64,000 bases of DNA. Origin: Mycolicibacterium rufum. GTDB lineage: Bacteria; Actinomycetota; Actinomycetes; Mycobacteriales; Mycobacteriaceae. A program made the position numbers and the translations under genes. Position 1 is the first letter of the stretch, and each line of letters starts with the position of its first letter. Of this stretch, positions 1 through 64,000 are shown piece by piece. The DNA is taken from positions 2,108,001 to 2,172,000 of the forward strand of contig NZ_CP092427.2 of NCBI RefSeq assembly GCF_022374875.2, given 5' to 3'. The notes beneath the pieces are model-generated. The model was not told where the DNA came from. It saw only the letters and a program-made list of their open reading frames with translations, and made no database searches.

Positions 1-1856
1 GCGTGCACGTACGCGTCCCGCAATCCGTCGTCCCCGTCGTCGTCATCGCCCGCGAGATGGTTGACGTAGGACTGCGCAATGTCGGCTCCAAACGCCTTCT
101 TTGCGTCCTCGAAGGCCGAGCGGATCGCTCGGTCGTCGGCGCGCATCGAGAACTCGCGATAGGTCAGCTTGTCGGACGTGGATGTGCCGGAGATCTCCTG
201 CATGTCGACCCGCCAAACTTCGTCGATCTGCTGGTCGAGCAGGTTGCCGTATCGGGTCGCGTACGTGTCGAGAATTAAGTGCATCTCGCGCTCCGCGTCG
301 GAAAGTGCGCTTGATTGCACACTGTCCATCGCAAGCGCCTGCGCAAGGGCGACGAGCCTTTTGACCGGCCGGGCACCACGCTTGGGCAGGGTCTGCGTCG
401 GCAGTTTGTCCCAGACCGACCACACGGCGGCAGGAATAGCTAAATTGGGTCGTAATTCACGGCCCTCAAGCAAGATCTTCTTCGTTGCAGCGGTGCCGGG
501 CATCTCTTCGAGTTGCCCAGTGAGGTAACGCACGACTTGCCCGGCTGTCGTGCGGTCGAAGAATGGCAGGATGCATTCTACAGCGTTCAACGCTTCATCG
601 CCTGGCACCCGACGTGCAAGCGGGCTGCGCACCATCCGGCCCAAGAGTTGCGTGATATGCGTTTTATCCTTTGCAGGTCGAAACGACACCATCACCTCCG
701 CTCGGGGGCAGTCCCAACCCGTCGAAATCGCGTCCTTGGCGACGAGTACACGCACATCGGGTGTCTCCTGCACGCGTTGCGGTTCGATCCAACTTACGTC
801 CCACTGGCCGAAGTGCTGTCGCGTGTGATCACCGAACACGTGGGCCACGTTGCCGCCGTAAAGTCCCGGCAGCACCTCGGCAATGGTGTCGAGCGCTCTT
901 CCGATCTCGTCCGGAGCCGGCGTGTTCGGCGTCTGTAGGACGAGCAGCGGAACAACCGTCTCGGTGAGTCCTTGGTCCTTCGAGTAGGCAGCCCAACGTT
1001 CGGTAGAGGAGGCGAGCTTTTGCGCGGCCAATTTGACCAGTGTCGTATCGAAGTTCCCGGCCTCGTTTGGGATATTGAGGCTAACAACGTCTTTGACAAG
1101 GCCGGACTCCTGTACCCGATTGGGGTCGACCATCACGGGCGGGAACGCCCGACGGTCCTTGGATGCGTCGGCCTCCTGCATAGCGGTGTCGAAACGGTCG
1201 ATGGTCGCTGAGATACCCCACACGATGGGAATTGGCGGGTACCCAGCATGACCCTGCACGAGACGCCGCACGATCGTCGTCTTGTCGCTGCTGGTTCTGG
1301 TATTGAAGCCGCGGTGTGCCTCGTCGAGCACGAGATACAGCGTGAGGTCTTCGTCGGCGACCGTGTTCGCGATCGTTTCCCAGATCGTGTAGCCCTGCAG
1401 GTCCGGCGCGCCAGGCAGCGCAAGCTGACTCCCGTCCTCAACGTGCCCGCGCGTGAGCTTCGAGCTCTTCGAAAGCTTCTGTGTGTTCAAGAAGTAGACC
1501 CGACCAGGATCGAGCTTCGCTTTCGCGAACGGCGGCTCGATTGCAACGAGGTCTGATGACGTGAACTTCTCGGACGCGTCCATCAGCCGCGTCCGGGTCT
1601 GATCATTCAGATTCGGGTCGTCCGAAAACCACAGCACGACAGCACCTACGTCTGGGTCAATGTCGAACTTCTCTGACCCATAGAACAGCGCCTCGATGAC
1701 GGCAGCTGCCATTACCGTCTTGCCGGCACCCGTCGGCGCTGTGAGGGCAACCGACGTTTCGGCGCCGTCACGTTTCCACGCGGTGCTCGCGCGTTCGAGA
1801 GTCCTCAGGACATCGTCAACGGCTTCTTCTTGATAATCCTTCAGAGTGAACTTCAC
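1..1856 (-). CDS. res: Type III restriction enzyme Res-like subunit (DEAD/DEAH helicase), C-terminus cut by window edge
   Basis: The frame is open without a stop from a GTG at 1856 to the left edge, about 618 residues. Translating it by hand shows SF2 helicase motifs: Walker A APTGAGKT at residues 40-47, LDEAH at 177-181, SAT at 216-218, the Res-typical STGWDCPRAEV segment, and motif VI QLLGRMVR encoded near 630-655. These match the ATP-dependent translocase part of type III Res subunits. Such proteins usually run to roughly 900-1000 residues with a PD-(D/E)XK nuclease at the C-terminus, so the nuclease domain should lie outside the window and cannot be judged here. The GTG overlaps the TGA of the upstream methyltransferase (GTGA), which implies translational coupling and fixes the start. 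Base composition is less GC-rich than after 8.8 kb, as in the three genes upstream, suggesting horizontal origin. Confidence 0.9.
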   Translation of the reverse strand, partial: MKFTLKDYQEEAVDDVLRTLERASTAWKRDGAETSVALTAPTGAGKTVMAAAVIEALFYGSEKFDIDPDVGAVVLWFSDDPNLNDQTRTRLMDASEKFTSSDLVAIEPPFAKAKLDPGRVYFLNTQKLSKSSKLTRGHVEDGSQLALPGAPDLQGYTIWETIANTVADEDLTLYLVLDEAHRGFNTRTSSDKTTIVRRLVQGHAGYPPIPIVWGISATIDRFDTAMQEADASKDRRAFPPVMVDPNRVQESGLVKDVVSLNIPNEAGNFDTTLVKLAAQKLASSTERWAAYSKDQGLTETVVPLLVLQTPNTPAPDEIGRALDTIAEVLPGLYGGNVAHVFGDHTRQHFGQWDVSWIEPQRVQETPDVRVLVAKDAISTGWDCPRAEVMVSFRPAKDKTHITQLLGRMVRSPLARRVPGDEALNAVECILPFFDRTTAGQVVRYLTGQLEEMPGTAATKKILLEGRELRPNLAIPAAVWSVWDKLPTQTLPKRGARPVKRLVALAQALAMDSVQSSALSDAEREMHLILDTYATRYGNLLDQQIDEVWRVDMQEISGTSTSDKLTYREFSMRADDRAIRSAFEDAKKAFGADIAQSYVNHLAGDDDDGDDGLRDAYVH

Positions 1857-4018
1857 AGTGCAGCCCGCCCCGTTTCGATTTCGAAGTTCTGTAGGTACGC
1901 CTCGTACATCCGCACCGGCTCGACGCGGTCGGGAAGCTCGCGCACAACCGCCTCGAACAGACGGTCCTCGTCGGTCACAATGAAGGCCATTCGGATCCCG
2001 TCCTTCGCAGCGATGGCATCGACGAACGCCTCCGACTGGTCAAGGTCTGCAAGGACGCCGTAGGTGTCGGCGACATCCCAGCCGGTCGACATGTCGTTGA
2101 TGCGGCGTCCCTCCGATCCCGCTCGCAGCCAGAGCAATGGCGCAATTTTGACAAACTCGCGGTTAGACGAAACACGAAGCGGGGCTTCGTAAGTGAGGGT
2201 GAAGAATTCGACGTTTTCGTCCAAACCCTCGCTCATGGGAAACTCGTCACTAAACCTGTAATCACCGTTGATTGGATCTCCTTCAGGAGTTAAACCAGTC
2301 GTGGCCGCCCTCACGCGCGGTTTCGTGACGTAATCGCAGATACCCCACTGCTCCCAGGCGGGGTCGCCGGGCCGCAGTCGTTGGGCACGCAACGCAGCCT
2401 GGTCCTCGGCCGCGACCTCGTTGTTGGTTACACTCACCGATCGGCGTCGGCCACCATCCTGCTTGTTCAGTCGCATGGTCGCGTGAGTTGTGGTGCCTGA
2501 ACCTGCGAAGAAATCGACTATGAGTGCGCATGGCTTGTCAGTAACGAAGAAGCGTAGGGCGTCTTCCACAGCGAAGAGAGACTTCGGGAAAGGGAAACTG
2601 CGGCCTGGAATGAAACTGGCGAGGAGCGTAGACCCATACTCAGAAGCGTTGTGGGCGCGCAGTTTCCATTGCGTAGGTGCGATTCGTCGCTGGTCACGGC
2701 GGCCAACCGCTACAATCGAACCATCGTCGGCGCGCCCAGTAATTTCAAATTGGTCCGATAGCACCGCGGCATAAGCACCGTCCGGCAAGTAGTTCACGAC
2801 ATAGCCGTATGCAGTTGGGCGCCCGAGCCGCACACGCCCTTGCTCTATGCGCGTACGCAGTTCAGGTGCAGAGATCTGCCATCGCCCTTCGCTGCCATTC
2901 CTTCGAAGCGGCAGTATTGCAACCAGGCCTTCGCGTGCCGGTGCAACCTGAACACCTTCCTTAAGTGGTTCCCCAACATCTACGATCCTTCGAAGACGCG
3001 GATCCGCATAAATCGGATAGAACATCGACGGGCGATCAGCCCGCGCGGAAGCGGAGCCACGGCGCATCATGGAAGTCCACTCTGGGGTTTCGAGCTCAGG
3101 CTCTTCAGCAAGGTCTTCCGTCGAAGCTTCCTCCGCGCCTGCCGCGGAACTGGACCACTCCGGACCGAGCAGAAGGCGGACCGGCGCGGAGTTTCCGAGC
3201 TGCACGAAGAATATGTACTCATCCGTTCGACGGAATTCGGCACCACGCGAGACTCCCTTGGGATTGATCACGGACGAAATCATCTGAATCCGGGCCTCAG
3301 GAAACATTTGTTCGAGCAGTAGCCCAAGCCGCAAATACTCTTTTTCGTCAATGGTTACGATAAGAACCGAATCATGCGGATTCAGTAACTCTTTCGCAAG
3401 CTTCAGCCGCCGCTCCATGAACGCTAGCCACTTCGAGTGACGATAGAGGTCCTCACCCTCGACATAGTCGTTGTTGTACTTCCAGTCCTTGGCCCCGGTG
3501 TTGTACGGAGGATCGATATAGATCGCGTCGACCTTCGCGCGGTAGGTGAACAGCAGCGTCTGGAGAGCGTGATAGTTCTCAGCGTTGATCACCGTGTGGA
3601 ACGGCTTATCGCCGCCACGTTCGACTTTGCCGGTCGACACGAGGCCGGGATAGATCGGATCGCGGAACTCGGCGACCACCACCAGGTCATCAACTGGCGC
3701 TTCTCCGGTTTCGTCCCCGCCGGCGAGAAGTTCGAGCGATGCCGTGCGAGCCCCGGAGGCACCGTCCGTGATCGCCACCACTCGCCACAGACGGTCATCG
3801 CCGGCGCTCGCTCTTAAGCCTCGTGGGGGGAGGATCCGTACCTTGTCACCCCGCCGCACGGGACGCCCCGGCAACTCGACGGCTTCGGGCACGTGCCGCT
3901 CGAAGTTCAGGCCGAAGGCTCTTCGACTGGAGAGTGCGTCTACCTCGCGGCGTAGATCCTTCGCCAGGTCGGCGTCTTTGCTCTCGAGTTGCCTCAACAG
4001 ATCGTTCAGCCTGGACAC
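1853..4018 (-). CDS. mod: Type III restriction-modification system methylation subunit (Mod-like, N6-adenine/N4-cytosine DNA methyltransferase)
   Basis: A 721-residue protein with the two S-adenosylmethionine methyltransferase landmarks in beta-class order: catalytic motif IV DPPY at 169-172 (YIDPPYNTG) and then the SAM-binding FAGSG at about 504-508. This order and the DPPY tetrapeptide are typical of Mod subunits that methylate adenine N6 on one strand. A long insert between the motifs (about 290-480) probably carries target recognition. The N-terminal 120 residues form a separate segment rich in charged residues. The start is a GTG at 4018 behind a strong AAGGAGG ribosome site. The gene ends in a GTGA overlap with res, so both subunits should be made together. 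It methylates host sites and, with Res, lets unmodified DNA be cut. The target sequence cannot be read from the sequence. Confidence 0.9.
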   Translation of the reverse strand: MSRLNDLLRQLESKDADLAKDLRREVDALSSRRAFGLNFERHVPEAVELPGRPVRRGDKVRILPPRGLRASAGDDRLWRVVAITDGASGARTASLELLAGGDETGEAPVDDLVVVAEFRDPIYPGLVSTGKVERGGDKPFHTVINAENYHALQTLLFTYRAKVDAIYIDPPYNTGAKDWKYNNDYVEGEDLYRHSKWLAFMERRLKLAKELLNPHDSVLIVTIDEKEYLRLGLLLEQMFPEARIQMISSVINPKGVSRGAEFRRTDEYIFFVQLGNSAPVRLLLGPEWSSSAAGAEEASTEDLAEEPELETPEWTSMMRRGSASARADRPSMFYPIYADPRLRRIVDVGEPLKEGVQVAPAREGLVAILPLRRNGSEGRWQISAPELRTRIEQGRVRLGRPTAYGYVVNYLPDGAYAAVLSDQFEITGRADDGSIVAVGRRDQRRIAPTQWKLRAHNASEYGSTLLASFIPGRSFPFPKSLFAVEDALRFFVTDKPCALIVDFFAGSGTTTHATMRLNKQDGGRRRSVSVTNNEVAAEDQAALRAQRLRPGDPAWEQWGICDYVTKPRVRAATTGLTPEGDPINGDYRFSDEFPMSEGLDENVEFFTLTYEAPLRVSSNREFVKIAPLLWLRAGSEGRRINDMSTGWDVADTYGVLADLDQSEAFVDAIAAKDGIRMAFIVTDEDRLFEAVVRELPDRVEPVRMYEAYLQNFEIETGRAAL

Positions 4019-4069
4019 AATCCTCCTTACTGACAGCGCGTGGATTGCATCATTTCAGGCACGCGCCGG

Positions 4070-5596
4070 TCAGTCCCCGTCCGACACGTCGATAGTGCCG
4101 CGCGCGAACGTCGCGACGATTCGTGCGTGTGTTTGGCGCGGTAGCTGACGGGTGCCTGGCTCTCCGAACGGTGTTCCGGGTCGGGCCGGCGCCTCGGCCA
4201 GCAGGTCGTTCAACCCGGGCCGTGTCAACATCAGAAGGCCATGCGTCGCCCGGGTGCACGCGACGGCAAGCCTGCCGAACGACGAGTTGAACGCGTCGAG
4301 TTCAGCCGCACCGTTCAGTGGATGCACCGCGATCGTGATCCCGTTCGTGTTCCCTTGCCACGAATCGACCGTGGACGCAACAACATCCCGGTCAGTCAGG
4401 CCGTGCTTCTCCTTCAGCCTCTCGACGATCTCTGTCGCGTCATCGACTGACTGGTTGCGGGTCGCTAGTATCGCGATCAGCGGATCCGGTTGACCGCCTC
4501 GTGGACACGCCTTATCCCACTTCCCGGTGGGGCGACCCGGCACATCGTTGTCGTACACAGCCGAGACGAGCGACGCTTCTGCGGTGAAGAACTCATCCAC
4601 CAAATACTCAATGAACTCCATCAGCGGCAGATCGATGTCGGCGGCCTCCGGCTCGGCAAGACCATCGATCTCGAGCAGCGTCGGCACACCCGTACCGACC
4701 TGCCTCCAGATCAATGCCACACTGTCGTCCATCGATCCGAGGTCGACCTCGCGATCACCCGGCGCCGCCACGCAGTCGAGCGACGACCATTCCGGGTAGA
4801 ACGCGCGCCACAAGGCGAGATGACCGGCGGACGGGCGCCACACTGTCGGAAGCTCGCGAGACCATGTGCGGGGGTCGTCGTCGTAGTCGGTCGGCCAGGC
4901 CCGATACGGGTTGTAGCCAGGGTCTCCCCGCCATGGGTTCTCGCCTATCTCCAGCGGGGGAAGCTGACCGACGTCACCGACTCCCACCCACAGCGGTGCA
5001 ACCTTCGTCACCTTGTCGAACAAGTGATGCGCGATCTGCCACGCTTCGTCGACGAACAGTACGTCGAACGGCGCACTGCCGTTCGACGCGGCACCGAGAT
5101 GATTGCGGAGGCGCGCCATTTCTCCGATCGCTCCGAAGCGGGCGGCCGTAGCTATGACGACTCTGGCGTCTGGTGGCAGCTGACTGGTCGACGTGACTAC
5201 AGTCGCCGCCGCGAGCACCTCGCTCGGCATCTCCCTGAACGCATCCTGGCTCGCGAGGAGCGCGACGGCATCTCGACCGAGCGACTCCCCGAGCGAGATA
5301 GCCAGTGGCCGTACCTGCTTGTTCGTAAACGCCGTGATCGCAACCCGTCTGCCCTGAGGGTGCTGAGCAGACTCGACCACAAGACGCTTAAGCGCGTACG
5401 ACTTTCCCGCGCCAGCGGACGCTTTCAGCAGGATCCGCTCCATCGGCGAGGTACCTGACAGCATCTCCGCAAGCTCCCGACTCGCCTCGTCGGACACTGC
5501 GTCGTTGAGCGCCGCAGCATCCTCGTGATGCCGGTCGCCAGTCGCCGTGACGAGGGGGTACCTGAAGTAACTGGCTACGTCCGATCCGACGGTCAT
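4070..5596 (-). CDS. SF1 DNA/RNA helicase (UvrD/Dna2-like AAA ATPase) of the putative defence operon
   Basis: This 508-residue protein carries a complete set of superfamily 1 helicase motifs: Walker A ASAGAGKS at 59-66, Walker B LFVDEAW at 180-186, motif III GDVGQLPP at 207-214, motif V-like SWQGNTNG at about 412-419 and motif VI ACTRATHG at about 446-453. The spacing resembles the AAA_12/Dna2-like C-terminal helicase rather than full-length UvrD, and no nuclease motif is visible. Its ATG overlaps the stop of the upstream RecB-like gene (ATGA), and the methyltransferase GTG follows 51 bp after its stop, so it is the second gene of a four-gene operon. In many bacteria a RecB-like Fe-S nuclease and this kind of helicase are fused in one chain; here they are separate and coupled. 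A role as the motor for the upstream nuclease is inference. Confidence 0.8.
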   Translation of the reverse strand: MTVGSDVASYFRYPLVTATGDRHHEDAAALNDAVSDEASRELAEMLSGTSPMERILLKASAGAGKSYALKRLVVESAQHPQGRRVAITAFTNKQVRPLAISLGESLGRDAVALLASQDAFREMPSEVLAAATVVTSTSQLPPDARVVIATAARFGAIGEMARLRNHLGAASNGSAPFDVLFVDEAWQIAHHLFDKVTKVAPLWVGVGDVGQLPPLEIGENPWRGDPGYNPYRAWPTDYDDDPRTWSRELPTVWRPSAGHLALWRAFYPEWSSLDCVAAPGDREVDLGSMDDSVALIWRQVGTGVPTLLEIDGLAEPEAADIDLPLMEFIEYLVDEFFTAEASLVSAVYDNDVPGRPTGKWDKACPRGGQPDPLIAILATRNQSVDDATEIVERLKEKHGLTDRDVVASTVDSWQGNTNGITIAVHPLNGAAELDAFNSSFGRLAVACTRATHGLLMLTRPGLNDLLAEAPARPGTPFGEPGTRQLPRQTHARIVATFARGTIDVSDGD

Positions 5597-8328
5597 TCCA
5601 GATCATCCATAGTCTGGTCGGCAGGCGCCGGCTCCGGTGCGAGTGCGAACGCGTCCCCCGCCGCTGCGTCTGCCGCCGATACTTCGAACGCGTCACTGTC
5701 ACGCACTGGAGGCCAAGTCTCCGGGTTCAATTCACCGCGCGCACGTCGACTCGCGATGAGGTCCGAGAACTCGGCTTCGCTGCGCTCGTGAGGTCTGCAG
5801 CACCAGCGATGTGTCTCCGGGTCCTGGTCGTACGAGTCGAACCGGCAGTCGGGCTTAGGCGCGGACATCTCGTCCTGCCTGGGTTTCGCCACCGACAAGA
5901 TGCTGTTCCTCGCCAGGTTCGAAAACCACGTGAAGTCCGCAACCACGAGACGATCGCCGACTGCAACAGCTGGAACCGTCTGCGGTTGCCACCGCAGCTG
6001 CGTGGCTTCCGTGCCCGTGGCCAGCGGACCGATGCTCAGTCCGCCGATTTTGAAACTGGTGGCGCGCGTCGCGTCAACCCAGACACCAGGCGTCTCGACG
6101 CGCGCCTCACCGTTCTGCATCAGCATCACGACGCGCGACCCGTTCCCGATTCGACGAGACTCGATCTCCAGCTCGAGCGGGTGGACCGACTTGACCGTCG
6201 CGAACGCGACGGACCGGTTCCCGGCGTCAGTCGCCATGTCTTGTGCCGCTTGCGGATTCGACAACCCGAGCAGCTGCGCCGCGCAAGAGCCGTCGCTCTC
6301 GATCATCGGCACGAGTGAGTTGCGCCAGGGCCGATATGTCCGTCCGAATCGGACGAGATCCGACGCGTGCAGCTCCAGCCGCCGACGCCAAACCTGCTGC
6401 GCGTCGGACTCGATCGCTCGATAGACATCTCGCAGCGTCGACGACCCGACTGCGTCCAGCGCGTCGAGCGCACGCTCCAGCGTCTCTGCCTTGTACTGCA
6501 GCTCCTGCAACACAAGAGTTCTGTATAGCTCGGGATCGGCCGGCCCCGAATCGTCATGCTTGCCGCGCTTGCCTACGAGTGCCTCATGAATTGCGTCCGA
6601 AGTGAAATTCGTGAGCCGCGCGCCGGGCGTGTGTTCGGAGGCCTCGATGGCGTCGGCGAGCTGCCGGTGATCGGCGGGGTTGGAGTCGTCAGCCTCTGCC
6701 CAACCGACGAGGTAGTCGAGACGGCCTGAGTTCACCGCGGGTCCCCCGGCGACGAGGTGTCGAGCGAGGACCTCACGGACGTCGATGATCGGACAACGCA
6801 GCTTGAAGGCGCGTGAGCGGTCGTCCTCCAACAGGAGCGCAATCGCAGTCCGCTCCGCCTCGGAGATCGGCCGGGGCACGGTCGCCGGTTCTCCGTCATA
6901 TGTGAGGGCGGGGCGCCCCTGGTCCTTATCCCGCTGCCATCGCAGACGACTGAGTTCGACCCCTGCGAGGTTGTCTGCGATCGATACGAGCACGTCCGCC
7001 GTCGTTCTGTCAGGAACAACTAGGTGCACGGCGTCCGGCGTTCCGCCGGTCGCTGCGTTTCTTTGCTCGCGCATTGCTCGGGTCAGCGTGGAACCCACGC
7101 GGCGCATCACGAGACGTCGTGTTTCAGGTGCCTGCGGATCATCGAACGTCACGAAATCCCAGTCGCCGCGACCGTCAGCCGTAACGCGCTGGACGCCGAT
7201 ACCGTGCACGCCCAGCGCCGCAGCATCCGACTTTGCGAGAACAATGTTGACCGTCCCTGGCAGACCGGCCTGGTCGACGCGGCGCTGGCCAGTGAACTGC
7301 GGGACACCCTTGAGAGTCGCCGCGATACTCGCCGCTGCCGAGGCCGGAACGGGCCCGATGGGGCTCACACCGTCGACGAGCCCTAACGCATGGCGACGGA
7401 TATTCCGCGCCACCCCGATCTCGAGGAGCAGGTCGCCGGGGGCGTCCGAGCGCCGCAGCTCGTCGCGACAGTAAGAGAACAGCGTGCACGTTGTGCATGC
7501 CGACGGATCGAACGCCGCCTCGAGGTGTCCAAGAAGGATCTTCACGTCCTCACCGGGGATATGCGCCGACGCTTCGGCCTCACGCCGCCGCTCCTCGACT
7601 CGGAGCGTCACCTCCTCGGCATAGTCATGCAAATTCTCGACGATGGGCTCAGGCTGGAGGAAAGCATTGCGTGGCACCGCAAGAACGCCAAACGTGTGGA
7701 CGGACATTCCGTCAGGCAACCGCGACCAAGCACGCGCGGACTCGGCGCCGACTGCGACCTGCAGGAAGCCCTTCAACATTCGCGTGTCGTCTATGCGCGA
7801 TCGCACGCGCTCATAGTCCTTCGCATCGCCCATCACGAGCCACGACGTGCTCGGGCTCTCCACCGACGGAGCGACGACCGCGAAATCCGGCTTTACATCC
7901 GTTGCGCGGTTGCCCTCGAAGCCGACGAACGGCACCGCCAACTGGTAGACGAGGGATACAGCTCCGTCATTAGCCGCCCGCGCATGCGCCTGGTTAAGAG
8001 CACGCACCGTCATGTCGGCGCTCACGTGGGCGTCGACGATTACTACTTGCTTGGGCCGAGCGAGACCGAGGGCTCCGACGACGCGCGTCGCAATTTGGGC
8101 GGCGAAGCTCTCGTTCCGCACAAGCCGCTCGAACGTGATCGCCCGCATCCAACGCGCCTGCGGGATGGACCCAGACGTGTCCGGAGACCCAGCTGCCTTC
8201 GCGAGGTTCCGACGCGTCATACCGGTAATTAGGGGGTCGGTGCCACGAAACCGTGCGCATGCGGCGTGTGATGACGCGGCGATGGCACTTGAACCGCCTC
8301 CCGCAACTTCGACGGCCTTCGCGCTCAC
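5593..8328 (-). CDS. RecB/AddB-like PD-(D/E)XK nuclease with Fe-S cluster cysteines, first gene of the putative defence operon
   Basis: A large (911-residue) protein with a recognisable N-terminal nuclease. With the GTG at 8328 as residue 1, PD is at 147-148, followed by WLVMGDAKDY with the D-A-K triad at 168-170, a PD-(D/E)XK signature. Three cysteines in a C-x2-C-x5-C pattern sit at 278, 281 and 287, and a lone upstream cysteine is at 24. One Cys before and three after the nuclease core is the Fe-S arrangement known from AddB, Dna2 and Cas4. Retaining Cys24 argues for a start upstream of 8257. GTG 8328 is preferred, though the frame stays open to 8463. Residues 300-850 have no motif I recognise. 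Near the C-terminus a C/H cluster (Cys, His, Cys-Cys, His) could bind zinc. The stop overlaps the helicase start. Confidence 0.75.
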   Translation of the reverse strand: MSAKAVEVAGGGSSAIAASSHAACARFRGTDPLITGMTRRNLAKAAGSPDTSGSIPQARWMRAITFERLVRNESFAAQIATRVVGALGLARPKQVVIVDAHVSADMTVRALNQAHARAANDGAVSLVYQLAVPFVGFEGNRATDVKPDFAVVAPSVESPSTSWLVMGDAKDYERVRSRIDDTRMLKGFLQVAVGAESARAWSRLPDGMSVHTFGVLAVPRNAFLQPEPIVENLHDYAEEVTLRVEERRREAEASAHIPGEDVKILLGHLEAAFDPSACTTCTLFSYCRDELRRSDAPGDLLLEIGVARNIRRHALGLVDGVSPIGPVPASAAASIAATLKGVPQFTGQRRVDQAGLPGTVNIVLAKSDAAALGVHGIGVQRVTADGRGDWDFVTFDDPQAPETRRLVMRRVGSTLTRAMREQRNAATGGTPDAVHLVVPDRTTADVLVSIADNLAGVELSRLRWQRDKDQGRPALTYDGEPATVPRPISEAERTAIALLLEDDRSRAFKLRCPIIDVREVLARHLVAGGPAVNSGRLDYLVGWAEADDSNPADHRQLADAIEASEHTPGARLTNFTSDAIHEALVGKRGKHDDSGPADPELYRTLVLQELQYKAETLERALDALDAVGSSTLRDVYRAIESDAQQVWRRRLELHASDLVRFGRTYRPWRNSLVPMIESDGSCAAQLLGLSNPQAAQDMATDAGNRSVAFATVKSVHPLELEIESRRIGNGSRVVMLMQNGEARVETPGVWVDATRATSFKIGGLSIGPLATGTEATQLRWQPQTVPAVAVGDRLVVADFTWFSNLARNSILSVAKPRQDEMSAPKPDCRFDSYDQDPETHRWCCRPHERSEAEFSDLIASRRARGELNPETWPPVRDSDAFEVSAADAAAGDAFALAPEPAPADQTMDDLE

Positions 8329-8820
8329 TTTCGCTTCAGACCACGGCCGACAGGCGAGGGAACCGCCGGTAACCTCTGAGCAGCCCTTGCCGATATGGCG
8401 TCGCGCGCGTCCAGCATCGTCCCTCCTCTGCGACGAGCAAGACGGGTTGCTGAGGCTTCGCACACACAGCCGCTAAGGCACTCCCCCAGGCCGATACGCT
8501 AGCAACCCATCCCTCGAATCCCTATTCTTGCAGACTAAGCCAGGTCTCAGACATGTTGGGTTTGATTCGAGCCTCTGCGCCGGGATCCGGCAAACGTCGC
8601 CGTGCTTCCGTGCGTGGATGCAAACTCGATTTTGCGACAATCTACCTAGGGCGGAACGGGACGAACGATTCCGTCGCGTTCGGCAGGGAAGGTCGAACGG
8701 CGTTTGAGTGTCGTCACGAAACCGAGGCCCGACGAGCTCACCACCACAGTTTGATCGCACCGAACTCCGACGCGTTGCGGGGCCCGTCGACCTCCCCACC
8801 CCACCTGCCAAAATCTCCCC
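8329..8820. other. Intergenic junction between the accessory block and the GC-rich chromosome
   Basis: About 490 bases with no convincing gene. Part of it (to 8463) is open in frame with the nuclease gene and could be coding if an earlier start is used. The sequence between about 8470 and 8700 is visibly less GC-rich than what follows. No tRNA, integrase, attachment repeat or insertion sequence could be recognised. The promoter of the minus-strand defence operon should lie here, but no convincing -10/-35 pair was identified. Confidence 0.4.
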
Positions 8821-9849
8821 ATGCGCCACCTCGTCTTCGTCGAGCCCGGCCGCCTCGAATGGCAGGACGCTCCGAACCCCGAGCCAGCTCCCGGGCAGGC
8901 CGTCGTCCGCCCGCTGGCGGTCGCCCGCTGCGACCTGGACGCCGCGATGGCCGGCTTCGGCATCTTCCCCGGCCCCTACCCCGTCGGCCACGAGATCGCC
9001 GGCGAAGTCGTCGCCGTCGGCGAAGGCGTCACCCGCATACGAGAACGACAGCGCGTCGCCGTCCCGTTCCAGGTCTCCTGCGGCCGGTGCTCCCCCTGCA
9101 CCGGCGGGCGCTACGCCGCCTGCGACCCCTACTACGCCCGCGCCGGCGCCGCCTTCGGCTTCGGCGAGTCCGGCGGCGGCCACGGCGGCGGCCTCGCCGA
9201 CCTCCTGCTCGTCCCCGACGCCGACCACCTCCTGCTCCCCGCGCCGGAATCCATCAGCGACGTCGCCCTCGCCACAATCCCCGACAACCTCATCGACGCC
9301 TACCGCGCCGTCGTCGACGGCCTGCGCGAGCGGCCCGGCGCCGACGTCCTCATCGTCGGCGGCGACGCACCTTCGATCAGCCTCTACACCATCCTCTGCG
9401 CGCGAGCTCTCGGCGCCGGCACCGTCCGTTACGCCGACAACGACCCTCAGCGCCTCGCCGCCGCGGCCGACCTCGGCGCCGAAGCTATCGACATCGGCAC
9501 CCAATTCCCGCGACGGCTCGACCGCGCGCCGATCGTCGTCGGCGCCTCACTGAGCATCGAAGGCCTGCACTGCGCCGTGCGCTCCACCGAACCGTACGGC
9601 CGCCTCACCGTCGTGACGATCCACTTCTCCGCCGCGACGCCACTCCCGATGCTCGAGATGTACACCCGCGGGATCACGCTGCACACCTCCCGCGCCGACT
9701 CCCGGCGCTACCTCCCCGAGGTCCTCGAGCTCGTCGCCGCGGGCCGCATCGACCCGCTGCAGGTGCCGACGTCGGTGGTCGACTGGGACGACGCCGCCGA
9801 GCATTGGCTCGACCCTGCGTTGAAGCTCGTCGTTACCCGCCAAGCCTGA
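8821..9849 (+). CDS. Zinc-dependent medium-chain alcohol dehydrogenase-like oxidoreductase
   Basis: A 342-residue member of the medium-chain dehydrogenase/reductase superfamily. The catalytic-zinc ligands appear as Cys37 and the GHE motif at 56-58. The structural-zinc lobe has four cysteines at 87, 90, 93 and 101, in the classic CxxCxxCx7C spacing. A Rossmann-type nucleotide-binding part follows (IVGGDAPS, near residue 179), though the glycine pattern is weaker than the usual GxGxxG. It should oxidise an alcohol or polyol with NAD(P), substrate unknown. The ATG has no obvious Shine-Dalgarno site, so the transcript may be leaderless. Third codon positions are almost uniformly C or G, in contrast with the restriction operon to the left. 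It stands alone, with a 330-base gap to the next gene. Confidence 0.85.
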   Translation: MRHLVFVEPGRLEWQDAPNPEPAPGQAVVRPLAVARCDLDAAMAGFGIFPGPYPVGHEIAGEVVAVGEGVTRIRERQRVAVPFQVSCGRCSPCTGGRYAACDPYYARAGAAFGFGESGGGHGGGLADLLLVPDADHLLLPAPESISDVALATIPDNLIDAYRAVVDGLRERPGADVLIVGGDAPSISLYTILCARALGAGTVRYADNDPQRLAAAADLGAEAIDIGTQFPRRLDRAPIVVGASLSIEGLHCAVRSTEPYGRLTVVTIHFSAATPLPMLEMYTRGITLHTSRADSRRYLPEVLELVAAGRIDPLQVPTSVVDWDDAAEHWLDPALKLVVTRQA

Positions 9850-10181
9850 CCAACGGATCAGTCAGTAAGCCCATCGAATGGTCCGGCACCGAGACCATAC
9901 GGCTGTATTACCGCTCGCCACAGCACATCTCGCCGCCGGCGAGTAACGGTCCAGTGTTTCGAGACGATGACAAAGAACACCAGAAACACTGCGTGACACG
10001 ATTGGCAGCTAAGGTATCCACCTATGTCCCCGCACGCCCGCCCGGCGGCCACCAACAGCGAATATCGCGCTGACGCTGTCGTCTTCGCTATCGGGACAAG
10101 TGGCAGTACGTGCCGTGATTTATTCACACGGCTAACACAGTTACCACCGTCTCCTCACACCGCCATCGTGAGCAGCCCGCC
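9850..10181. other. 330-base intergenic region, no gene recognised
   Basis: This gap between two same-strand oxidoreductase genes is less GC-rich than both. Short open frames on either strand have no family resemblance. It contains the inverted repeat described at 9952-9991 and a comparatively AT-rich stretch just before the next gene (around 10115-10145) that could hold its promoter. Confidence 0.4.
9952..9991. repeat. Inverted repeat CAGTGTTTC-N22-GAAACACTG
   Basis: Two perfect 9-base arms (9952-9960 and 9983-9991) are separated by 22 bases. The arms are too far apart and too short for a strong terminator. They could be two half-sites of a regulatory protein operator, or chance. No second copy was seen in the window. 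Confidence 0.35.
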
Positions 10182-11219
10182 ATGACCGACCGAGGCGCAG
10201 CGATCGTCGGCACCGGCTGGATGGGCCGCGTGCACGCAGAAGCATTGGCCCGCATCGGTATTGAAGTCGTCGGTGTCGTCGGGTCGAGCTCCGATCGCGC
10301 TGCCGCAGCCGGACTCGGCGCCTACTACTGCTCCTTCGAGGAGATGCTCGACGACCCCCGCGTCCGCTCCGTCCACATCTGCTCCCCCAACCATCTCCAC
10401 CACGCCCAGGCGATGGCCGCCATGCGGACCGGTAAGCACGTCATCTGTGAGAAGCCGCTCGCCCTCACCCCCGCCCACGCCAGTGAGCTCGTCACGGCCG
10501 CAAACGATTTCGGCGTCGTCAACGCCGTCTGCTTCATCAACCGCTTCTACCCGCTCTGCCAACAGGCCGCCGATAAGATCCGCCACGGTGACCTCGGACC
10601 GACACGCCTGATCAGCGGTTCCTACCTCCAGGACTGGCTCTCGAAAGACACCGACACCAATTGGCGCCTCGATCCCGAACGCGGCGGATCGCTGCGTGCC
10701 GTCAGCGACATCGGTTCGCACTGGCTCGATCTCGCCAGCTTCATCACCGGCCAGCGCGTCGAGTCCGTGATGGCCGACCTCACCACTGCCCTGCCCGACC
10801 GGTCCGACACCGACGACATCGCCGGCGCCCTCCTCCGTTTCGACCAAGGCGCGCGTGGCGTGCTCACGGTCTCGCAGGTCTCTCCCGGCCGCAAGAACCA
10901 GCTCGCCGTCGAGATCGCCGGCGCCGATGCCTCGCTGCGCTGGGACCTCGAGCATCCCGAGCAGCTGTGGATCGGGCATCGCGACGAACCCAACCAATTG
11001 GAGCTGCGCGGCACCGGCGACCAGCCAATCGGCCATGCCCTGGGCTACCCCGATGCGTTCAAGGCGTTCTTCCGCGCCGTCTACGACGCCATCGAGGCCG
11101 ACGAACCCCCGCAGCAGCCGGACTACCCGACCTTCGCCGACGGCTTCGAACAGGTGCTCATCGCCGACGCGATCGCCGAGAGCGCCCGCCTCGAGACCTG
11201 GGTGCCCGTCCAGCGCTGA
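10182..11219 (+). CDS. Gfo/Idh/MocA family NAD(P)-dependent oxidoreductase
   Basis: A 345-residue protein with an N-terminal Rossmann motif GTGWMGRVHAEA at residues 10-21 and the family-defining EKP at 90-92 (CEKPLALT), whose lysine takes part in catalysis. The C-terminal half (SDIGSHWLDLASFITG) matches the substrate-binding alpha/beta domain of glucose-fructose oxidoreductases and inositol dehydrogenases. It probably oxidises a sugar, cyclitol or a derivative with NAD(P). It follows the zinc dehydrogenase on the same strand after about 330 bases, so the two may be co-regulated but need not be one transcript. The gene ends 4 bases before the stop of the convergent MpaB-type gene. The exact substrate cannot be deduced. 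Confidence 0.85.
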   Translation: MTDRGAAIVGTGWMGRVHAEALARIGIEVVGVVGSSSDRAAAAGLGAYYCSFEEMLDDPRVRSVHICSPNHLHHAQAMAAMRTGKHVICEKPLALTPAHASELVTAANDFGVVNAVCFINRFYPLCQQAADKIRHGDLGPTRLISGSYLQDWLSKDTDTNWRLDPERGGSLRAVSDIGSHWLDLASFITGQRVESVMADLTTALPDRSDTDDIAGALLRFDQGARGVLTVSQVSPGRKNQLAVEIAGADASLRWDLEHPEQLWIGHRDEPNQLELRGTGDQPIGHALGYPDAFKAFFRAVYDAIEADEPPQQPDYPTFADGFEQVLIADAIAESARLETWVPVQR

Positions 11220-11223
11220 CGCG

Positions 11224-12084
11224 CTACCCGGCGTTGGCCGTCATCGCCCACCGGATGCCGCCGACGAGGACGTGCCCCGCCGAGCGCACCACCGTCGCCT
11301 CCGCCGGCGGGAAGTACGGCAACCACAGCGGGCCGCGCGCCCAGCGCGGCAGCATCGACACCGCCGCCGCGGACAGCGCCGCATACGGCGCCCGCGCCAG
11401 CACCGGCAGCGGCGGCGTCAGCAACAGGAACCGCGCCGCGTCCCGGGCCGCGGCCGTCCCGCACAGCTCCGGCCGGTACGCCGCGATCCGCTCGGCGAGC
11501 TCCGCCTCGGTGCGCGGCGGGTCCGGCACGCCGAGCTTGAGAGCCACCTCGGCGGTGTCGGCGACATAGCCATCGCGTCCGGATTGGTCCAGCGGCGCCG
11601 ACCCGTACAGCTGATGCGCCCGTAGGAAGCTGTCGGTCTCGGCGATGTGCACCCACTCCAGCAGGTGCGGGTCCCCCGCCTCGTAGGCCCGGCCGTCCGG
11701 CGCGACGCCGCGCACCCGCCGGTGGATGCCGCGCACCTTGTCCACCGCCCGCTGCGCGTCGTCGGCCGCGCCGAACGTCGTCACCGCCAGGAACGTGCTG
11801 GTGCGGGCCAGCCGCCCCCACGGGTCGCCGCGGTAGTCGGAGTGCTCGGCCACCCCGGCCATCGCCAGCGGGTGCAGCGACTGCAGCAGCAGCGCGCGCA
11901 GACCCCCGACGAACATCGACGCGTCGGCGTGCACCCGGCGGATCGGCCGGTCCTCGGCGAACCACCGCGGGCCCGGCGTCTCGTGGATCCGCGCCCGGTT
12001 CTCCGGGCCCTCGGGGCCGGCCACCATGCCGAACAGCGCGCTGCCCATGCGGGTGCGGATGGCGCCGAAGTCATACAGGGTCAT
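11224..12084 (-). CDS. Oxygenase MpaB family protein (DUF2236)
   Basis: A 286-residue protein resembling the MpaB/rubber-oxygenase catalytic domain family, which is much expanded in mycobacteria. Supporting segments are the N-terminal region with RRVHADAS, the LLLQSLHPLAMAGVAEHSDY block and the LLEWVHIAETDSFLRA block, whose histidines are the expected haem or metal ligands. Some members oxidatively cleave polyisoprenoids; others have unknown substrates. There is no signal peptide. It is convergent with the Gfo/Idh/MocA gene (4 bases between stops), and its upstream region (12085-12317) is shared with the divergent kinase gene, so a divergent promoter pair is likely. Family assignment is good, biochemical function unknown. 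Confidence 0.8.
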   Translation of the reverse strand: MTLYDFGAIRTRMGSALFGMVAGPEGPENRARIHETPGPRWFAEDRPIRRVHADASMFVGGLRALLLQSLHPLAMAGVAEHSDYRGDPWGRLARTSTFLAVTTFGAADDAQRAVDKVRGIHRRVRGVAPDGRAYEAGDPHLLEWVHIAETDSFLRAHQLYGSAPLDQSGRDGYVADTAEVALKLGVPDPPRTEAELAERIAAYRPELCGTAAARDAARFLLLTPPLPVLARAPYAALSAAAVSMLPRWARGPLWLPYFPPAEATVVRSAGHVLVGGIRWAMTANAG

Positions 12085-12317
12085 GCCCCCATTGTGCTGA
12101 CCCGGCCGACAGACAGACGCGGGCGACGATCATCGTCACCAACCGATCACCGGCGCCCGGGCACGCAAGAACGTATTGACCTGCACGCCAACACGATCAA
12201 ACGGGCACGACGCCGCACCCTCGGAGCCGGGTGCCGGACCGGCCATTCCCGCCGCTCACAGGGCCGCGTCCGAGTACCGTAGACGCACTACTCGCACCTC
12301 ACCGAAGGACGCAGGCG

Positions 12318-15230
12318 ATGGCGGGGGAGATCGCGTTCGAGCTGGCAGCCGCCGGTTTCACCGACGCCAACGAGGTGGGCCGGGGCGGTGGCGGCGTCGT
12401 CTACCGCTGCCATCAGACCTCCCTGGGGCGAACCGTCGCGATCAAGGTGCTCGCCTCCCATCTCGACGAGGACGACCGCGAGCGTTTCCTGCGCGAGGGC
12501 TACGCGATGGGCGCGCTGTCCGGCCACCCCAACATCGTGAACATCCTGCAGGTCGGCATGACCGAACGGGACCGGCCGTTCATCGTCATGCCCTATCACG
12601 CGCGTGGGTCGCTCGCCGACCAGGTGCGACGGGAGGGCCGTATCCCGTGGCCCGACGTGCTGCGCATCGGGGTGAAACTCTGCGGCGCGCTCGAAACCGC
12701 CCACCGCACAGGCACTTTGCACCGCGACATCAAACCCGGCAACATCCTCGTCAACGACTACGGCGACCCCCAGCTCAGCGACTTCGGCACCGCGCGCATC
12801 GTCGGCGGATACAAGACAGTGACCGGCTTCTTCACCGGCACGCTGTCCTACACCGCGCCCGAGGTGCTCACGGGCAAGCCTCCGACCGTCGAGGCGGACG
12901 TCTACTCCCTCGGCGCCACCCTGTACGCGCTGATCGCCGGCCAGGCCGCCCACGAACGCCACACCGGCGAGGAGCTGATCGCCCACTACCTGCGCATCAC
13001 CTCCCAGCCGGTGCCCGACCTGCGGGACCGCGGAATCCCCACCGACGTGTGCGCGACGATCGAGAAGTCCATGTCCCTCGACCCGGCCGAGCGGTTCGGC
13101 ACAGCGGCCGACTTCGGCCGCGCCCTGCAGGAGGCGCAGCGCCACAACGGCCTGACCGCGGACGCGATGGCGATCGGCGAGCCCGCCCCCGCCGCCCCCG
13201 CGCCGCCCGACGGCACGCAGGCTCTCCCCCTGTCCGGGCCGTCCGACACGTCCGTCGTGCCGCCCGCGCCGCCGCCACCCCCGCCCCCCAGGCCCGCCGA
13301 GCCGGCGCCGCCACCCGACCGGCCGTCGGCTGCTCCCCCGGCGAAGAACCGCAAAACCGTCATCGCCCTCGCCGCCGCAGCCGCCGTGGCCCTGCTGGTG
13401 ATCGCCGGCGTCGCGATCATCGCGACATCCCGGGACACGCCCAGCTCCTCGCCGAGCGCGGCCCCGCCGGCCCGGCCGACGGTCGAGGCGCAGGCCGGCT
13501 GGCGCCCGATCAGCGATGCCCGCTCGGCCCTTGACGCGGCGGCCGCCACCCAGTCCGACGGCACGATCTGGATCTTCGGCGGCATGGGCGCCGACAGCCG
13601 CGTCAGCGGCGCCCACGAGGGGTACGACCCGGCGATCGACAGCTGGAAGGGCGGCGACGCCCTGCCCGTTCCGGTGGCGCACGCGATGGCGGTGACGTGG
13701 CAGGACACCCCCGTCGTGCTCGGGGGCTGGCGTACTGCGGGGGCCGACGCGAAGGTCGCCACCGACGCGGTGTGGCGGGTGGTCAACAGCCGCTGGGTGC
13801 CGTTGCCGCCGCTGCCGCAGCCGCGCGCCGCGGCCGCGGCCGCCGTGGTCGGCGACCGCATCATCGTGACCGGCGGGGTGGATGCCGGCGGCAAGGTGCT
13901 CGACTCCACTGAGGTGTTCGACGGCACCGGCTGGAAACCGGGCGCATCGATGCCCACCGCGCGTCAGCTGCTGGCCGCGGCCTCGGACGGCAGACGGGTC
14001 TACGCGCTCGGCGGCACGAACGGCACGACGGACCTGGCGACCGTCGAGGCCTACGACCCGGCCGCCGACTCCTGGGCCGCCCTGCCCGCGCTGTCGGCAC
14101 CGCGCAGCGATCTCGGCGCCGCAGTCACCGACGGCCGGCTGGTGGCCGTCGGCGGCGCCACCGCGGGCCGCCCCGTGAAGACGGTGTCGTCGCTCGACCT
14201 GGCGACCGCGACGTGGACCGACCTGCCCGACCTCGCCACCGCCCGCCACGGGCTGGCCGTGGCCGCGGTCGGCAAGTCGGTGTACGCGATCGGCGGATCG
14301 ACCGGCACCGGGGACGGGCAGGTGACGTCGTCCGCCGAGGCGCTCAAGCTCGCGCCGCGCACCCCGCAGCCCGCGGCGCAGTGGCGGTCGCTGCCCGACG
14401 CGCCCACCCCGCGGCTGATGACGGCGTTCACCGCGCTCGACGGCAAGATCTGGAACATCGGCGGCATCCGCGACGGCGAGACGCTGCAGACCGTCGAGAC
14501 CTACGACCCCGGCACCAAGCAGTGGCAGCCCCAGCCGTCCCTGCCGATCCCGCTGAACCACGCGGTGGCGGCGACCTACCGCGGCGAGGTCGTGGTGATC
14601 GGCGGCGCCACCGACACCATCACCCACGCGTCGGACAAAGTGTTCGCGTTCCGCGACAACGCCTGGGTCGAACTGCCCAGCCTGCAGCACGCGCGCGCAG
14701 CCCCCGCTGCCGCGGTGGTCGGCGACAAGCTCGTCGTGGTCGGCGGTCAGAACGACAAGCAGATCGTGCCGCAGACCGAGGTCTTCGACGGGACATCGTG
14801 GACGTCGGCAGCCGACTTGCCCACTCCCCGTGAGCATCTCGCGGCGGTGTCCGACGGCGTCTACGTCTACGCCGTCGGCGGCCGGTTCCTCAGCGCCGAC
14901 GAGAACTCGGCGGCCTTCGATCGGTTCGACCCCGCGTCCGGGAACTGGGAAACGTTGCCGGACATGCCGACTCCGCGCGGCAGCTTCGGTGCGGCGTTCA
15001 TCGACGGCCGCATCGTGGTGGTCGGCGGCGAGGAGCCGACGCGGGTGCTGCCCACCGTCGAGATGTACGACATCGCCAACCGCACGTGGAGCACCCAGGC
15101 GCCGATCAACACCCCGGTGCACGGGGAGGTGGTCGCGGCGGTCGGCTCTACGGTCTACGTGATCGGCGGCGCCGACCGCCCGACCCACGAGGGGCCGGTG
15201 GCGACGGTCGAGGCGCTGGACTTCACGTAG
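12318..15230 (+). CDS. PknK-type transmembrane Ser/Thr protein kinase with extracellular Kelch propellers
   Basis: The start at 12318 is chosen because an AAGGA ribosome site lies just upstream; a longer frame begins at 12231. The protein is about 970 residues. Residues 15-275 form a kinase with a glycine loop (GRGGGGVVY), Lys43, HRD at 135-137, DFG at 155-157 and APE at about 180-182. The wording is close to the N-terminal kinase of mycobacterial PknK. A proline/alanine-rich juxtamembrane segment precedes a single membrane helix at about 347-369. After this, twelve Kelch-like blades with GG pairs (FGGMG, LGGWR, TGGVD, LGGTN and eight more) fill residues 400-970, enough for two six-bladed propellers. 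The domain should face outside and could sense a wall or carbohydrate ligand. The 3' end overlaps the convergent FHA gene by 8 bases. Confidence 0.88.
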   Translation: MAGEIAFELAAAGFTDANEVGRGGGGVVYRCHQTSLGRTVAIKVLASHLDEDDRERFLREGYAMGALSGHPNIVNILQVGMTERDRPFIVMPYHARGSLADQVRREGRIPWPDVLRIGVKLCGALETAHRTGTLHRDIKPGNILVNDYGDPQLSDFGTARIVGGYKTVTGFFTGTLSYTAPEVLTGKPPTVEADVYSLGATLYALIAGQAAHERHTGEELIAHYLRITSQPVPDLRDRGIPTDVCATIEKSMSLDPAERFGTAADFGRALQEAQRHNGLTADAMAIGEPAPAAPAPPDGTQALPLSGPSDTSVVPPAPPPPPPPRPAEPAPPPDRPSAAPPAKNRKTVIALAAAAAVALLVIAGVAIIATSRDTPSSSPSAAPPARPTVEAQAGWRPISDARSALDAAAATQSDGTIWIFGGMGADSRVSGAHEGYDPAIDSWKGGDALPVPVAHAMAVTWQDTPVVLGGWRTAGADAKVATDAVWRVVNSRWVPLPPLPQPRAAAAAAVVGDRIIVTGGVDAGGKVLDSTEVFDGTGWKPGASMPTARQLLAAASDGRRVYALGGTNGTTDLATVEAYDPAADSWAALPALSAPRSDLGAAVTDGRLVAVGGATAGRPVKTVSSLDLATATWTDLPDLATARHGLAVAAVGKSVYAIGGSTGTGDGQVTSSAEALKLAPRTPQPAAQWRSLPDAPTPRLMTAFTALDGKIWNIGGIRDGETLQTVETYDPGTKQWQPQPSLPIPLNHAVAATYRGEVVVIGGATDTITHASDKVFAFRDNAWVELPSLQHARAAPAAAVVGDKLVVVGGQNDKQIVPQTEVFDGTSWTSAADLPTPREHLAAVSDGVYVYAVGGRFLSADENSAAFDRFDPASGNWETLPDMPTPRGSFGAAFIDGRIVVVGGEEPTRVLPTVEMYDIANRTWSTQAPINTPVHGEVVAAVGSTVYVIGGADRPTHEGPVATVEALDFT

Positions 15231-15849
15231 CGCCGTCGCGCAGCTGGGCGAGGGTCACCGCGCCGCGGCGCAGCGCCTCGTTGGCCAGCCGGACGCGGCG
15301 GTCGCCCTCGGCGGGGACGGCGAACTTGTCATAGAGGTTCTGCAGGTGCTGCTTGACGGCGGCCTCGGTGACGTAGAGCTCGCCGGCCATCGCCCGCACC
15401 GACGCCGGTTCGGGAAACGGGGCGTCGGAGACCAGCGGCCGGCACAGCACCACGAGCACGTCATACTCGCGTCGGGTCAGCCGCGGCGGTGCGTCGACGG
15501 GTTGCGCGGTGACGGTCTCCTCCTCGCGGCCGCCCTCCGCGGAGTCGCGGACCATCCAGAAGATCAGCCGCGACTTGCCGACGCGCACCTCGTCGCCCGA
15601 ATGCAGGACGCGTTCGGCGGTGATCTTCTCCCCGTTGAGGTACGTGCCGTTGCGGCTGCCCATGTCGCGGATCGACCATGCGGCGCCGAGGTTTTCGAAC
15701 ACCGCGTGCAGCCGGGAGACCGTGGCGTCGTGCTCGAGCGCGACGACGTTGCCGGCCGCCTTGCCGAGGGTCACGCGCTGGCCGCTCAGGGGGACGAGTT
15801 CGCGGCCCGACGGTGTGAAGACTTCCAGGTGGGAAGGCATGCTCGTCAT
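15223..15849 (-). CDS. FHA domain protein with C-terminal helix-turn-helix
   Basis: A 208-residue protein in two parts. Residues 5-95 are a forkhead-associated domain with the phosphothreonine-binding landmarks SRLHAVF and DMGSRNGTYLNGEKI. The C-terminal region from about 128 (TRREYDVLVVLCRP, then TEAAVKQHLQNLYDKF) is a winged or LuxR-like helix-turn-helix found behind FHA domains in actinobacterial regulators. FHA domains bind phosphothreonine on kinases or their substrates, so this is a plausible partner of the facing kinase, whose 3' end it overlaps by 8 bases. That pairing is inference from position. There is no membrane segment. The stretch between the domains is short and acidic (EGGREEE). 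Confidence 0.85.
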   Translation of the reverse strand: MTSMPSHLEVFTPSGRELVPLSGQRVTLGKAAGNVVALEHDATVSRLHAVFENLGAAWSIRDMGSRNGTYLNGEKITAERVLHSGDEVRVGKSRLIFWMVRDSAEGGREEETVTAQPVDAPPRLTRREYDVLVVLCRPLVSDAPFPEPASVRAMAGELYVTEAAVKQHLQNLYDKFAVPAEGDRRVRLANEALRRGAVTLAQLRDGAT

Positions 15850-15864
15850 TCTGGCGTAGCGGCT

Positions 15865-15898
15865 CTCGGCCCGTCACCGCTTCCGGTGACGGGCCGAG
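15865..15898 (-). terminator. Perfect 14-bp stem hairpin behind the secreted protein gene
   Basis: CTCGGCCCGTCACC at 15865-15878 pairs perfectly with 15885-15898 around a 6-base loop. It lies 11 bases past the stop of the minus-strand gene at 15910. No T-tract follows, which fits the U-poor terminators often described for mycobacteria. It could also act on read-through in the other direction. Confidence 0.6.
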
Positions 15899-15909
15899 GT
15901 GGGCGGCGG

Positions 15910-16230
15910 TCAGTTCTGGGCGAGCAGGGGTGCGCGGTCGAGGACGGGAGCCCGGTTGATCACCGGTGCGCGGCCGCCGTTGCCGCGTAGCGGCTGGGTG
16001 GTCTCGGTGATCTTGCCGTCCTTGCAGCTGACGATCTTGCCGTCGACGAACACGCCCTGGCCGTTGTCGATCGGGATCGAGTAGCCGTCTGCGTCGGTGT
16101 AGGTGCAGCCGCCCCCACCGCCGGGACCCTGATCGTTGTCCGCGGCGAACGCCGTGCCGGGCGCGATCGCGAGGACGGCGAAGGCGCCGAGGACGGTGGC
16201 GGTGTACTTGAGGCCCTTAGTGGTGATCAT
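15910..16230 (-). CDS. Small secreted protein of unknown function
   Basis: A 106-residue protein with a clear Sec signal peptide: a basic start (MITTKGLKYT), a hydrophobic core and a cleavage site after TAFA, near residue 29. The mature part of about 77 residues has a glycine run, exactly two cysteines (in GGCTYTDADGY and IVSCKDGKI) that may form one disulphide, and an Arg/Ala/Pro/Val-rich tail with the repeated pattern RAPV/RAPL. No family was recognised. It stands alone between a strong hairpin downstream and a repeat element upstream. Secretion is well supported by the signal peptide; the role is unknown. Confidence 0.75.
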   Translation of the reverse strand: MITTKGLKYTATVLGAFAVLAIAPGTAFAADNDQGPGGGGGCTYTDADGYSIPIDNGQGVFVDGKIVSCKDGKITETTQPLRGNGGRAPVINRAPVLDRAPLLAQN

Positions 16231-16360
16231 GATGTTTCCTCTCGGTCGGGGTGGATCTGGTGTTGAGAGGAATACTGCTGGTCAGAGGGCTCGGCCGTAA
16301 TCGCCGGCAAGCCAGACTCCCGTGCCGGGGAAGGAAGAGTTTTCTGTCGTTGGGGTAAGG

Positions 16361-16425
16361 GCGTTGAGACTGCGCTCAGGGCGGCGAAAGGGGCGAAATC
16401 GCCGCCGTGAGCGCAGTCTCGACGC
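16361..16425. repeat. Inverted-repeat element copy A (about 65 bp)
   Basis: The left arm at 16361-16387 begins GCGTTGAGACTGCGCTCA. The right arm at 16399-16425 is its reverse complement with two mismatches in 27 bases, around an 11-base loop. It belongs to the family seen at 23569, 29485, 30603 and 31567. It lies 9 bases past the stop of the minus-strand serine hydrolase gene. It may act as that gene's terminator or be a small mobile repeat. Confidence 0.8.
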
Positions 16426-16434
16426 GCATGAACG

Positions 16435-17583
16435 TCAGACCGCCGCGCCGAGTTCGGCGTAGACCGCGGCCTCGAAGCCGAGGATCGTCCCGACCATCGC
16501 GTCGTCGAAGAACGGCAGCAGCTGCGTCGCGATCACCGCGCCGATGCCGGCCTTGCGGTCGATCCAGAAGAAGCTGTTGAACAGCCCCGACCAGTCGGCC
16601 GAGCCGGCGCTGCGCATGCCAGGCAGGTCGACCAGATATAGATGGAATCCGAGGCCCCACCCCTGCGGCACGTCGAGCAACTCGACCGGCTTCGTCAGCT
16701 CCGGGATGGCCGGCTCCATCTTCTTCGGCAGCGGCGCCCCGTCGAGGTGGTCACTGAGCGCGAGCTCGACCGTCTCCGCTTTGAGGATGCGCGCGCCGTC
16801 GAGCTCGCCGCCGTTGAGCCAGGCCCGGACGAACCGTCCGTAGTCGGCGATCGTCCCGTACGACCCATGGCCGGCGGCGTCCCACTCCGGCTGGGCCGGC
16901 AGGTCGAGGTCGGTCGGCATCAGGCTGCCGTCCGGCGCCCGGAACCGCACCGGCAGTAGCCGCGCGCGCTGCTCGTCGGTCGGGTCGAACGTCGAGTCCG
17001 TCATGCCGAGTGGGCCGTAGACGTGCTCGGCGAGGTAGTCGGCCAGCGTCTGGCCGCTGACGGCCTCGACCACCATGCCGAGCCAGTCGGTGCTGACGCC
17101 GTACTCCCAGACCGTGCCGGGATCGTGGACCAGCGGCGCGCTCAGGCTCTGCTTGATGCCCTCGAGCGGGTTGGGGAAGCTCTTCTCGAGGCAGTAGGCG
17201 AAAAGCTTGTCGTTGAGGAAGTGGTAGCCGCAGCCGGCGGTGTGGGTCATCAGGTGCCGGACCGTCGCCGGCGTGGTGGGCGCCCGCAGGACGGGCTCGG
17301 TGCCCTCGAAGTGGTCGAGCACCTGGAGGTCGCCGAATTCGGGCACGATCGACGCGACCGGCTGATCGAGCGCGATGCGCCCCTGCTCGAGGAGTTGCAG
17401 CGCCGCGGTCGTGGCGACGGCCTTGGTCATCGACGCGTTGCGGAACATCGTGTCGGGCCGCGCCTCTCCGGCGGCGTGCTCGTAGAGGACGCCGCCGGGT
17501 CCGACCACCGTCGCGGCGACCCCGTGCAGCGCTCCGCCCGCGGTCACCCCGTCCAACAGCTCGTCGATGCGCTCGAACGCCAT
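16435..17583 (-). CDS. Serine hydrolase of the class C beta-lactamase/esterase family
   Basis: The ATG at 17583 is preferred because an AGGAG ribosome site sits 7 bases upstream; the open frame continues to 17646. The protein is about 382 residues. The nucleophile motif SxxK is SMTK at 51-54, and a YGV tripeptide (WEYGVSTDWLG) gives the expected tyrosine of the YxN-type second motif. These define the beta-lactamase/EstB/DD-peptidase-like fold. No signal peptide is visible, which favours a cytoplasmic esterase or amidase over a true beta-lactamase. It is divergent from the PASTA penicillin-binding protein gene, with about 150 bases between starts. That is a suggestive cell-wall context but not proof of function. 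Its 3' end adjoins repeat copy A. Confidence 0.82.
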   Translation of the reverse strand: MAFERIDELLDGVTAGGALHGVAATVVGPGGVLYEHAAGEARPDTMFRNASMTKAVATTAALQLLEQGRIALDQPVASIVPEFGDLQVLDHFEGTEPVLRAPTTPATVRHLMTHTAGCGYHFLNDKLFAYCLEKSFPNPLEGIKQSLSAPLVHDPGTVWEYGVSTDWLGMVVEAVSGQTLADYLAEHVYGPLGMTDSTFDPTDEQRARLLPVRFRAPDGSLMPTDLDLPAQPEWDAAGHGSYGTIADYGRFVRAWLNGGELDGARILKAETVELALSDHLDGAPLPKKMEPAIPELTKPVELLDVPQGWGLGFHLYLVDLPGMRSAGSADWSGLFNSFFWIDRKAGIGAVIATQLLPFFDDAMVGTILGFEAAVYAELGAAV

Positions 17584-17730
17584 GGAAAGCTCCTCTGCTG
17601 TCGCCGGATCCGCGTTCGAGTATGCCTGCTGCGCAGCCGGAGTCACGGCCGGGATGTGGGAGAGGGACCGAAGTCACCAGTCCCGCGCAATCCCCTCCCG
17701 CCGCGACCCGATCCGCCTAAGCTGACGCCC

Positions 17731-20205
17731 ATGCGCGGCCGTCGTCGGGCAACGTGGGGGGCCATCGCCCGGCTGGCGCTGTGCTGCGTCTGCGCCGGGC
17801 TGCTCGTCGCCGGGCTCATGTTCCCGTTCGTCGGCGGCGCCGGCGCGCTGGTGATGCGCGTATCCGCCTCGGCGACAGAGGAATTCACGCAGCTTCTTGA
17901 CGGCGAGGCGCCGACGGTCTCCACCATGGTGGACGCGAAGGGCACCCCGATCGCGTGGTTGTACGAGCAGCGCCGCTGGATGGTTCCCAGCAATCGGATC
18001 GCCAACACGATGAAGCTGGCCATCATCTCGATCGAGGACAAGCGCTTCGCCGAGCACAACGGCGTCGACTGGCAGGGCACGCTGACCGGCCTCACCGGCT
18101 ACCTGCAGGGCGACGGCAACACCCGCGGCGGGTCGACCATTGAGCAGCAGTACGTCAAGAACTTCAACCTGCTCGTCATGGCGCAGACCAACGCCGAACG
18201 CCGCGCCGCCGTCGAGATCAGCCCCGCCCGCAAGCTGCGCGAGATCCGCGCCGCCCTGGCCATGGACGTCGCACTGCCCAAGGCGGAGATCCTGGCCCGC
18301 TACCTGAACCTGGTGTCGTTCGGCAACGGCGCATTCGGCGTGCAGGACGCCGCACGCACCTACTTCGGCATCAACGCCGCCGACCTGAACTGGCAGCAGG
18401 CCGCGCTGCTCGCCGGCATGGTGCGCTCGCCCAGCTCCCTGGATCCCTACACCCATCCCGAGGCCGCGCTGGAGCGACGCAACGTCGTGCTCAACACGAT
18501 GATCGAGAACCTGCCCGAGCAGGCCGACGAACTGCGGCTGGCCAAGGCCCAACCGCTGGGCGTGCTTCCGCAGCCCGAGCCGCTGCCGCAGGGCTGCATC
18601 GCCGCAGGCAACCGCGCGTTCTTCTGCGAGTACGCGCTGCAGTACCTGGCCCGCGCCGGTCTGAGCAAGGACGACGTGGCCCGCAACGGCTACCTGATCC
18701 GCACCTCCCTCGACCCGACGGTGCAGGACAGCGTCAAGAACGCCATCGACGAACTCGCGGACCCCACCGCCGACGGCGTCGCCAGCGTGATGAGCGTGAT
18801 CCGGCCCGGCCGCGACGCCCACCACGTGGTCGCGATGGCCGACAACCGCACCTACGGGCTCGACCTGAACGCCGGCCAGACCGTGCAGCCTCAACCCTTC
18901 TCGCTCGTCGGCGACGGCGCCGGGTCGGTGTTCAAGATCTTCACCACCGCCGCGGCGCTCGAGATGGGGATGGGCATCAACGCCAACCTCGACGTGCCCG
19001 GGACGTTCCGCGGCACCGGCTTGGGCGACAGTTCCGAACCCGGCTGCCCTCCCAAGACGTGGTGCGTGAAGAACGCGTCGAACTACTCCGGGCAGATGAA
19101 CGTCACCGACGCGCTCGCCAAGTCCCCCAACACGGCGTTCGCCAAACTCATCGCCCAGGTCGGGGTGCCCCGTGCGGTGGACATGGCGGTCCGCCTCGGA
19201 CTGCGCTCCTACGCCGAACCCGGCACCGCCCGCGCCTACGACCCCGGCAGCAACGAGAGCCTCGCGGACTGGGTGAAGCGGCAGAACCTCGGCTCGTTCA
19301 CCCTCGGCCCGCTCGAGCTCAACGCGCTCGAGCTGTCGAACGTCGCGGCGACGCTCGCGTCCGGCGGCATGTGGTGCCCGCCCAACCCCATCGACGAGGT
19401 CGTCGACCGCCACGGCCGCCCGGTCACCCTCGAGACGGCGCCCTGCGAGCAGGTGGTGCCCGAGGGCCTCGCCAACACGATGGCCAATGCGCTCGGCAAG
19501 GACCACACCAGCGGCACCGCGGCCGGCGCCGCGGGATCGGTCGGCTGGGACCTGCCGATGTCCGGCAAGACCGGGACGACGGAGTCGCACCGCTCCTCGG
19601 CGTTCCTCGGGTTCACCAACCAGTACGCCGCGGCGAACTACATCTTCGACGACTCCCCGAACCCGTCGGGTCTGTGCTCGTCGCCGCTGCGCAAGTGCAG
19701 CAGCGGAAACCTCTATGGCGGAACCGAACCCGCGCGTACCTGGTTCACCGCGATGGAGCCGATCGCCGACTACTTCGGCCCGGTCGCCATGCCGCCCACC
19801 GATCCGCGATACGTCGATGGCGGCCCGGGCAGCGAGGTGCCGAGCGTCACCGGCCTCAAACTCGATGCGGCGCGAAAGAAGTTGACCGACGCCGGTTTCC
19901 AGGTCGCCCCGGATCCGACACCGGTCAACAGCTACTCGTCGCGGGGCACCGTCGTCGGGACCACACCGCGCGGCAAGACGATCCCCGGGTCGATCATCAC
20001 GATCAACGCCAGCAACGGCATCGCGCCGGCACCGGTGTACCAACCGCCGCCACCGCCGAGCGGGCCGGCGCCGCCGCCACCCCCGGACGCGCCGCCTCCT
20101 CCGCCGCCGCCGAACGTCATCGAGATCCCGGGGCTACCGCCGATCGTGCTGCCGTGGCCGGCACCGCCCCCGCCACCCCCGCCGCCGCCTCCCCCGCCGG
20201 CATGA
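17731..20205 (+). CDS. Class A penicillin-binding protein (transglycosylase/transpeptidase) with PASTA domain, PonA family
   Basis: The start at 17731 gives an 824-residue protein opening with a basic N-terminus and a membrane anchor at about 11-40. The upstream in-frame extension to 17023 lies antisense to the hydrolase and is rejected. The glycosyltransferase domain shows IEDKRFAEHNG at 101-111 and GGSTIEQQ at 133-140. The transpeptidase has the nucleophile motif SVFK at about 399-402, SPN as the SxN motif and KTGTTES near 613. One PASTA domain lies at about 702-765, followed by a proline-rich tail. It polymerises and crosslinks peptidoglycan outside the membrane. Mycobacterial PonA2 has the same order and similar length, but the neighbours here differ from the M. 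tuberculosis ponA2 locus as I know it, so no symbol is given. Confidence 0.9.
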   Translation: MRGRRRATWGAIARLALCCVCAGLLVAGLMFPFVGGAGALVMRVSASATEEFTQLLDGEAPTVSTMVDAKGTPIAWLYEQRRWMVPSNRIANTMKLAIISIEDKRFAEHNGVDWQGTLTGLTGYLQGDGNTRGGSTIEQQYVKNFNLLVMAQTNAERRAAVEISPARKLREIRAALAMDVALPKAEILARYLNLVSFGNGAFGVQDAARTYFGINAADLNWQQAALLAGMVRSPSSLDPYTHPEAALERRNVVLNTMIENLPEQADELRLAKAQPLGVLPQPEPLPQGCIAAGNRAFFCEYALQYLARAGLSKDDVARNGYLIRTSLDPTVQDSVKNAIDELADPTADGVASVMSVIRPGRDAHHVVAMADNRTYGLDLNAGQTVQPQPFSLVGDGAGSVFKIFTTAAALEMGMGINANLDVPGTFRGTGLGDSSEPGCPPKTWCVKNASNYSGQMNVTDALAKSPNTAFAKLIAQVGVPRAVDMAVRLGLRSYAEPGTARAYDPGSNESLADWVKRQNLGSFTLGPLELNALELSNVAATLASGGMWCPPNPIDEVVDRHGRPVTLETAPCEQVVPEGLANTMANALGKDHTSGTAAGAAGSVGWDLPMSGKTGTTESHRSSAFLGFTNQYAAANYIFDDSPNPSGLCSSPLRKCSSGNLYGGTEPARTWFTAMEPIADYFGPVAMPPTDPRYVDGGPGSEVPSVTGLKLDAARKKLTDAGFQVAPDPTPVNSYSSRGTVVGTTPRGKTIPGSIITINASNGIAPAPVYQPPPPPSGPAPPPPPDAPPPPPPPNVIEIPGLPPIVLPWPAPPPPPPPPPPPPA

Positions 20206-20224
20206 GCGCAGTAGTGTCAGCGCA

Positions 20225-21379
20225 ATGACGGACGACACCTTGTCGCTGGGGGTCCTGGCGACCTCGCGTAAACCCGACGAACGCCGGCTGCCCATCCACC
20301 CGGATCACTTCGACCGGATCGACCCGGCGGTCCGGTCGCGGGTCTTCGTCGAGCACGGATACGGCGCCCACTTCGGCGCCACCGACGACGCGCTCGCCGC
20401 GGTGGTGGGCGGCATCCGGACCCGCGAGCAGCTGATCGCCGACTGCGACGTCATCCTGCTGCCCAAGGTCGAGGCGGAGGACCTCGCCGAGTTCCGGGAC
20501 GGCCAGATCGTCTGGGGCTGGCCGCACCTCGTCCAGAACCCCGACGTCACCCAGGCAGCGATCGACCGGCGGCTCACGATGATCGCGTTCGAGTCGATGA
20601 ACCACTGGAACGACGACGGCAGCTTCGCGCTGCACGTGTTCCACAAGAACAACGAGATGGCCGGGTACTGCTCGGTGCTGCACGCCCTGCAATTGATCGG
20701 CATCACCGGCAACTACGGCCGGCGCCTCAGCGCAGTGGTCATCGGCTTCGGCGCCACCGGGCGCGGGGCGGTCACCGCGTTGAACGCGCACGGCGTCGAC
20801 GAGGTCCGCGTGCTGACCAACCGCGACGTCGCCGCCGTCGCCGCGCCGATCCCGTCGGTGCAGCTGCTGCAGATGAGCCATGACGACGACGCCCCGCCCG
20901 AGCGCACCGTGGTCGACACCCCCGACAACGGCGTCGTTCCCGTCGTCGAGTTGCTCGCGAGGCACGACATCGCCGTCAACTGTGTGCTGCAGAATCCGAC
21001 CAGACCGCTGATCTTCGCCACCGAGGACGACCTGTCGGCGTTCTCTCCCGGAAGCATGATCGTCGACGTGTCCTGCGACGCCGGGATGGGCTTCAGCTGG
21101 GCGGAGCCCACCTCGTTCGCCGATCCACTTCGCTTGCTGCGCAACGGTGTTCACTACTACGCGGTCGATCACAGCCCGTCCTACCTGTTCGACTCCGCGA
21201 CGTGGGAGATCAGCGAGGCCCTGCTGCCGCACTTAGAGACGGTGCTGGGCGGCCCGTCGGCGTGGGAGAAGAGCCCGACCGTGCAGCGGGCCGTCGAGAT
21301 GCGCGACGGCGTGGTGCTCAACCGCGAGATCCTGTCGTTCCAGCATCGCGAGGACGAGTACCCGCACGCGCGGAGGTAA
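20225..21379 (+). CDS. Alanine dehydrogenase/pyridine nucleotide transhydrogenase-fold dehydrogenase
   Basis: A 384-residue protein starting 20 bases after the PBP stop. The N-terminal half (RKPDERRLPIHPDHF) matches the substrate-binding part of the AlaDH/PNT family. A Rossmann motif VVIGFGATGRGAV is at about 172-184. The family includes alanine dehydrogenase, saccharopine dehydrogenase and N5-(carboxyethyl)ornithine synthase, which act on amino acids or their 2-oxoacid conjugates with NAD(P). The sequence lacks the close wording of mycobacterial Ald, so it is probably a different activity such as an opine-type or lysine-related dehydrogenase. The short gap to the PBP gene suggests cotranscription. 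It is convergent with the response regulator, with 9 bases between stops. Confidence 0.72.
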   Translation: MTDDTLSLGVLATSRKPDERRLPIHPDHFDRIDPAVRSRVFVEHGYGAHFGATDDALAAVVGGIRTREQLIADCDVILLPKVEAEDLAEFRDGQIVWGWPHLVQNPDVTQAAIDRRLTMIAFESMNHWNDDGSFALHVFHKNNEMAGYCSVLHALQLIGITGNYGRRLSAVVIGFGATGRGAVTALNAHGVDEVRVLTNRDVAAVAAPIPSVQLLQMSHDDDAPPERTVVDTPDNGVVPVVELLARHDIAVNCVLQNPTRPLIFATEDDLSAFSPGSMIVDVSCDAGMGFSWAEPTSFADPLRLLRNGVHYYAVDHSPSYLFDSATWEISEALLPHLETVLGGPSAWEKSPTVQRAVEMRDGVVLNREILSFQHREDEYPHARR

Positions 21380-21388
21380 CGCGAAAAG

Positions 21389-22045
21389 CTATGGGCCGCC
21401 GCGCCAGTGCTCGATGCGGTGGTGGTCGGGCAGGAAGCCGTGCTGCATGCCCCACAGCACTGCCTGCGTACGGCTCTCGACGCCGAGCTTGCGGTACAGC
21501 GAGCGGATGTAGGACTTCACGGTGTTCGGACTCAGGTAGGTCAGCCGCGCCACGTCCGCGTTGCTCTTGCCTTGGGTGATGAGCGCCAGGATCTCGGCCT
21601 CGCGATCGCTGAGCCCCTCACCGCGACCGGGCCAGTCGTTGCCCGGGGCGGGACGGGCGCGCGGCGGCGCCTCACTGATGATCGTCTCCCCCTGGTGCAC
21701 CGCCTCCAGCGCCGCCACCAGGTCGCGCGCCGGCAGCGTCTTCGACAGGTAACCGTGCGCGCCGCGCTCACGCGCGCTGGCGACCAGGTCGGGGTGAAAG
21801 TTCCAGGTGTACACCACAACTCGGCGGGCGCACGGATTGGCGACCAGCACGCCGATCTCCTCGTGATCCGACTCCGGTTGCGCGAAGCTGTCGTACAGCG
21901 CGATGTCGACGGTGTCCTTGAGCGGTGTGGAGGCGTCGAGTTCGGCGACGACGACGCGATCCCGGTACGGCTCGAGCATGTTGGCCACGCCTTGGACGAC
22001 GACGTCGTAGTCGTCGATGAGCGCCACCGTGATCGCCTCGGCCAC
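21389..22045 (-). CDS. LuxR/NarL-family response regulator
   Basis: A 218-residue two-domain regulator. The N-terminal receiver has the acidic pair Asp11/Asp12 and a conserved-type Lys102 (YLSKTL). The phospho-acceptor is probably Asp52 in IALYDSF. The C-terminal LuxR helix-turn-helix spans about 144-190 (LSDREAEILALITQGKSN, then PNTVKSYIRSLYRKLGV). No histidine kinase gene lies nearby, so it is an orphan in this window or answers a distant sensor. It is divergent from the small DUF6131 gene, with about 100 bases between starts. Regulation of the adjacent small membrane protein genes is plausible but only inferred from position. Confidence 0.85.
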   Translation of the reverse strand: MAEAITVALIDDYDVVVQGVANMLEPYRDRVVVAELDASTPLKDTVDIALYDSFAQPESDHEEIGVLVANPCARRVVVYTWNFHPDLVASARERGAHGYLSKTLPARDLVAALEAVHQGETIISEAPPRARPAPGNDWPGRGEGLSDREAEILALITQGKSNADVARLTYLSPNTVKSYIRSLYRKLGVESRTQAVLWGMQHGFLPDHHRIEHWRGGP

Positions 22046-22145
22046 GGCGCTGACATTACCTCCCTAGGGGTGTACCGCCACACCCCTGAGGGTGGTCGAC
22101 TGAAATCGGTCTGAACGGCCACAACTCCACTCGGAAGGTTCGATC

Positions 22146-22301
22146 ATGATCATTCTCGGCATCATCGCCGTCATCGCAGGACTCCTGCTCAAGATCTCCA
22201 TTCTCACCACGATCGGGATCATCCTCATCGTCGTCGGGGCCATCCTCGCGGTCCTCGGCTCCACCGGTCGCGCCGTCGGCGGCCGCCGGCACTACTTCTG
22301 A
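22146..22301 (+). CDS. Small hydrophobic membrane protein, DUF6131 type
   Basis: A 51-residue ORF behind a GGAAGG ribosome site. Two hydrophobic segments (residues 2-15 and 19-40) are followed by a GSTGRAVGGRRHYF tail. The hydrophobic body plus a GRRHY/W ending is typical of the DUF6131 family of small actinobacterial membrane proteins. Function is unknown; relatives often sit among stress-response genes. It lies directly upstream of two further genes on the same strand. Confidence 0.75.
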   Translation: MIILGIIAVIAGLLLKISILTTIGIILIVVGAILAVLGSTGRAVGGRRHYF

Positions 22302-22340
22302 ACGTTCACCTGCAGTTCGTGACACCGCTCACAAACTGAC

Positions 22341-22366
22341 GTTTGCGTAGACGGTGTTACGGCTAC
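22341..22366 (+). promoter_or_regulatory. Possible SigF-type promoter before the 22392 gene
   Basis: GTTT at 22341-22344 and GGCTAC at 22361-22366 are separated by 16 bases. This is close to the mycobacterial SigF consensus GTTT-N15-17-GGGTAT. The -10 lies 25 bases before the ATG. The -10 departs from consensus at two positions, so this is tentative. Confidence 0.4.
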
Positions 22367-22391
22367 CCGACTCCCGCGAAAGGAGTTCAAA

Positions 22392-22973
22392 ATGCCTACC
22401 TGGCAATGGATTTTGATCGCTGCAGCAATCATCGTGGTGATCGCTGTAGTGGTCCTGGCTGTGCGTTCCGGTGGCGGTCGCAAACGCAGCGAGCAGCTCA
22501 AGCAACACTTCGGCCCGGAATACGACCGTATGGTGCACCAAACCGGTGACCCGAAAGCCGCGGAGAAGGAACTCGCCGCCCGCGCCCGCAAGCGCGACAA
22601 GCTCGACATCGTCGCGCTGTCCCCGGTGGCCCGCAACGACTTCGAGGCCCGCTGGGCGCAGGTGCAGACCGATTTCGTCGACGACCCCGCCCGGGCCGTC
22701 GGCACCGCCGACCTGCTCGTCACCGAGGTGATGCGGCAGCGTGGCTACCCCGTCGACGACTTCGAACGACGCGAGGCCGACATCTCCGTCGACCATCCGC
22801 ACATCGTCGAGAACTACCGCGCTGCGCACAACATTCATCTCGCACAGCAGCGCGGCGAGGTCAACACCGAGCGGCAGCGGGAGGCCTTCGTGCACTACCG
22901 CGCGCTGTTCGAACGACTGCTCGACACCACTGACAACACCACCTCGAAGGAGGTCCGGCATGACCGCGCATGA
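22392..22973 (+). CDS. Membrane-anchored protein of unknown function
   Basis: A 193-residue protein behind an AAAGGAG ribosome site. One N-terminal membrane helix at about 6-24 leaves a soluble domain of about 165 residues that is rich in charged residues and probably helical. The block RWAQVQTDFVDDPARAVGTA (around 96-115) and the ending HYRALFERLLD recur in the next gene, so both share a domain. The next gene starts inside this one (14-base overlap), which implies coupled translation. No characterised family was recognised. A possible SigF-type promoter upstream and the neighbouring DUF6131 protein suggest a general-stress role, by inference. Confidence 0.75.
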   Translation: MPTWQWILIAAAIIVVIAVVVLAVRSGGGRKRSEQLKQHFGPEYDRMVHQTGDPKAAEKELAARARKRDKLDIVALSPVARNDFEARWAQVQTDFVDDPARAVGTADLLVTEVMRQRGYPVDDFERREADISVDHPHIVENYRAAHNIHLAQQRGEVNTERQREAFVHYRALFERLLDTTDNTTSKEVRHDRA

Positions 22974-23562
22974 TCAGCACACCGACGCTTACGCCAACCA
23001 GGCGACGCAGGGCCAGCCCCGGTACGCCACGGAGGGCCAGGGCCAGGACTACATCCCCGAAGACCAGGTCGCCCCGATGCGGCACGACACCACCGCGAAC
23101 CACGGCGCCGGACCGCCCACCATGCCGATGGACCCGCAGGTCGCCGGTGCTGCTGCGCAGCAACAGCACCCGCAGTACGGCCAGCAGTTCGAGCAGCGCG
23201 AGGACCACAGGGACCACACCGAGCACCGTGGGCACAGCGAGCACACGCAGAGCACCGAGCACTCGGGCCTCTCTGATCACCAAAACGACCTCGACGGGCG
23301 GCTTTTCGCCGACGACGAGCTCGCGGGTCTGCGGGCGCGGTGGGACGCGGTGCAGGCCGGCTTCGTCGACGACCCGAAGGACTGCGTGCAGAAGGCCGAC
23401 GGACTGGTGGCCGACCTGGTGCAGCAGCTCACCACCGGCTTCGGGCAGGCGCGGTCGCGCCTCGAGGAGCAGTGGGGCCGCGGCGAGCAGGCCTCGACCG
23501 AGGATCTGCGCGTGGCACTGAAGCGCTATCGCAGCTTCTTCGAGAGGCTGCTCTCGGTCTGA
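22960..23562 (+). CDS. Soluble paralogue of the upstream membrane protein with a His-rich N-terminal region
   Basis: The ATG at 22960 has a near-perfect AAGGAGGT ribosome site; a longer frame from 22741 is antisense-like in composition and rejected. The product is about 200 residues. Residues 1-105 are low in complexity: Gln/Gly/Pro-rich and then His-rich (HRDHTEHRGHSEHTQSTEHS), which could bind metal ions. The C-terminal 90 residues repeat the domain of the upstream gene: RWDAVQAGFVDDPKDCVQKA and RYRSFFERLL. No membrane segment is present. The pair appears to be a duplicated domain with one copy anchored and one free. Repeat copy B follows 6 bases after its stop. Confidence 0.75.
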   Translation: MTAHDQHTDAYANQATQGQPRYATEGQGQDYIPEDQVAPMRHDTTANHGAGPPTMPMDPQVAGAAAQQQHPQYGQQFEQREDHRDHTEHRGHSEHTQSTEHSGLSDHQNDLDGRLFADDELAGLRARWDAVQAGFVDDPKDCVQKADGLVADLVQQLTTGFGQARSRLEEQWGRGEQASTEDLRVALKRYRSFFERLLSV

Positions 23563-23568
23563 CGATCT

Positions 23569-23633
23569 CCGTTCAGACTGCGCTGGCGGCGGCATTTCGA
23601 CAGAAATGCCCGCCGTCAGCGCAGTCTCAACGG
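23569..23633. repeat. Inverted-repeat element copy B (65 bp) between convergent genes
   Basis: The left arm CCGTTCAGACTGCGCTG, continuing to GGCATTTC, pairs with the right arm ending CAGCGCAGTCTCAACGG, with two mismatches and a one-base bulge over about 30 bases. It fills the whole gap between two convergent genes, 6 bases from each stop codon. That position fits a bidirectional terminator. Confidence 0.8.
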
Positions 23634-23639
23634 TAAGCG

Positions 23640-24977
23640 CTACGCGCGGAACGCCGAACCCCGCTCGCGATCGAGGTAGGTATCGGCCTTGTTGCGCAGG
23701 AAGAAGATGTACACCACCAGCGACACCGCGATGCAGACCGTGACGTAGCCGATGAACAGCGGCACCTGGTTCTGCTCCTTGGCCGCCTGGTAGATCAGCG
23801 GGGCGGTCCCGCCGAAGATCGAGTTCGCCAACGCATACCCGACCCCCACGCCGAGCGCGCGCACATGCGCCGGGAACAGTTCCGATTTCACCAGCGCATT
23901 GATCGACGTGTAACCGGTCAGGATGATGTAGCTGACCGCCACCAACGCGAAAGACGTCAACGGCGAACGGGTTTCGGGCAGATAGGTGATGAGCACATAC
24001 GTCCACACCAGCCCGCCGACGCCGAAGAAGATCAGCATCGGCTTGCGTCCGATCCGGTCGCTGAGGATCCCGCCCACCGGCTGCAGCAGCATCAGGAAGA
24101 TCAACCCGGTCAGGTTGATCCACGTCGCCGTCATACCTTCGCCCTTGTACGCGGTCTTGACGATCGCCGGCGCGTTGACGCTGTAGGTGTAAAACGCCAC
24201 GGTGCCGCCGAGGGTGATCAGGAAGCACAGCAGCAGCGGCCGCCAGTACTGCGTGAACAGCGCCCGCATGGACCCCGCGCCCGGATCCTCCCCCGCCTTG
24301 GTCGCCTCGATGACCTCCTCGGACAGCGACTCGTCCATCGTGCGCCGCAGCCAGAACACCACCACCGCCGCGACACCGCCGACGGCGAACGCGATGCGCC
24401 AACCGAATTCGCGCAACTGGTCGTCGTCGAGCACCGTCTGCAGGATCAGCAGCGTGAACTGCGCCAGCACGTGCCCGCCGACCAGCGTCACGTACTGGAA
24501 CGACGAGAAGAACCCGCGCCGCTCCCGCGTCGCCGCCTCCGACATGTACGTCGCCGACGTGCCGTACTCGCCGCCGGTCGCGAAGCCCTGCACCAGCCGC
24601 GCCACGATCAGGATGATCGGCGCCGCCATCCCGATCACCGCCTGCGACGGCACCAACGCAATCACCAACGAGCACAGCGCCATCAGCGACACGCTCACCG
24701 TCAGCGCCGCCCGCCGGCCCCGCCGGTCGGCGAACCGGCCGAAGAACCACGATCCCACGGGCCGCATCACGAACGTGATCGCGAAGATCGCGTACACGTA
24801 CACCGTCGAGTTCTTCTCGGACTCGTCGAAGAACTGGCCCTCGAAATATGTTGCGAACACGGTGTAGACGTAGACGTCGTACCACTCGACGAGGTTGCCC
24901 GATGACCCACGGATGGTGTTCCAGATCGCCCGCCGGGTTTCGGCGGCACTGGACCGCGGCACTGTCGTGGTGGTCAT
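23640..24977 (-). CDS. MFS transporter of the metabolite:H+ symporter (MHS) family
   Basis: A 445-residue protein with about twelve hydrophobic segments. The N-terminal GNLVEWYDVYVYTVFATYF is the signature start of the MHS subfamily, which includes KgtP (2-oxoglutarate), ShiA (shikimate) and ProP. The loop between segments 2 and 3 carries GRFADRRGRRAAL, the MFS-specific Gly-Arg-rich motif. It should import a small organic acid or related metabolite by proton symport across the plasma membrane; the substrate cannot be chosen from sequence. It lies 18 bases downstream of the receptor kinase gene on the same strand, so both are probably cotranscribed and the transporter might be a kinase-regulated function. 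Confidence 0.87.
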   Translation of the reverse strand: MTTTTVPRSSAAETRRAIWNTIRGSSGNLVEWYDVYVYTVFATYFEGQFFDESEKNSTVYVYAIFAITFVMRPVGSWFFGRFADRRGRRAALTVSVSLMALCSLVIALVPSQAVIGMAAPIILIVARLVQGFATGGEYGTSATYMSEAATRERRGFFSSFQYVTLVGGHVLAQFTLLILQTVLDDDQLREFGWRIAFAVGGVAAVVVFWLRRTMDESLSEEVIEATKAGEDPGAGSMRALFTQYWRPLLLCFLITLGGTVAFYTYSVNAPAIVKTAYKGEGMTATWINLTGLIFLMLLQPVGGILSDRIGRKPMLIFFGVGGLVWTYVLITYLPETRSPLTSFALVAVSYIILTGYTSINALVKSELFPAHVRALGVGVGYALANSIFGGTAPLIYQAAKEQNQVPLFIGYVTVCIAVSLVVYIFFLRNKADTYLDRERGSAFRA

Positions 24978-24995
24978 CGTTGCCCTCCCCCTGTG

Positions 24996-26501
24996 TCAGC
25001 CCGAACCGTACTCCAATGCGGGCTCAGGATCGACACTCCGGCTGCTGGAAATCGTCAACTGGTTCGGCTGCACGTCGTAGCGGGTGCCGTCGGCCGGGTT
25101 CGACACGGTGAAGCCGCTGCCGGAGCGCTGCGCGTTCTGCAGTTCCAGGCTCGCGCCGTCGCTGAGCCGCTCCCCGCGGTAGTAGTAGCTGCCGCCGGAC
25201 TTGCAGACCACGGCCAGCGACAGCGACGTCCGGATCGCCGCGGCCGCGGAGTCGCTCTCGTCGCAGCGAGCCGAATGTCCCACGAAGCCTTGGGCATCCG
25301 TGCCCGACACGCCCTTGATCGGCTTCCCGCTCGTCGACGTGGTGGTCGTCGTCGTCGACGTCGTCGTGTCCTCCTCAGAGGACGTCGCGTCCGGTGACGA
25401 CGACGTCGGGGGCGGCGCGGCGAGCCGCGACGTCGGTGCGGTGCCGCTGTCCCCGCCGCTGAACACCAGCACCAACGCGAGCACCACCGCGGCGGTCAGC
25501 AGCACGATCGTCGCCACCATCAGCGCGACCTGACCCTGGCTGAACCGCCGGGCGGGTCGCGCCGCGCGGGGCGGCGGCGGTGCGGGCGCATACGGCGGCG
25601 GGGTCGGGTACGCCGCTGAGAACTGCCGCGTCGACGGCGGCGCCGCCGGCGGAGCGACCGGCGCGGCACTGGGCGCCCGCTCAGCCGCCGCGCCCGCCGC
25701 GCGGGCCAGATCTCCCGCGGAGATGTACCGGTCGCCGGGCGCCTTCGCCATGCCGCGGGCGACGACCTCGTCGAAAGCCCGGCTGATGCCGCGTCGCATG
25801 ATGCTCGGCCGCGGCGGCGCGGTGAACATGTGCGCGCTCATCACCTGCCGCACGTCGGCGGCCTCGAACGGCGCCCGGCCGGTCAGCGATTCATAGAGCA
25901 GACAGGCCAGCGAGTACACGTCCGAGGCCGGTCCGCCTCGATCGCCGCTGAACCGCTCCGGCGCCATGTATGCGCACGAACCGACCACCAGCCCCGTCGA
26001 CGTCACGGTGGCCTCGCCGCCGCCGTGGGCGATGCCGAAGTCGACCAGATAGGCGAAGTCGTCGGGGGTCAGCAGCACGTTCTCGGGTTTGATGTCGCGG
26101 TGCACCAGACCGTTGGCGTGCGCGGCATCCAGCGCGGACGCGACCTGGCGCAAGATGGCGACCGCGCGCCGCGGCTGCAAGGCGCCGTCGGTGCGCAGCA
26201 CCTGCTTCAGGCTCGCCCCCTCGACCAGGCGCATGTCGATGTACAGCACGCCGTCGATCTCGCCGAAATCGTGCACCGGGATCACATGCGGTTCCTGGAG
26301 CCGCGCGGCCACCCGCGACTCCCTTCGGAACCGCTCCTGGAAGCTGGGATCGGCGGCCATCTCGGGCCGCAGCAGCTTGATCGCCACCATGCGCTCGCGC
26401 GCGGTGTCGTAGGCGCGGTACACCTCGCCCATTCCCCCGACCCCGAGCACGGACTGCAGTTCGTAGGGTCCGAACCGCGTGCCGACCTTCGGGGAGCTCA
26501 C
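24996..26501 (-). CDS. PknH/PknE-like transmembrane Ser/Thr protein kinase
   Basis: The GTG at 26501, with AAGGA upstream, gives about 501 residues. The kinase domain (13-275) has GVGGMGEVY, Lys42, HRD at 134-136 and DFG at 154-156. A Pro/Ala-rich linker leads to one membrane helix at about 322-345. The extracellular part begins with a Thr/Ser-rich stalk (a run of Thr residues near 395-402) and ends in a domain of about 100 residues with two cysteines (HSARCDES and AVVCKSGG). This architecture resembles PknE/PknH-type sensor kinases, although the sensor domain was not identified. The MHS transporter follows after 18 bases. Confidence 0.87.
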   Translation of the reverse strand: MSSPKVGTRFGPYELQSVLGVGGMGEVYRAYDTARERMVAIKLLRPEMAADPSFQERFRRESRVAARLQEPHVIPVHDFGEIDGVLYIDMRLVEGASLKQVLRTDGALQPRRAVAILRQVASALDAAHANGLVHRDIKPENVLLTPDDFAYLVDFGIAHGGGEATVTSTGLVVGSCAYMAPERFSGDRGGPASDVYSLACLLYESLTGRAPFEAADVRQVMSAHMFTAPPRPSIMRRGISRAFDEVVARGMAKAPGDRYISAGDLARAAGAAAERAPSAAPVAPPAAPPSTRQFSAAYPTPPPYAPAPPPPRAARPARRFSQGQVALMVATIVLLTAAVVLALVLVFSGGDSGTAPTSRLAAPPPTSSSPDATSSEEDTTTSTTTTTTSTSGKPIKGVSGTDAQGFVGHSARCDESDSAAAAIRTSLSLAVVCKSGGSYYYRGERLSDGASLELQNAQRSGSGFTVSNPADGTRYDVQPNQLTISSSRSVDPEPALEYGSG

Positions 26502-26573
26502 AGGTAGTCCTTTCCGTTCGTCGCGGGGCACGCCGAAGAGGCTTCCCGCTCGGAGGGGCTCCCTAACTGCCGG

Positions 26574-27959
26574 TCAGCAACCGCGCAGCAATTCGCCCAG
26601 CTCGGCGTCGAAGCGATCGGCCAGATCCCACAGGTCGTCGACCAATTGCGGGCACGAGATTATGCCGACGTTGAGCGTGTCGGCCACCGACATCACCGTG
26701 ATGTTGAGCCCGGAGCCGTGGAAGATCGGGCCCAGCGGATACAGCGCCTTGACTTCGGCACCGCAGCTGTACAGGGTCGTCGGCGGGCCGGCCACGTTGG
26801 AGATCACCACGTTGTGGATGGCCGTGCGCGTCAGCGGCGTGCGGGACATCACACCCATCAGCCAGCCGTACATGCCGCGGGAGAGCAGCTGCGCCAGGTC
26901 GACCAGGAGCGTCGGCCCCAGCGACCCGCTGTGCTCCTTGGCGCGCTGGTTGGACGCCGCGATCGCGTGCAGGCGCTCCACCGCATCGGCGATGTCGGTG
27001 TGCAGGTTGGAGAACATGCCGGACAGCTGGTTGCGGCCCGGGCGCGTCGACTCGCCGTGTACCGACGCCGGCACCACCGCGATCAGCGGTTTCGCCGGCA
27101 GCTCGTCGCGCTCTTCCAGATAGCCACGCAGCGCCCCCGCGCACAGCGCCATCACGACGTCGTTGACCTTGACGCCGCAGGTGTTCTTGACCTTTTTGAC
27201 GTCGTTCAGGTCCAGCTGCACCAGCGCGATGGAACGCTCGGAGGTCAGCTCGTCGTTGAAGCGTGTCTTCGGCGCCGAGAACGGCGCGGCCATCGCGGTG
27301 CCCGCGACCGCGCGGTTCACGGTCTTGGCGACCATCGCCGCGGTCTCCGGAACCACCCGGGTCAGCTGCCACGGCCGGGTCACGAACCGCACGAACCCGT
27401 CGGCGGCGATCGCCCATGCCGGCGCGTCGCCGGGACCGTCCACCGGGGCGGGCGGCGGGGCATCGGGCTCGATGTCGCACAGCGTTTCGAGCAGGTTCGC
27501 CGCGGACACCCCGTCGACGGCGGCGTGGTGCACCTTGATCAGCAGCGCGAGCCGACCGCCGTCATTCAGTGCCGCACCGTCCACGCCCTCGATGACCCAC
27601 ATCTCCCACAGCGGCTTGCTGCGGTCCAGCGACACCGACGCGATGTGCCCGCACACCTCGGCGAGCTCCTCACGGCCGCCGGGCGACGGCAGGCCGATCC
27701 GGTTCAGGTGCCGGTCGAGGTCGAAAGCCTTGTCCTGCACCCACACCGGATGGTCGAGGTTGAGCTGGCTGTCGCCGAGCTTGGCGCGCAGCTCCGGCAG
27801 CGCCTTGATCCGCTCGCCGATGTCGTGGCGGAACCGCTCCCAGGTGAAACCGCCGGGAACGGTCGAGGTGTCGACCATGACGACCGAGCACACGTGCAGG
27901 GGCACGGTGGCCGATTCGCTGTACAGCATCCCCGCGTCGAGCCCACCCAGTCGTTCCAC
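26574..27959 (-). CDS. Wax ester synthase/diacylglycerol acyltransferase (WS/DGAT)
   Basis: A 461-residue acyltransferase with the catalytic motif HHAAVDG at 144-150, matching HHxxxDG, in which the second histidine acts as general base. The start MERLGGLDAGMLYSES and the DRSKPLWEMWVIEG block are typical of mycobacterial Tgs proteins. It transfers acyl groups from acyl-CoA to diacylglycerol or fatty alcohols, making triacylglycerol or wax esters stored in lipid inclusions. Mycobacteria carry many paralogues, so the individual number cannot be assigned. The gene is monocistronic in appearance: the downstream kinase starts 73 bases away and the upstream DsbA-like gene ends 36 bases away. Confidence 0.9.
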   Translation of the reverse strand: MERLGGLDAGMLYSESATVPLHVCSVVMVDTSTVPGGFTWERFRHDIGERIKALPELRAKLGDSQLNLDHPVWVQDKAFDLDRHLNRIGLPSPGGREELAEVCGHIASVSLDRSKPLWEMWVIEGVDGAALNDGGRLALLIKVHHAAVDGVSAANLLETLCDIEPDAPPPAPVDGPGDAPAWAIAADGFVRFVTRPWQLTRVVPETAAMVAKTVNRAVAGTAMAAPFSAPKTRFNDELTSERSIALVQLDLNDVKKVKNTCGVKVNDVVMALCAGALRGYLEERDELPAKPLIAVVPASVHGESTRPGRNQLSGMFSNLHTDIADAVERLHAIAASNQRAKEHSGSLGPTLLVDLAQLLSRGMYGWLMGVMSRTPLTRTAIHNVVISNVAGPPTTLYSCGAEVKALYPLGPIFHGSGLNITVMSVADTLNVGIISCPQLVDDLWDLADRFDAELGELLRGC

Positions 27960-27995
27960 CCCGCCGACGTACCCGTTATGACGACGGCGTCAAAC

Positions 27996-28694
27996 TCAGC
28001 GCGGCGCGTCGAACGTGACGACCTTGCCGCGGTTGATCGACACCCAGTCCCTGGCCTCGAGGTATGGCCGGAAGGTCTCGGCGATGGCCTGCTGATCGGC
28101 GGAGGTCTTCGGCCGTTGCAGTTCGTAGAGGTGCGGGAACTCCGTCCACGCGACGACGGCGTCCCACAGCCGCAGCGCCGCCTCGCCGGTCGGCGGGTCG
28201 ATCAGCACCGGCCCGAACAGGCACTGGCCGTCGGGGAAGAACAGCGTCGGCACCCCGTAACCGTCGGCGTCCACCACCCGCTGATGGTCGGCCATCACCT
28301 CATCGCTGGTGGTCGGGTCGGCGATGGCCTGATCGACCAGGCCCGGATCGAAGCCGAGCTCGGCCAACAAGTGCTGCGCGACGGCCTTCTCGTGCGGCTT
28401 GTGGCCCTCCTCGTGCAGCGCCCGCGCCGCGCGTTCGTACCAGGCGTCGACGTCGGCCATCGACCGCCGACGCAGCAGCGCGCCGATCCGCATCATCGAC
28501 CAGCCGTAAGACCACTCCCGCTCCCACGGGTGCTTCTTGCCCTCCTGACGGTTGATCTCCTCGAGACTGAAGAAGCGCCAGTTCACGGTCAGCCCGGTCA
28601 GGTCGCGTACCTCGCGGATCCACCGCGACGTCTGGTACGCGTACGGGCACATGACGTCGAAGTGGAAGTCGACGGAGTCCGGTCGGTTCGTCAC
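27996..28694 (-). CDS. DsbA-family thioredoxin-fold protein with single-cysteine CPYA site
   Basis: The start is the GTG at 28694, overlapping the stop of the upstream gene (GTGA); longer in-frame extensions run antisense-like and are rejected. The 232-residue product begins with a beta strand followed by MCPYAYQTS, placing a CPYA site at 16-19 where DsbA-type proteins have CxxC. An inserted helical domain follows, then the cis-proline segment GVPTLFF. Mycothiol-dependent nitroreductases of the Rv2466c type share this overall form but have CPWC, so the missing second cysteine suggests a glutathione- or mycothiol-S-transferase-like or isomerase activity rather than disulphide exchange. Coupling to a mycothiol-type enzyme supports a thiol role. 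Confidence 0.8.
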
Positions 28695-29470
28695 ATCGTG
28701 AACCTCAGGTTGCGGGCGGCCCGGTCGCCGAGCTCGTCGTCGCCCTTCCAGGTGATCCTGCTGGCGTCGATCTGGGCCTGCGGATCGATCCGCCCCGACG
28801 CCAGCTGCACGAACGTCGTCGAGTCGGTGGTGACCACGACGTCGGGATCGTCGAGTGAGTCGACCTTCTTCGCCTTGCCGTCGACGCGGACGTGCAGCTG
28901 CCGGGTCACCGGACCGGTCAGGTCGAACGTGATGCTCTTCCCGTCGGGCAGCCCGATCTTCTTGCCGACGATGTAGCCGATCGAGTTGTCGACCTGGTCG
29001 AGCGCCAGTTCGGCGGCGATGCCGCCGTCGTCGGTGGCGCGGCCCAGCGCGGTGGTGACGTCGCGCTCGTGCACCCAGATGTCGAAGACGCGGATCGCCA
29101 GGAACCGGCCGAGCGTGCCGGGGCCGACGGGCATCCACGACGGCCGGTCGAGGTCGTCGGCGGTCATCGACGCCAGGTCGCGCCGGCGCAGGTCGAACAC
29201 GGCCCGCATCTTCTCGGGGTACGCGGTGGGGTCGGCGACGAACTCGGCGGCCCGCTCGAACGGCGGCAACTGCTCGACGCTCTCGGGCCACCAGCCGGCC
29301 AGCACGTTCTCGATGCTGACCACGTGGTCGAAGACGCCGCGCACCGTCCAGTCCGGGCACAGCGACTGCGCCTGCCAGTCGGCGTCGCTCAGGTCGTCGG
29401 CGAGGGCTTCCATCGCGGCGTAACAGTGCTCGGTGGCCTGGCGGATGTCGTCCAGCGTTCGGGTTGCCAT
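28691..29470 (-). CDS. Maleylpyruvate isomerase family mycothiol-dependent enzyme (DinB fold)
   Basis: A 259-residue protein whose N-terminal half has the mycothiol maleylpyruvate isomerase/DinB four-helix bundle wording: [17 protein letters not shown] and later [15 protein letters not shown]. Histidines in FDHV and WVHERDV are the expected metal ligands. The C-terminal part (about 165-255) is a small alpha/beta domain that ends with an SCP2-like pattern. Family members use mycothiol as cofactor or transfer groups to it, but most have no known substrate. Its stop overlaps the start of the CPYA DsbA-like gene, so the two are translationally coupled. Repeat copy C lies just upstream of its start. 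Confidence 0.82.
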
Positions 29471-29484
29471 GCCCTCATCTCTAG

Positions 29485-29547
29485 CGTTGAGACTGCGTCC
29501 ACGGCAATGAAATGGCCGAAATGTGCGCCATCAACGCAGCCTCAACG
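29485..29547. repeat. Inverted-repeat element copy C (63 bp, degenerate)
   Basis: The outer arms CGTTGAGACTGCGT and ACGCAGCCTCAACG pair with one mismatch, and the inner arms are diverged. This copy lies between two divergent gene starts rather than behind a stop codon, unlike the other four. It is also the least symmetrical copy. Confidence 0.75.
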
Positions 29548-29582
29548 AGTCGTCAGAGCCCGCCGTTAGCCTCGGACGCATC

Positions 29583-30608
29583 ATGGCGAATCTGCAGACG
29601 CGCATCGCGCGCATCGCTGAGGCCACGCTGGCCGCGCGCGGGTTCGTCGTGCCCGTGGACGTGCTGATCGGACTGGGGTGGCTCGCCGAGACGAACGTCG
29701 ACCGCTGGCAGTGGGGCCGCGTCACCTCGCTCGATCGATGCATCAGCGTCGAGGCTGCCATGACCGCGGAAGCGCTCGAGACCTTGCGCGCCTGGGCTGT
29801 GGGCCAGGGGCTGCAGGCGTGGGAGACCGATTACGGCGAACTCCGGTTCACCGCGGCGGCCGATCCGACGGCGGAACGCGCGTTCCGCACGCGCTGGGCG
29901 GCTGCCGAGCAGCCCGCACCCGAGGCGCCCAGGAAGCCACCGACGCGGCTGACTGTGATCGCGGCGCTGAACGCGTGGACATGCAGCCGCTGCGGGGAGA
30001 GCGGCGATCTGCTCCTCAAAGGCGATTCCGGCGGAATCTGCCTGGACTGCGCGGACCTCGGCCGCCTCGTCTTCCTGCCGTCCGGCGATGCTGCCCTGAC
30101 CCGCCGCGCCAGGAAAGCGAGCCGCCTGTCGGCGGTCGTGGTCCGGTGGAATGTGCGCCGGAATCGCTATGAGCGGCAGGGGATTCTCGCGGAGAACGAC
30201 GCCATCGAACAGGCCGCTGCGCAGTGTCTGGAGGATGCGGACGTGCGCGCCGCCAGCCGCGACCGCGACCGGAGCCGCCGCGCCGCGATGGACGAGGAGT
30301 TCCGCGACCGCTTCGCCGACGCGATCCGTGAGCAGTTTCCCGGATGCCCGCCGGCACGTGCCGCGGCCATCGCGTCCCACGCCGCACTGCGCGGCAGCGG
30401 TCGCGTGGGTCGCAGCGCCGCGGGCCGAGATCTCACCCCCGGCGCCATCCGGCTCGCGGTCACCGCGTCGGTCCGGCACGTCGACACCGAGTACGACGAT
30501 CTGCTCATGGTCGGCCTCGAACGCGACGAGGCTCGAGAACGCGTGCGTGACCGCGTCGACGCGATCATGGCCGCCTGGCGCGACGGCGTCACCCTTCTCG
30601 AGCGTTGA
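29583..30608 (+). CDS. DUF2293 domain protein with zinc ribbon
   Basis: A 341-residue protein of unknown function. A zinc ribbon is formed by Cys134, Cys137, Cys153 and Cys156 (CSRCGESGD and CLDC). The C-terminal part from about 235 (FRDRFADAIREQFPGCPPAR, then SGRVGRSAAGR and VRHVDTEYDDLLM) is the DUF2293 domain found in actinobacteria and fungi. Conserved His, Arg and Asp residues there could suggest a nucleic-acid role, but nothing is proven. An in-frame upstream start at 29523 would run into repeat copy C, so the ATG at 29583 is preferred. Its TGA stop falls inside repeat copy D. Confidence 0.8.
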   Translation: MANLQTRIARIAEATLAARGFVVPVDVLIGLGWLAETNVDRWQWGRVTSLDRCISVEAAMTAEALETLRAWAVGQGLQAWETDYGELRFTAAADPTAERAFRTRWAAAEQPAPEAPRKPPTRLTVIAALNAWTCSRCGESGDLLLKGDSGGICLDCADLGRLVFLPSGDAALTRRARKASRLSAVVVRWNVRRNRYERQGILAENDAIEQAAAQCLEDADVRAASRDRDRSRRAAMDEEFRDRFADAIREQFPGCPPARAAAIASHAALRGSGRVGRSAAGRDLTPGAIRLAVTASVRHVDTEYDDLLMVGLERDEARERVRDRVDAIMAAWRDGVTLLER

Positions 30609-30665
30609 GGCTGCGCTCACGGCGGGAAATCACGCCAAAACCCCGCCGCCAACGCAGTCTCAACG
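30603..30665. repeat. Inverted-repeat element copy D (63 bp), containing a gene stop codon
   Basis: The arms CGTTGAGGCTGCG and CGCAGTCTCAACG pair, and the inner CGGCGGG pairs with CCCGCCG. The TGA stop of the DUF2293 gene is the TGA in the element's CGTTGAG, and the convergent gene's stop lies 4 bases past the other end. Confidence 0.8.
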
Positions 30666-30669
30666 GTTG

Positions 30670-31515
30670 TCAGAACCCGCCACGCCCCATCACAGCGCGC
30701 TCCACACGCCGGAGGATCTCCGCCTGTCGATCGGCCTTCACCACGCGGATGACGATCCAGCCGACCGACGCCAGATACTCCAGCCGGATGATGTCCTTGC
30801 GGAAGGTCCTGTCGTTCTCCCGGTGGTGTTCCCCGTCGTACTCGACGGCGACCTTGAGCTCCTCCCAGCCCATATCGAGGTAGTAGCGGGGATAGCCGTC
30901 GGGCGCGAGCACCGGGATCTGAGTGGTTGGCTGCGGATAACCGCTGCGCACCAACATCATTCGCACCCGTGACTCCTGCGGCGACTCAGCGCCGGCGTCC
31001 ACCCAGTCCAGCACGCGATCGACACGGCGCAGATGACGGACGTGCGGATGCCGCTGCGCCAGCCGGCGCACATCGTCGCCCTTGAAGTCAGTGGCTCGGG
31101 CCAGTGCGTCGAGTCGGGCCACCGCCGCCGACTCGGAGCCCTGCCTGGCCAGATCGAACGCCGTGCGCTCGGGCGTCGTGACCGGCAGCACGCGACGGTC
31201 GATCTCCTCCTCGAGCAGAGTGTCGTTGCGCGTGAGAACCCCCGGTGGGGCGCGGTGATTCGGCCAGTTCAGCTCGACCACCGCGTCGTCGTCGACCCAC
31301 TGGGCGCCCCACAACGCCGACGCAGCAAGGCCTGACACGACGCCTTGCCTACCCGACCACAGCCACGCCGCGGCCGCGCGTTGCCGCAGCGTCAGCTCTG
31401 CCTGCGCAGGGGCGTAGACGTCCGGCAGCACCCGGCGGTACACCGTCCGCAACTGATTGCGCGTGAGCGCCCCACTCGCCAGTGCCTCGGTCCCGAGAAA
31501 CACCCCCTCCTCCAT
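30670..31515 (-). CDS. AbiEi-like/DUF559-type protein with Vsr-like nuclease fold
   Basis: The ATG at 31515 is preferred; the longer frame to 31617 would read through repeat copy E. The 281-residue product has an N-terminal helix-turn-helix-like region (GALTRNQLRTVYRRVLPDVY) and an AbiEi-type middle (TTPERTAFDLAR). The C-terminal domain (DMGWEELKVAVEYDGEHH, then FRKDIIRLEYLASVGWIVIR) matches the DUF559/very-short-patch-repair endonuclease-like fold. Such proteins are common in mycobacteria and are often annotated as AbiEi antitoxin-like, but no toxin partner (AbiEii) is adjacent. Nuclease activity is possible because the Asp and Glu residues of the core are present. It is bracketed by repeat copies D and E. 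Confidence 0.72.
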   Translation of the reverse strand: MEEGVFLGTEALASGALTRNQLRTVYRRVLPDVYAPAQAELTLRQRAAAAWLWSGRQGVVSGLAASALWGAQWVDDDAVVELNWPNHRAPPGVLTRNDTLLEEEIDRRVLPVTTPERTAFDLARQGSESAAVARLDALARATDFKGDDVRRLAQRHPHVRHLRRVDRVLDWVDAGAESPQESRVRMMLVRSGYPQPTTQIPVLAPDGYPRYYLDMGWEELKVAVEYDGEHHRENDRTFRKDIIRLEYLASVGWIVIRVVKADRQAEILRRVERAVMGRGGF

Positions 31516-31566
31516 GGAGAAAGCGTGGCATTCCTCGGCGGCGCCCTGGCCACTTATCCACAGCCT

Positions 31567-31631
31567 CCGTCGAGACTGCGTCCACGGCGGGAAAACACGC
31601 GAAAAGCGCGCCGCCAACGCAGTCTCAACGG
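31567..31631. repeat. Inverted-repeat element copy E (65 bp)
   Basis: The arms CCGTCGAGACTGCGT and ACGCAGTCTCAACGG pair with one G:T-type difference, and the inner CGGCGG pairs with CCGCCA. It lies 5 bases past the stop of the minus-strand S15 hydrolase gene and about 50 bases before the start of the next minus-strand gene, a terminator-like position. Confidence 0.8.
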
Positions 31632-31636
31632 AGAAG

Positions 31637-34006
31637 TCAGGCCGCGACCGTCTCCTGCACCGCGTTGGCGGCCAGCGTCGGCAGCGACACCGACATGCCC
31701 TCGACGTTGATGCGCCCCCACGAGTAGAAGTTCAGGAAGTCGATGGTGGACGTGACGATCTGCACGGTCACCGTCTGGCCGGGCTGCAGCGTGTGTGCGA
31801 CCTGCTCCAGCGAGTACGTCACGGTGTGCGTCTGCCCATCGAGCGTCACGGGGATCGGCGTCGCCTGGTTGCCGAGCACCAGATGCGTCTTGTCGTCGAC
31901 GATCTGGGCGTAGACATGCTTGGCGGTGCCGGTGCCCGAGTACGTCAGCGTCAGCTCCGGTGCGCCGACGATGTGCGTGACCTCCGTGGCGGCCGGCACC
32001 TCGAGATTCACCGCGTTCAATGCCGGTGCCGCAGAGGGCAATCCGAGCACGATGCCGAGCAGGCCGCTGAAGATCACCCGCGGCTGCGGGCCCGAGCCGC
32101 CGATGAACGGCACGAACGGGATCGTCTTCGGGTCGGTGCGCTCGCCGGTCAGCGGCGTGCCGGTGGTCGCGACGGGATAGGTGTCCGAGGAGTACCACTG
32201 CCCGTTCTGGTCGGTCCACTCGAACTGCGGGCCGGTGAGGGCGTCCGGGTCGTCCTTGACGTAGTGGTCCAGCCAGGCCAGCGTGCGGTCGATGACGACC
32301 TGGCCGTCGTTGCGGGTGCTCACGCAGGCGCCGTGGCCGCCGCAGTACCAGACCACCTTCGTGGTGGTGCCGGCGGCGATGAGCGCCTTGGCGTTCGCGT
32401 CGGCCTGGTCGAGCGTGAACAGCGTGTCCACCGTGCCCTGGAACAGCAGCGTCGGCGTGGTGATGAGGCCGATCCGGTCGGCGTAGCCGCGGTCGTTGAG
32501 CAGGTCGACGTCGGCCGGGTCGACCGTGCCGAACAGGATGCCGCGGATGGCCGCGGGCAGGATGCGCTCGTTGGGTCGCGACAGCGTGAGCACCAGCACC
32601 GACGACAGCAGCGTCGCCCACCCGCTGCGGACCGCCTCCCGCGGGAACAGCACGTCGGTCAGGCTGTTCCATGCGATCGTCGGGACGATCGCGTCGATCC
32701 GGTGATCGTAGACAGCAGAAGCCAATTGGATGCCGCCGCCGTACGACGCACCGACCATGCCGATCTTGGGATCGTTGACGCCGTCGAGCGCGACGTCGGG
32801 CCGGGTGGCCAGCCAGCTGATGATGCTGGAGATGTCACGGCCTTCGAAGTCGGGCGACTGCAACTGCATGCGCCCACCGGAGCGCCACTCACCGCGCGGA
32901 TCCCACGACACCACGTTGTAGCCCTGCTCGCGCAGCAGCCCGATACCGATGACGTCGTGCGGAAGCAGGCTGTCGTAGCGCAGGTTCAGCGTCGTCGGCC
33001 CCGGCAGTCCGAGGCCGGGCCCGTCGAGCACGGTCGGCGCCTGGCCGTTCTCGTCGTAGACGAGCGAGGGCATGAAGTTCACGAAGATCTCGGTGCCGTC
33101 GAACGACGTCACCCGGTAGCTCTTCGCCTGCGGTGCACCCGGCGGGGCGAAGTGGTCGATCGGGAAGCCGATGATCGGCTGCAGGAAGTCGCCGACCAAC
33201 GGAATCGCATGCAGCGCAGAGACGATCGGCGTGACGATGAAGGTGCCGACCACCGGGATGTTCTGCAGCCAGAGCAGCGGCGGGTGCACCTCCTCGACCG
33301 TCACCCCGGTGGGGATCGGGTACCCGTCCGGGCGGCTGGTGGTGGTCAGGTCGCCGACGCTGGTGGGTGTCTCGTTGGTGGCCTCGCGGCCCGCCGTCAC
33401 CACCGACATCACCAGCGAGGCCAGCGCGGGCAGCGCCGGGTCGTCATCGGTGTCGGCCTTCGCGGCGGTGAGGCGGTGGAACAGCGTGGCCGTGGCGCGG
33501 ACCGGCGGCGCCGGCTCGTCCTCCTCGGCGGCGACCGGCTCGGTGACGACGGCCGGCTCGGTGACGACGGCCAGCTTCTCGACGACGGCCGGCGTCTCTA
33601 CGGCGGCCTCGGGTGCGGCGACGGTGTCGGGTGCGGCGGCCGGTTCGTCGGCCTCGGCCTTCGGAGCCTTCTCGGTCTCCTCAGCCTTCGCCGCTTTCTC
33701 GGCCTTGTCGGCCTTCGCGGTCTTCGCCGGCTTGTCGAACAGCTTGTGCCGGGTGCGGGCGGGCCTGGTGCCCGCATCCGGCTTCTCGTCGTCCGACGTG
33801 TCCGCGGCCTGCTTGGCCGGTGTGGTCTCCGAGGCGGTCGAGGTCGACGCCGGCGACGACGTCGACGTCTGTGCGGATCCCGAAGCGGAATCCGCCGATC
33901 CTCCCTCGTCGGCCACCGCGACACCGGCACCCGCGACGACCGCGGCTCCGATCCCCAGTGCTACTGCCAAACCACCGACACGACCCACGAAAGACCCCGC
34001 ACCCAT
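31637..34006 (-). CDS. Exported CocE/S15-type alpha/beta hydrolase with long acidic-basic linker
   Basis: A 789-residue protein with a signal peptide (Gly/Ala/Val-rich core, cleavage probably after VAVA near residue 32). Residues 35-200 are a low-complexity Ala/Glu/Lys/Pro/Thr region, a likely wall-spanning linker with many repeated AKA and EKA steps. From about 240 follows an alpha/beta hydrolase of the X-Pro dipeptidyl-peptidase (S15)/CocE type: SWDPRGEWRSGG, nucleophile elbow GASYGG with Ser421, then a late GGHGACV histidine. The C-terminal 150 residues resemble the jelly-roll domain of this family. It probably hydrolyses an ester or peptide outside the membrane; similar long exported hydrolases are frequent in mycobacteria. 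Repeat copy E follows its stop. Confidence 0.8.
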   Translation of the reverse strand: MGAGSFVGRVGGLAVALGIGAAVVAGAGVAVADEGGSADSASGSAQTSTSSPASTSTASETTPAKQAADTSDDEKPDAGTRPARTRHKLFDKPAKTAKADKAEKAAKAEETEKAPKAEADEPAAAPDTVAAPEAAVETPAVVEKLAVVTEPAVVTEPVAAEEDEPAPPVRATATLFHRLTAAKADTDDDPALPALASLVMSVVTAGREATNETPTSVGDLTTTSRPDGYPIPTGVTVEEVHPPLLWLQNIPVVGTFIVTPIVSALHAIPLVGDFLQPIIGFPIDHFAPPGAPQAKSYRVTSFDGTEIFVNFMPSLVYDENGQAPTVLDGPGLGLPGPTTLNLRYDSLLPHDVIGIGLLREQGYNVVSWDPRGEWRSGGRMQLQSPDFEGRDISSIISWLATRPDVALDGVNDPKIGMVGASYGGGIQLASAVYDHRIDAIVPTIAWNSLTDVLFPREAVRSGWATLLSSVLVLTLSRPNERILPAAIRGILFGTVDPADVDLLNDRGYADRIGLITTPTLLFQGTVDTLFTLDQADANAKALIAAGTTTKVVWYCGGHGACVSTRNDGQVVIDRTLAWLDHYVKDDPDALTGPQFEWTDQNGQWYSSDTYPVATTGTPLTGERTDPKTIPFVPFIGGSGPQPRVIFSGLLGIVLGLPSAAPALNAVNLEVPAATEVTHIVGAPELTLTYSGTGTAKHVYAQIVDDKTHLVLGNQATPIPVTLDGQTHTVTYSLEQVAHTLQPGQTVTVQIVTSTIDFLNFYSWGRINVEGMSVSLPTLAANAVQETVAA

Positions 34007-34270
34007 GGGTCATGCTTACCGTCTCCCACCAATCGCGGAGGCGCTTCGGCACATTTCTTACCGACGAGTCAGATCGATGGTGCGGGGACCGCGGAATCCG
34101 CGACGTCAGAGACACGTCACCACGAATCGCGCACCGTCCCCGCTCCGCTGGCAAACCCTCGGTACAGTCGGGGCGACAAATCCCTCTGGGCACCGTCATA
34201 GGAGGCCAGCACGACCCGGTCGTACTCCAGCGGCTCGTCCCCCACACAGACCTGAGCCTTAGGGGCTGTC

Positions 34271-35905
34271 TTGAGCCAGTTCACTGAAACGATGTACGAC
34301 AACGCCCGCCGCAGCGTCCGGGCATTCATCACCGGAGAACCCGACGCACCGATCCGCCAGTCCTGGGCGCAGGTGCACGAGCGGGCCGGCCGCATCGCGG
34401 GCGGACTCGCCGCGGCCGGCGTCGGACCCGGCGACGCGGTCGCCGTGCTCGCGGGCGCTCCCGTCGAGATCGCGCCGACCGCGCAGGCCATCTGGATGCG
34501 CGGCGCGAGCGCCACGATGGTGCACCAGCCGACGCCACGGACCGACCTCGCCCGCTGGGCCGACGAGACCACCGCGGTGATCGGCATGCTCGACGCCCGC
34601 GCCGTCATCGTCTCCGAACCGTTCCTGGCCGCGGCCCCCGTCCTGGCTGGCCTCGGCCTGACCGTGCTGACGGTCGACGAGCTCCTCGCCCACCGCGCGA
34701 TCGTTCCGGTCGACACCGGCGACGACGACGTCGCGCTGCAGCAGCTCACGTCGGGCTCGACCGGCTCCCCGAAAGCCGTGCAGATCACCCACGCCAACAT
34801 CGTCGCCAACGCCGAAGCGATGACCGCGGGCTGCGACTTCGACATCGACACCGACGTCATCGTCAGCTGGCTGCCGTGCTTCCACGACATGGGCATGACC
34901 GGTTATCTGACCGTGCCGATGTTCTTCGGCGCCGAGCTGGTCAAGGTCACGCCGATGGACTTCCTGCGCGACACCCTGCTGTGGCCGCGGCTGATCGACA
35001 ACTACCGCGGCACCATGACCGCCGCGCCGAACTTCGCCTACACCCTGCTGGCCAAGCGGCTGCGGCGGCAGGCCACGCCGGGGCAGTTCGACCTGTCCTC
35101 GCTGCGGTGGGCGCTGTCAGGCGCCGAGCAGGTGGACCCACTCGATGTGGCCGACCTCTGCGAGGCCGGCGCGCCGTTCGGGCTGCGCCCCGAGGCGATC
35201 ATCCCCGCCTACGGCATGGCCGAGACGACGGTGGCCGTGTCGTTCTCCGAGTGCGGCGGCGGGATGGTCGTCGACGAGGTGGACGCCGGCATGCTGGCCG
35301 CGCTGCACCGCGCAGTGCCGACCACGAAAGGCCATACCCGGCAACTGGTTTCGCTCGGCCGTCCGCTGGACGGCATCGATATCCGCGTCGTCGACGAGGA
35401 CGGCGCCGAACTGGCCGCGCGCGGCGTCGGTGTCATCGAGGTCCGGGGTGCGGCGGTCACCGCCGGGTACACCACCGTCGCCGGCTTCATCGCCGCGCAG
35501 GACACCCTCGGCTGGTACGACACCGGCGATCTGGGCTACCTCACCGAAACCGGCGAGGTGGTGGTGTGCGGACGGCTCAAGGACGTGATCATCATGGCCG
35601 GGCGCAACATCTACCCCACCGACATCGAGAGGGCGGCTTCCCGCGTCGACGGGGTCCGCCCCGGGTGTGCGGTGGCGGTGCGCCTGGACGCCGGCATGTC
35701 TCGGGAGAATTTCGCTGTCGCGGTGGAATGCAAGGAGTTCCGCGACGACGAGCAGGTGCGCCGCGTGCAACGCCAGGTCGCCCACGAGGTGTTCGCCGAA
35801 GTGGACGTCCGACCCCGCAACGTCGTGGTGCTCGCGCCGGGCATGATCCCCAAGACCGCCTCGGGCAAGCTGCGCCGGGCCCACGCGCTGGCGCTGGTGA
35901 GCTAG
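34271..35905 (+). CDS. Fatty-acyl-AMP ligase (FAAL/FadD family)
   Basis: Start taken at TTG 34271 with AGGGG upstream; ATG 34292 is an alternative. The 544-residue product is an adenylate-forming enzyme: P-loop [13 protein letters not shown], the FAAL-type [13 protein letters not shown], then [16 protein letters not shown] and the C-terminal [11 protein letters not shown] lysine motif. HDMG in the second motif is characteristic of mycobacterial FAALs, which form acyl-adenylates and pass them to carrier proteins instead of CoA. No polyketide synthase, NRPS or free acyl-carrier gene lies in the window, so its acceptor is elsewhere. It faces a desaturase gene, with a 4-base overlap of the 3' ends. 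The 264 bases upstream (34007-34270) carry no recognised gene. Confidence 0.85.
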
Positions 35906-37092
35906 CCGCGCCGCCGGGCCCGGTCACGCAGGGCGGCCGCCAGCCCGCGCCGCGGCTCCCCCACCGACACCGCGCCCGCGCCGAATCGCTTCTCCGACGC
36001 GGTTTCCGGCGCGTCGTCGGCCGTCGCGGTCAGGAACCGGTCGGGCAGGGCCAGCTTGTGGATGGTGCGCAGTGTCAGCAGGTACTGCCGGGGCAGCGAG
36101 GCGGTGGTGTAGGGCAGGTCGTACTTCGCGCACAACTCGCGGACCCGCTCGGCGATCTGGGGGTACCGGTTGCTCGGCAGATCGGGGAAGCAGTGGTGCT
36201 CGATCTGATAGCAGAGGTTGCCGCTGGAGAACGCCAGCGCGCGGCCTGCGGTGAAGTTAGCGGTGCCGAGGATCTGCCGGAGATACCACTCCCCCCGGGT
36301 CTCCTCGTCGAGGACGTCGGCGGTGAACTTCTCCGCTCCGTCGGGGAAATGGCCGCAGAAGATCACGACATAGGCCCACAGGTTGCGCAGCAGATTGGCC
36401 ACCGCCGACGCGACGAGCGTTCTGCGCCAACGCTTCAGGGTCAGCGCCGGGAACACCACGTAGTCCTTCAGCGCCTGCCGCGCCACCTTACGGCCGAGCA
36501 TCGAGCGGCGCTCCCCGTCGGACACCGGCCGGTCCCGCTCGGAGTGCACCCCCTGAAAGGCGATTCCCCACTCGAAAACCGCTGCCAGCAGCGCGTTCCG
36601 GAGCGGCTGCATCAGATGGGCAGGCTGCCACGGTTCGTCGCGGGTGACGCGCATGACCCCGAAGCCGAGGTCGTGGTCATGGCCGATGATGTTGGTGTAC
36701 ACGTGGTGGCGGTAGTTGTGCGAGTACCGCCACTGCGACGACACCGCGACCATGTCCCACTCCCAGGTGCTCGAGTGGATCTCGGGATCGTTCATCCAGT
36801 CCCACTGGCCGTGGCTGACGTTGTGGCCGATCTCCATGTTCTCGACGCTCTTGGCGTACGCGAGGGAGGCGGTGCCCAGCACCCAGCCGGTGCGGGACCG
36901 GCTCAGCCCGATGACGAGCCGGGACGCGACGTCCAGCGCGCGCTGGAACAGGATGGTGCGCCGGATGTAGGCGGCGTCGCGGGCGCCGAGGGATTCCTCG
37001 ACGTCGCGCCGAATGGCGTCGAACTCGTTTCCGAGCGCTTCGATGTCGGCTTCGCTCAGGTGCGCGTAGGCGGCAACGTCGGCTATCGCCAC
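35902..37092 (-). CDS. Membrane fatty acid desaturase (DesA3-like acyl-CoA desaturase)
   Basis: The GTG at 37092 gives a 396-residue protein; a longer open frame to 37698 is antisense-like and rejected. Three histidine boxes bind the di-iron centre: HNVSH, HNYRHH and a late [11 protein letters not shown]. Hydrophobic segments lie between them. These boxes define the linoleoyl-CoA/front-end-like membrane desaturase family that includes mycobacterial DesA3, which introduces a double bond in acyl-CoA using oxygen and a reductase partner. No reductase gene is adjacent. Its start overlaps the end of the glycosyltransferase gene by 10 bases, so the two are cotranscribed. The 3' end overlaps the convergent FAAL gene by 4 bases. 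Confidence 0.87.
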
Positions 37093-38258
37093 GGGAGGGT
37101 CCTCTCGGCGTGGGGGGACGGGATCTCGGCGACGGCGCGCTCGGCCATCAGCCGCTGACCCAGTGTGGTGTATGCGCCGGCGATCGTCGACCAGGCGAAG
37201 TCGGGAGCCAGCTGGCGCGCCTCGGCGGCCATCGCGCCGGCCAGCCGCGGCTGGGTCAGGACGCGGCGCAGTGCGGACGCCAACGCCTCGGAGTCGTCGT
37301 GATCGACGAGGATGCCGGCGCCGCCCGACAGCAGCTCCACGGCGTGCGGAAACGGCGTCGCGACGACGGGCCGGCCGTTGGCGAGGGCCTCCACGAGGAT
37401 CGCCGACGAGACCTGATCGGTGGAGTCGTACGGGAGCACCACCACCGCCGCGGACTGGATGAGCGCGGTCAGCGACGCCCGGTTGTGGGAGCGGGGGTCG
37501 AACGACACCGCGTCCGCGACTCCGAGGCTGCGGGCCCGCTCGAGGCACGCCTCGCGGTAGGCGTCGCCATGCAGCGCGGCTTCGCGGGGGTCGGTCTGAC
37601 CGACCACCACGTAACGCGGGCGGCCCGCGACGGTCTGCAGCGAGCCCATCACGTCGATGACGCGTTCGACGCCCTTGCCCGGGGCGAGCATGCCCCACGT
37701 CAGGAGGGTGGGTCGGCTCGGCCGCTTGAGCCGCGGGCCGGAGAACACGGTGCCGCCGTGCGGGATCATGGCGATCTTGTCCGGCTCCACCCCGTAATCA
37801 CCGCACAACCGGTCCCGGGCCGCGACGGACATCACGATCACGCGGTCGGTCATGGCGACCATGCGTTCCATCACCCAGCGCTCGTGCGGGCGGGGATGCT
37901 CGAGGATCTCGTGCGCGACGACGACCGACGGAATTTGCAGGGCCTCGATGAGTGACAGCACCTCGTCACCGTGGGTGCCGCCGTAGAGGCCGTACTGGTG
38001 CTGGATGACCGCGACGTCGCCGCGGTTGAGCCGGGCCGCGCAGGCCGCGACCGACACGGCCGAACCGTTGACCAACTCGCCGTCCGCGGAATCGGGCCCG
38101 TCGGAGATGCGCACGATGTCGACGTCGTTGCCCAGCGCGCGCAGCCCGTCGGACAGGCCGGCGCTGAACCGGGCCACGCTGCACAGGGTGGGCGCGTAGG
38201 TGCCGAGCACACCGAAGCGCACCGGCCGCGACACCGGCAGGACGGAGGATGAAGACAT
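37083..38258 (-). CDS. Glycosyltransferase family 4 protein
   Basis: ATG 38258 is chosen, with GGAAG upstream; a TTG at 38264 is also open. The 391-residue product has two Rossmann-like halves typical of GT-B enzymes. The N-terminal half starts RFGVLGTYAPTLCSVARF. The C-terminal half has TWGMLAPGKGVERVIDVMG and the GT4 acceptor motif SSAILVEALANGRPVVATPF, with the EX7E-type glutamate. It transfers a sugar from a nucleotide donor to an unknown lipid or polysaccharide. The 10-base overlap with the desaturase gene suggests joint action on a glycolipid or envelope lipid, which is inference. The 288 bases upstream hold no recognised gene. Confidence 0.83.
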   Translation of the reverse strand: MSSSSVLPVSRPVRFGVLGTYAPTLCSVARFSAGLSDGLRALGNDVDIVRISDGPDSADGELVNGSAVSVAACAARLNRGDVAVIQHQYGLYGGTHGDEVLSLIEALQIPSVVVAHEILEHPRPHERWVMERMVAMTDRVIVMSVAARDRLCGDYGVEPDKIAMIPHGGTVFSGPRLKRPSRPTLLTWGMLAPGKGVERVIDVMGSLQTVAGRPRYVVVGQTDPREAALHGDAYREACLERARSLGVADAVSFDPRSHNRASLTALIQSAAVVVLPYDSTDQVSSAILVEALANGRPVVATPFPHAVELLSGGAGILVDHDDSEALASALRRVLTQPRLAGAMAAEARQLAPDFAWSTIAGAYTTLGQRLMAERAVAEIPSPHAERTLPWR

Positions 38259-38485
38259 GATCAACGGCTTCCGCGCAGTGCACGAAGCGCGTTGAGCGGC
38301 AACGCATTACAACGTTGTCGGGAAGTGTTCTGGGGTACTGCCATGGGGTCGTCCCGCCTGAGCCCGCGGGGGGACCCGATCACGAACCAGCGACGACGCG
38401 GACTCACTCGTGCCGCATGCAACGTTCCGCTGGATATCAGAATCATACGTCCGTGAGGGCGAAACAGTCCCCCACGGGAAGTGCC

Positions 38486-38528
38486 GAAAAACAGAAAGTG
38501 GGCTGGTGAGTGTGCCTCACCAGCCCAC
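38486..38528 (-). terminator. Intrinsic terminator of cspA
   Basis: GTGGGCTGGTGAG at 38498-38510 and its perfect complement at 38516-38528 form a 13-bp stem with a 5-base loop. On the minus strand it is followed by a T-rich tract (TTTCTGTTTTT). It lies 18 bases beyond the cspA stop. This is a textbook Rho-independent terminator, unusual in mycobacteria for its clear T-tract. Confidence 0.85.
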
Positions 38529-38546
38529 GATCAAAGCTCGTGCCGC

Positions 38547-38750
38547 TTAGACAGCCGTCACGTTGACGGCCTGCGGGCCCTTGTTGCCTTGCTCGACGTC
38601 GAACTCGACGCGCTGATTCTCCTCGAGCGAGCGGTAACCGCCGCCGGTGATCGCGGAGTAGTGGACGAAAACATCCTCTGCACCGCCGTCGGGGGCGATG
38701 AAGCCGAAGCCCTTATCGCCGTTGAACCACTTCACAGTTCCCTGTGCCAT
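38547..38750 (-). CDS. cspA: Cold shock protein CspA family
   Basis: A 67-residue OB-fold protein starting [10 protein letters not shown]. The two RNA-binding motifs are present: RNP1 KGFGFI and RNP2 VFVHY. The frame could start 9 bases earlier at a TTG, but MAQ is the usual family start. CspA proteins bind single-stranded RNA and DNA and melt RNA structure, in the cold or during normal growth. The gene is isolated with its own strong terminator. About 80 bases separate its start from the next upstream minus-strand gene. Confidence 0.95.
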
Positions 38751-38831
38751 ACTTTTCAACTTCTCTCATGGGGAAGAACGCCAGTTTCGGCGTCCCGGCC
38801 CAACCGTATCACGGGCGGGGTCACCGTCCGG

Positions 38832-39317
38832 TCACGAACCGGCGGGCTCGCACAACTTCGCGCTCTCGGTGCGCGCGAGACCGAGTACCACACAAGCGGT
38901 TTCGTACAGACGACCGCTTTCGGTCTCGATCGAGGCCGGTAGCCCGGCAGCCGTGCGCAGCACCATCGTGCCGAGGGCCTGAGACGTCATACTCGGAACC
39001 ACAAGCAATTTCGCTCCGGCGTCACGTCCCACGATCGACATCAGCCGGGGGCGGCGGTGATGCTCACCGGGCAACATCATCCGGGAGCCGGTGGCGATGG
39101 TCTCCAGGTCCAGCTGACCCTCGGTGGCCGACCAGTTGATCTGGATGGTCTCGATCTCCCCCAGTGCCCGGTGCAGAGCACCGATCAGATCAGGGAGTTC
39201 CGCGGCGATCGCGGAAGTGTGGGGCCACCACGCGCCGTCGATGCCGCCGCCCAGTTCGGGGGCAAGCGTGACCCGAACGGGCTTCGACGCGCGACGGGCG
39301 CGCGGAATGCCGTTCAC
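38832..39317 (-). CDS. DUF5994 family protein
   Basis: A 161-residue cytoplasmic protein starting at a GTG that overlaps the stop of the upstream 46-codon ORF (GTGA). The N-terminal half contains GGGIDGAWWPHTSAIAAELP and later EIETIQINWSATEG, wording I associate with the actinobacterial DUF5994 family. The C-terminal third (about 115-161) is helical with two cysteines. No enzymatic motif is visible. Mycobacteria have several paralogues, often near stress genes. Translation coupling places it in the P450/microprotein chain. Confidence 0.72.
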   Translation of the reverse strand: MNGIPRARRASKPVRVTLAPELGGGIDGAWWPHTSAIAAELPDLIGALHRALGEIETIQINWSATEGQLDLETIATGSRMMLPGEHHRRPRLMSIVGRDAGAKLLVVPSMTSQALGTMVLRTAAGLPASIETESGRLYETACVVLGLARTESAKLCEPAGS

Positions 39318-39454
39318 CGATGGGGCGAATCAGCGGAATGGTTCTTCGACGGCAGATCGGAGAAAACGGGGGCCTGCACCGGCTCGTCCGAGGACGACGA
39401 CGGGGCGGCGACTTGCGGTGCCTGACGATGCGAGAAGAGTTCAGACGATTCCAT
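39314..39454 (-). CDS. 46-residue microprotein coupled to DUF5994 and P450 genes
   Basis: This short ORF starts at ATG 39454 with AAGGA seven bases upstream. It begins 14 bases inside the end of the P450 gene, and its TGA overlaps the GTG of the DUF5994 gene. The product is Ser/Pro/His-rich and probably disordered, without a membrane segment or cysteine. It may be a real peptide or a translated leader that couples DUF5994 translation to the upstream gene. No family was recognised. Confidence 0.5.
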   Translation of the reverse strand: MESSELFSHRQAPQVAAPSSSSDEPVQAPVFSDLPSKNHSADSPHR

Positions 39455-40859
39455 GAGTACGTCCTTGCGTGTTGAGAGAGTCCCCGCGGAGAGGTGGGAG
39501 CGAATCGATCGCGTCGCCGGCGGGACAACCCTGTGGTCCACGATACACCCCCGTGCTGGCCGCGGGCGCCGGGCGTCGCGTCCGCACCCGGATGCGCGCG
39601 CCGCGGTGCGGCACGAAGATGACGTGCCGCAGTCGTCGGCGTTCGCCGCGCGCCGACGTCGTCTCCAGCTCGACGCGCCGCAGGATCTCCCGCAGCACCA
39701 CCCGGAACTCGACCATGGCGAACGTCGCACCCAGGCACCGGCGGTTCCCGCCACCGAACGGTAGATAGGTCGCGGGGCTCAGCGTGGCGCCGAGCATGCG
39801 CTGCGGATCGAACCGGTCCGGGTCGGGATAGTGCTGCGGGTCGGCGTGCACCAGGACCATCCCGGGCACCGCCATCACCCCGGCGGGCAGCACCCGGCCC
39901 GCCAGGTCGACGGGCTCGGTGAGCACCCGGCCCACGTCGAACACCACCGGTCGGATCCGCAGCGTCTCCCTGACCACGGCGTCGAGGTAGTCGTCGTCGC
40001 CGTCCTGGGCCGCCCGGACCGCCGCCGCCAGCACCGCTGGGGTGCGGGTCAGCCGCTCCAGCGCCCAGGACAGACCCGTCGCGGTGGTGTCGTGGCCGGC
40101 GGCCAGCAACGTGATGAGTTGATCGCGTAATTCCCGGTCGGACATGCTGCCGGCACGCACCAGCATCGCCAGCGCATCCGAGCGTTCGGCCAGCGCGGGG
40201 TCGCCGCGGTGGTCGGCGATCTCGGCGTACAGCAGCCGGTCGGCCTCGGCGATCGCCTCGCGCATGCGCCGCCACGGCCGTCGGCGCATCAGGTCCGGGT
40301 CGGCGATGGCCAGGGACTGCCACGGGCCCAGGTTGAGTACCCGCGGCATCACCTCGCGCAGCGCGGCCAGCCGGGCCGGGTCGGAGGCGCCGATGACGGT
40401 GCGCAGGATGACCTCGAGCGTGATCTCCGACATCCGCGGTGCGACCGCGAACGTCGTGCCGACGGGCCACGTCGCGATGTTGTCGGCGGCGATCTGCGCG
40501 ATCAGCGGCGCCTGCGCGGCGACGGCGTCGCGGGCGAACGGCGCGAGCATCAACCGGCGCCGGTCGCGGTGGGCGTCCTCGTCGACCACCAGGACCGAGG
40601 ACTCGCCGAGCAGTCCCGTCAGGATCGAATTCGCTTCTCCGGCATGGAAAGTGCGCGGACTGCCGGCGAACACGGTCTTGATGTCGGCGGGATCGGTCAG
40701 GTAGACCATCGTGCCCATGGTCGCCACCCGCACCGTGAACGACGAACCGTAGCGGCGCCGGCAGGCCGCGAGGAACCGCGGACCGCAGGTGAACATCAGC
40801 CCCGCCTGGACGACGCGCGGGAGTCGCGGCCCCGGCGGCAATGACGTCGTCGTCATCAC
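39441..40859 (-). CDS. Cytochrome P450
   Basis: A 472-residue P450. The haem loop FGGGNRRCLG places the thiolate at about Cys375, the K-helix ExxR is ETLR, and the I-helix AGHDTTATGLSWAL carries the acid-Thr pair for oxygen activation. The start is PPGPRLP-rich like many microsomal-type bacterial P450s, without a membrane anchor. The last 45 residues (after about 430) are an unusual extension past the normal end of the fold, Pro/Gly-rich, and contain the ribosome site of the next gene. It hydroxylates an unknown substrate and needs a ferredoxin or reductase not encoded nearby. ATG 40856 is an equally possible start. Confidence 0.9.
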   Translation of the reverse strand: MMTTTSLPPGPRLPRVVQAGLMFTCGPRFLAACRRRYGSSFTVRVATMGTMVYLTDPADIKTVFAGSPRTFHAGEANSILTGLLGESSVLVVDEDAHRDRRRLMLAPFARDAVAAQAPLIAQIAADNIATWPVGTTFAVAPRMSEITLEVILRTVIGASDPARLAALREVMPRVLNLGPWQSLAIADPDLMRRRPWRRMREAIAEADRLLYAEIADHRGDPALAERSDALAMLVRAGSMSDRELRDQLITLLAAGHDTTATGLSWALERLTRTPAVLAAAVRAAQDGDDDYLDAVVRETLRIRPVVFDVGRVLTEPVDLAGRVLPAGVMAVPGMVLVHADPQHYPDPDRFDPQRMLGATLSPATYLPFGGGNRRCLGATFAMVEFRVVLREILRRVELETTSARGERRRLRHVIFVPHRGARIRVRTRRPAPAASTGVYRGPQGCPAGDAIDSLPPLRGDSLNTQGRTHGIV

Positions 40860-40885
40860 CCCAGCCTACGAGGGCCGAGCGGGCT

Positions 40886-41119
40886 CTACATCTGGATGAT
40901 CACGCCGACGGCCACCGCCGCAAAGATCAGCACGAAGAGCAACACCGCGACCACACCGATGATGGCCCGGGGATTCAGGTTGCGCCCCGCTACATGGTCG
41001 GCATTCTTACTCGCAGAGGTCTGCGCCGATTGAGGTGAGATCTCCCCCGGGGGGACACCCCCAGCGCGCTCCTCGCTGGGGGTGTCCATGGGGTCGGGAT
41101 CCGGGGGCAGGGCGGTCAT
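40886..41119 (-). CDS. Small single-pass membrane protein, DUF6480 type
   Basis: A 77-residue protein with an acidic Pro-rich N-terminus (PPDPDPMDTPSEERAGGVPP) typical of actinobacterial DUF6480 proteins. A single membrane helix at about 53-75 ends the chain. Its ATG overlaps the stop of the coiled-coil gene (ATGA), so it is the third member of the CsbD/coiled-coil operon. Function is unknown; the operon context suggests envelope stress. Confidence 0.72.
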   Translation of the reverse strand: MTALPPDPDPMDTPSEERAGGVPPGEISPQSAQTSASKNADHVAGRNLNPRAIIGVVAVLLFVLIFAAVAVGVIIQM

Positions 41120-41784
41120 GACAGGTCGGCTTGCCGCTTGTCCTTCTCGCTGTCCGTCAGATCCTCGATCCGGTCGGCGTGCGCGCGCACGCTTGTCGCC
41201 GCCCGTCGTTTCTCCGCGGCCTCGTCGAGTTGCTCGTCGGCCACGTCGGTCACCGCCTTCTCGGCGGCCTTGCTGCGGTTCTGGGCACTGCGTTTGGCCT
41301 TCTCGGCGGCCGCCACACTCTGGTCAGCGGACTCGGCGATGTTCTGCTTCGCCTCGGCCACCTTCTGAGACGCCTTCTTCGCGGCCTCCTGCTTGCCCTG
41401 CTCGGCGTCCTGCCGGGCCTCGGCGACGCGCTCCTGCGTCGACTGCCGAGCCTTCTGCGGTGTGGTGGCGGCCTTTTCGCGTTTGGTGGCCAACTGGTCC
41501 TCGGCCTCACGCCGGGTCTGCGCCGCCACCTCGTCGAGGCGCATGGCCTCGCCGAGTTCGGCGGCCCGCTGGATGCGGGTGATCCCGCTCTCCTCGAGCG
41601 CGCTGTCACGCAGGGCGCTGCCGGCCGCGGCGTCGAGCGCACCCAGCGCCCGCTCGTACATCAGCCGGCCCGGGGCCTCCTGGTCCATCCGGGCCATCAC
41701 CCGGTCCTCGACCAATTGCAGCGGGGTGCGGGCGATGCGGTACTGCAGCCGCAGGATCGCCAAGGGAACGTCGGTGATCTTCAT
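41116..41784 (-). CDS. Long coiled-coil, LEA-like protein
   Basis: A 222-residue protein. The first 45 residues (ILRLQYRIARTPLQLVEDRV) are moderately hydrophobic and may associate with membrane. The remaining 170 residues are highly charged, Ala/Lys/Glu/Gln-rich and predicted helical, with repeated steps such as EAKQNIAES and AAEKAKRSAQNRSKAAEKAV. That resembles late-embryogenesis-abundant and apolipoprotein-like stress proteins. Database entries of such mycobacterial proteins are sometimes mislabelled as IF2; no GTPase motif is present. It sits between CsbD (20 bases upstream) and DUF6480 (4-base overlap) as one operon, probably stress-induced. Confidence 0.72.
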   Translation of the reverse strand: MKITDVPLAILRLQYRIARTPLQLVEDRVMARMDQEAPGRLMYERALGALDAAAGSALRDSALEESGITRIQRAAELGEAMRLDEVAAQTRREAEDQLATKREKAATTPQKARQSTQERVAEARQDAEQGKQEAAKKASQKVAEAKQNIAESADQSVAAAEKAKRSAQNRSKAAEKAVTDVADEQLDEAAEKRRAATSVRAHADRIEDLTDSEKDKRQADLS

Positions 41785-41804
41785 CCATGAACTCCTGTGT
41801 CGCG

Positions 41805-42353
41805 TCAGGGCAGAGTGGGGTCGGCGCTCTCGGCGCGGCGCCGCAGTCGGTCGGCGTCGGCTTCGGCCTGGGCCGCTTCGCTGACGTCCTCGTTGTACTC
41901 CTGCACAGCGTCGCCGTACTCGGCCTGCGCCGAGGCGACCTGCTGCCGCTCGTCGGCGCTGGCGCGCACCGCCTCGCTCTGCACCTCGGCTTCGAACTGG
42001 GTCTGCGCCCGGGCTGCGTCGCGTCGGCCGGCGTCCTCGGCGGCGCTCTCCTGCGCGGCCTGCTCGGAACGGACGGACGTCTTCGCCGCCGCGGCGCGAA
42101 CCTCGGCGGCCGAGCGTTCCTGGGCGCCTTCGATCTGCGCCTCCCGGGCGACCTCCCGCGCCTGTGTCGCCTCGGCATCGGCCTCGGCGTCCACGCGACT
42201 GGCGTCGCGGCGCTCCTTCGCCTGGGTCTGCTCGAGCTGACCTTCGGCAGTCAGCGAGTCGTTGCCCGTCACGGCGCCCGCCACTTCCTTGGCCTTCCCT
42301 TTCACGGAATCCACGAAGCTCTTACGGGTCTGGGCAGCGTTGTCGTCGGTCAT
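41805..42353 (-). CDS. CsbD family stress protein with coiled-coil extension
   Basis: A 182-residue protein. The first 50 residues (VDSVKGKAKEVAGAVTGNDS) match the CsbD domain, a small helical general-stress domain. The remaining 130 residues are an Ala/Glu/Arg/Gln-rich helix-forming extension not found in short CsbD proteins. In Bacillus, CsbD is under SigB; here a SigF-like promoter (42376-42400) stands about 23 bases before the start, agreeing with a general-stress role. It is the first gene of a three-gene operon with the coiled-coil and DUF6480 genes. Confidence 0.85.
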   Translation of the reverse strand: MTDDNAAQTRKSFVDSVKGKAKEVAGAVTGNDSLTAEGQLEQTQAKERRDASRVDAEADAEATQAREVAREAQIEGAQERSAAEVRAAAAKTSVRSEQAAQESAAEDAGRRDAARAQTQFEAEVQSEAVRASADERQQVASAQAEYGDAVQEYNEDVSEAAQAEADADRLRRRAESADPTLP

Positions 42354-42375
42354 CTGGCCTCCTTCGCGGGGAGGC

Positions 42376-42400
42376 TTACCCCTGCTGGACCGATCTACAC
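42376..42400 (-). promoter_or_regulatory. SigF-like promoter of the CsbD operon
   Basis: On the minus strand GTGT, 15 bases, GGGTAA reads from 42400 to 42376. The mycobacterial SigF consensus is GTTT-N15-17-GGGTAT, so each box differs at one position and spacing is correct. The -10 lies 22 bases before the CsbD ATG, with a GAAGGAGG ribosome site between. Confidence 0.6.
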
Positions 42401-42414
42401 AGAGAGTGCCGGTC

Positions 42415-44175
42415 TCATTTTGCGGCGCCGTTGATTGCCGGCTGATCGATCATCCCGCGTTCCACACCCCAGATCGTGGCGATGGCGCGGTACTCGCCGG
42501 ACTCCATCAGGTGCTCCAGCGCGCTGCGCAGCGGCTCCGCCAGACCGGACCCCTTCTTCACCGGCCAGCCGTAGGGGGCGGAATCGAAGACGTCGCCGGC
42601 AGGCACGAGTTCACCGCGGCTGAGCTTGATGGCGAAGCCCGTGACCGGCGAATCCGCGGACATCGCATCGACCTCACCCTTGAGCAGCGCGGTGGTGACC
42701 TCGTCCTGGCTCTTGAACACGACGATGTCGATCGGCGCCATCCCCGCGGCGGTGCACTGGTCACTCTTCTGCGGCAGCTCTTCGGTCTCCTGCAGAGTCC
42801 CTTGTGCGACACCGATTTTCAGTCCGCAGGCCGAGGCAGGACCCAGCGCGGTACCGGGCCGCCGGGCCCACTGCGTCCCGGCCTTGAAGTAGGTGACGAA
42901 GTCGACGAGCTCCTCACGTTCGCTGGTGTCGGTCACCGACGACGTCCCGACGTCGAACGAGCCGTCCACGACGCCGGGCAGGATCGCATCGAACGGGGTG
43001 TCCCGGAAGTCGGGCACCAGCCCGAGCACGCGCGCGACCGCGGTGATCAGCTCGACGTCGAAGCCGACGAGCTGCCCGTCGGCGTTCTTGAACTCCATCG
43101 GCGCGTACGGCACGTTGACCCCGATGACCAACCGGCCCGTCTCACGGATATCGGCGGGTACTGAGCCCGCGATCGCCGCCACGGCGCCGTCGGGCAGGTT
43201 CTGCTCGCCGCTGGAGCCGTCGCCCCACGGGGCCCACCTCCACAACCCGATCGCGGCCGCGGCGACCACCACCACGGCCGCCGCGGCGGCCAGGGCCTTG
43301 ACCGGAACCCGGCGGCTCTGCCGGGCCGCGTGCCGGGAACCCCTGCCGGCCCGGCGCACCGGTGCGCTGAGCGCGCGCCGCGCCGCGACGGCCAGCTCGC
43401 CGGCGGTCTGAAAGCGCTTGTCGGGCTTCTTCGCCATGCCCTTGGCGATGACCTCGTCGAACGGCGCGAGGCGGGGATCGGTGTCGGAAGGCCGCGGCAG
43501 CGGCGAGACCATGTGGCCGGCGATCTGCTGTTCCAGGCTGTCGGCCGGGTACGGCCTGGAGCCGGTGAGACATTCGTAGAGCACGCAGGTCAGCGCGTAG
43601 ATGTCGGAGCGTCGGTCGACCTCGCCGCCCTCGAAGCGTTCGGGCGCCATGTAGGCCAACGTGCCCAACGTGCTGCCCGCGGTGGTCAGCCCCTGCTCAC
43701 CCGCCGTGCGGGCCAGCCCGAAGTCGATCAGGTACACGAAGTCGCGGCCGGTGATCAGGATGTTCGACGGCTTGATGTCGCGGTGGATCAGGCCGGTGTG
43801 GTGCGCGGCATCCAGGGCGTGCGCGACCTGCTCGACGATCGACACGGCGAACGCGGCGCCGAGCGGCTTGTCGGCCTCCTGCAGGATCGTGCCGAGGTTG
43901 CGGCCCTCGATGAGGCGCATGTCCAGATAGAGCCGGCCGTCGATCTCCCCGAAACCGTGGATCGGGACGACGTGCGGATCGTTGAGGCCCGCGGCCGCCT
44001 GCGATTCGCGACGGAACCGGTGCTGGAAGGTGGCGTCGGCCGCCATGTGGAACGGCAGCACCTTGAGGGCGACGACGCGGTCGGTCTTGGTGTCGTAGGC
44101 GCGGTACACCTCACCCATGCCGCCCTGACCGATGAGCTTCTCGAGACGGTAGTGCCCGAATGGTGTCGCATTCAC
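42415..44175 (-). CDS. Transmembrane Ser/Thr protein kinase fused to an extracellular family 3 solute-binding domain
   Basis: GTG 44175 is chosen, with GAGGAG eight bases upstream; an open frame to 44352 has no such site. The 586-residue product has a kinase domain (10-270) with GQGGMGEVY, Lys38, HRD at 131-133, DFG at 151-153 and MAPE at about 176-179. A basic stretch precedes one membrane helix at about 293-312. Outside, residues 330-580 are a type 2 periplasmic binding protein of the polar amino-acid class: RLVIGVNVPYAPMEFKNADG, GQLVGFDVELI, and a domain-crossover segment KSQDEVTTALLKGEVDAMSA. The kinase is therefore likely switched by binding a small ligand, probably an amino acid, at the outer membrane face. 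Both lobes appear complete. It is followed by the CsbD operon. Confidence 0.9.
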   Translation of the reverse strand: MNATPFGHYRLEKLIGQGGMGEVYRAYDTKTDRVVALKVLPFHMAADATFQHRFRRESQAAAGLNDPHVVPIHGFGEIDGRLYLDMRLIEGRNLGTILQEADKPLGAAFAVSIVEQVAHALDAAHHTGLIHRDIKPSNILITGRDFVYLIDFGLARTAGEQGLTTAGSTLGTLAYMAPERFEGGEVDRRSDIYALTCVLYECLTGSRPYPADSLEQQIAGHMVSPLPRPSDTDPRLAPFDEVIAKGMAKKPDKRFQTAGELAVAARRALSAPVRRAGRGSRHAARQSRRVPVKALAAAAAVVVVAAAAIGLWRWAPWGDGSSGEQNLPDGAVAAIAGSVPADIRETGRLVIGVNVPYAPMEFKNADGQLVGFDVELITAVARVLGLVPDFRDTPFDAILPGVVDGSFDVGTSSVTDTSEREELVDFVTYFKAGTQWARRPGTALGPASACGLKIGVAQGTLQETEELPQKSDQCTAAGMAPIDIVVFKSQDEVTTALLKGEVDAMSADSPVTGFAIKLSRGELVPAGDVFDSAPYGWPVKKGSGLAEPLRSALEHLMESGEYRAIATIWGVERGMIDQPAINGAAK

Positions 44176-44430
44176 CGGTGTTCTCCTCGGCTGCGGCCAA
44201 TCGGTGTCGTTCGAAGCTACAACAGGTTTGCCGGGAGTGCCCGGCCGCATGTCAGTCGGCTTGCGACCGGTTGCCCGTTTGCGGACATCACGGCACAGAA
44301 CCTCGCGCGGTGGTGCAGGGGGTGCTGCTTTTCTACCACGGCGCGGCGACACACGGCCCGGTTGGAGAAAACGGTGGATGTGTGGTTTCGGTGCCCGCTT
44401 GCCGCGGACACCATCGGGCGCAGTCTGCGG

Positions 44431-44646
44431 TCAGAGCCGGTACATCTCCCGCGCCATCGCGGCCTGTTCCATGACCCGGTCCCGCTGCGGCGGGTAGTGC
44501 CGCCTGTCTCGGCGGTCCGAGCGGGCCGTCACGGCGGCCTGCGGTGTCGTGACCCGCGCCTGGGGCGCGGAGTGCCACCGGCGGAGCAGGGCCGTCAGCG
44601 CCCCGCGTGCCCAACCGACATGTCCGGCGTCAGCGATCGAAGCCAT
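44431..44646 (-). CDS. Small basic protein of unknown function (tentative)
   Basis: A 71-residue ORF with an AGAAAGAAG ribosome-like site before its ATG. It is rich in Arg, Ala and Gln, with no membrane segment or cysteine. It is divergent from the HxlR-type regulator gene across a 115-base AT-rich gap, a position where a regulated gene would be expected. No family was recognised. The codon pattern is acceptable but not decisive, and it could be a chance frame. The stretch from 44176 to 44430 downstream holds nothing recognisable. Confidence 0.4.
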   Translation of the reverse strand: MASIADAGHVGWARGALTALLRRWHSAPQARVTTPQAAVTARSDRRDRRHYPPQRDRVMEQAAMAREMYRL

Positions 44647-44761
44647 CGGAATCTTCTTTCTGTCGTCGCAGGCCCGAGCGGCCTACTCTCAGATCGGAAC
44701 GTAACATAAGATTTAGAAGCTGCCAATGTATTATGCAGTTAACGACTGAAAGAGGAGCGAG
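44647..44761. promoter_or_regulatory. AT-rich divergent promoter region next to the HxlR-type regulator
   Basis: The 44695-44750 part is strikingly AT-rich for this genome (for example TAACATAAGATTTAGAAG and TATTATGCAGTTAAC). It separates a divergent small ORF from the regulator gene. It is the natural place for the regulator's own operator and for promoters in both directions; exact boxes were not fixed. Confidence 0.45.
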
Positions 44762-45451
44762 ATGGGTACAGTGCAGGCCATGCCGCGTAAGACGTACGGA
44801 CAGTTCTGCGGCCTCGCGCACGCTCTGGACGTGGTCGGGGAGCGCTGGACGCTGCTGATCGTGCGGGAGCTCGCCTCGGGGCCGAAGCGGTATTCCGAGC
44901 TGGCCGATGCACTGACCGGCATCGGGACCAGCCTGCTCGCCAACCGGGTGCGCCAACTGGAGTCCGACGGTGTGGTGACCCGCCGGCTGGCCCTCGACCA
45001 GCCCGGGTCCGCGGTGGTCTACGAGCTCTCCGACGCCGGCCGCGAGCTCGCCGCCGCCGTCGTTCCGCTGGCCATGTGGGGCGCCCGCCACCAGATGGAC
45101 GACGCGGACGTCAGCAGGGAGTCGTTCCGCGCCGAGTGGCTGCTGAACTTCCTGGCCGCCGATTTCCGCCGCGACGCACCGAAGGATCTGGCCGCGGTCT
45201 ATGAGTTCCACATCGACGACAGCGTCGCCTGCCTGCACGTCGACGCCGGTCGGGTCTGGGTGACTCCGGGGCCCAGCGCCAGCCCGAGCGACGTCACCGT
45301 GCGGGCGAGCGCCAAGACCGTCGCCAGGATGGTCGGGCGCACGCTCACCTCGCAGGAGGCGATCGCGGCCGGGCGACTCGAGGTCACCGGCGACCGAGCG
45401 GCCGCGGCGGCGCTGACCGATGTCATCGAGAGGCGTCTCGCGCCACACTGA
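44762..45451 (+). CDS. HxlR-family transcriptional regulator fused to an SCP2-like sterol/lipid-binding domain
   Basis: A 229-residue protein behind a GAGGAG site; ATG 44780 is an alternative start. Residues 8-105 are an HxlR winged helix: CGLAHALDVVGERWTLLIVR, then RVRQLESDGVVTRR. The C-terminal part (about 125-225) resembles the SCP2/sterol carrier fold, with AVYEFHIDD and VTVRASAKTVARMVGRTLTS. Such fusions occur in actinobacteria, and the carrier domain could hold a hydrophobic effector. HxlR proteins usually lack an effector domain and act as dimers, so this one may be ligand-controlled. Target genes are not evident except its own divergent region. Confidence 0.82.
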   Translation: MGTVQAMPRKTYGQFCGLAHALDVVGERWTLLIVRELASGPKRYSELADALTGIGTSLLANRVRQLESDGVVTRRLALDQPGSAVVYELSDAGRELAAAVVPLAMWGARHQMDDADVSRESFRAEWLLNFLAADFRRDAPKDLAAVYEFHIDDSVACLHVDAGRVWVTPGPSASPSDVTVRASAKTVARMVGRTLTSQEAIAAGRLEVTGDRAAAAALTDVIERRLAPH

Positions 45452-45537
45452 TCCCGCCGCACTCGATGCTGTTCCTGCATCAATCGAGTGCTAATCGGTC
45501 TTGGACAGGCATGGATGGGGCTCCTACCGTGGACCTC

Positions 45538-47136
45538 ATGACAGCGACGATGTCTCCCGCCACGCCTCTGACCGGCCAGATGATCATCGCCGGCGTTCCC
45601 GTCCGCGGAACGGGCGCGGAGATCCGCGGCTTCGACCCCGCCGCCGGTCAACCGCTCGACCCTGCGTACCGGTACGGAGACAGCCGCGACGTGGACGCCG
45701 CGTGCGCAGCGGCGGCCGACGCGTTCGGCGCCTATCGCGCCACCACCTCCGAGCAACGCGCTCTGTTCCTGGAGACGATCGCCGACAACATCGCCGCGAT
45801 CACCGAGACGCTGGTCGCCCGGGCGGTCGCCGAATCCGGCCTGCCCGTCGCCCGCCTGACCGGTGAGGTCGGCCGCACGACCGGTCAGCTCCGACTGTTC
45901 GCCGAAGTGCTGCGCGAGGGCAGCTGGACCGGCGCACGGATCGACCCGGCACTCCCCGACCGCTCGCCCCTGCCGCGTCCCGACATCCGGCAGCGCTCCA
46001 TCCCCCTCGGCCCGGTCGCCGTGTTCAGCGCCTCGAACTTCCCGCTCGCCTTCTCCGTCGCCGGCGGCGACACCGCGTCGGCACTGGCCGCCGGGTGCCC
46101 CGTCGTCGTCAAAGGCCACGACGCCCATCCCGGCACATCCGAACTCGTCGCCCGCGCGATCAGCGACGCGGTCACCGCCACCGGGATGCCGGCCGGCACC
46201 TTCTCGCTGCTGTTCGGCTACGGCCCGGAGCTCGGCGTCACGTTGGTCACCGATCCCCGCATCAAGGCCGTCGGCTTCACCGGATCACGTTCCGGCGGAA
46301 TGGCTCTGGTCGCCGCGGCCGCTGCCCGGCCCGAGCCGATCCCGGTCTACGCGGAGATGAGTTCGATCAATCCGGTGATCCTGCTCGACGGCGCGCTGGC
46401 CGGTCGCGGCGCCGAGCTCGGCGCCGCCTTCGTCGGGTCGCTGACAATGGGATCGGGTCAGTTCTGCACCAACCCCGGCCTGGTCGTCGCGGTCGACGGC
46501 CCCGGCTTGGACACGTTCGTCGCCGCCGCCACCGAGGCGCTGGCCGCCAGCCCCGCGACGCCGATGCTCACCCCGCAGATCGCGCGCAACTACGCCACCG
46601 GCGTCCAGACGCTGACCCAGACCGCCCAGGTGATCGGGCGGGGCGAGTCCGGACAACGCGAAACCGACTGCCGCGCTGCCTTGTTCACCACCGACGCGCG
46701 CAGCTTCCTGGCCGCCGACGAGCTGCAGGCCGAGGTGTTCGGCGCGTCGAGCCTGATCGTGCGATGCGCGGACATCGACGAGATGCACGCTGTCGTCGCC
46801 GGTCTCGAGGGACAGCTGACCGCGACCGTGCACGCCGACGACTCCGACCTCGACACGGCTCGGGAGCTGCTGCCACTGCTCGAACTCAAGGTCGGCCGCA
46901 TCCTGTTCGGGGGCTGGCCCACCGGCGTCGAGGTGTGTCACGCGATGGTGCACGGCGGGCCGTCACCGGCCACCTCCGACTCCCGCACCACTTCGGTGGG
47001 CGCCCGGGCCATCGAGCGCTACCTGCGGCCGGTCTGCTACCAGAACGTACCGGAGTCGTTGCTGCCCAGCGCAATCGCCGACGGCAACCCCGACCACCTG
47101 TGGCGGCGCATCGACGGCCGGCTCACGCAGGACTGA
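45538..47136 (+). CDS. Alpha-ketoglutarate semialdehyde dehydrogenase (2,5-dioxovalerate dehydrogenase)
   Basis: ATG 45538 is preferred over the open frame to 45466 because the extension reads as non-coding. The 532-residue product is an aldehyde dehydrogenase with catalytic Cys310 in GSGQFCTNPG and Glu273 in YAEMSS. The N-terminal GPVAVFSASNFPLAFSVAGG and the longer-than-usual C-terminus are typical of the alpha-ketoglutaric semialdehyde dehydrogenase branch (EC 1.2.1.26), which uses NAD(P). It oxidises 2,5-dioxopentanoate to 2-oxoglutarate, the last step of the glucarate/galactarate route. The next two genes encode the preceding steps on the same strand, 37 bases and then 1-base overlap apart. 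Confidence 0.88.
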   Translation: MTATMSPATPLTGQMIIAGVPVRGTGAEIRGFDPAAGQPLDPAYRYGDSRDVDAACAAAADAFGAYRATTSEQRALFLETIADNIAAITETLVARAVAESGLPVARLTGEVGRTTGQLRLFAEVLREGSWTGARIDPALPDRSPLPRPDIRQRSIPLGPVAVFSASNFPLAFSVAGGDTASALAAGCPVVVKGHDAHPGTSELVARAISDAVTATGMPAGTFSLLFGYGPELGVTLVTDPRIKAVGFTGSRSGGMALVAAAAARPEPIPVYAEMSSINPVILLDGALAGRGAELGAAFVGSLTMGSGQFCTNPGLVVAVDGPGLDTFVAAATEALAASPATPMLTPQIARNYATGVQTLTQTAQVIGRGESGQRETDCRAALFTTDARSFLAADELQAEVFGASSLIVRCADIDEMHAVVAGLEGQLTATVHADDSDLDTARELLPLLELKVGRILFGGWPTGVEVCHAMVHGGPSPATSDSRTTSVGARAIERYLRPVCYQNVPESLLPSAIADGNPDHLWRRIDGRLTQD

Positions 47137-47173
47137 CCACCACCACTACGTCACACTAGGAGCTCTTGCCCTC

Positions 47174-48103
47174 ATGCGTCCCCACTTCGACGGCGTGCTG
47201 TTCTTCCCCGTCACCCCGTTCACCGACTCCGGTGTCGTCGACCTCGACGCGCTCGCCCAGCACATCGCCGCGGGCGTCGCCGCCGGCCCCGGCGGGGTGT
47301 TCGTCGCCTGCGGCACCGGCGAATTCCACGCCCTCGACGATCAGGAGTTCGGCGACGTCGTCAGCACCGCCGTCGAGGTGGTGGCCGGGCGGGTGCCGGT
47401 GTACGCGGGCGCGGGCGGATCGATCGCCCAGGCCAAGCGTTTCGCGGTGAAGGCGCAGCAGGCCGGCGCCGACGGCCTGCTGCTGCTGCCGCCCTACCTG
47501 GTCGAGGTCCCGCAGCCGGGGCTGATCGACTACACCCGAGCCGTCGCGGCCGCGGTCGACCTGCCCGTCATCGTGTACAACCGCAACAACGCGCGCTTCA
47601 CCGAGGAGTCCGCGGTCGCCGTCGCCCGGATCCCCAACGTCGTCGGATTCAAGGACGGCACCGGCAATTTCGATCAGGTGGCGCGGATCGTGCAGGCCGT
47701 CACCACCACCGTCGACCCGAACTTCCTGTTCTTCAACGGCCTTCCCACCGCGGAGACCACGCAGCTCGCGTTCCGGGCGATCGGCGTCCCCCTGTACTCG
47801 TCGGCGACGTTCGCGTTCGCACCGGATCTGGCGCTGGCGTTCTACAACGCGCTCGAGTCGGACAACACCGACCTGGTCAACGCCCTGCTCAACGCGTTCT
47901 ACATCCCGCTGGTGCGGCTGCGCGACACCGTGCCCGGATACGCGGTGTCGCTGGTGAAGGCCGGCGTCACGATGGAGGGCACTCCTGCCGGACCGGTGCG
48001 TCCGCCGCTGATCATGCCGACCACCGACGACCTCGCCACGCTCGCCTCGATCATCGAGGCGGGGCGTGAGGTGCTCGCGGGCGCCCTGACCCGGGCGGTG
48101 TGA
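47174..48103 (+). CDS. kdgD: 5-dehydro-4-deoxyglucarate dehydratase
   Basis: A 309-residue TIM-barrel protein of the DapA/NAL family. The Schiff-base lysine is Lys160 in GFKDGTG, and the pyruvate-binding region reads FVACGTGEFHAL. LPPYLVEVPQPGL is characteristic of the 5-dehydro-4-deoxyglucarate dehydratase branch (EC 4.2.1.41), which dehydrates and decarboxylates its substrate to alpha-ketoglutarate semialdehyde. The flanking genes supply its substrate (glucarate dehydratase) and consume its product (semialdehyde dehydrogenase), which confirms the assignment. Its stop shares one base with the ATG of the next gene (TGATG). Confidence 0.92.
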   Translation: MRPHFDGVLFFPVTPFTDSGVVDLDALAQHIAAGVAAGPGGVFVACGTGEFHALDDQEFGDVVSTAVEVVAGRVPVYAGAGGSIAQAKRFAVKAQQAGADGLLLLPPYLVEVPQPGLIDYTRAVAAAVDLPVIVYNRNNARFTEESAVAVARIPNVVGFKDGTGNFDQVARIVQAVTTTVDPNFLFFNGLPTAETTQLAFRAIGVPLYSSATFAFAPDLALAFYNALESDNTDLVNALLNAFYIPLVRLRDTVPGYAVSLVKAGVTMEGTPAGPVRPPLIMPTTDDLATLASIIEAGREVLAGALTRAV

Positions 48104-49362
48104 TGGCAGGCATCCGGATCACCGGAGCGCGCATCACGCCCGTCGCGTTCGTCGATCCGCCCCTGCTCAACACCGTCGGCGTGCACCAGCCGTACGCCTT
48201 GCGCGCGATCATCCAGCTCGACACGGATGCCGGGCTCGTCGGGCTCGGCGAGACCTACGCCGACACCCGGCACCTGACGCGGCTGCAGGCCGCCGCCGAG
48301 GCGATCACCGGCCTGGATGTGTTCGCGCTGAACTGGATTCGCGCCGCCATCGCCGACCGGCTGCGCGGCGACACCGCCGCCGTCGGCACCGCGGGCATGA
48401 TCACCACGGCCAGCGCCGTCGACCAGGTGCTCTCCCCGTTCGAGGTGGCATGCCTGGACGTGCAGGGACACGCCCTCGGGCGGCCCGTGTCGGATCTTCT
48501 CGGCGGCGCGGTGCGCGACGCGGTGCCGTTCAGCGCCTACCTGTTCTACAAGTGGGCGGCGCATCCCGGCGCCGAACCGGATGTGTTCGGTGAGGCGCTC
48601 GACCCGGCCGGGCTCGTCGACCAAGCGCACCGCATCATCGACGAATACGGCTTCACCGCCATCAAACTCAAGGGCGGGGTGTTCCCGCCCGAGGAGGAGA
48701 TGGCCGCGATCGAGGCGTTGTCGCGCGCGTTCCCGGGGATGCCGCTGCGACTGGACCCCAACGCGGCGTGGACACCGCAGACGTCGGTGAAGGTGGCGAC
48801 CGGGCTGGCTGGCGTGCTCGAGTACCTCGAGGACCCGACACCCGGCCTGGCCGGTATGGCCGAGGTGGCCCGTCAGGCGCCGATGCCGCTGGCGACCAAC
48901 ATGTGCGTCGTCGCGTTCGACCAGCTGGCGCCCGCGGTGGCCCAGGGATCGGTGAACGTCGTTCTGTCCGATCATCATTACTGGGGTGGCCTGCAGCGCT
49001 CCCGGCTGTTGGCCGGGATCTGCGACACCTTCGGCCTCGGGCTGTCGATGCACTCGAATTCGCATCTGGGCATCAGCCTGGCCGCGATGGTGCACCTGGC
49101 GGGCGCCACCCCGAACCTGACCTATGCCTGTGACACGCACTGGCCGTGGAAGACCGAGGACGTCGTGAAGCCCGGTGCGCTGCGCTTCGTCGACGGCTCC
49201 GTTCCGGTGCCGACGACACCGGGGCTGGGTGTCGAGATCGACGAGGAGGCGCTCGATGCGCTCCACGAGCAGTACGTGCGCTGCGGGATCCGCGACCGGG
49301 ACGACACCGGTTACATGCAGACCGTCGATCCGTCGTTCGCACTGCGCAGCCCCCGCTGGTAG
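48103..49362 (+). CDS. Glucarate dehydratase family enolase-superfamily enzyme (shorter paralogue)
   Basis: A 419-residue enolase-superfamily protein. Lys188-Leu-Lys190 in AIKLKGGV is the KxK base pair. The magnesium ligand Asp218 is in RLDPNAAW, a second acidic ligand is in EYLEDPT, and ATNM is followed by the histidine His317 in SMHSNSHLG. The HSNxH motif marks the glucarate dehydratase subgroup. It should dehydrate D-glucarate or a related aldarate to 5-keto-4-deoxyglucarate. It is distinct from and shorter than the second copy at 60835, so it may prefer another stereoisomer such as galactarate or idarate. The start follows the kdgD stop by TGATG overlap. Confidence 0.87.
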   Translation: MAGIRITGARITPVAFVDPPLLNTVGVHQPYALRAIIQLDTDAGLVGLGETYADTRHLTRLQAAAEAITGLDVFALNWIRAAIADRLRGDTAAVGTAGMITTASAVDQVLSPFEVACLDVQGHALGRPVSDLLGGAVRDAVPFSAYLFYKWAAHPGAEPDVFGEALDPAGLVDQAHRIIDEYGFTAIKLKGGVFPPEEEMAAIEALSRAFPGMPLRLDPNAAWTPQTSVKVATGLAGVLEYLEDPTPGLAGMAEVARQAPMPLATNMCVVAFDQLAPAVAQGSVNVVLSDHHYWGGLQRSRLLAGICDTFGLGLSMHSNSHLGISLAAMVHLAGATPNLTYACDTHWPWKTEDVVKPGALRFVDGSVPVPTTPGLGVEIDEEALDALHEQYVRCGIRDRDDTGYMQTVDPSFALRSPRW

Positions 49363-49401
49363 GGGCTTCCGCCGACTGTGCCGGGGTCCTACGGTGATGG
49401 G

Positions 49402-49872
49402 ATGGCTGCGATCGAGGTCTCCCACCCGCCGGATGTGGTGATGCGGGTGATGAACCCCGTCCTGAGGGCAATCCTGCGCACGCCGCTGGGACGAGTGGCG
49501 TCGGAGTTCATGATCCTCGACTTCACCGGCCGCAAGTCCGGGCGCCACTTCTCCATCCCGGTGAGCGCCCACCACCTCGACGGCGATCTGTACGCGGTAC
49601 TGGAAGCGCAGTGGAAGTACAACTTCCGCGACGGCGCCGACGCGCGGGTGTCCCACGGCGGCCGGACAACCACCATGCACGGGGTGCTGATCACCGACCA
49701 GGCGGCCGTCGCCGATCTCGTGCAGCGCCTGGCGTCCGGTTACGGCGCGAAGAAGGCGCAGCGGATGATGGGCATGACATTCGCCGACGACCGGCTCCCG
49801 ACGCCGGCGGAGTGGCTCGACGCCGTGGACCGGCTGCGGATTTCGGCGATCAAGCTGACGCCCGCCGCCTGA
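49402..49872 (+). CDS. Deazaflavin-dependent nitroreductase-like protein (Ddn/F420 split-barrel family)
   Basis: A 156-residue protein starting at ATG 49402. The segment ILDFTGRKSGRHFSIPV is the start of the F420-binding split barrel seen in Ddn and related mycobacterial proteins. The N-terminal part lacks a membrane anchor. Family members use reduced F420 to reduce quinones, nitro compounds or other substrates; some bind FMN or haem. Its place inside an aldarate cluster is unexplained and it may be unrelated to sugar acid breakdown. The stop overlaps the start of the LysR gene (TGATG). Confidence 0.8.
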   Translation: MAAIEVSHPPDVVMRVMNPVLRAILRTPLGRVASEFMILDFTGRKSGRHFSIPVSAHHLDGDLYAVLEAQWKYNFRDGADARVSHGGRTTTMHGVLITDQAAVADLVQRLASGYGAKKAQRMMGMTFADDRLPTPAEWLDAVDRLRISAIKLTPAA

Positions 49873-50795
49873 TGTTCTCTCTCGCCCGGCTGCAGTGCTT
49901 CGTCGCCGTCGCCGAGGAACTGCACTTCGGCCGCGCGGCCGAACGACTGCACATGACGCAGCCGCCGCTGTCGCGTCAGGTCCAGCAGCTCGAGAGCGAA
50001 CTCGGGGTGCAGCTCATCGACCGCACCACCCGCACGGTCACGCTGACCCCCGCGGGCACGGCGTTCCTGCCCGATGCGCGCCGGATCCTGCAACTGGCCG
50101 AGGGAGCCGCGCAGACCGTCAAGCGCATTCCCGCCGGGGACCTGGGCACCGTCGTCGTCGGCTTCACCGCGGCGTCGGCGCACGCCGTGCTCCCCCGGCT
50201 GCTGGAGCGGGCCCGCGACCGGTTGCCCGACGTGAAACTCGACCTCCGCGAGATGGTGACCGCCGCACAGATCGACGGGCTGATGACGGGCGAACTCGAC
50301 CTGGGGATGGCGCGGCCACCGCTCAAGCGACCCGGTCTGGTGTCGCGGCCCCTGCTGCACGAGCAGTTGATCGCGGCGCTGCCCACGGGGCATCCGCTGG
50401 CCGATCTACCGCGGCAGTTGACGTTGACCGACCTCGACGGCCAGGACGTCATCATGTATTCGCCTGTGCAGGCACGCTATTTCAACGAGCTGCTCATCTC
50501 GACGTTCACCATCGCCGGGGCGACACCGCGGTATGTGCAGTACGTGACGCAGGTGCACACCATGCTGGTGCTGGTGCGGTCGGGCATCGGGATGGCGCTG
50601 GTGCCGGCGTCCGCGGCGACCCTGCACCCCGAAGGCGTGGTGTTCCGGACGATCGGCGCGTTCCGCGAGCGGCCTGTCGAGCTGGACGCGGTGTGGCGGG
50701 GGGACTCGACGAACCCCGCGCTGCTGCGGCTGCTGCGTGATGTGCTGCCGCAGCAGGAGTGGACGACCGACGACCTCGTCGAAGGCGTGGAGTAG
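49872..50795 (+). CDS. LysR-family transcriptional regulator
   Basis: A 307-residue protein. Residues 1-60 are the LysR winged helix-turn-helix (HFGRAAERLHMTQPPLSRQV). The rest is a periplasmic-binding-protein-like effector domain (VGFTAASAHAVLPRLLERAR and onwards). The upstream in-frame extension to 49611 overlaps the previous gene and is rejected. Its start overlaps the stop of the Ddn-like gene. LysR proteins usually bind near divergent or adjacent operons and respond to pathway metabolites; the aldarate genes are the obvious targets, by position. A long palindrome follows its stop. Confidence 0.88.
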   Translation: MFSLARLQCFVAVAEELHFGRAAERLHMTQPPLSRQVQQLESELGVQLIDRTTRTVTLTPAGTAFLPDARRILQLAEGAAQTVKRIPAGDLGTVVVGFTAASAHAVLPRLLERARDRLPDVKLDLREMVTAAQIDGLMTGELDLGMARPPLKRPGLVSRPLLHEQLIAALPTGHPLADLPRQLTLTDLDGQDVIMYSPVQARYFNELLISTFTIAGATPRYVQYVTQVHTMLVLVRSGIGMALVPASAATLHPEGVVFRTIGAFRERPVELDAVWRGDSTNPALLRLLRDVLPQQEWTTDDLVEGVE

Positions 50796-50808
50796 GCGAT
50801 CCTGTTTG

Positions 50809-50872
50809 CCGCGGAATAGCATTCCGGGTTGCGATTTCGCGGGCGATCACAGCCAGGAATGCTATTCCGCGG
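50809..50872. repeat. Perfect 17-bp inverted repeat between convergent genes
   Basis: CCGCGGAATAGCATTCC at 50809-50825 has its exact reverse complement at 50856-50872, with 30 bases between. Each arm is itself a palindrome (GGAAT-AGC-ATTCC). It begins 14 bases after the LysR stop and ends directly at the stop codon of the phoD gene, filling the gap. It may be a bidirectional terminator or a protein-binding palindrome. It is unrelated in sequence to the 65-bp family. Confidence 0.8.
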
Positions 50873-52399
50873 TCACAGGAGGCGAGGGATCCGGTCGGGG
50901 ACGGTGAACGTCGCACCGGTGTGCACCGCGGCGCCGGGCCGCGACACATAGGGCACGATGCGGAAGTCGGCCTGCAGGTCGTCAGGGGTCACCCGGGCGC
51001 GGAGGTAGCCGCGGCGGTTGGAGAAGTACCGGATGTGCGGGTTCTGGGGCAGGATCGCGTCGACATCCGCGCGGGTGTCGGAGCCGTCACCCCCCGACGT
51101 GATCGAGGTCATCACCAATTCCGTTGCCGCCGTGCGTGACAGCGGATCGTCCGCGCGCTCGCGCACCTCGGCGGCCCAGTGCGCGTGCACATCGCCGGTG
51201 AGCACCACCGCGTTGCGCACCGGCGAGTTCAGCATGCCGGCGACAAGGCGGTCCCGGTTGGCGACGTAGCCGTCCCAGGCGTCGGGGTTGACGCCCCGCT
51301 GCGGGCCGGGCGACAGGTCGAGCTGCGAGAAGAACACCTGCTGGCCGATGATGTCCCAGCGGGCACGCGACTGCTGAAAACCGTTGATCAGCCAGTGTTC
51401 CTGGGCGGACCCGGTCAGCGTGCGGGCGATGTCGAACCGCTCGGGGCAGTCGCTGCGGTACACGTCGCCGCACGCCTGGTCGGAGCGGTACTGGCGGGTG
51501 TCGAGCATGTGGAAGGTGGCTAACGCACCCCACTCGATGCGTCGGTACAGCTGCATGTCGGCGCCGCGCGGCTGCGCGGCCGACCGCAGCGGCATGTTCT
51601 CGTAGTAGGCCTGCAGTGCCGCGGCCCGTCGCGCCGGGAAGTCGGGCTGGGGCTCCTCGGGCATGCGGTCGGCCCAGTTGTTCGACACCTCGTGATCGTC
51701 GAAGACCACCAGCCACGGCGCGGCGGCGTGCGCAGCCTGCAGATCGGGATCGGTCCGGTACTGGGCATAGCGCTGCCGGTAATTCGCCAGCGTGACGGTC
51801 TCGGAACCGACGTGCCGGCGCACCGCCCCCGGACGTGTGGCGTACTCGTAGGAGTAATCACCCAGGTGCACAACGAGATCCGGCGCCTCCTCGGCCATGC
51901 GCCGGTACGCGGTGAACCAGCCGTGCTCGTAGTTCGCGCAGGACGCCACGCACATCGTCAACGCACCCATCGACCCCGCCGCGGGTGCGGTGCGGGTGCG
52001 GCCGGTCGACGACACGAAACCCGAAGCGCGGAAACGGTAGAAGTACTCGGCATTCGGCCGCAGACCCGTCAGCGCGACATGCACGCTGTGTGCGGACTCG
52101 GGTGAAGCGTCGACCACACCGCGCTGCTCGACGCGCGCGAAGCGGTCGTCGGCCGCGACCTCCCATTCGACGGCGACCGGGCGGGCCGGCATGCCGCCGA
52201 GCCCGTCGTCGGCCAGGGGGTCGGGCGCAAGTCGCGTCCACAGCACGACGCCGTCAGGGACCGGTTCGCCCGAGGCCACCCCCAGGGTGAACGGGTCGAC
52301 CCGCACCGGGCTGCGGCGCACATCGGCGGTGAATCCGACGAGGGGGAAGATCGAGACGCCCAGGGCGCCCTTGAGGACCGTACGGCGCGATACCGACAC
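50873..52399 (-). CDS. phoD: PhoD-like alkaline phosphatase (Tat-exported)
   Basis: A 508-residue protein with a twin-arginine-type start SRRTVLKGALGVSIFP at residues 4-19. The mature part shows the PhoD domain landmarks VHLGDYSYEY and FDDHEVSNNW, whose Asp and His residues bind the calcium/iron centre, followed by late HVHAHW. PhoD enzymes release phosphate from phosphomono- and diesters outside the cell. It is transcribed against the LysR gene; the two stop regions are separated by the long palindrome. No Pho box could be identified upstream within 52400-52488. Confidence 0.88.
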   Translation of the reverse strand: MSVSRRTVLKGALGVSIFPLVGFTADVRRSPVRVDPFTLGVASGEPVPDGVVLWTRLAPDPLADDGLGGMPARPVAVEWEVAADDRFARVEQRGVVDASPESAHSVHVALTGLRPNAEYFYRFRASGFVSSTGRTRTAPAAGSMGALTMCVASCANYEHGWFTAYRRMAEEAPDLVVHLGDYSYEYATRPGAVRRHVGSETVTLANYRQRYAQYRTDPDLQAAHAAAPWLVVFDDHEVSNNWADRMPEEPQPDFPARRAAALQAYYENMPLRSAAQPRGADMQLYRRIEWGALATFHMLDTRQYRSDQACGDVYRSDCPERFDIARTLTGSAQEHWLINGFQQSRARWDIIGQQVFFSQLDLSPGPQRGVNPDAWDGYVANRDRLVAGMLNSPVRNAVVLTGDVHAHWAAEVRERADDPLSRTAATELVMTSITSGGDGSDTRADVDAILPQNPHIRYFSNRRGYLRARVTPDDLQADFRIVPYVSRPGAAVHTGATFTVPDRIPRLL

Positions 52400-52488
52400 G
52401 GCGCAGTGTCAGATGCCCACCTTGCCTGCTGATGACGAGGAGACGTCCGGTGTCCCTCGCTCGGCAAAACTGTGCTGCGACGGCGACG

Positions 52489-53436
52489 TCAGACGGGGGT
52501 GACGAGTGCGCCCGTGGCGAGGAAGCTGTCCAGGTTGCGCAGCGTCAACGCCTCCATCGCCGCCCGCGTCTGCACCGTCCCGCTGGCCACGTGCGGCAGC
52601 AACACGACGTTGTCCAACGCGAACAATTCCTCGGGCACCTTCGGCTCGTCGGCGAACACGTCCAGTCCCGCCCCGGCGAGCCGGCCGTTCACGAGCGCCG
52701 ACACCAGCGCTTCCTGATCGACCACGCTGCCGCGGGCGATATTGACCAGGTATCCCTGCGGGCCGATCGCGTCGAGCACCGCGGCGCTCACCAGTCCGCG
52801 GGTCCCGTCACCGCCTGCCGCGGCCACCACCAGCACGTCGACCCCACCGGCGAGGTCGACGGGCGACGCGGCATACGCGTACGGCGCATCCGGCACCTGG
52901 TGGCGGTTGTGGTAGCTGATGGTGCAGCCGAAAGCGGTGAGCCGGTGGGCTATCGCCGAGCCGATGCGGCCCAGGCCGATGATGCCGACGCGGGTGTTGC
53001 TCACCTGGCGGGTCAGCGGGTAGCTGCCGTCGACGGGCCAGCGGCCGGCACGCACGTACCGGTCCGACGCCGAGAACTGCCGCAGCGTGTCGATCAACAA
53101 CCCCACCGCGGTGTCGGCGACACAGTCGGTCAGCACGTCGGGGGTGTTGCTGACGCCGACGCCCCGGGCCGCGGCGGCCTCGACGTCGGTGGTGTCGTAG
53201 CCGACGCCGAAGTTGATCACGGCACCGAGGTTCGGCAGCGCCGCGATCAGCCCCGCATCGACGCCGGTGCGCCCCGAGGTGACGACGGCCGTGACGTCCG
53301 CGCCGTGCTCGGCCAGGAACGCCGCGCGCTCCGCCGAAGACTCCGGCAGCGTCCTGGCCGCGTAGTCATCGGCCAGCGTCTTCGCCAGCGAGGGCTTGAG
53401 GGGACCGACCTGGAGAACCGAACCGGAAGTGCTCAT
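52489..53436 (-). CDS. D-2-hydroxyacid dehydrogenase (hydroxypyruvate/glyoxylate reductase type)
   Basis: ATG 53436 gives about 315 residues; the open frame to 53499 is not preferred. The Rossmann motif is IGLGRIGSAI. The catalytic triad is Arg in NIARGSVVD, Glu in VFADEPKVP and His in LLPHVASGT. The wording (NFGVGYDTTDVEAA) fits the glyoxylate/hydroxypyruvate reductase and phosphoglycerate-type group. It reduces a 2-oxoacid or oxidises the D-2-hydroxyacid with NAD(P)H. It is divergent from the ABC transporter operon across a 309-base region. Confidence 0.85.
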   Translation of the reverse strand: MSTSGSVLQVGPLKPSLAKTLADDYAARTLPESSAERAAFLAEHGADVTAVVTSGRTGVDAGLIAALPNLGAVINFGVGYDTTDVEAAAARGVGVSNTPDVLTDCVADTAVGLLIDTLRQFSASDRYVRAGRWPVDGSYPLTRQVSNTRVGIIGLGRIGSAIAHRLTAFGCTISYHNRHQVPDAPYAYAASPVDLAGGVDVLVVAAAGGDGTRGLVSAAVLDAIGPQGYLVNIARGSVVDQEALVSALVNGRLAGAGLDVFADEPKVPEELFALDNVVLLPHVASGTVQTRAAMEALTLRNLDSFLATGALVTPV

Positions 53437-53651
53437 AGTGCTCACTACGCTACGGCGACCTGGGAATACCCGTCCACGTCCGAATTGGCATGGACTCATA
53501 GCGAAACGGCATCAGCGGCCGAATCCACACAGGGCTGGGGTATCGGCGGTGTGGGCCGCAAAGAGAAACCGCAGATCACGCTCTATTTTCCGCACCTCAG
53601 ATTCCGCATCGACGGGGCGGAGAAGAGCCGAAAAGGGCCGTTCGGCCGGGG

Positions 53652-53680
53652 TTGACGCTCTCCAAACCCGCTCTTACGGT
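53652..53680 (+). promoter_or_regulatory. Probable SigA-type promoter of the ABC transporter operon
   Basis: TTGACG at 53652-53657 and TACGGT at 53675-53680 are 17 bases apart, close to the mycobacterial housekeeping promoter. It lies 65 bases before the ATG of the substrate-binding gene. The surrounding 53437-53745 region holds no gene and also serves the divergent dehydrogenase gene, so IclR or LysR sites are expected here. Confidence 0.5.
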
Positions 53681-53745
53681 GTGGTTGCCATCACAGATGC
53701 CATCTACATACGTGGACGTCACAAGCCCCCAGCCCGGGAGGATCC

Positions 53746-55299
53746 ATGAAACCCGCAGCCCTCGTCGCGCTCGCCATGACGGCGGTCACCGTCACGGCCG
53801 GCGGCTGCTCGGTCGCCAACTCCGGCGGGGGCGGCTATGACCCCGACACGCTGCGCATCGTGCTCCAACAGGAGCCGCCGACACTCGAACCGTGCGAGAG
53901 CTCGCTGACCTCGACGGGCATCGTGGTCCGCTCCAACATCACCGAGCCACTGCTCGAGCGCGACGCCACCACCGGTGACCTCACCCCCCTGCTCGCCACC
54001 GCGTGGTCGCAGACCGGCCCGACGCAGTGGACGTTCCACCTGCGCGACGGCGTGACGTTCTCCGACGGGGCGCCGTTCACCGCCGAGGACGCGGCGTTCT
54101 CCATCGACCGCGCGGTGAACTCGGACCTGCAGTGCAACGTCGACGGTTACGTGTTCGGCGACGAGAAGCTCAGCCTGCAGACCCCGAACCCGAGCACCGT
54201 GGTGGTCGGCACGACGACGCCGGATCCGATTCTGCCGCTGCGGATCTCCTTCGTCGAGATGGTGCCGCGCACCACCAGCACCACCGAGAAGGTGCGCGAG
54301 CCGATCGGCACCGGCCCCTACGCGATCGCGAAATGGGAGTATGGCCAGAAGCTGACGCTCGCCCGCAACCCGGGCTACTGGGGCACCCCGCCCGCCTTCG
54401 CCAAGGCCGAATACCGCTGGCGCAGCGAGGGAAGCGTGCGCGCGGCGATGATCATCAACGACGAAGCCGACATCGCCACCGGCCTCGGCCCCGAGGACGG
54501 GGCCGGCGACCGGGGTGTGCCGTTCCAGAACAACGAGACCACCGCCCTGCGCATGCAGGCCACCGAGCCGCCCCTGAACGACATCCGGGTACGTCAGGCC
54601 ATCAACTACGCCGTCAACCGCACCGGCATCGTCAAGGCACTGTTCCGCGGTCTCGGTCAGCCGGCCGCGCAGCTCATCCCGTCCGGCGTCGTCGGCTACA
54701 ACGATCAGCTGCAGCTGTGGCCGCACGACACCGACAAGGCCAAGCAGCTGATCGCCGAAGCCAAGGCCGACGGTGTGCCCGTCGACACCCAGATCCGGTT
54801 GATCGGACGTACCGCGCAGTTCCCGAACATCAGCGAGACCATCGAGGTGCTCCAGGCCGAGTTCACCGAGATCGGGCTGAACGTCAAGATCGAGATGATG
54901 GACACCGCCAACCAGCTCGAATACCAGCTGCGGCCGTTCCCCCCGAAGACCGGGCCCTACCTGCTGATGATCATGCACGGAAACCAGGCCGGCGACGCCG
55001 CGTTCACCATGGACCAGTACATGCTCTCCGACGGTCCGCAAAGTGCATACGGCACAGCGGAATTCGACGCCAAGATCCGGGCGGCCGAAGCGCTCACCGG
55101 GCAGGCCCGCCAGGACGCGTTCGCCGAGCTGTTCGCCGAGGAACCCCAGGAGATCATGCAGATGGCCTACATCGCCCACATGAAGGGCATCCTCGGCAAG
55201 TCGCCGCGCATCGACTACACACCCGACCCGGCGACCGGCGACGAGATGCGGCTGGCCGCGATGACCCCCGCCGCAGACGACCGCACCGATCAGTCCTGA
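53746..55299 (+). CDS. ABC transporter substrate-binding lipoprotein (family 5, peptide/nickel/opine type)
   Basis: A 517-residue lipoprotein behind a GGGAGGA ribosome site. The lipobox TAGGC places the lipidated Cys at residue 21. The mature protein shows family 5 wording: WTFHLRDGVTFSDGAPF, AKWEYGQKLTLARNPGYW and the IRQAINYAVNR block. Family 5 proteins bind peptides, nickel, opines, or oligosaccharides and other acids. Here the transporter is enclosed by aldarate catabolism genes, so glucarate or a conjugate is a possible ligand; that is inference. It is the first gene of a five-gene importer with two permeases and two ATPases. Confidence 0.9.
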   Translation: MKPAALVALAMTAVTVTAGGCSVANSGGGGYDPDTLRIVLQQEPPTLEPCESSLTSTGIVVRSNITEPLLERDATTGDLTPLLATAWSQTGPTQWTFHLRDGVTFSDGAPFTAEDAAFSIDRAVNSDLQCNVDGYVFGDEKLSLQTPNPSTVVVGTTTPDPILPLRISFVEMVPRTTSTTEKVREPIGTGPYAIAKWEYGQKLTLARNPGYWGTPPAFAKAEYRWRSEGSVRAAMIINDEADIATGLGPEDGAGDRGVPFQNNETTALRMQATEPPLNDIRVRQAINYAVNRTGIVKALFRGLGQPAAQLIPSGVVGYNDQLQLWPHDTDKAKQLIAEAKADGVPVDTQIRLIGRTAQFPNISETIEVLQAEFTEIGLNVKIEMMDTANQLEYQLRPFPPKTGPYLLMIMHGNQAGDAAFTMDQYMLSDGPQSAYGTAEFDAKIRAAEALTGQARQDAFAELFAEEPQEIMQMAYIAHMKGILGKSPRIDYTPDPATGDEMRLAAMTPAADDRTDQS

Positions 55300-55319
55300 G
55301 AAGCAGGAAGGCCTCGCCC

Positions 55320-56249
55320 ATGTTCTCCTTCGTCCGGCGCCGGATGTACTCCAGCGCACTGCCGTTGATCATCGTGCTGCTCGGTGTGTTCCTGCTCGCC
55401 CGGCTCACCGGTGACCCCACCAACCTGTACCTGCCGGAGTCGGCGACCGCCGACCAGCGCGCCGAATTCGCCGCGGCCAACGGGTTCAACGATCCGCTGA
55501 TCACGCAGTTGATCGACTACTTCAAGGGCGTGGTCCACCTCGACTTCGGCACCTCGCTGCGCACCGGGGAGTCCGCAGCGGACATGGCGCTGCGCGCCTT
55601 CCCTGCCACCCTGCAGCTCGCGATCACCACGATGCTGCTGGCCATGGTCGGCGCGGTCGTCATCGGCTGCTGGGCGGCGTACCGGCCCAACTCGCTCGCC
55701 GACCGGTTCTCGAGCCTGCTGTCGATGACCGCGGCCTCGATCCCCGACTTCTGGTTCGCCATCACCGGTGTCTGGCTGTTCGCCGTGCTGCTCGGCTGGT
55801 TACCCACCTCCGGCGTCGACGACGGGATGCTGAGCTGGATCCTGCCGATCGCGACGCTGATGATCCGGCCGCTCGGCGTGCTGACCCAGGTGGTGCGCGG
55901 CGCCATGGTCTCCGCGCTGTCGGCGCCCTACGTCCGGCTGGCACGCAGCAAGGGCGCCAGCGACTTCCGCGTCGTCAGCCACCATGCCCTGCGCAACGCC
56001 GCCGCACCCGCACTCACCGTCGCCGGCGACCTCGCGGTCGGCCTGATCAACGGCGCCGTGGTGGTCGAGGCCATCTTCGGCTGGCCCGGCATCGGCAAGC
56101 TGATGATCGACGCGATCCTGCAGCGGGACTTCGCGGTCCTGCAGGCCGCGGTGCTGCTCACCGCGGTGAGCATCTTCCTGCTCAACATCCTCATCGACGC
56201 CTGCTACGCGTTGCTCGACGCGCGGGTGCGGGAACCGGCCAAGGTCTAA
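55320..56249 (+). CDS. dppB: ABC transporter permease, DppB type
   Basis: A 309-residue membrane protein with about six hydrophobic segments and the DppB/OppB wording: an N-terminal RRRMYSSALPLIIVLLGVFL, then a long outside loop. The cytoplasmic EAA-like loop is VRLARSKGASDFRVVSHHAL, which contacts the ATPases. It starts 20 bases after the binding-protein stop. It forms the channel with the DppC-type partner encoded next. Confidence 0.9.
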   Translation: MFSFVRRRMYSSALPLIIVLLGVFLLARLTGDPTNLYLPESATADQRAEFAAANGFNDPLITQLIDYFKGVVHLDFGTSLRTGESAADMALRAFPATLQLAITTMLLAMVGAVVIGCWAAYRPNSLADRFSSLLSMTAASIPDFWFAITGVWLFAVLLGWLPTSGVDDGMLSWILPIATLMIRPLGVLTQVVRGAMVSALSAPYVRLARSKGASDFRVVSHHALRNAAAPALTVAGDLAVGLINGAVVVEAIFGWPGIGKLMIDAILQRDFAVLQAAVLLTAVSIFLLNILIDACYALLDARVREPAKV

Positions 56250-56260
56250 GGAGCACACTG

Positions 56261-57247
56261 ATGACTCAGATCGATCTGATCCCGGTCAAGCCAACGACCG
56301 CCATCGTCGGCGAGGACGACACCGAGACGTCCCGCAAACGCGGCGGATCCCTGTGGTTCCGGCTGCTCGCCAACGACCGGGTGGCGTTCGCCGCCGCCTG
56401 CGTGCTGGGCCTGGTGTTCCTCACCGCGCTGCTCGGTCCGGTCCTGGTCGGCGACCTCGCGACCCGCATCGACCTGGACAACTCCAACCAGGCGCCGTTC
56501 ACCCTCGGCCACGGCTGGGCCAACGTGCTGGGCACCGACCCGTTGGGCCGCAGCATGCTCGCCCGCCTGATCGTCGCCTGCCGCACCACACTGTCGGTCG
56601 CGCTGCCCGCCGTGGTGATCTCCGCGATCGTCGGGTCGGCGATCGGCATGTGGGCCGGCTACTACCGCGGCTGGCGCGAGACCGTCGCGATGCGCGTCGC
56701 CGACGTGATCATGAGCTTCCCGTCGCTGTTGCTCGCCGTCGTCGTCCTCTACGTCTTCTCCCCCAGCGCGGCGAACATCGTTCTGGTGCTCGCGATCACC
56801 CGCATCCCGGTATACCTGCGCACCGCCCGCGCCGAATCCGCCGAACTGCAGAGCCGGGTGTTCGTCGACGCCGCCCGCACCTTCGGGGCGAGCGCCACCT
56901 CGATCATCGGCAGACACGTGCTGCCGATCGTGCTCCCGACGCTGCTGACCGTCGCAACACTCGACTTCTGCTACGTCATGCTCGCGGAGAGCTCACTGAG
57001 CTTCCTGGGCATCGGCATTCAGCCGCCGGACGTCAGCTGGGGCCTGATGGTCTCGCAGGGACGCACCTACCTGCACAGCGCGTGGTGGCTGTCGTTCTTC
57101 CCCGGCCTGGCGATCGTGATCACCACCGTCTCGGCGACGATCCTCGCCGCGTGGGCACGCATCGCCACCGACCCGGGCCAGCGGTGGCGCCTCACCGTCC
57201 CGCAGAAGCGGTTGTCCGCTTTCACCAAGACCGGAAAGCGCCTCTGA
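56261..57247 (+). CDS. dppC: ABC transporter permease, DppC type
   Basis: A 328-residue protein with an N-terminal cytoplasmic stretch and about six membrane segments. Family landmarks are GTDPLGRSMLARLI and the late EAA loop FVDAARTFGASATSIIGRHV. The ending FLGIGIQPPDVSWGLMVSQG is typical of DppC. It starts 11 bases after dppB. Its stop overlaps a possible ATG (57247) of the ATPase gene, so the operon is compact. Confidence 0.92.
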   Translation: MTQIDLIPVKPTTAIVGEDDTETSRKRGGSLWFRLLANDRVAFAAACVLGLVFLTALLGPVLVGDLATRIDLDNSNQAPFTLGHGWANVLGTDPLGRSMLARLIVACRTTLSVALPAVVISAIVGSAIGMWAGYYRGWRETVAMRVADVIMSFPSLLLAVVVLYVFSPSAANIVLVLAITRIPVYLRTARAESAELQSRVFVDAARTFGASATSIIGRHVLPIVLPTLLTVATLDFCYVMLAESSLSFLGIGIQPPDVSWGLMVSQGRTYLHSAWWLSFFPGLAIVITTVSATILAAWARIATDPGQRWRLTVPQKRLSAFTKTGKRL

Positions 57248-57261
57248 TGAAAGGCCGAAGC

Positions 57262-58278
57262 ATGACCGCACTCGCCGATCACGACCTGCACGACCGGCAC
57301 GACGATGCCACCCCCGTCCTCGAGGTTGACGGGCTGTCCGTCGAGGTCCGCACGATCACGGGGACGTTGCGCGCGGTCAACGAGGTGTCCTTCGGCGCAC
57401 GGCGCGGCGAAACGCTGGCGCTGCTGGGCGAATCGGGCTGCGGCAAGTCGATGACCGCGACCGCGCTCGTCGGACTCCTCGAACCCGTTGCCGACATCGT
57501 CGGCGGATCAGCCCGACTGGGAGACGTCGATCTGCTCAGCGCCGACCGGAGGAAGCGTCGCGAGATGGCAGGCACCGAACTGGCGATCGTCTTCCAGGAC
57601 GCGCTGACCGCGTTGAACCCGCTCTACACCGTGGGAACCCAACTGGCCGAGCCGTTTCGGATCCATCGGGGACTGTCGGCCAAGGAGGCCAAGCGCAAGG
57701 CCGTCGAGTTGATGGCCCGCGTCGGCATCCCGCAACCCGAGACGCGGCTGAACTCCTACCCGCACCAATTCTCCGGCGGAATGCGCCAGCGTCTGCTGAT
57801 CGCGATGGCCGTCGCGCTGAACCCCAGCGTGCTGATCGCCGACGAACCGACCACGGCCCTCGACGTCACCGTCCAGGCGCAGATCATGGCGCTGCTGAAG
57901 GACCTGCGCGCCGAATACGACATGGCCGTCGTGCTGATCACCCACGACCTGGCCCTGGTCGCCGAGGAGGCCGACCGGGTCGCGGTGATGTATGCCGGCA
58001 ACATCGTCGAAACCGGCACGGTGGACGAGGTTTTCGCGAATCCCCGGCATCCCTACACCAAGGGGCTGCTCGATTCGGTGCCGGTCAACGCGCGGCGCGG
58101 GGACACCCTGAAGTCGATCGGCGGTTCACCACCCGACCTGCACGCCATCCCCGACGGCTGCGTGTACCAGGCGCGCTGCCCACTCGCGCAGGAGATCTGC
58201 TCGACGACACGGCCCGCACTGAGCGGCGCCGACCGCAAGGCAGCCTGCCACTTCCCGGAAGAGGTCACCCATGTCTGA
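57262..58278 (+). CDS. dppD: ABC transporter ATPase, DppD type
   Basis: A 338-residue ATPase; ATG 57262 has AAAGG upstream, while ATG 57247 is a weaker alternative. Walker A is GESGCGKS at 56-63, the signature is FSGGMRQR, Walker B is [12 protein letters not shown] and the switch is THD. The C-terminal oligopeptide-transporter extension has cysteines in [12 protein letters not shown], as in DppD/OppD. It drives import with DppF. It overlaps the next gene by 8 bases. Confidence 0.92.
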
Positions 58279-59290
58279 TCAGACGACCGCACGTCCGCTG
58301 CTCGAGGTCCGCGACGTCCGCAAGTCGTTCCGCGTGCCGCACGCCGGCAAGAACACACTCTGCGCGCTCGACGGCATCACCCTCGACCTGCGGCGCGGTG
58401 AGACGCTCGGCCTGGTCGGCGAATCCGGATGCGGGAAGTCCACGCTGGCGCGAACCCTGATGATGCTGGAGCGTCCCGACGAGGGCACCGTGCGGTTCGA
58501 CGGGGTCGACCCGTTCGGACTCAAGGGCGCCGAACTGCTGGCGTTCCGCCGCCGCGTGCAGATGGTGTTCCAGGACCCCTACGCCTCACTGAACTCCCGC
58601 ATGTCGGCCGCCGAGATCATCGCCGAGCCGTGGCGCAGCCACAAGGGCGTGGTGAAGAACCGCCAGGACCGCGATATGCGCGTGCGCGGCCTGCTCGACC
58701 TGGTGGGCCTGGGCGCCAAAGCGGCCACCAAGTATCCGCAGGAGTTCTCCGGCGGGCAGCGACAACGCATCGGGATCGCTCGCGCGCTCGCATTGAACCC
58801 CGACGTGATCATCTGCGACGAACCGGTGTCCGCGCTCGACCTCTCGGTCCAGGCGCAAGTGCTCAACCTGCTCAACGATCTTCAGGAGCAGCTCGGCATC
58901 AGCTACATCTTCATCTCCCACGACCTGTCGGTGGTGCGCCACGTCGCCGACCGCGTCGCGGTGATGTACCTGGGCCGGATCATCGAGAACGGCCCCACCG
59001 AAGCGGTGTACGAACGGTCGAACCATCCCTACACCGCCGCCCTCATGTCGGCGGCCCCCACCCTCGACGGGGAGCAGCGCGGCCGGCGGATCCTGCTCAA
59101 AGGTGAGGTGCCGTCACCGATCAACCCGCCCTCGGGATGCCGGTTCCGCACCCGGTGCTGGAAGGCCACCGACGTCTGCGCGACGACGGCGCCGCCGGTG
59201 GCCGCCGACGCCGAGACCCCGGGCCACGCCGCCGAGTGCCACCATCCGCTGCTGCTCGAAGGGAGTGGCCGTGAGACCGTGCCGGCATGA
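58271..59290 (+). CDS. dppF: ABC transporter ATPase, DppF type
   Basis: A 339-residue ATPase. Walker A is GESGCGKS at 50-57, the signature is FSGGQRQR and Walker B is VIICDEPVSALD. The C-terminal extension (GCRFRTRCWKATDVCA) has the cysteine-rich pattern of DppF/OppF. It is the second ATPase of the importer and starts 8 bases inside dppD. It ends in ATGA overlap with the TauE-like gene, so that transporter is part of the same unit. Confidence 0.92.
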   Translation: MSDQTTARPLLEVRDVRKSFRVPHAGKNTLCALDGITLDLRRGETLGLVGESGCGKSTLARTLMMLERPDEGTVRFDGVDPFGLKGAELLAFRRRVQMVFQDPYASLNSRMSAAEIIAEPWRSHKGVVKNRQDRDMRVRGLLDLVGLGAKAATKYPQEFSGGQRQRIGIARALALNPDVIICDEPVSALDLSVQAQVLNLLNDLQEQLGISYIFISHDLSVVRHVADRVAVMYLGRIIENGPTEAVYERSNHPYTAALMSAAPTLDGEQRGRRILLKGEVPSPINPPSGCRFRTRCWKATDVCATTAPPVAADAETPGHAAECHHPLLLEGSGRETVPA

Positions 59291-60009
59291 GCGTCACGGG
59301 GTATTGCGTTCTGGCGGTTGCGGTGCTGCTCGCGTCGGCGCTGCAGGCATCGATCGGATTCGGGATGGGCATGTTCGCCGCGCCGATCGTCGCGCTGGTG
59401 GAGCCGTCGCTGATCCCCGGCACACTGATCATGGTGGCGACACTGGTGACGCTGATCGTGGTGGTCCGCGAACGCCAGGCGATCGACCTGTCGGGCACCG
59501 GGTGGGCACTCGTCGGCAGGGTGCCGGGCACGATCGCCGGTGCGCTGCTGCTGGCCGCGTTGCCGCACCGGGCATTGTCCCTCCTTCTCGCCGCGGTGGT
59601 GCTCGGCGGAGTGGTGCTCACCAGCAGCGGATGGATCCCGGCGGCGCGACGCCGCAACGTGGTGCTGGCCGGCGCCACCTCCGGGCTGCTGGGGACGGCG
59701 ACGTCCATCGGCGGTCCACCGATGGCGCTTGTCTGGCAACGCAATTCGGGTCCCCGGCTGCGGGGCACCATGGGCGGGTTCTTCCTCGTCGGATCGGTGA
59801 TCTCGCTGATCGTGCTGTCGGTGACCGGCGCCGTCGACCAACACACCTGGTGGGGTTTCGCGGTGCTGGTCCCCGCGGCCCTGGCCGGCTACCTGCTGTC
59901 CACGGTGGTCAATCGGCATCTGAACCCGGGCCGGCTGCGCTGGCTGGCGATCGGCGTGTCGGCCGCGGGTGCGGTGCTGCTCATCGGTCGCGAACTCGTG
60001 GCGTTGTGA
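59287..60009 (+). CDS. TauE/SafE family permease
   Basis: A 240-residue membrane protein with seven to eight hydrophobic segments. The N-terminal ALQASIGFGMGMFAAPI and the middle ATSIGGPPMALVWQ are the two repeated motifs of the TauE/SafE (DUF81) family. Members export or import sulphite, sulphoacetate or other small anions; the direction here is unknown. It is coupled by ATGA to dppF and followed by the IclR gene after 10 bases. A role in moving an organic acid is inference. Confidence 0.83.
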   Translation: MSVTGYCVLAVAVLLASALQASIGFGMGMFAAPIVALVEPSLIPGTLIMVATLVTLIVVVRERQAIDLSGTGWALVGRVPGTIAGALLLAALPHRALSLLLAAVVLGGVVLTSSGWIPAARRRNVVLAGATSGLLGTATSIGGPPMALVWQRNSGPRLRGTMGGFFLVGSVISLIVLSVTGAVDQHTWWGFAVLVPAALAGYLLSTVVNRHLNPGRLRWLAIGVSAAGAVLLIGRELVAL

Positions 60010-60019
60010 GGGAGCTGTT

Positions 60020-60817
60020 GTGACAGAGGACATCCCGGTCCGGAAGGTCAAGTCGGCGGTCCGCACCGTCGAGCTGCTCGAATACCTCGCCGCCCGACAT
60101 GACGAGCCGGCCCGGCTGCGCGAGATCAGCGATGCGCTCGAGATGCCGCGCAGCAGCGCCCATGCGCTGCTGCGGACGCTCGTCAGCCAGGGGTGGGTGC
60201 GATCGGATCCCACCGGCACGCTGTACGGCATCGGCATCCGCGCGCTGCTGGTCGGCACCAGTTACCTCGACAGCGATCCGTACCTGCCGCTGATCGTCCC
60301 GTTCCTCGAGGACCTGCGGGCCGCACTGGACGAGACGTTCCATCTCGGCCGGCTCGACGGAACCGACATCGTCTACCTGGCCACCCGGGAGTCGCAGCAG
60401 TACACCAGGACTGCGAGCCGGGTGGGCAGACGGCTGCCCGCGTACGCGACCTCGCTGGGCAAGTCCCTGCTGGCAGAACGATTTGGTGTCGACCGTGACC
60501 GGCACGTACCGTCCGCGCTGACGCCGCTGACCCCGAAGACGATCACCGACCGCGGTGCGCTCGACCGCGGACTCGACGAGGTCCGCCTGCGCGGATACGC
60601 CTGCGACGACGAGGAGAACACCGCGGGGCTGCGGTGCTTCGCGGTACCGCTGCGCTACTGCCGGCCCGCGCAGGACGCGATCAGCGCGTCGGTACCGGTG
60701 GACCGGCTCGACGCGCAGCGGGAACGGGAGATCGTCGACGCCCTGCGGACCATGGGGGACAAGGTGTCCCGGGTGGTCCGTCCGCTCGCCAACGGCGACA
60801 AGTGGTTCGCGTCATGA
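60020..60817 (+). CDS. IclR-family transcriptional regulator
   Basis: The GTG at 60020, with GAGGGAG upstream, gives a 265-residue protein. Residues 8-75 are the IclR winged helix ([35 protein letters not shown]). The effector domain follows, with [12 protein letters not shown] and a late region containing AVPLRY. IclR regulators of sugar-acid catabolism (for example KdgR types) bind pathway intermediates and repress or activate adjacent operons. It is transcribed together with its presumed targets. Confidence 0.9.
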
Positions 60818-60834
60818 CGCCTGAGAGGAACACC

Positions 60835-62172
60835 ATGAGAACGCCCGTCGTCACCGACGTCACCGTCGTCCCGATCGCCGGCCACGACAGCATGCTGCTG
60901 AACCTGTCCGGGGCACACGGTCCCTTCTTCACCCGCAACCTGCTCATCGTGTCCGATTCGGCGGGTAACACCGGCGTCGGCGAAGTGCCGGGCGGCGAAC
61001 CGATCCGGCGCACCCTGGAGGATGCGCGCGCCCTCGTCCTCGGCCGCAGCATCGGCGACCACCACGCGGTGCTCAACGACGTCCGCCGCTCCTTCGCCGA
61101 CCGGGATGCTGGTGGCCGCGGCGCCCAGACCTTCGACCTGCGGGTCACCGTCCACGCTGTCACCGCGATCGAATCCGCGCTCCTGGACCTGCTCGGCCAG
61201 CATCTCGAGGTACCCGTCGCGGCGCTGCTCGGCGATGGCCAGCAGCGCACCCGGGTGCAGGCCCTGGGCTACCTGTTCTTCGTCGGTGACCGCACCAGAA
61301 CCGATCTCGCGTACCGCTCCCCCGCTGACGAGGCCGACGACGCCGACGACTGGTTCACGGTTCGGCACCAGGAAGCGCTGACCCCGGATGCCGTCGTCCG
61401 GTTGGCGGAGGCCGCGCGGAAGCGCTACGGGTTCGCCGACTTCAAGCTCAAGGGCGGCGTGCTGCCGCCTGCCGACGAAGCCAAGGCCGTCATCGCACTC
61501 GCCGACCGGTTCCCCGACGCCCGGATCACCCTGGATCCCAACGGCGGATGGCTGCTCGACGACGCGATCCGGATCTGTCGTGAGCTCACCGGGGTGCTCG
61601 CCTACGCCGAGGACCCCGTCGGACCCGAGGGCGGGTTCTCGGGCCGGGAGGTGATGGCCGAGTTCAAGCGGGCCACCGGGCTGCCCACCGCGACCAACAT
61701 GATCGCCACCGACTGGCGCGAGATGGGTCATGCCATCCGGTCCGGCGCCGTCGATATCCCGCTGGCCGATCCGCACTTCTGGACGATGGCCGGCTCGGTG
61801 CGCGTCGCACAGCTCTGCGAGGCGTGGGGGCTGACGTGGGGATCGCACTCCAACAACCACTTCGACGTCTCGCTGGCGATGTTCACCCACGTGGCCGCTG
61901 CAGCGCCGGGCGACATCACGGCCATCGACACGCACTGGATCTGGCAGGACGGGCAGGCCATCACCACCGAGCCCTATCCGATCGTCGACGGCTATCTGAC
62001 CGTGCCGGACGCGCCGGGACTGGGCGTCACACTCGACGAGACCGCTGTCTGCGCCGCGCATGCGTTGTACACCCGCGAAGGCCTGGGCAGCCGCGACGAC
62101 GCGGCCGCGATGCAGTACCTGATTCCCGGATGGACCTTCGACAGCAAACGACCTGCACTGCAGAGGGATTGA
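60835..62172 (+). CDS. gudD: Glucarate dehydratase
   Basis: A 445-residue enolase-superfamily enzyme behind a GAGAGGA site. The KxK pair is Lys204 and Lys206 (DFKLKGGV), a metal ligand Asp is in TLDPNGGW, another in [10 protein letters not shown], and the general base His338 is in [11 protein letters not shown]. coli GlucD has Lys207 and His339 as catalytic residues, so spacing is nearly identical, as is the length (446). It dehydrates D-glucarate to 5-keto-4-deoxyglucarate, the substrate of KdgD. This copy is the closer match to the characterised enzyme; the copy at 48103 is more diverged. Confidence 0.93.
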
Positions 62173-62173
62173 C

Positions 62174-63139
62174 GTGAAGATCCTGGTCGCCGACCCCAAC
62201 CTCGTTCCGCACCGCGACCGGTTCGAGGCGATGGCCCCGCCAGGTTCGGACATCCGCTGGCTGACCACCGGGGTGCCGGAGGACGAGCTACGCGACGCCG
62301 AGGTCTACGTCGGCAGCCGGTTCACCGCCGACATGGCCTCCACCGCCGAGAAGCTGCGGCTGATCCACGTGGCCGGCGCCGGCACCGACAAGGTCGACTT
62401 CGCCGCGCTGACCCCGGAGATACTGGTGGCCAATACGTTTCACCATGAGCGGTCGATCGCGGAGTACGTGGTGGGCGCGGCGGTGATGTTGCGCCGCGGC
62501 TTCCTCAGCCAGGACCGAGCACTGCGCGACGGGGTGTGGGCGACCGCCGTCTACGACCGGTCCCTCGCTCAACCGCCAACCCTCGGCGAGGCGCGCATCG
62601 GCTTCGTCGGGTTCGGACACATCGGAATGCGCAGCTGGAACCTGTTGCGCGCGTTCGGCTGTACGGCCGCCGCAGTCACCGGCTCGGGCGCCGTCGCCCC
62701 TGACGCAGGGCTGACGTGGGCCGGTGACACCGGGCAGCTGAACCGACTGATGCGCGAGAGTGACGTGGTGGTGGTGTCCGCGCCACTCAACGACCACACC
62801 GAGGGCATGATCGGAGCCGAGCAGCTCGACGAGCTGGGCCCCGACGGGGTGCTGATCAACGTCGGGCGCGGGCCCCTGGTGCAGGAGCGGGCGCTCTACG
62901 AGGCGCTGGCGGGACGGGCGATCGCCGGCGCCGCCATCGACGTCTGGTATCGGTACCCCAGCGGCGGTGGCGGTGGCGCGCCCAGCGATCTGCCGTTCGG
63001 TTCACTGCCGAATCTGCTGATGACGCCGCACTCGTCGGGGATCACCGCCGACACCTTCGCCGGCCGCGTGGACGACGTGACCGGGAATATCGCCCGGCTG
63101 CAGCGTGGAGAGCCGCTGCGCAATCTCGTCGCGCGCTGA
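62174..63139 (+). CDS. D-2-hydroxyacid dehydrogenase, phosphoglycerate dehydrogenase-like
   Basis: A 321-residue protein starting at a GTG one base after the gudD stop. The Rossmann motif is GFVGFGHIGMRSW. The catalytic Arg is in NVGRGPLVQE, and the histidine in MTPHSSGIT. The acid position is in AIDVWYRYPSG, where the usual glutamate is not obvious, so activity may be altered. It probably handles a 2-oxo or 2-hydroxy acid made in the aldarate pathway. A glycine run (SGGGGGA) near residue 265 is an unusual insert. Confidence 0.82.
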   Translation: MKILVADPNLVPHRDRFEAMAPPGSDIRWLTTGVPEDELRDAEVYVGSRFTADMASTAEKLRLIHVAGAGTDKVDFAALTPEILVANTFHHERSIAEYVVGAAVMLRRGFLSQDRALRDGVWATAVYDRSLAQPPTLGEARIGFVGFGHIGMRSWNLLRAFGCTAAAVTGSGAVAPDAGLTWAGDTGQLNRLMRESDVVVVSAPLNDHTEGMIGAEQLDELGPDGVLINVGRGPLVQERALYEALAGRAIAGAAIDVWYRYPSGGGGGAPSDLPFGSLPNLLMTPHSSGITADTFAGRVDDVTGNIARLQRGEPLRNLVAR

Positions 63140-63147
63140 CCCGCAGA

Positions 63148-64000
63148 CTAGGGGTTGTACTGCGGTTCGTGGAACCGGTTGATGATCGGGATGCGCTCGA
63201 TGATGCGGTCACGCAGTCGCGGCTGCTGAGCGTCCACGGTGACCGGGGGCGGCACCGCCGCGGGCAGCGGCCCACCCGGCTGAACCAGGATAGGGGCCCC
63301 GGGCGCCGGCGGCAGATAGTTCGGCGGTGCGGGCGGCGGCACGTAGTCCGGCGCCGGCGGGACGTACTCCGGCGCGGGAGCGATCGGCTCGTCGTACACC
63401 GGCGGCGCCGCGGGGGCGGGCACCTCGACGGCCTCCGGAGCCGGCATCTCGTTGACGACGGGGGCGGCCGGCGCAGGCGGCGGCGCGGCCGGCGACGGCG
63501 GCAGCACCTCGGCCGGTGGCGGGGCGGCCTCGCGGACCGGTTCCTGCACCGAGCGGACCATCTGCGGCGATGGCGTCTCGGGCGTCAAGCTCAGGCCCAC
63601 CGCCGCGGACACCGACACCACGAGCGTCACGACGGCGGCTGCGAGCACGGATGCGAGCAAGGCCGTCGGCGAGAGCCGCGCGCCCCGCCCGTCCTGCTGC
63701 TGGGCGTCGAGCATCGCGACCGCGGAGGCCGACGCGAGCGCCGCTCCGCGGGCCAGCGCGAGGTCGGCCTGCTCGGCGGAGACGACGGGTACGTCGGTGC
63801 GCTGCTGCAGGGCGGAGACCACTCCCGCGACGTCGCCGGACCCCAGGACGAACACCGCGTCGGGCCCGACGACCTCGACATCGCCGACATCGAAGAAGTC
63901 GACGCGGTCGGCGGTGACTCCGTCGGGGGTGACCGCGGCCAGCACCGACGGGCCAGGCTCGGCCACGCAGACCGCCACCCGCTCGCAGGCAGCCATCTCG
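63148..64000 (-). CDS. Proline-rich single-pass membrane protein, probably DUF7159 type, N-terminus beyond window
   Basis: The frame is open to the right edge; an ATG at 63996 gives 282 residues, but the N-terminal part of the usual DUF7159 fold is missing, so the true start probably lies outside. The visible soluble part contains DVPVVSAEQADLALARGAAL, typical of these actin-like mycobacterial proteins. A membrane helix at about 113-137 follows, and the remaining 140 residues are an outside Pro/Ala/Val-rich domain with many PAP and PPAP steps. The last residues (IIERIPIINRFHEPQYNP) resemble conserved tails of the family. Function is unknown. It is convergent with the dehydrogenase gene, with 8 bases between stops. 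Confidence 0.6.
   Translation of the reverse strand, partial: EMAACERVAVCVAEPGPSVLAAVTPDGVTADRVDFFDVGDVEVVGPDAVFVLGSGDVAGVVSALQQRTDVPVVSAEQADLALARGAALASASAVAMLDAQQQDGRGARLSPTALLASVLAAAVVTLVVSVSAAVGLSLTPETPSPQMVRSVQEPVREAAPPPAEVLPPSPAAPPPAPAAPVVNEMPAPEAVEVPAPAAPPVYDEPIAPAPEYVPPAPDYVPPPAPPNYLPPAPGAPILVQPGGPLPAAVPPPVTVDAQQPRLRDRIIERIPIINRFHEPQYNP

Follow-up and report, generated by a model that had tools for sequence, protein, structure and literature searches.

A predicted two-protein DNA2-like nuclease-helicase that accompanies type III and type ISP restriction enzymes

A nuclease and a helicase beside a restriction-modification pair

By ORF calls, the first 8 kb of the Mycolicibacterium rufum sequence that we analyzed (the window: 64,000 nucleotides, G000:C1:2108001-2172000, plus strand, from a 6.1-Mb genome) hold four genes on one strand, the minus strand, which we call Nuc, Hel, Mod, and Res. 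The last two form a type III pair, and the question that the locus raises is what a nuclease and a helicase are doing in front of them. Our preferred answer, to which we give a probability of about 0.5, is that Nuc and Hel are a predicted two-protein DNA2-like nuclease-helicase in a predicted operon with Mod-Res, and that they likely unwind and degrade DNA that the restriction complex has recognized as unmethylated. The features of the locus are as follows.

Nuc: 5593..8328, minus strand, open reading frame of 911 aa
Nuc residues 6-293: 7450..8313, minus strand, predicted Cas4/MGME1/DNA2-type nuclease, from fold matches
Nuc residues 353-640: 6409..7272, minus strand, predicted RNase T/T7 polymerase exonuclease-like domain, from fold matches
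Hel: 4070..5596, minus strand, 508 aa, DNA2/UPF1-like SF1 helicase (SF1B)
Hel-Mod spacer: 4019..4069, minus strand, 51 bp, with the ribosome-binding-site-like AAGGAGG immediately 5' of Mod
Mod: 1853..4018, minus strand, 721 aa, type III DNA methyltransferase (PF01555, PADLOC PDLC03645)
Res: 1..1856, minus strand, type III restriction subunit (PF04851), running off the window edge with 618 codons inside

The complete Res has 860 aa and extends beyond the window (L002:14274-16856 in the genome). When the sequence was read again, the layout given in the preliminary description proved correct: four minus-strand genes, an ATGA overlap at Nuc/Hel, a GTGA overlap at Mod/Res, and a 51-bp gap at the remaining junction. 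Its gene identities are likewise borne out by Pfam and PADLOC matches, motifs, and predicted folds. The G+C content is 59 to 65% over the first 8 kb versus 65 to 73% over the remaining window.

Predicted folds of Nuc and Hel

Nuc had zero matches in Pfam, PADLOC-DB, and NCBIfam at an E value of 0.1, and its nearest named homologue is a Mycolicibacterium protein (84%). The predicted structure (pLDDT 87.8) consists of an N-terminal PD-(D/E)XK nuclease, an RNase T-like middle, and a beta-rich C-terminal part containing Cys and His residues. The middle domain appears to have lost its acidic DxE pair, as read off the aligned ranges. The motifs of Nuc are P-D148, D168-A-K170, and the cysteines C24, C278, C281, and C287; among 54 sequences the last three cysteines are invariant and C24 is present in at least 90%. 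The spacing of these four cysteines is a predicted Fe-S pattern, as in the nucleases of DNA2 and Bad (discussed below).

Hel matches PF13604 (E = 2.7e-7) and carries the motifs GAGKS, VDEAW, GDVGQLPP, TVDSWQG, and CTRAT. The best folds for its predicted structure are Dna2 and UPF1, headed by the Dna2 entry 5ean of the PDB (E = 5.4e-16), and its matches to the PADLOC GajB profiles are weak (best, 14.9 bits). By their predicted folds, Nuc and Hel together would amount to a DNA2 divided between two genes.

Mod, Res, and a variant nuclease motif

Mod matches PF01555 (E = 3.6e-16) and, across residues 1-717, PADLOC PDLC03645 (E = 3.1e-276); IDPPYNTG at 158 is followed by FAGSGTT at 494, the motif order of a type III methyltransferase. 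Res matches PF04851 (E = 1.7e-13), has the motifs APTGAGKT, DEAH, SAT, and LLGRMVR, and is, as expected of type III systems, an SF2 helicase-like ATPase adjoining Mod, here with a 4-bp overlap. The preliminary description had called the motifs of all four proteins intact, and this stands for Nuc, Hel, Mod, and the helicase part of Res, but not for the Res nuclease, which reads PDF...VDPHG instead of PD...(D/E)XK, with a histidine in place of the catalytic lysine.

It is conceivable that the operon Res has lost its own nuclease and serves as a translocase only, leaving Nuc as the sole cutter. DPH indeed replaces (D/E)XK in all 16 operon Res proteins compared, whereas phage P1 Res has PDF...ETK. 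Yet DPH is found just as well in 7 of 7 Res proteins without Nuc and in 119 of 120 listed Res homologues (116 by pattern and 3 in the printed tails, with P0182 unseen), a lysine about 10 residues past it is kept in 15 of the 16 and might serve, and the type ISP enzymes that partner the pair elsewhere keep a D...QCK nuclease motif. We regard this loss as very unlikely. Because DPH also occurs in Nuc-less Res, it is a trait of the Res family and gives no sign of dependence on Nuc; going by sequence, this widespread family may have a variant cutting site or may not cut. Since (D/E)XK is missing and a variant site is possible, we call Mod-Res type III-like as to its nuclease.

Distribution of the pair and its partners

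Nuc and Hel form an obligate pair. In a sample of 394 class genomes, 7 carry Nuc at full length (G146 adds a remnant) and the identical 7 carry full-length Hel, the remaining 66 genomes with a Hel match holding weak partial matches only. In all 42 loci taken from a collection of 84,980 species, each of them from Actinomycetota, Hel comes immediately after Nuc, and the two are separate genes in the window and in each of these loci (a contig end truncates Hel in L020, and Nuc is disrupted in L043). Res proteins of the window's family also occur in 7 of the 394 class genomes, 4 of them shared with Nuc (Fisher p = 1.2e-6, uncorrected for relatedness). The Nuc gene is sometimes lost, as it is split over two frames in Actinopolyspora xinjiangensis (L043) and survives as a short stop-bearing remnant at G146:C1:161392-161619.

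We compared 46 distinct loci, namely, the window, the 42 loci, the Rhodococcus plasmid L086, G211, and G072. G365, G375, G176, and G128, whose contigs match those of L017, L008, L045, and L040 in length, were dropped as duplicates, and a second Rhodococcus plasmid, p52, which has Nuc and Res the same distance apart, was left out of the count. The contexts are as follows.

Type III Mod-Res directly after Hel (18 loci): window, L004-L010, L013, L015, L017, L018, L024, L026, L033, L042, L086, G211
Type ISP enzyme divergent upstream (10 loci): L027, L029, L030, L031, L034, L036 (cut by contig end), L037, L041, L045, G072
Type ISP enzyme collinear downstream (1 locus): L016
Neither partner (15 loci): L011, L012, L014, L019, L021, L022, L023, L025, L028, L032, L035, L038, L040, L043, L044
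Cut by contig end (2 loci): L020, L039

The pair thus accompanies ATP-dependent restriction enzymes of two classes, being found beside type III in some loci and type ISP in others, and also stands alone. The seven class-sample genomes divide into 4 type III, 2 type ISP, and 1 neither. The type ISP partner is a full single-chain enzyme (PF18135, PF22240, and PF13156); any match to PF18135 is found in 72 of the 394 class genomes. In the neither-partner genomes, matches to type ISP, N6_Mtase, and N6_N4_Mtase sit off Nuc's contig or, in one, 2 Mb away. Other defense genes that neighbor the pair include an SLFN helicase, ZacA, and GmrSD.

The preliminary description had inferred a combined system whose novelty would fail if such nuclease/helicase genes occurred mostly without Mod/Res, and this objection applies by half. 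Mod-Res does lie directly downstream in 18 of the 46 loci, but the pair is without Mod/Res in 26 of the 44 informative ones (11 type ISP and 15 neither), which makes the four-gene set one arrangement among several. What is new is not a fixed four-gene system.

As the solo loci make clear, the pair can persist without a restriction partner, and this keeps alive the reading of Nuc-Hel as a self-contained two-gene defense or DNA-end-sensing system, somewhat like Hachiman or Gabija, that shares islands with restriction systems. Such loci make up 15 of the 44 informative ones, some adjoin Zac genes (L028) or an AAA_15 ATPase and a dynamin-like gene (L032), and Hachiman, going by part of its published description, is also a two-gene nuclease-helicase defense. 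However, other solo loci lie outside islands among ordinary genes (glycoside hydrolase, pirin, and FMN oxidoreductase), and wherever Mod and Res are present their gene order is constant and operon-like. Order, strand, and spacing relative to the partner are conserved, with Mod and Res overlapping by 4 bp in all 15 relatives measured and a divergent type ISP gene in 10 of 11 loci. We consider a stand-alone system possible, if on the unlikely side.

The housekeeping surroundings of some solo copies also speak for the proposal that Nuc-Hel is a repair unit, mending or resecting host breaks, including those from accidental self-restriction, instead of an attack enzyme. DNA2-type enzymes do function in repair, according to passages of a paper on one of them (PMC7430649), but the patchy occurrence of the pair in 7 of 394 class genomes and the presence of an additional TM0106 family gene in the M. 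rufum genome make a repair role improbable.

Partner history and UvrD-Cas4

On a Nuc tree of 43 rows, the three contexts require 5 changes versus 19.2 in shuffles; the associations have therefore long been kept and have few independent origins. L016 is placed away from the other type ISP rows and differs from them in gene order, and both points favor a second event in which the pair was joined with type ISP. At this Williamsia locus, two consecutive type ISP genes directly follow Hel (L016:14353-22700), the second running off the stretch examined.

Beyond Res in M. rufum lies a further helicase-nuclease gene.

UvrD-Cas4: L002:11307-14240 (G000:C1:2104307-2107240, outside the window), 977 aa, UvrD helicase carrying a PD-(D/E)XK domain at its C terminus and a CxxCx5C end, convergent with Res and 33 bp off

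This gene has the published UvrD-Cas4 build, a UvrD fused to a Cas4-like nuclease, which Nuc and Hel do not. Of the 18 type III loci, 10 have UvrD-Cas4 near the pair, in one of two positions (the L004 sequence ends too soon past Res to show it), and there is none in the type ISP and solo stretches examined or in four Nuc-less plasmid loci. A 31% UvrD-Cas4-like gene near the Nuc-less Mod-Res of G059 (L091) counts against a strict link; on the Res tree, which carries a long-branch warning elsewhere, G059 nests within the group with Nuc.

Across 17 type III loci, Nuc, Hel, and UvrD-Cas4 change together: the correlations among their identities (45 or 136 pairs) are 0.93 to 0.96, compared with 0.67 for Nuc-Res, 0.25 for Nuc-Mod, and 0.59 for Res-UvrD-Cas4, all descriptive values because the sequences are related. 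Two Gordonia loci (L005 and L006) are instructive: their Nuc, Hel, and UvrD-Cas4 are 71 to 80% like those of the window but their Res just 56%, and this Res is 82 to 83% like that of plasmid L086 while Nuc is 50 to 52% like its L086 counterpart. Thus, Mod-Res has been swapped over a steadier Nuc-Hel background.

Proposed mechanism

Enzymes of types III and ISP modify asymmetric sites by methylating a single strand. They also use ATP-driven long-range communication, as described in portions of two papers (PMC11142916 and PMC4666363). A DNA2-like motor-nuclease moving 5' to 3' would follow naturally on a break made in this way, and we infer that the pair degrades DNA after restriction. Mod would mark host DNA, and Mod-Res would detect unmarked sites and then make or signal a break. 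Hel, an SF1B motor with an expected 5'-to-3' polarity, would load at the end or flap and pass single strands to Nuc, making the cut irreversible. UvrD-Cas4, of expected opposite polarity and 33 bp past Res, may attack the other strand.

A bolder proposal, which we put forward tentatively and think rather unlikely, is a new restriction class in which an exchangeable Mod-Res or type ISP recognizer drives a fixed shredding core (the split DNA2-like pair, joined by UvrD-Cas4 in many type III loci), such that two motors of opposite polarity would consume both strands of unmethylated DNA.

Relation to known systems

Although Mod and Res are a type III pair, to our knowledge neither the type III nor the type ISP class, as described, includes a DNA2-like pair. 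AddAB and AdnAB carry their nuclease at the C terminus of a helicase-type chain, whereas that of Nuc is N-terminal and Nuc itself matches no helicase in Pfam. DISARM differs in its DUF1998 (PF09369); in agreement with the preliminary description, this domain had no match in Nuc, Hel, Mod, or Res at an E value of 0.1. The TM0106 family (TIGR03491) is closer in that Hel matches the TM0106 helicase part with a probability of 97.2 in profile comparison, but TM0106 is a single chain and Nuc matches its nuclease part with a probability of only 0.8.

That other nuclease-helicases lie beside type III genes is already known (UvrD-Cas4, 2017; Bad, 2020). Bad, from Geobacillus stearothermophilus, was described in 2020 as a single-chain bacterial DNA2-like 5'-3' helicase-nuclease that adjoins a type III-like Mod in Geobacilli, and its authors suggest that it represents a new restriction-enzyme class (PMC7430649). 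By that description, as far as available, the features in common with our pair, on our side by prediction, are an N-terminal Fe-S RecB-family nuclease, a helicase of SF1B type, a further central domain (RNase T-like in Nuc), and the type III-like Mod neighbor; it differs in being one chain instead of two genes, and the available part of the paper (PMC7430649) mentions no neighboring type III Res, type ISP enzyme, or UvrD-Cas4. The UvrD-Cas4 fusion was reported in 2017 beside type III Mod/Res and was proposed to be ancillary to several defense pathways (PMC5704561, in part). It, too, combines a helicase with a Cas4-like nuclease adjoining Mod and Res, but Nuc-Hel forms a unit of its own, has a DNA2/UPF1-type helicase, and is absent from the available UvrD-Cas4 description (PMC5704561). 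In the open-licence literature we found no published description of the split pair, its type ISP link, or its solo form. Taken with Bad and UvrD-Cas4, our results suggest that units of a nuclease and an SF1 helicase became linked to type III systems on more than one occasion.

Accounts of restriction usually stop at the cut. A dedicated DNA2-like unit available for adoption by various ATP-dependent restriction enzymes would bring post-cut degradation into the system, and it would allow a direct genetic test of the role of a bacterial DNA2-like enzyme.

Other genes around the M. rufum locus

Beyond Res, the order is the 977-aa UvrD gene, IS21, a 322-aa protein, an SMC-like ATPase, an HNH protein, and TerY with PP2C. 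The IS21-type istA/istB (L002:8548-11035), possibly a later insertion, separates the UvrD gene from the SMC-like pair. This pair (L002:4872-8455), an 819-aa SMC-like ATPase with the 322-aa protein, which has no Pfam match, is on the same strand as Res, with the UvrD gene and IS21 intervening. TerY (PADLOC PDLC02224, E = 7.3e-117) and PP2C form a TerY-P-like defense set (L002:901-2541) 12 kb past Res. Within the window, on the plus strand at 12231-15230, a 999-aa open frame would, from the look of its sequence, encode a serine/threonine kinase with Kelch-like repeats.
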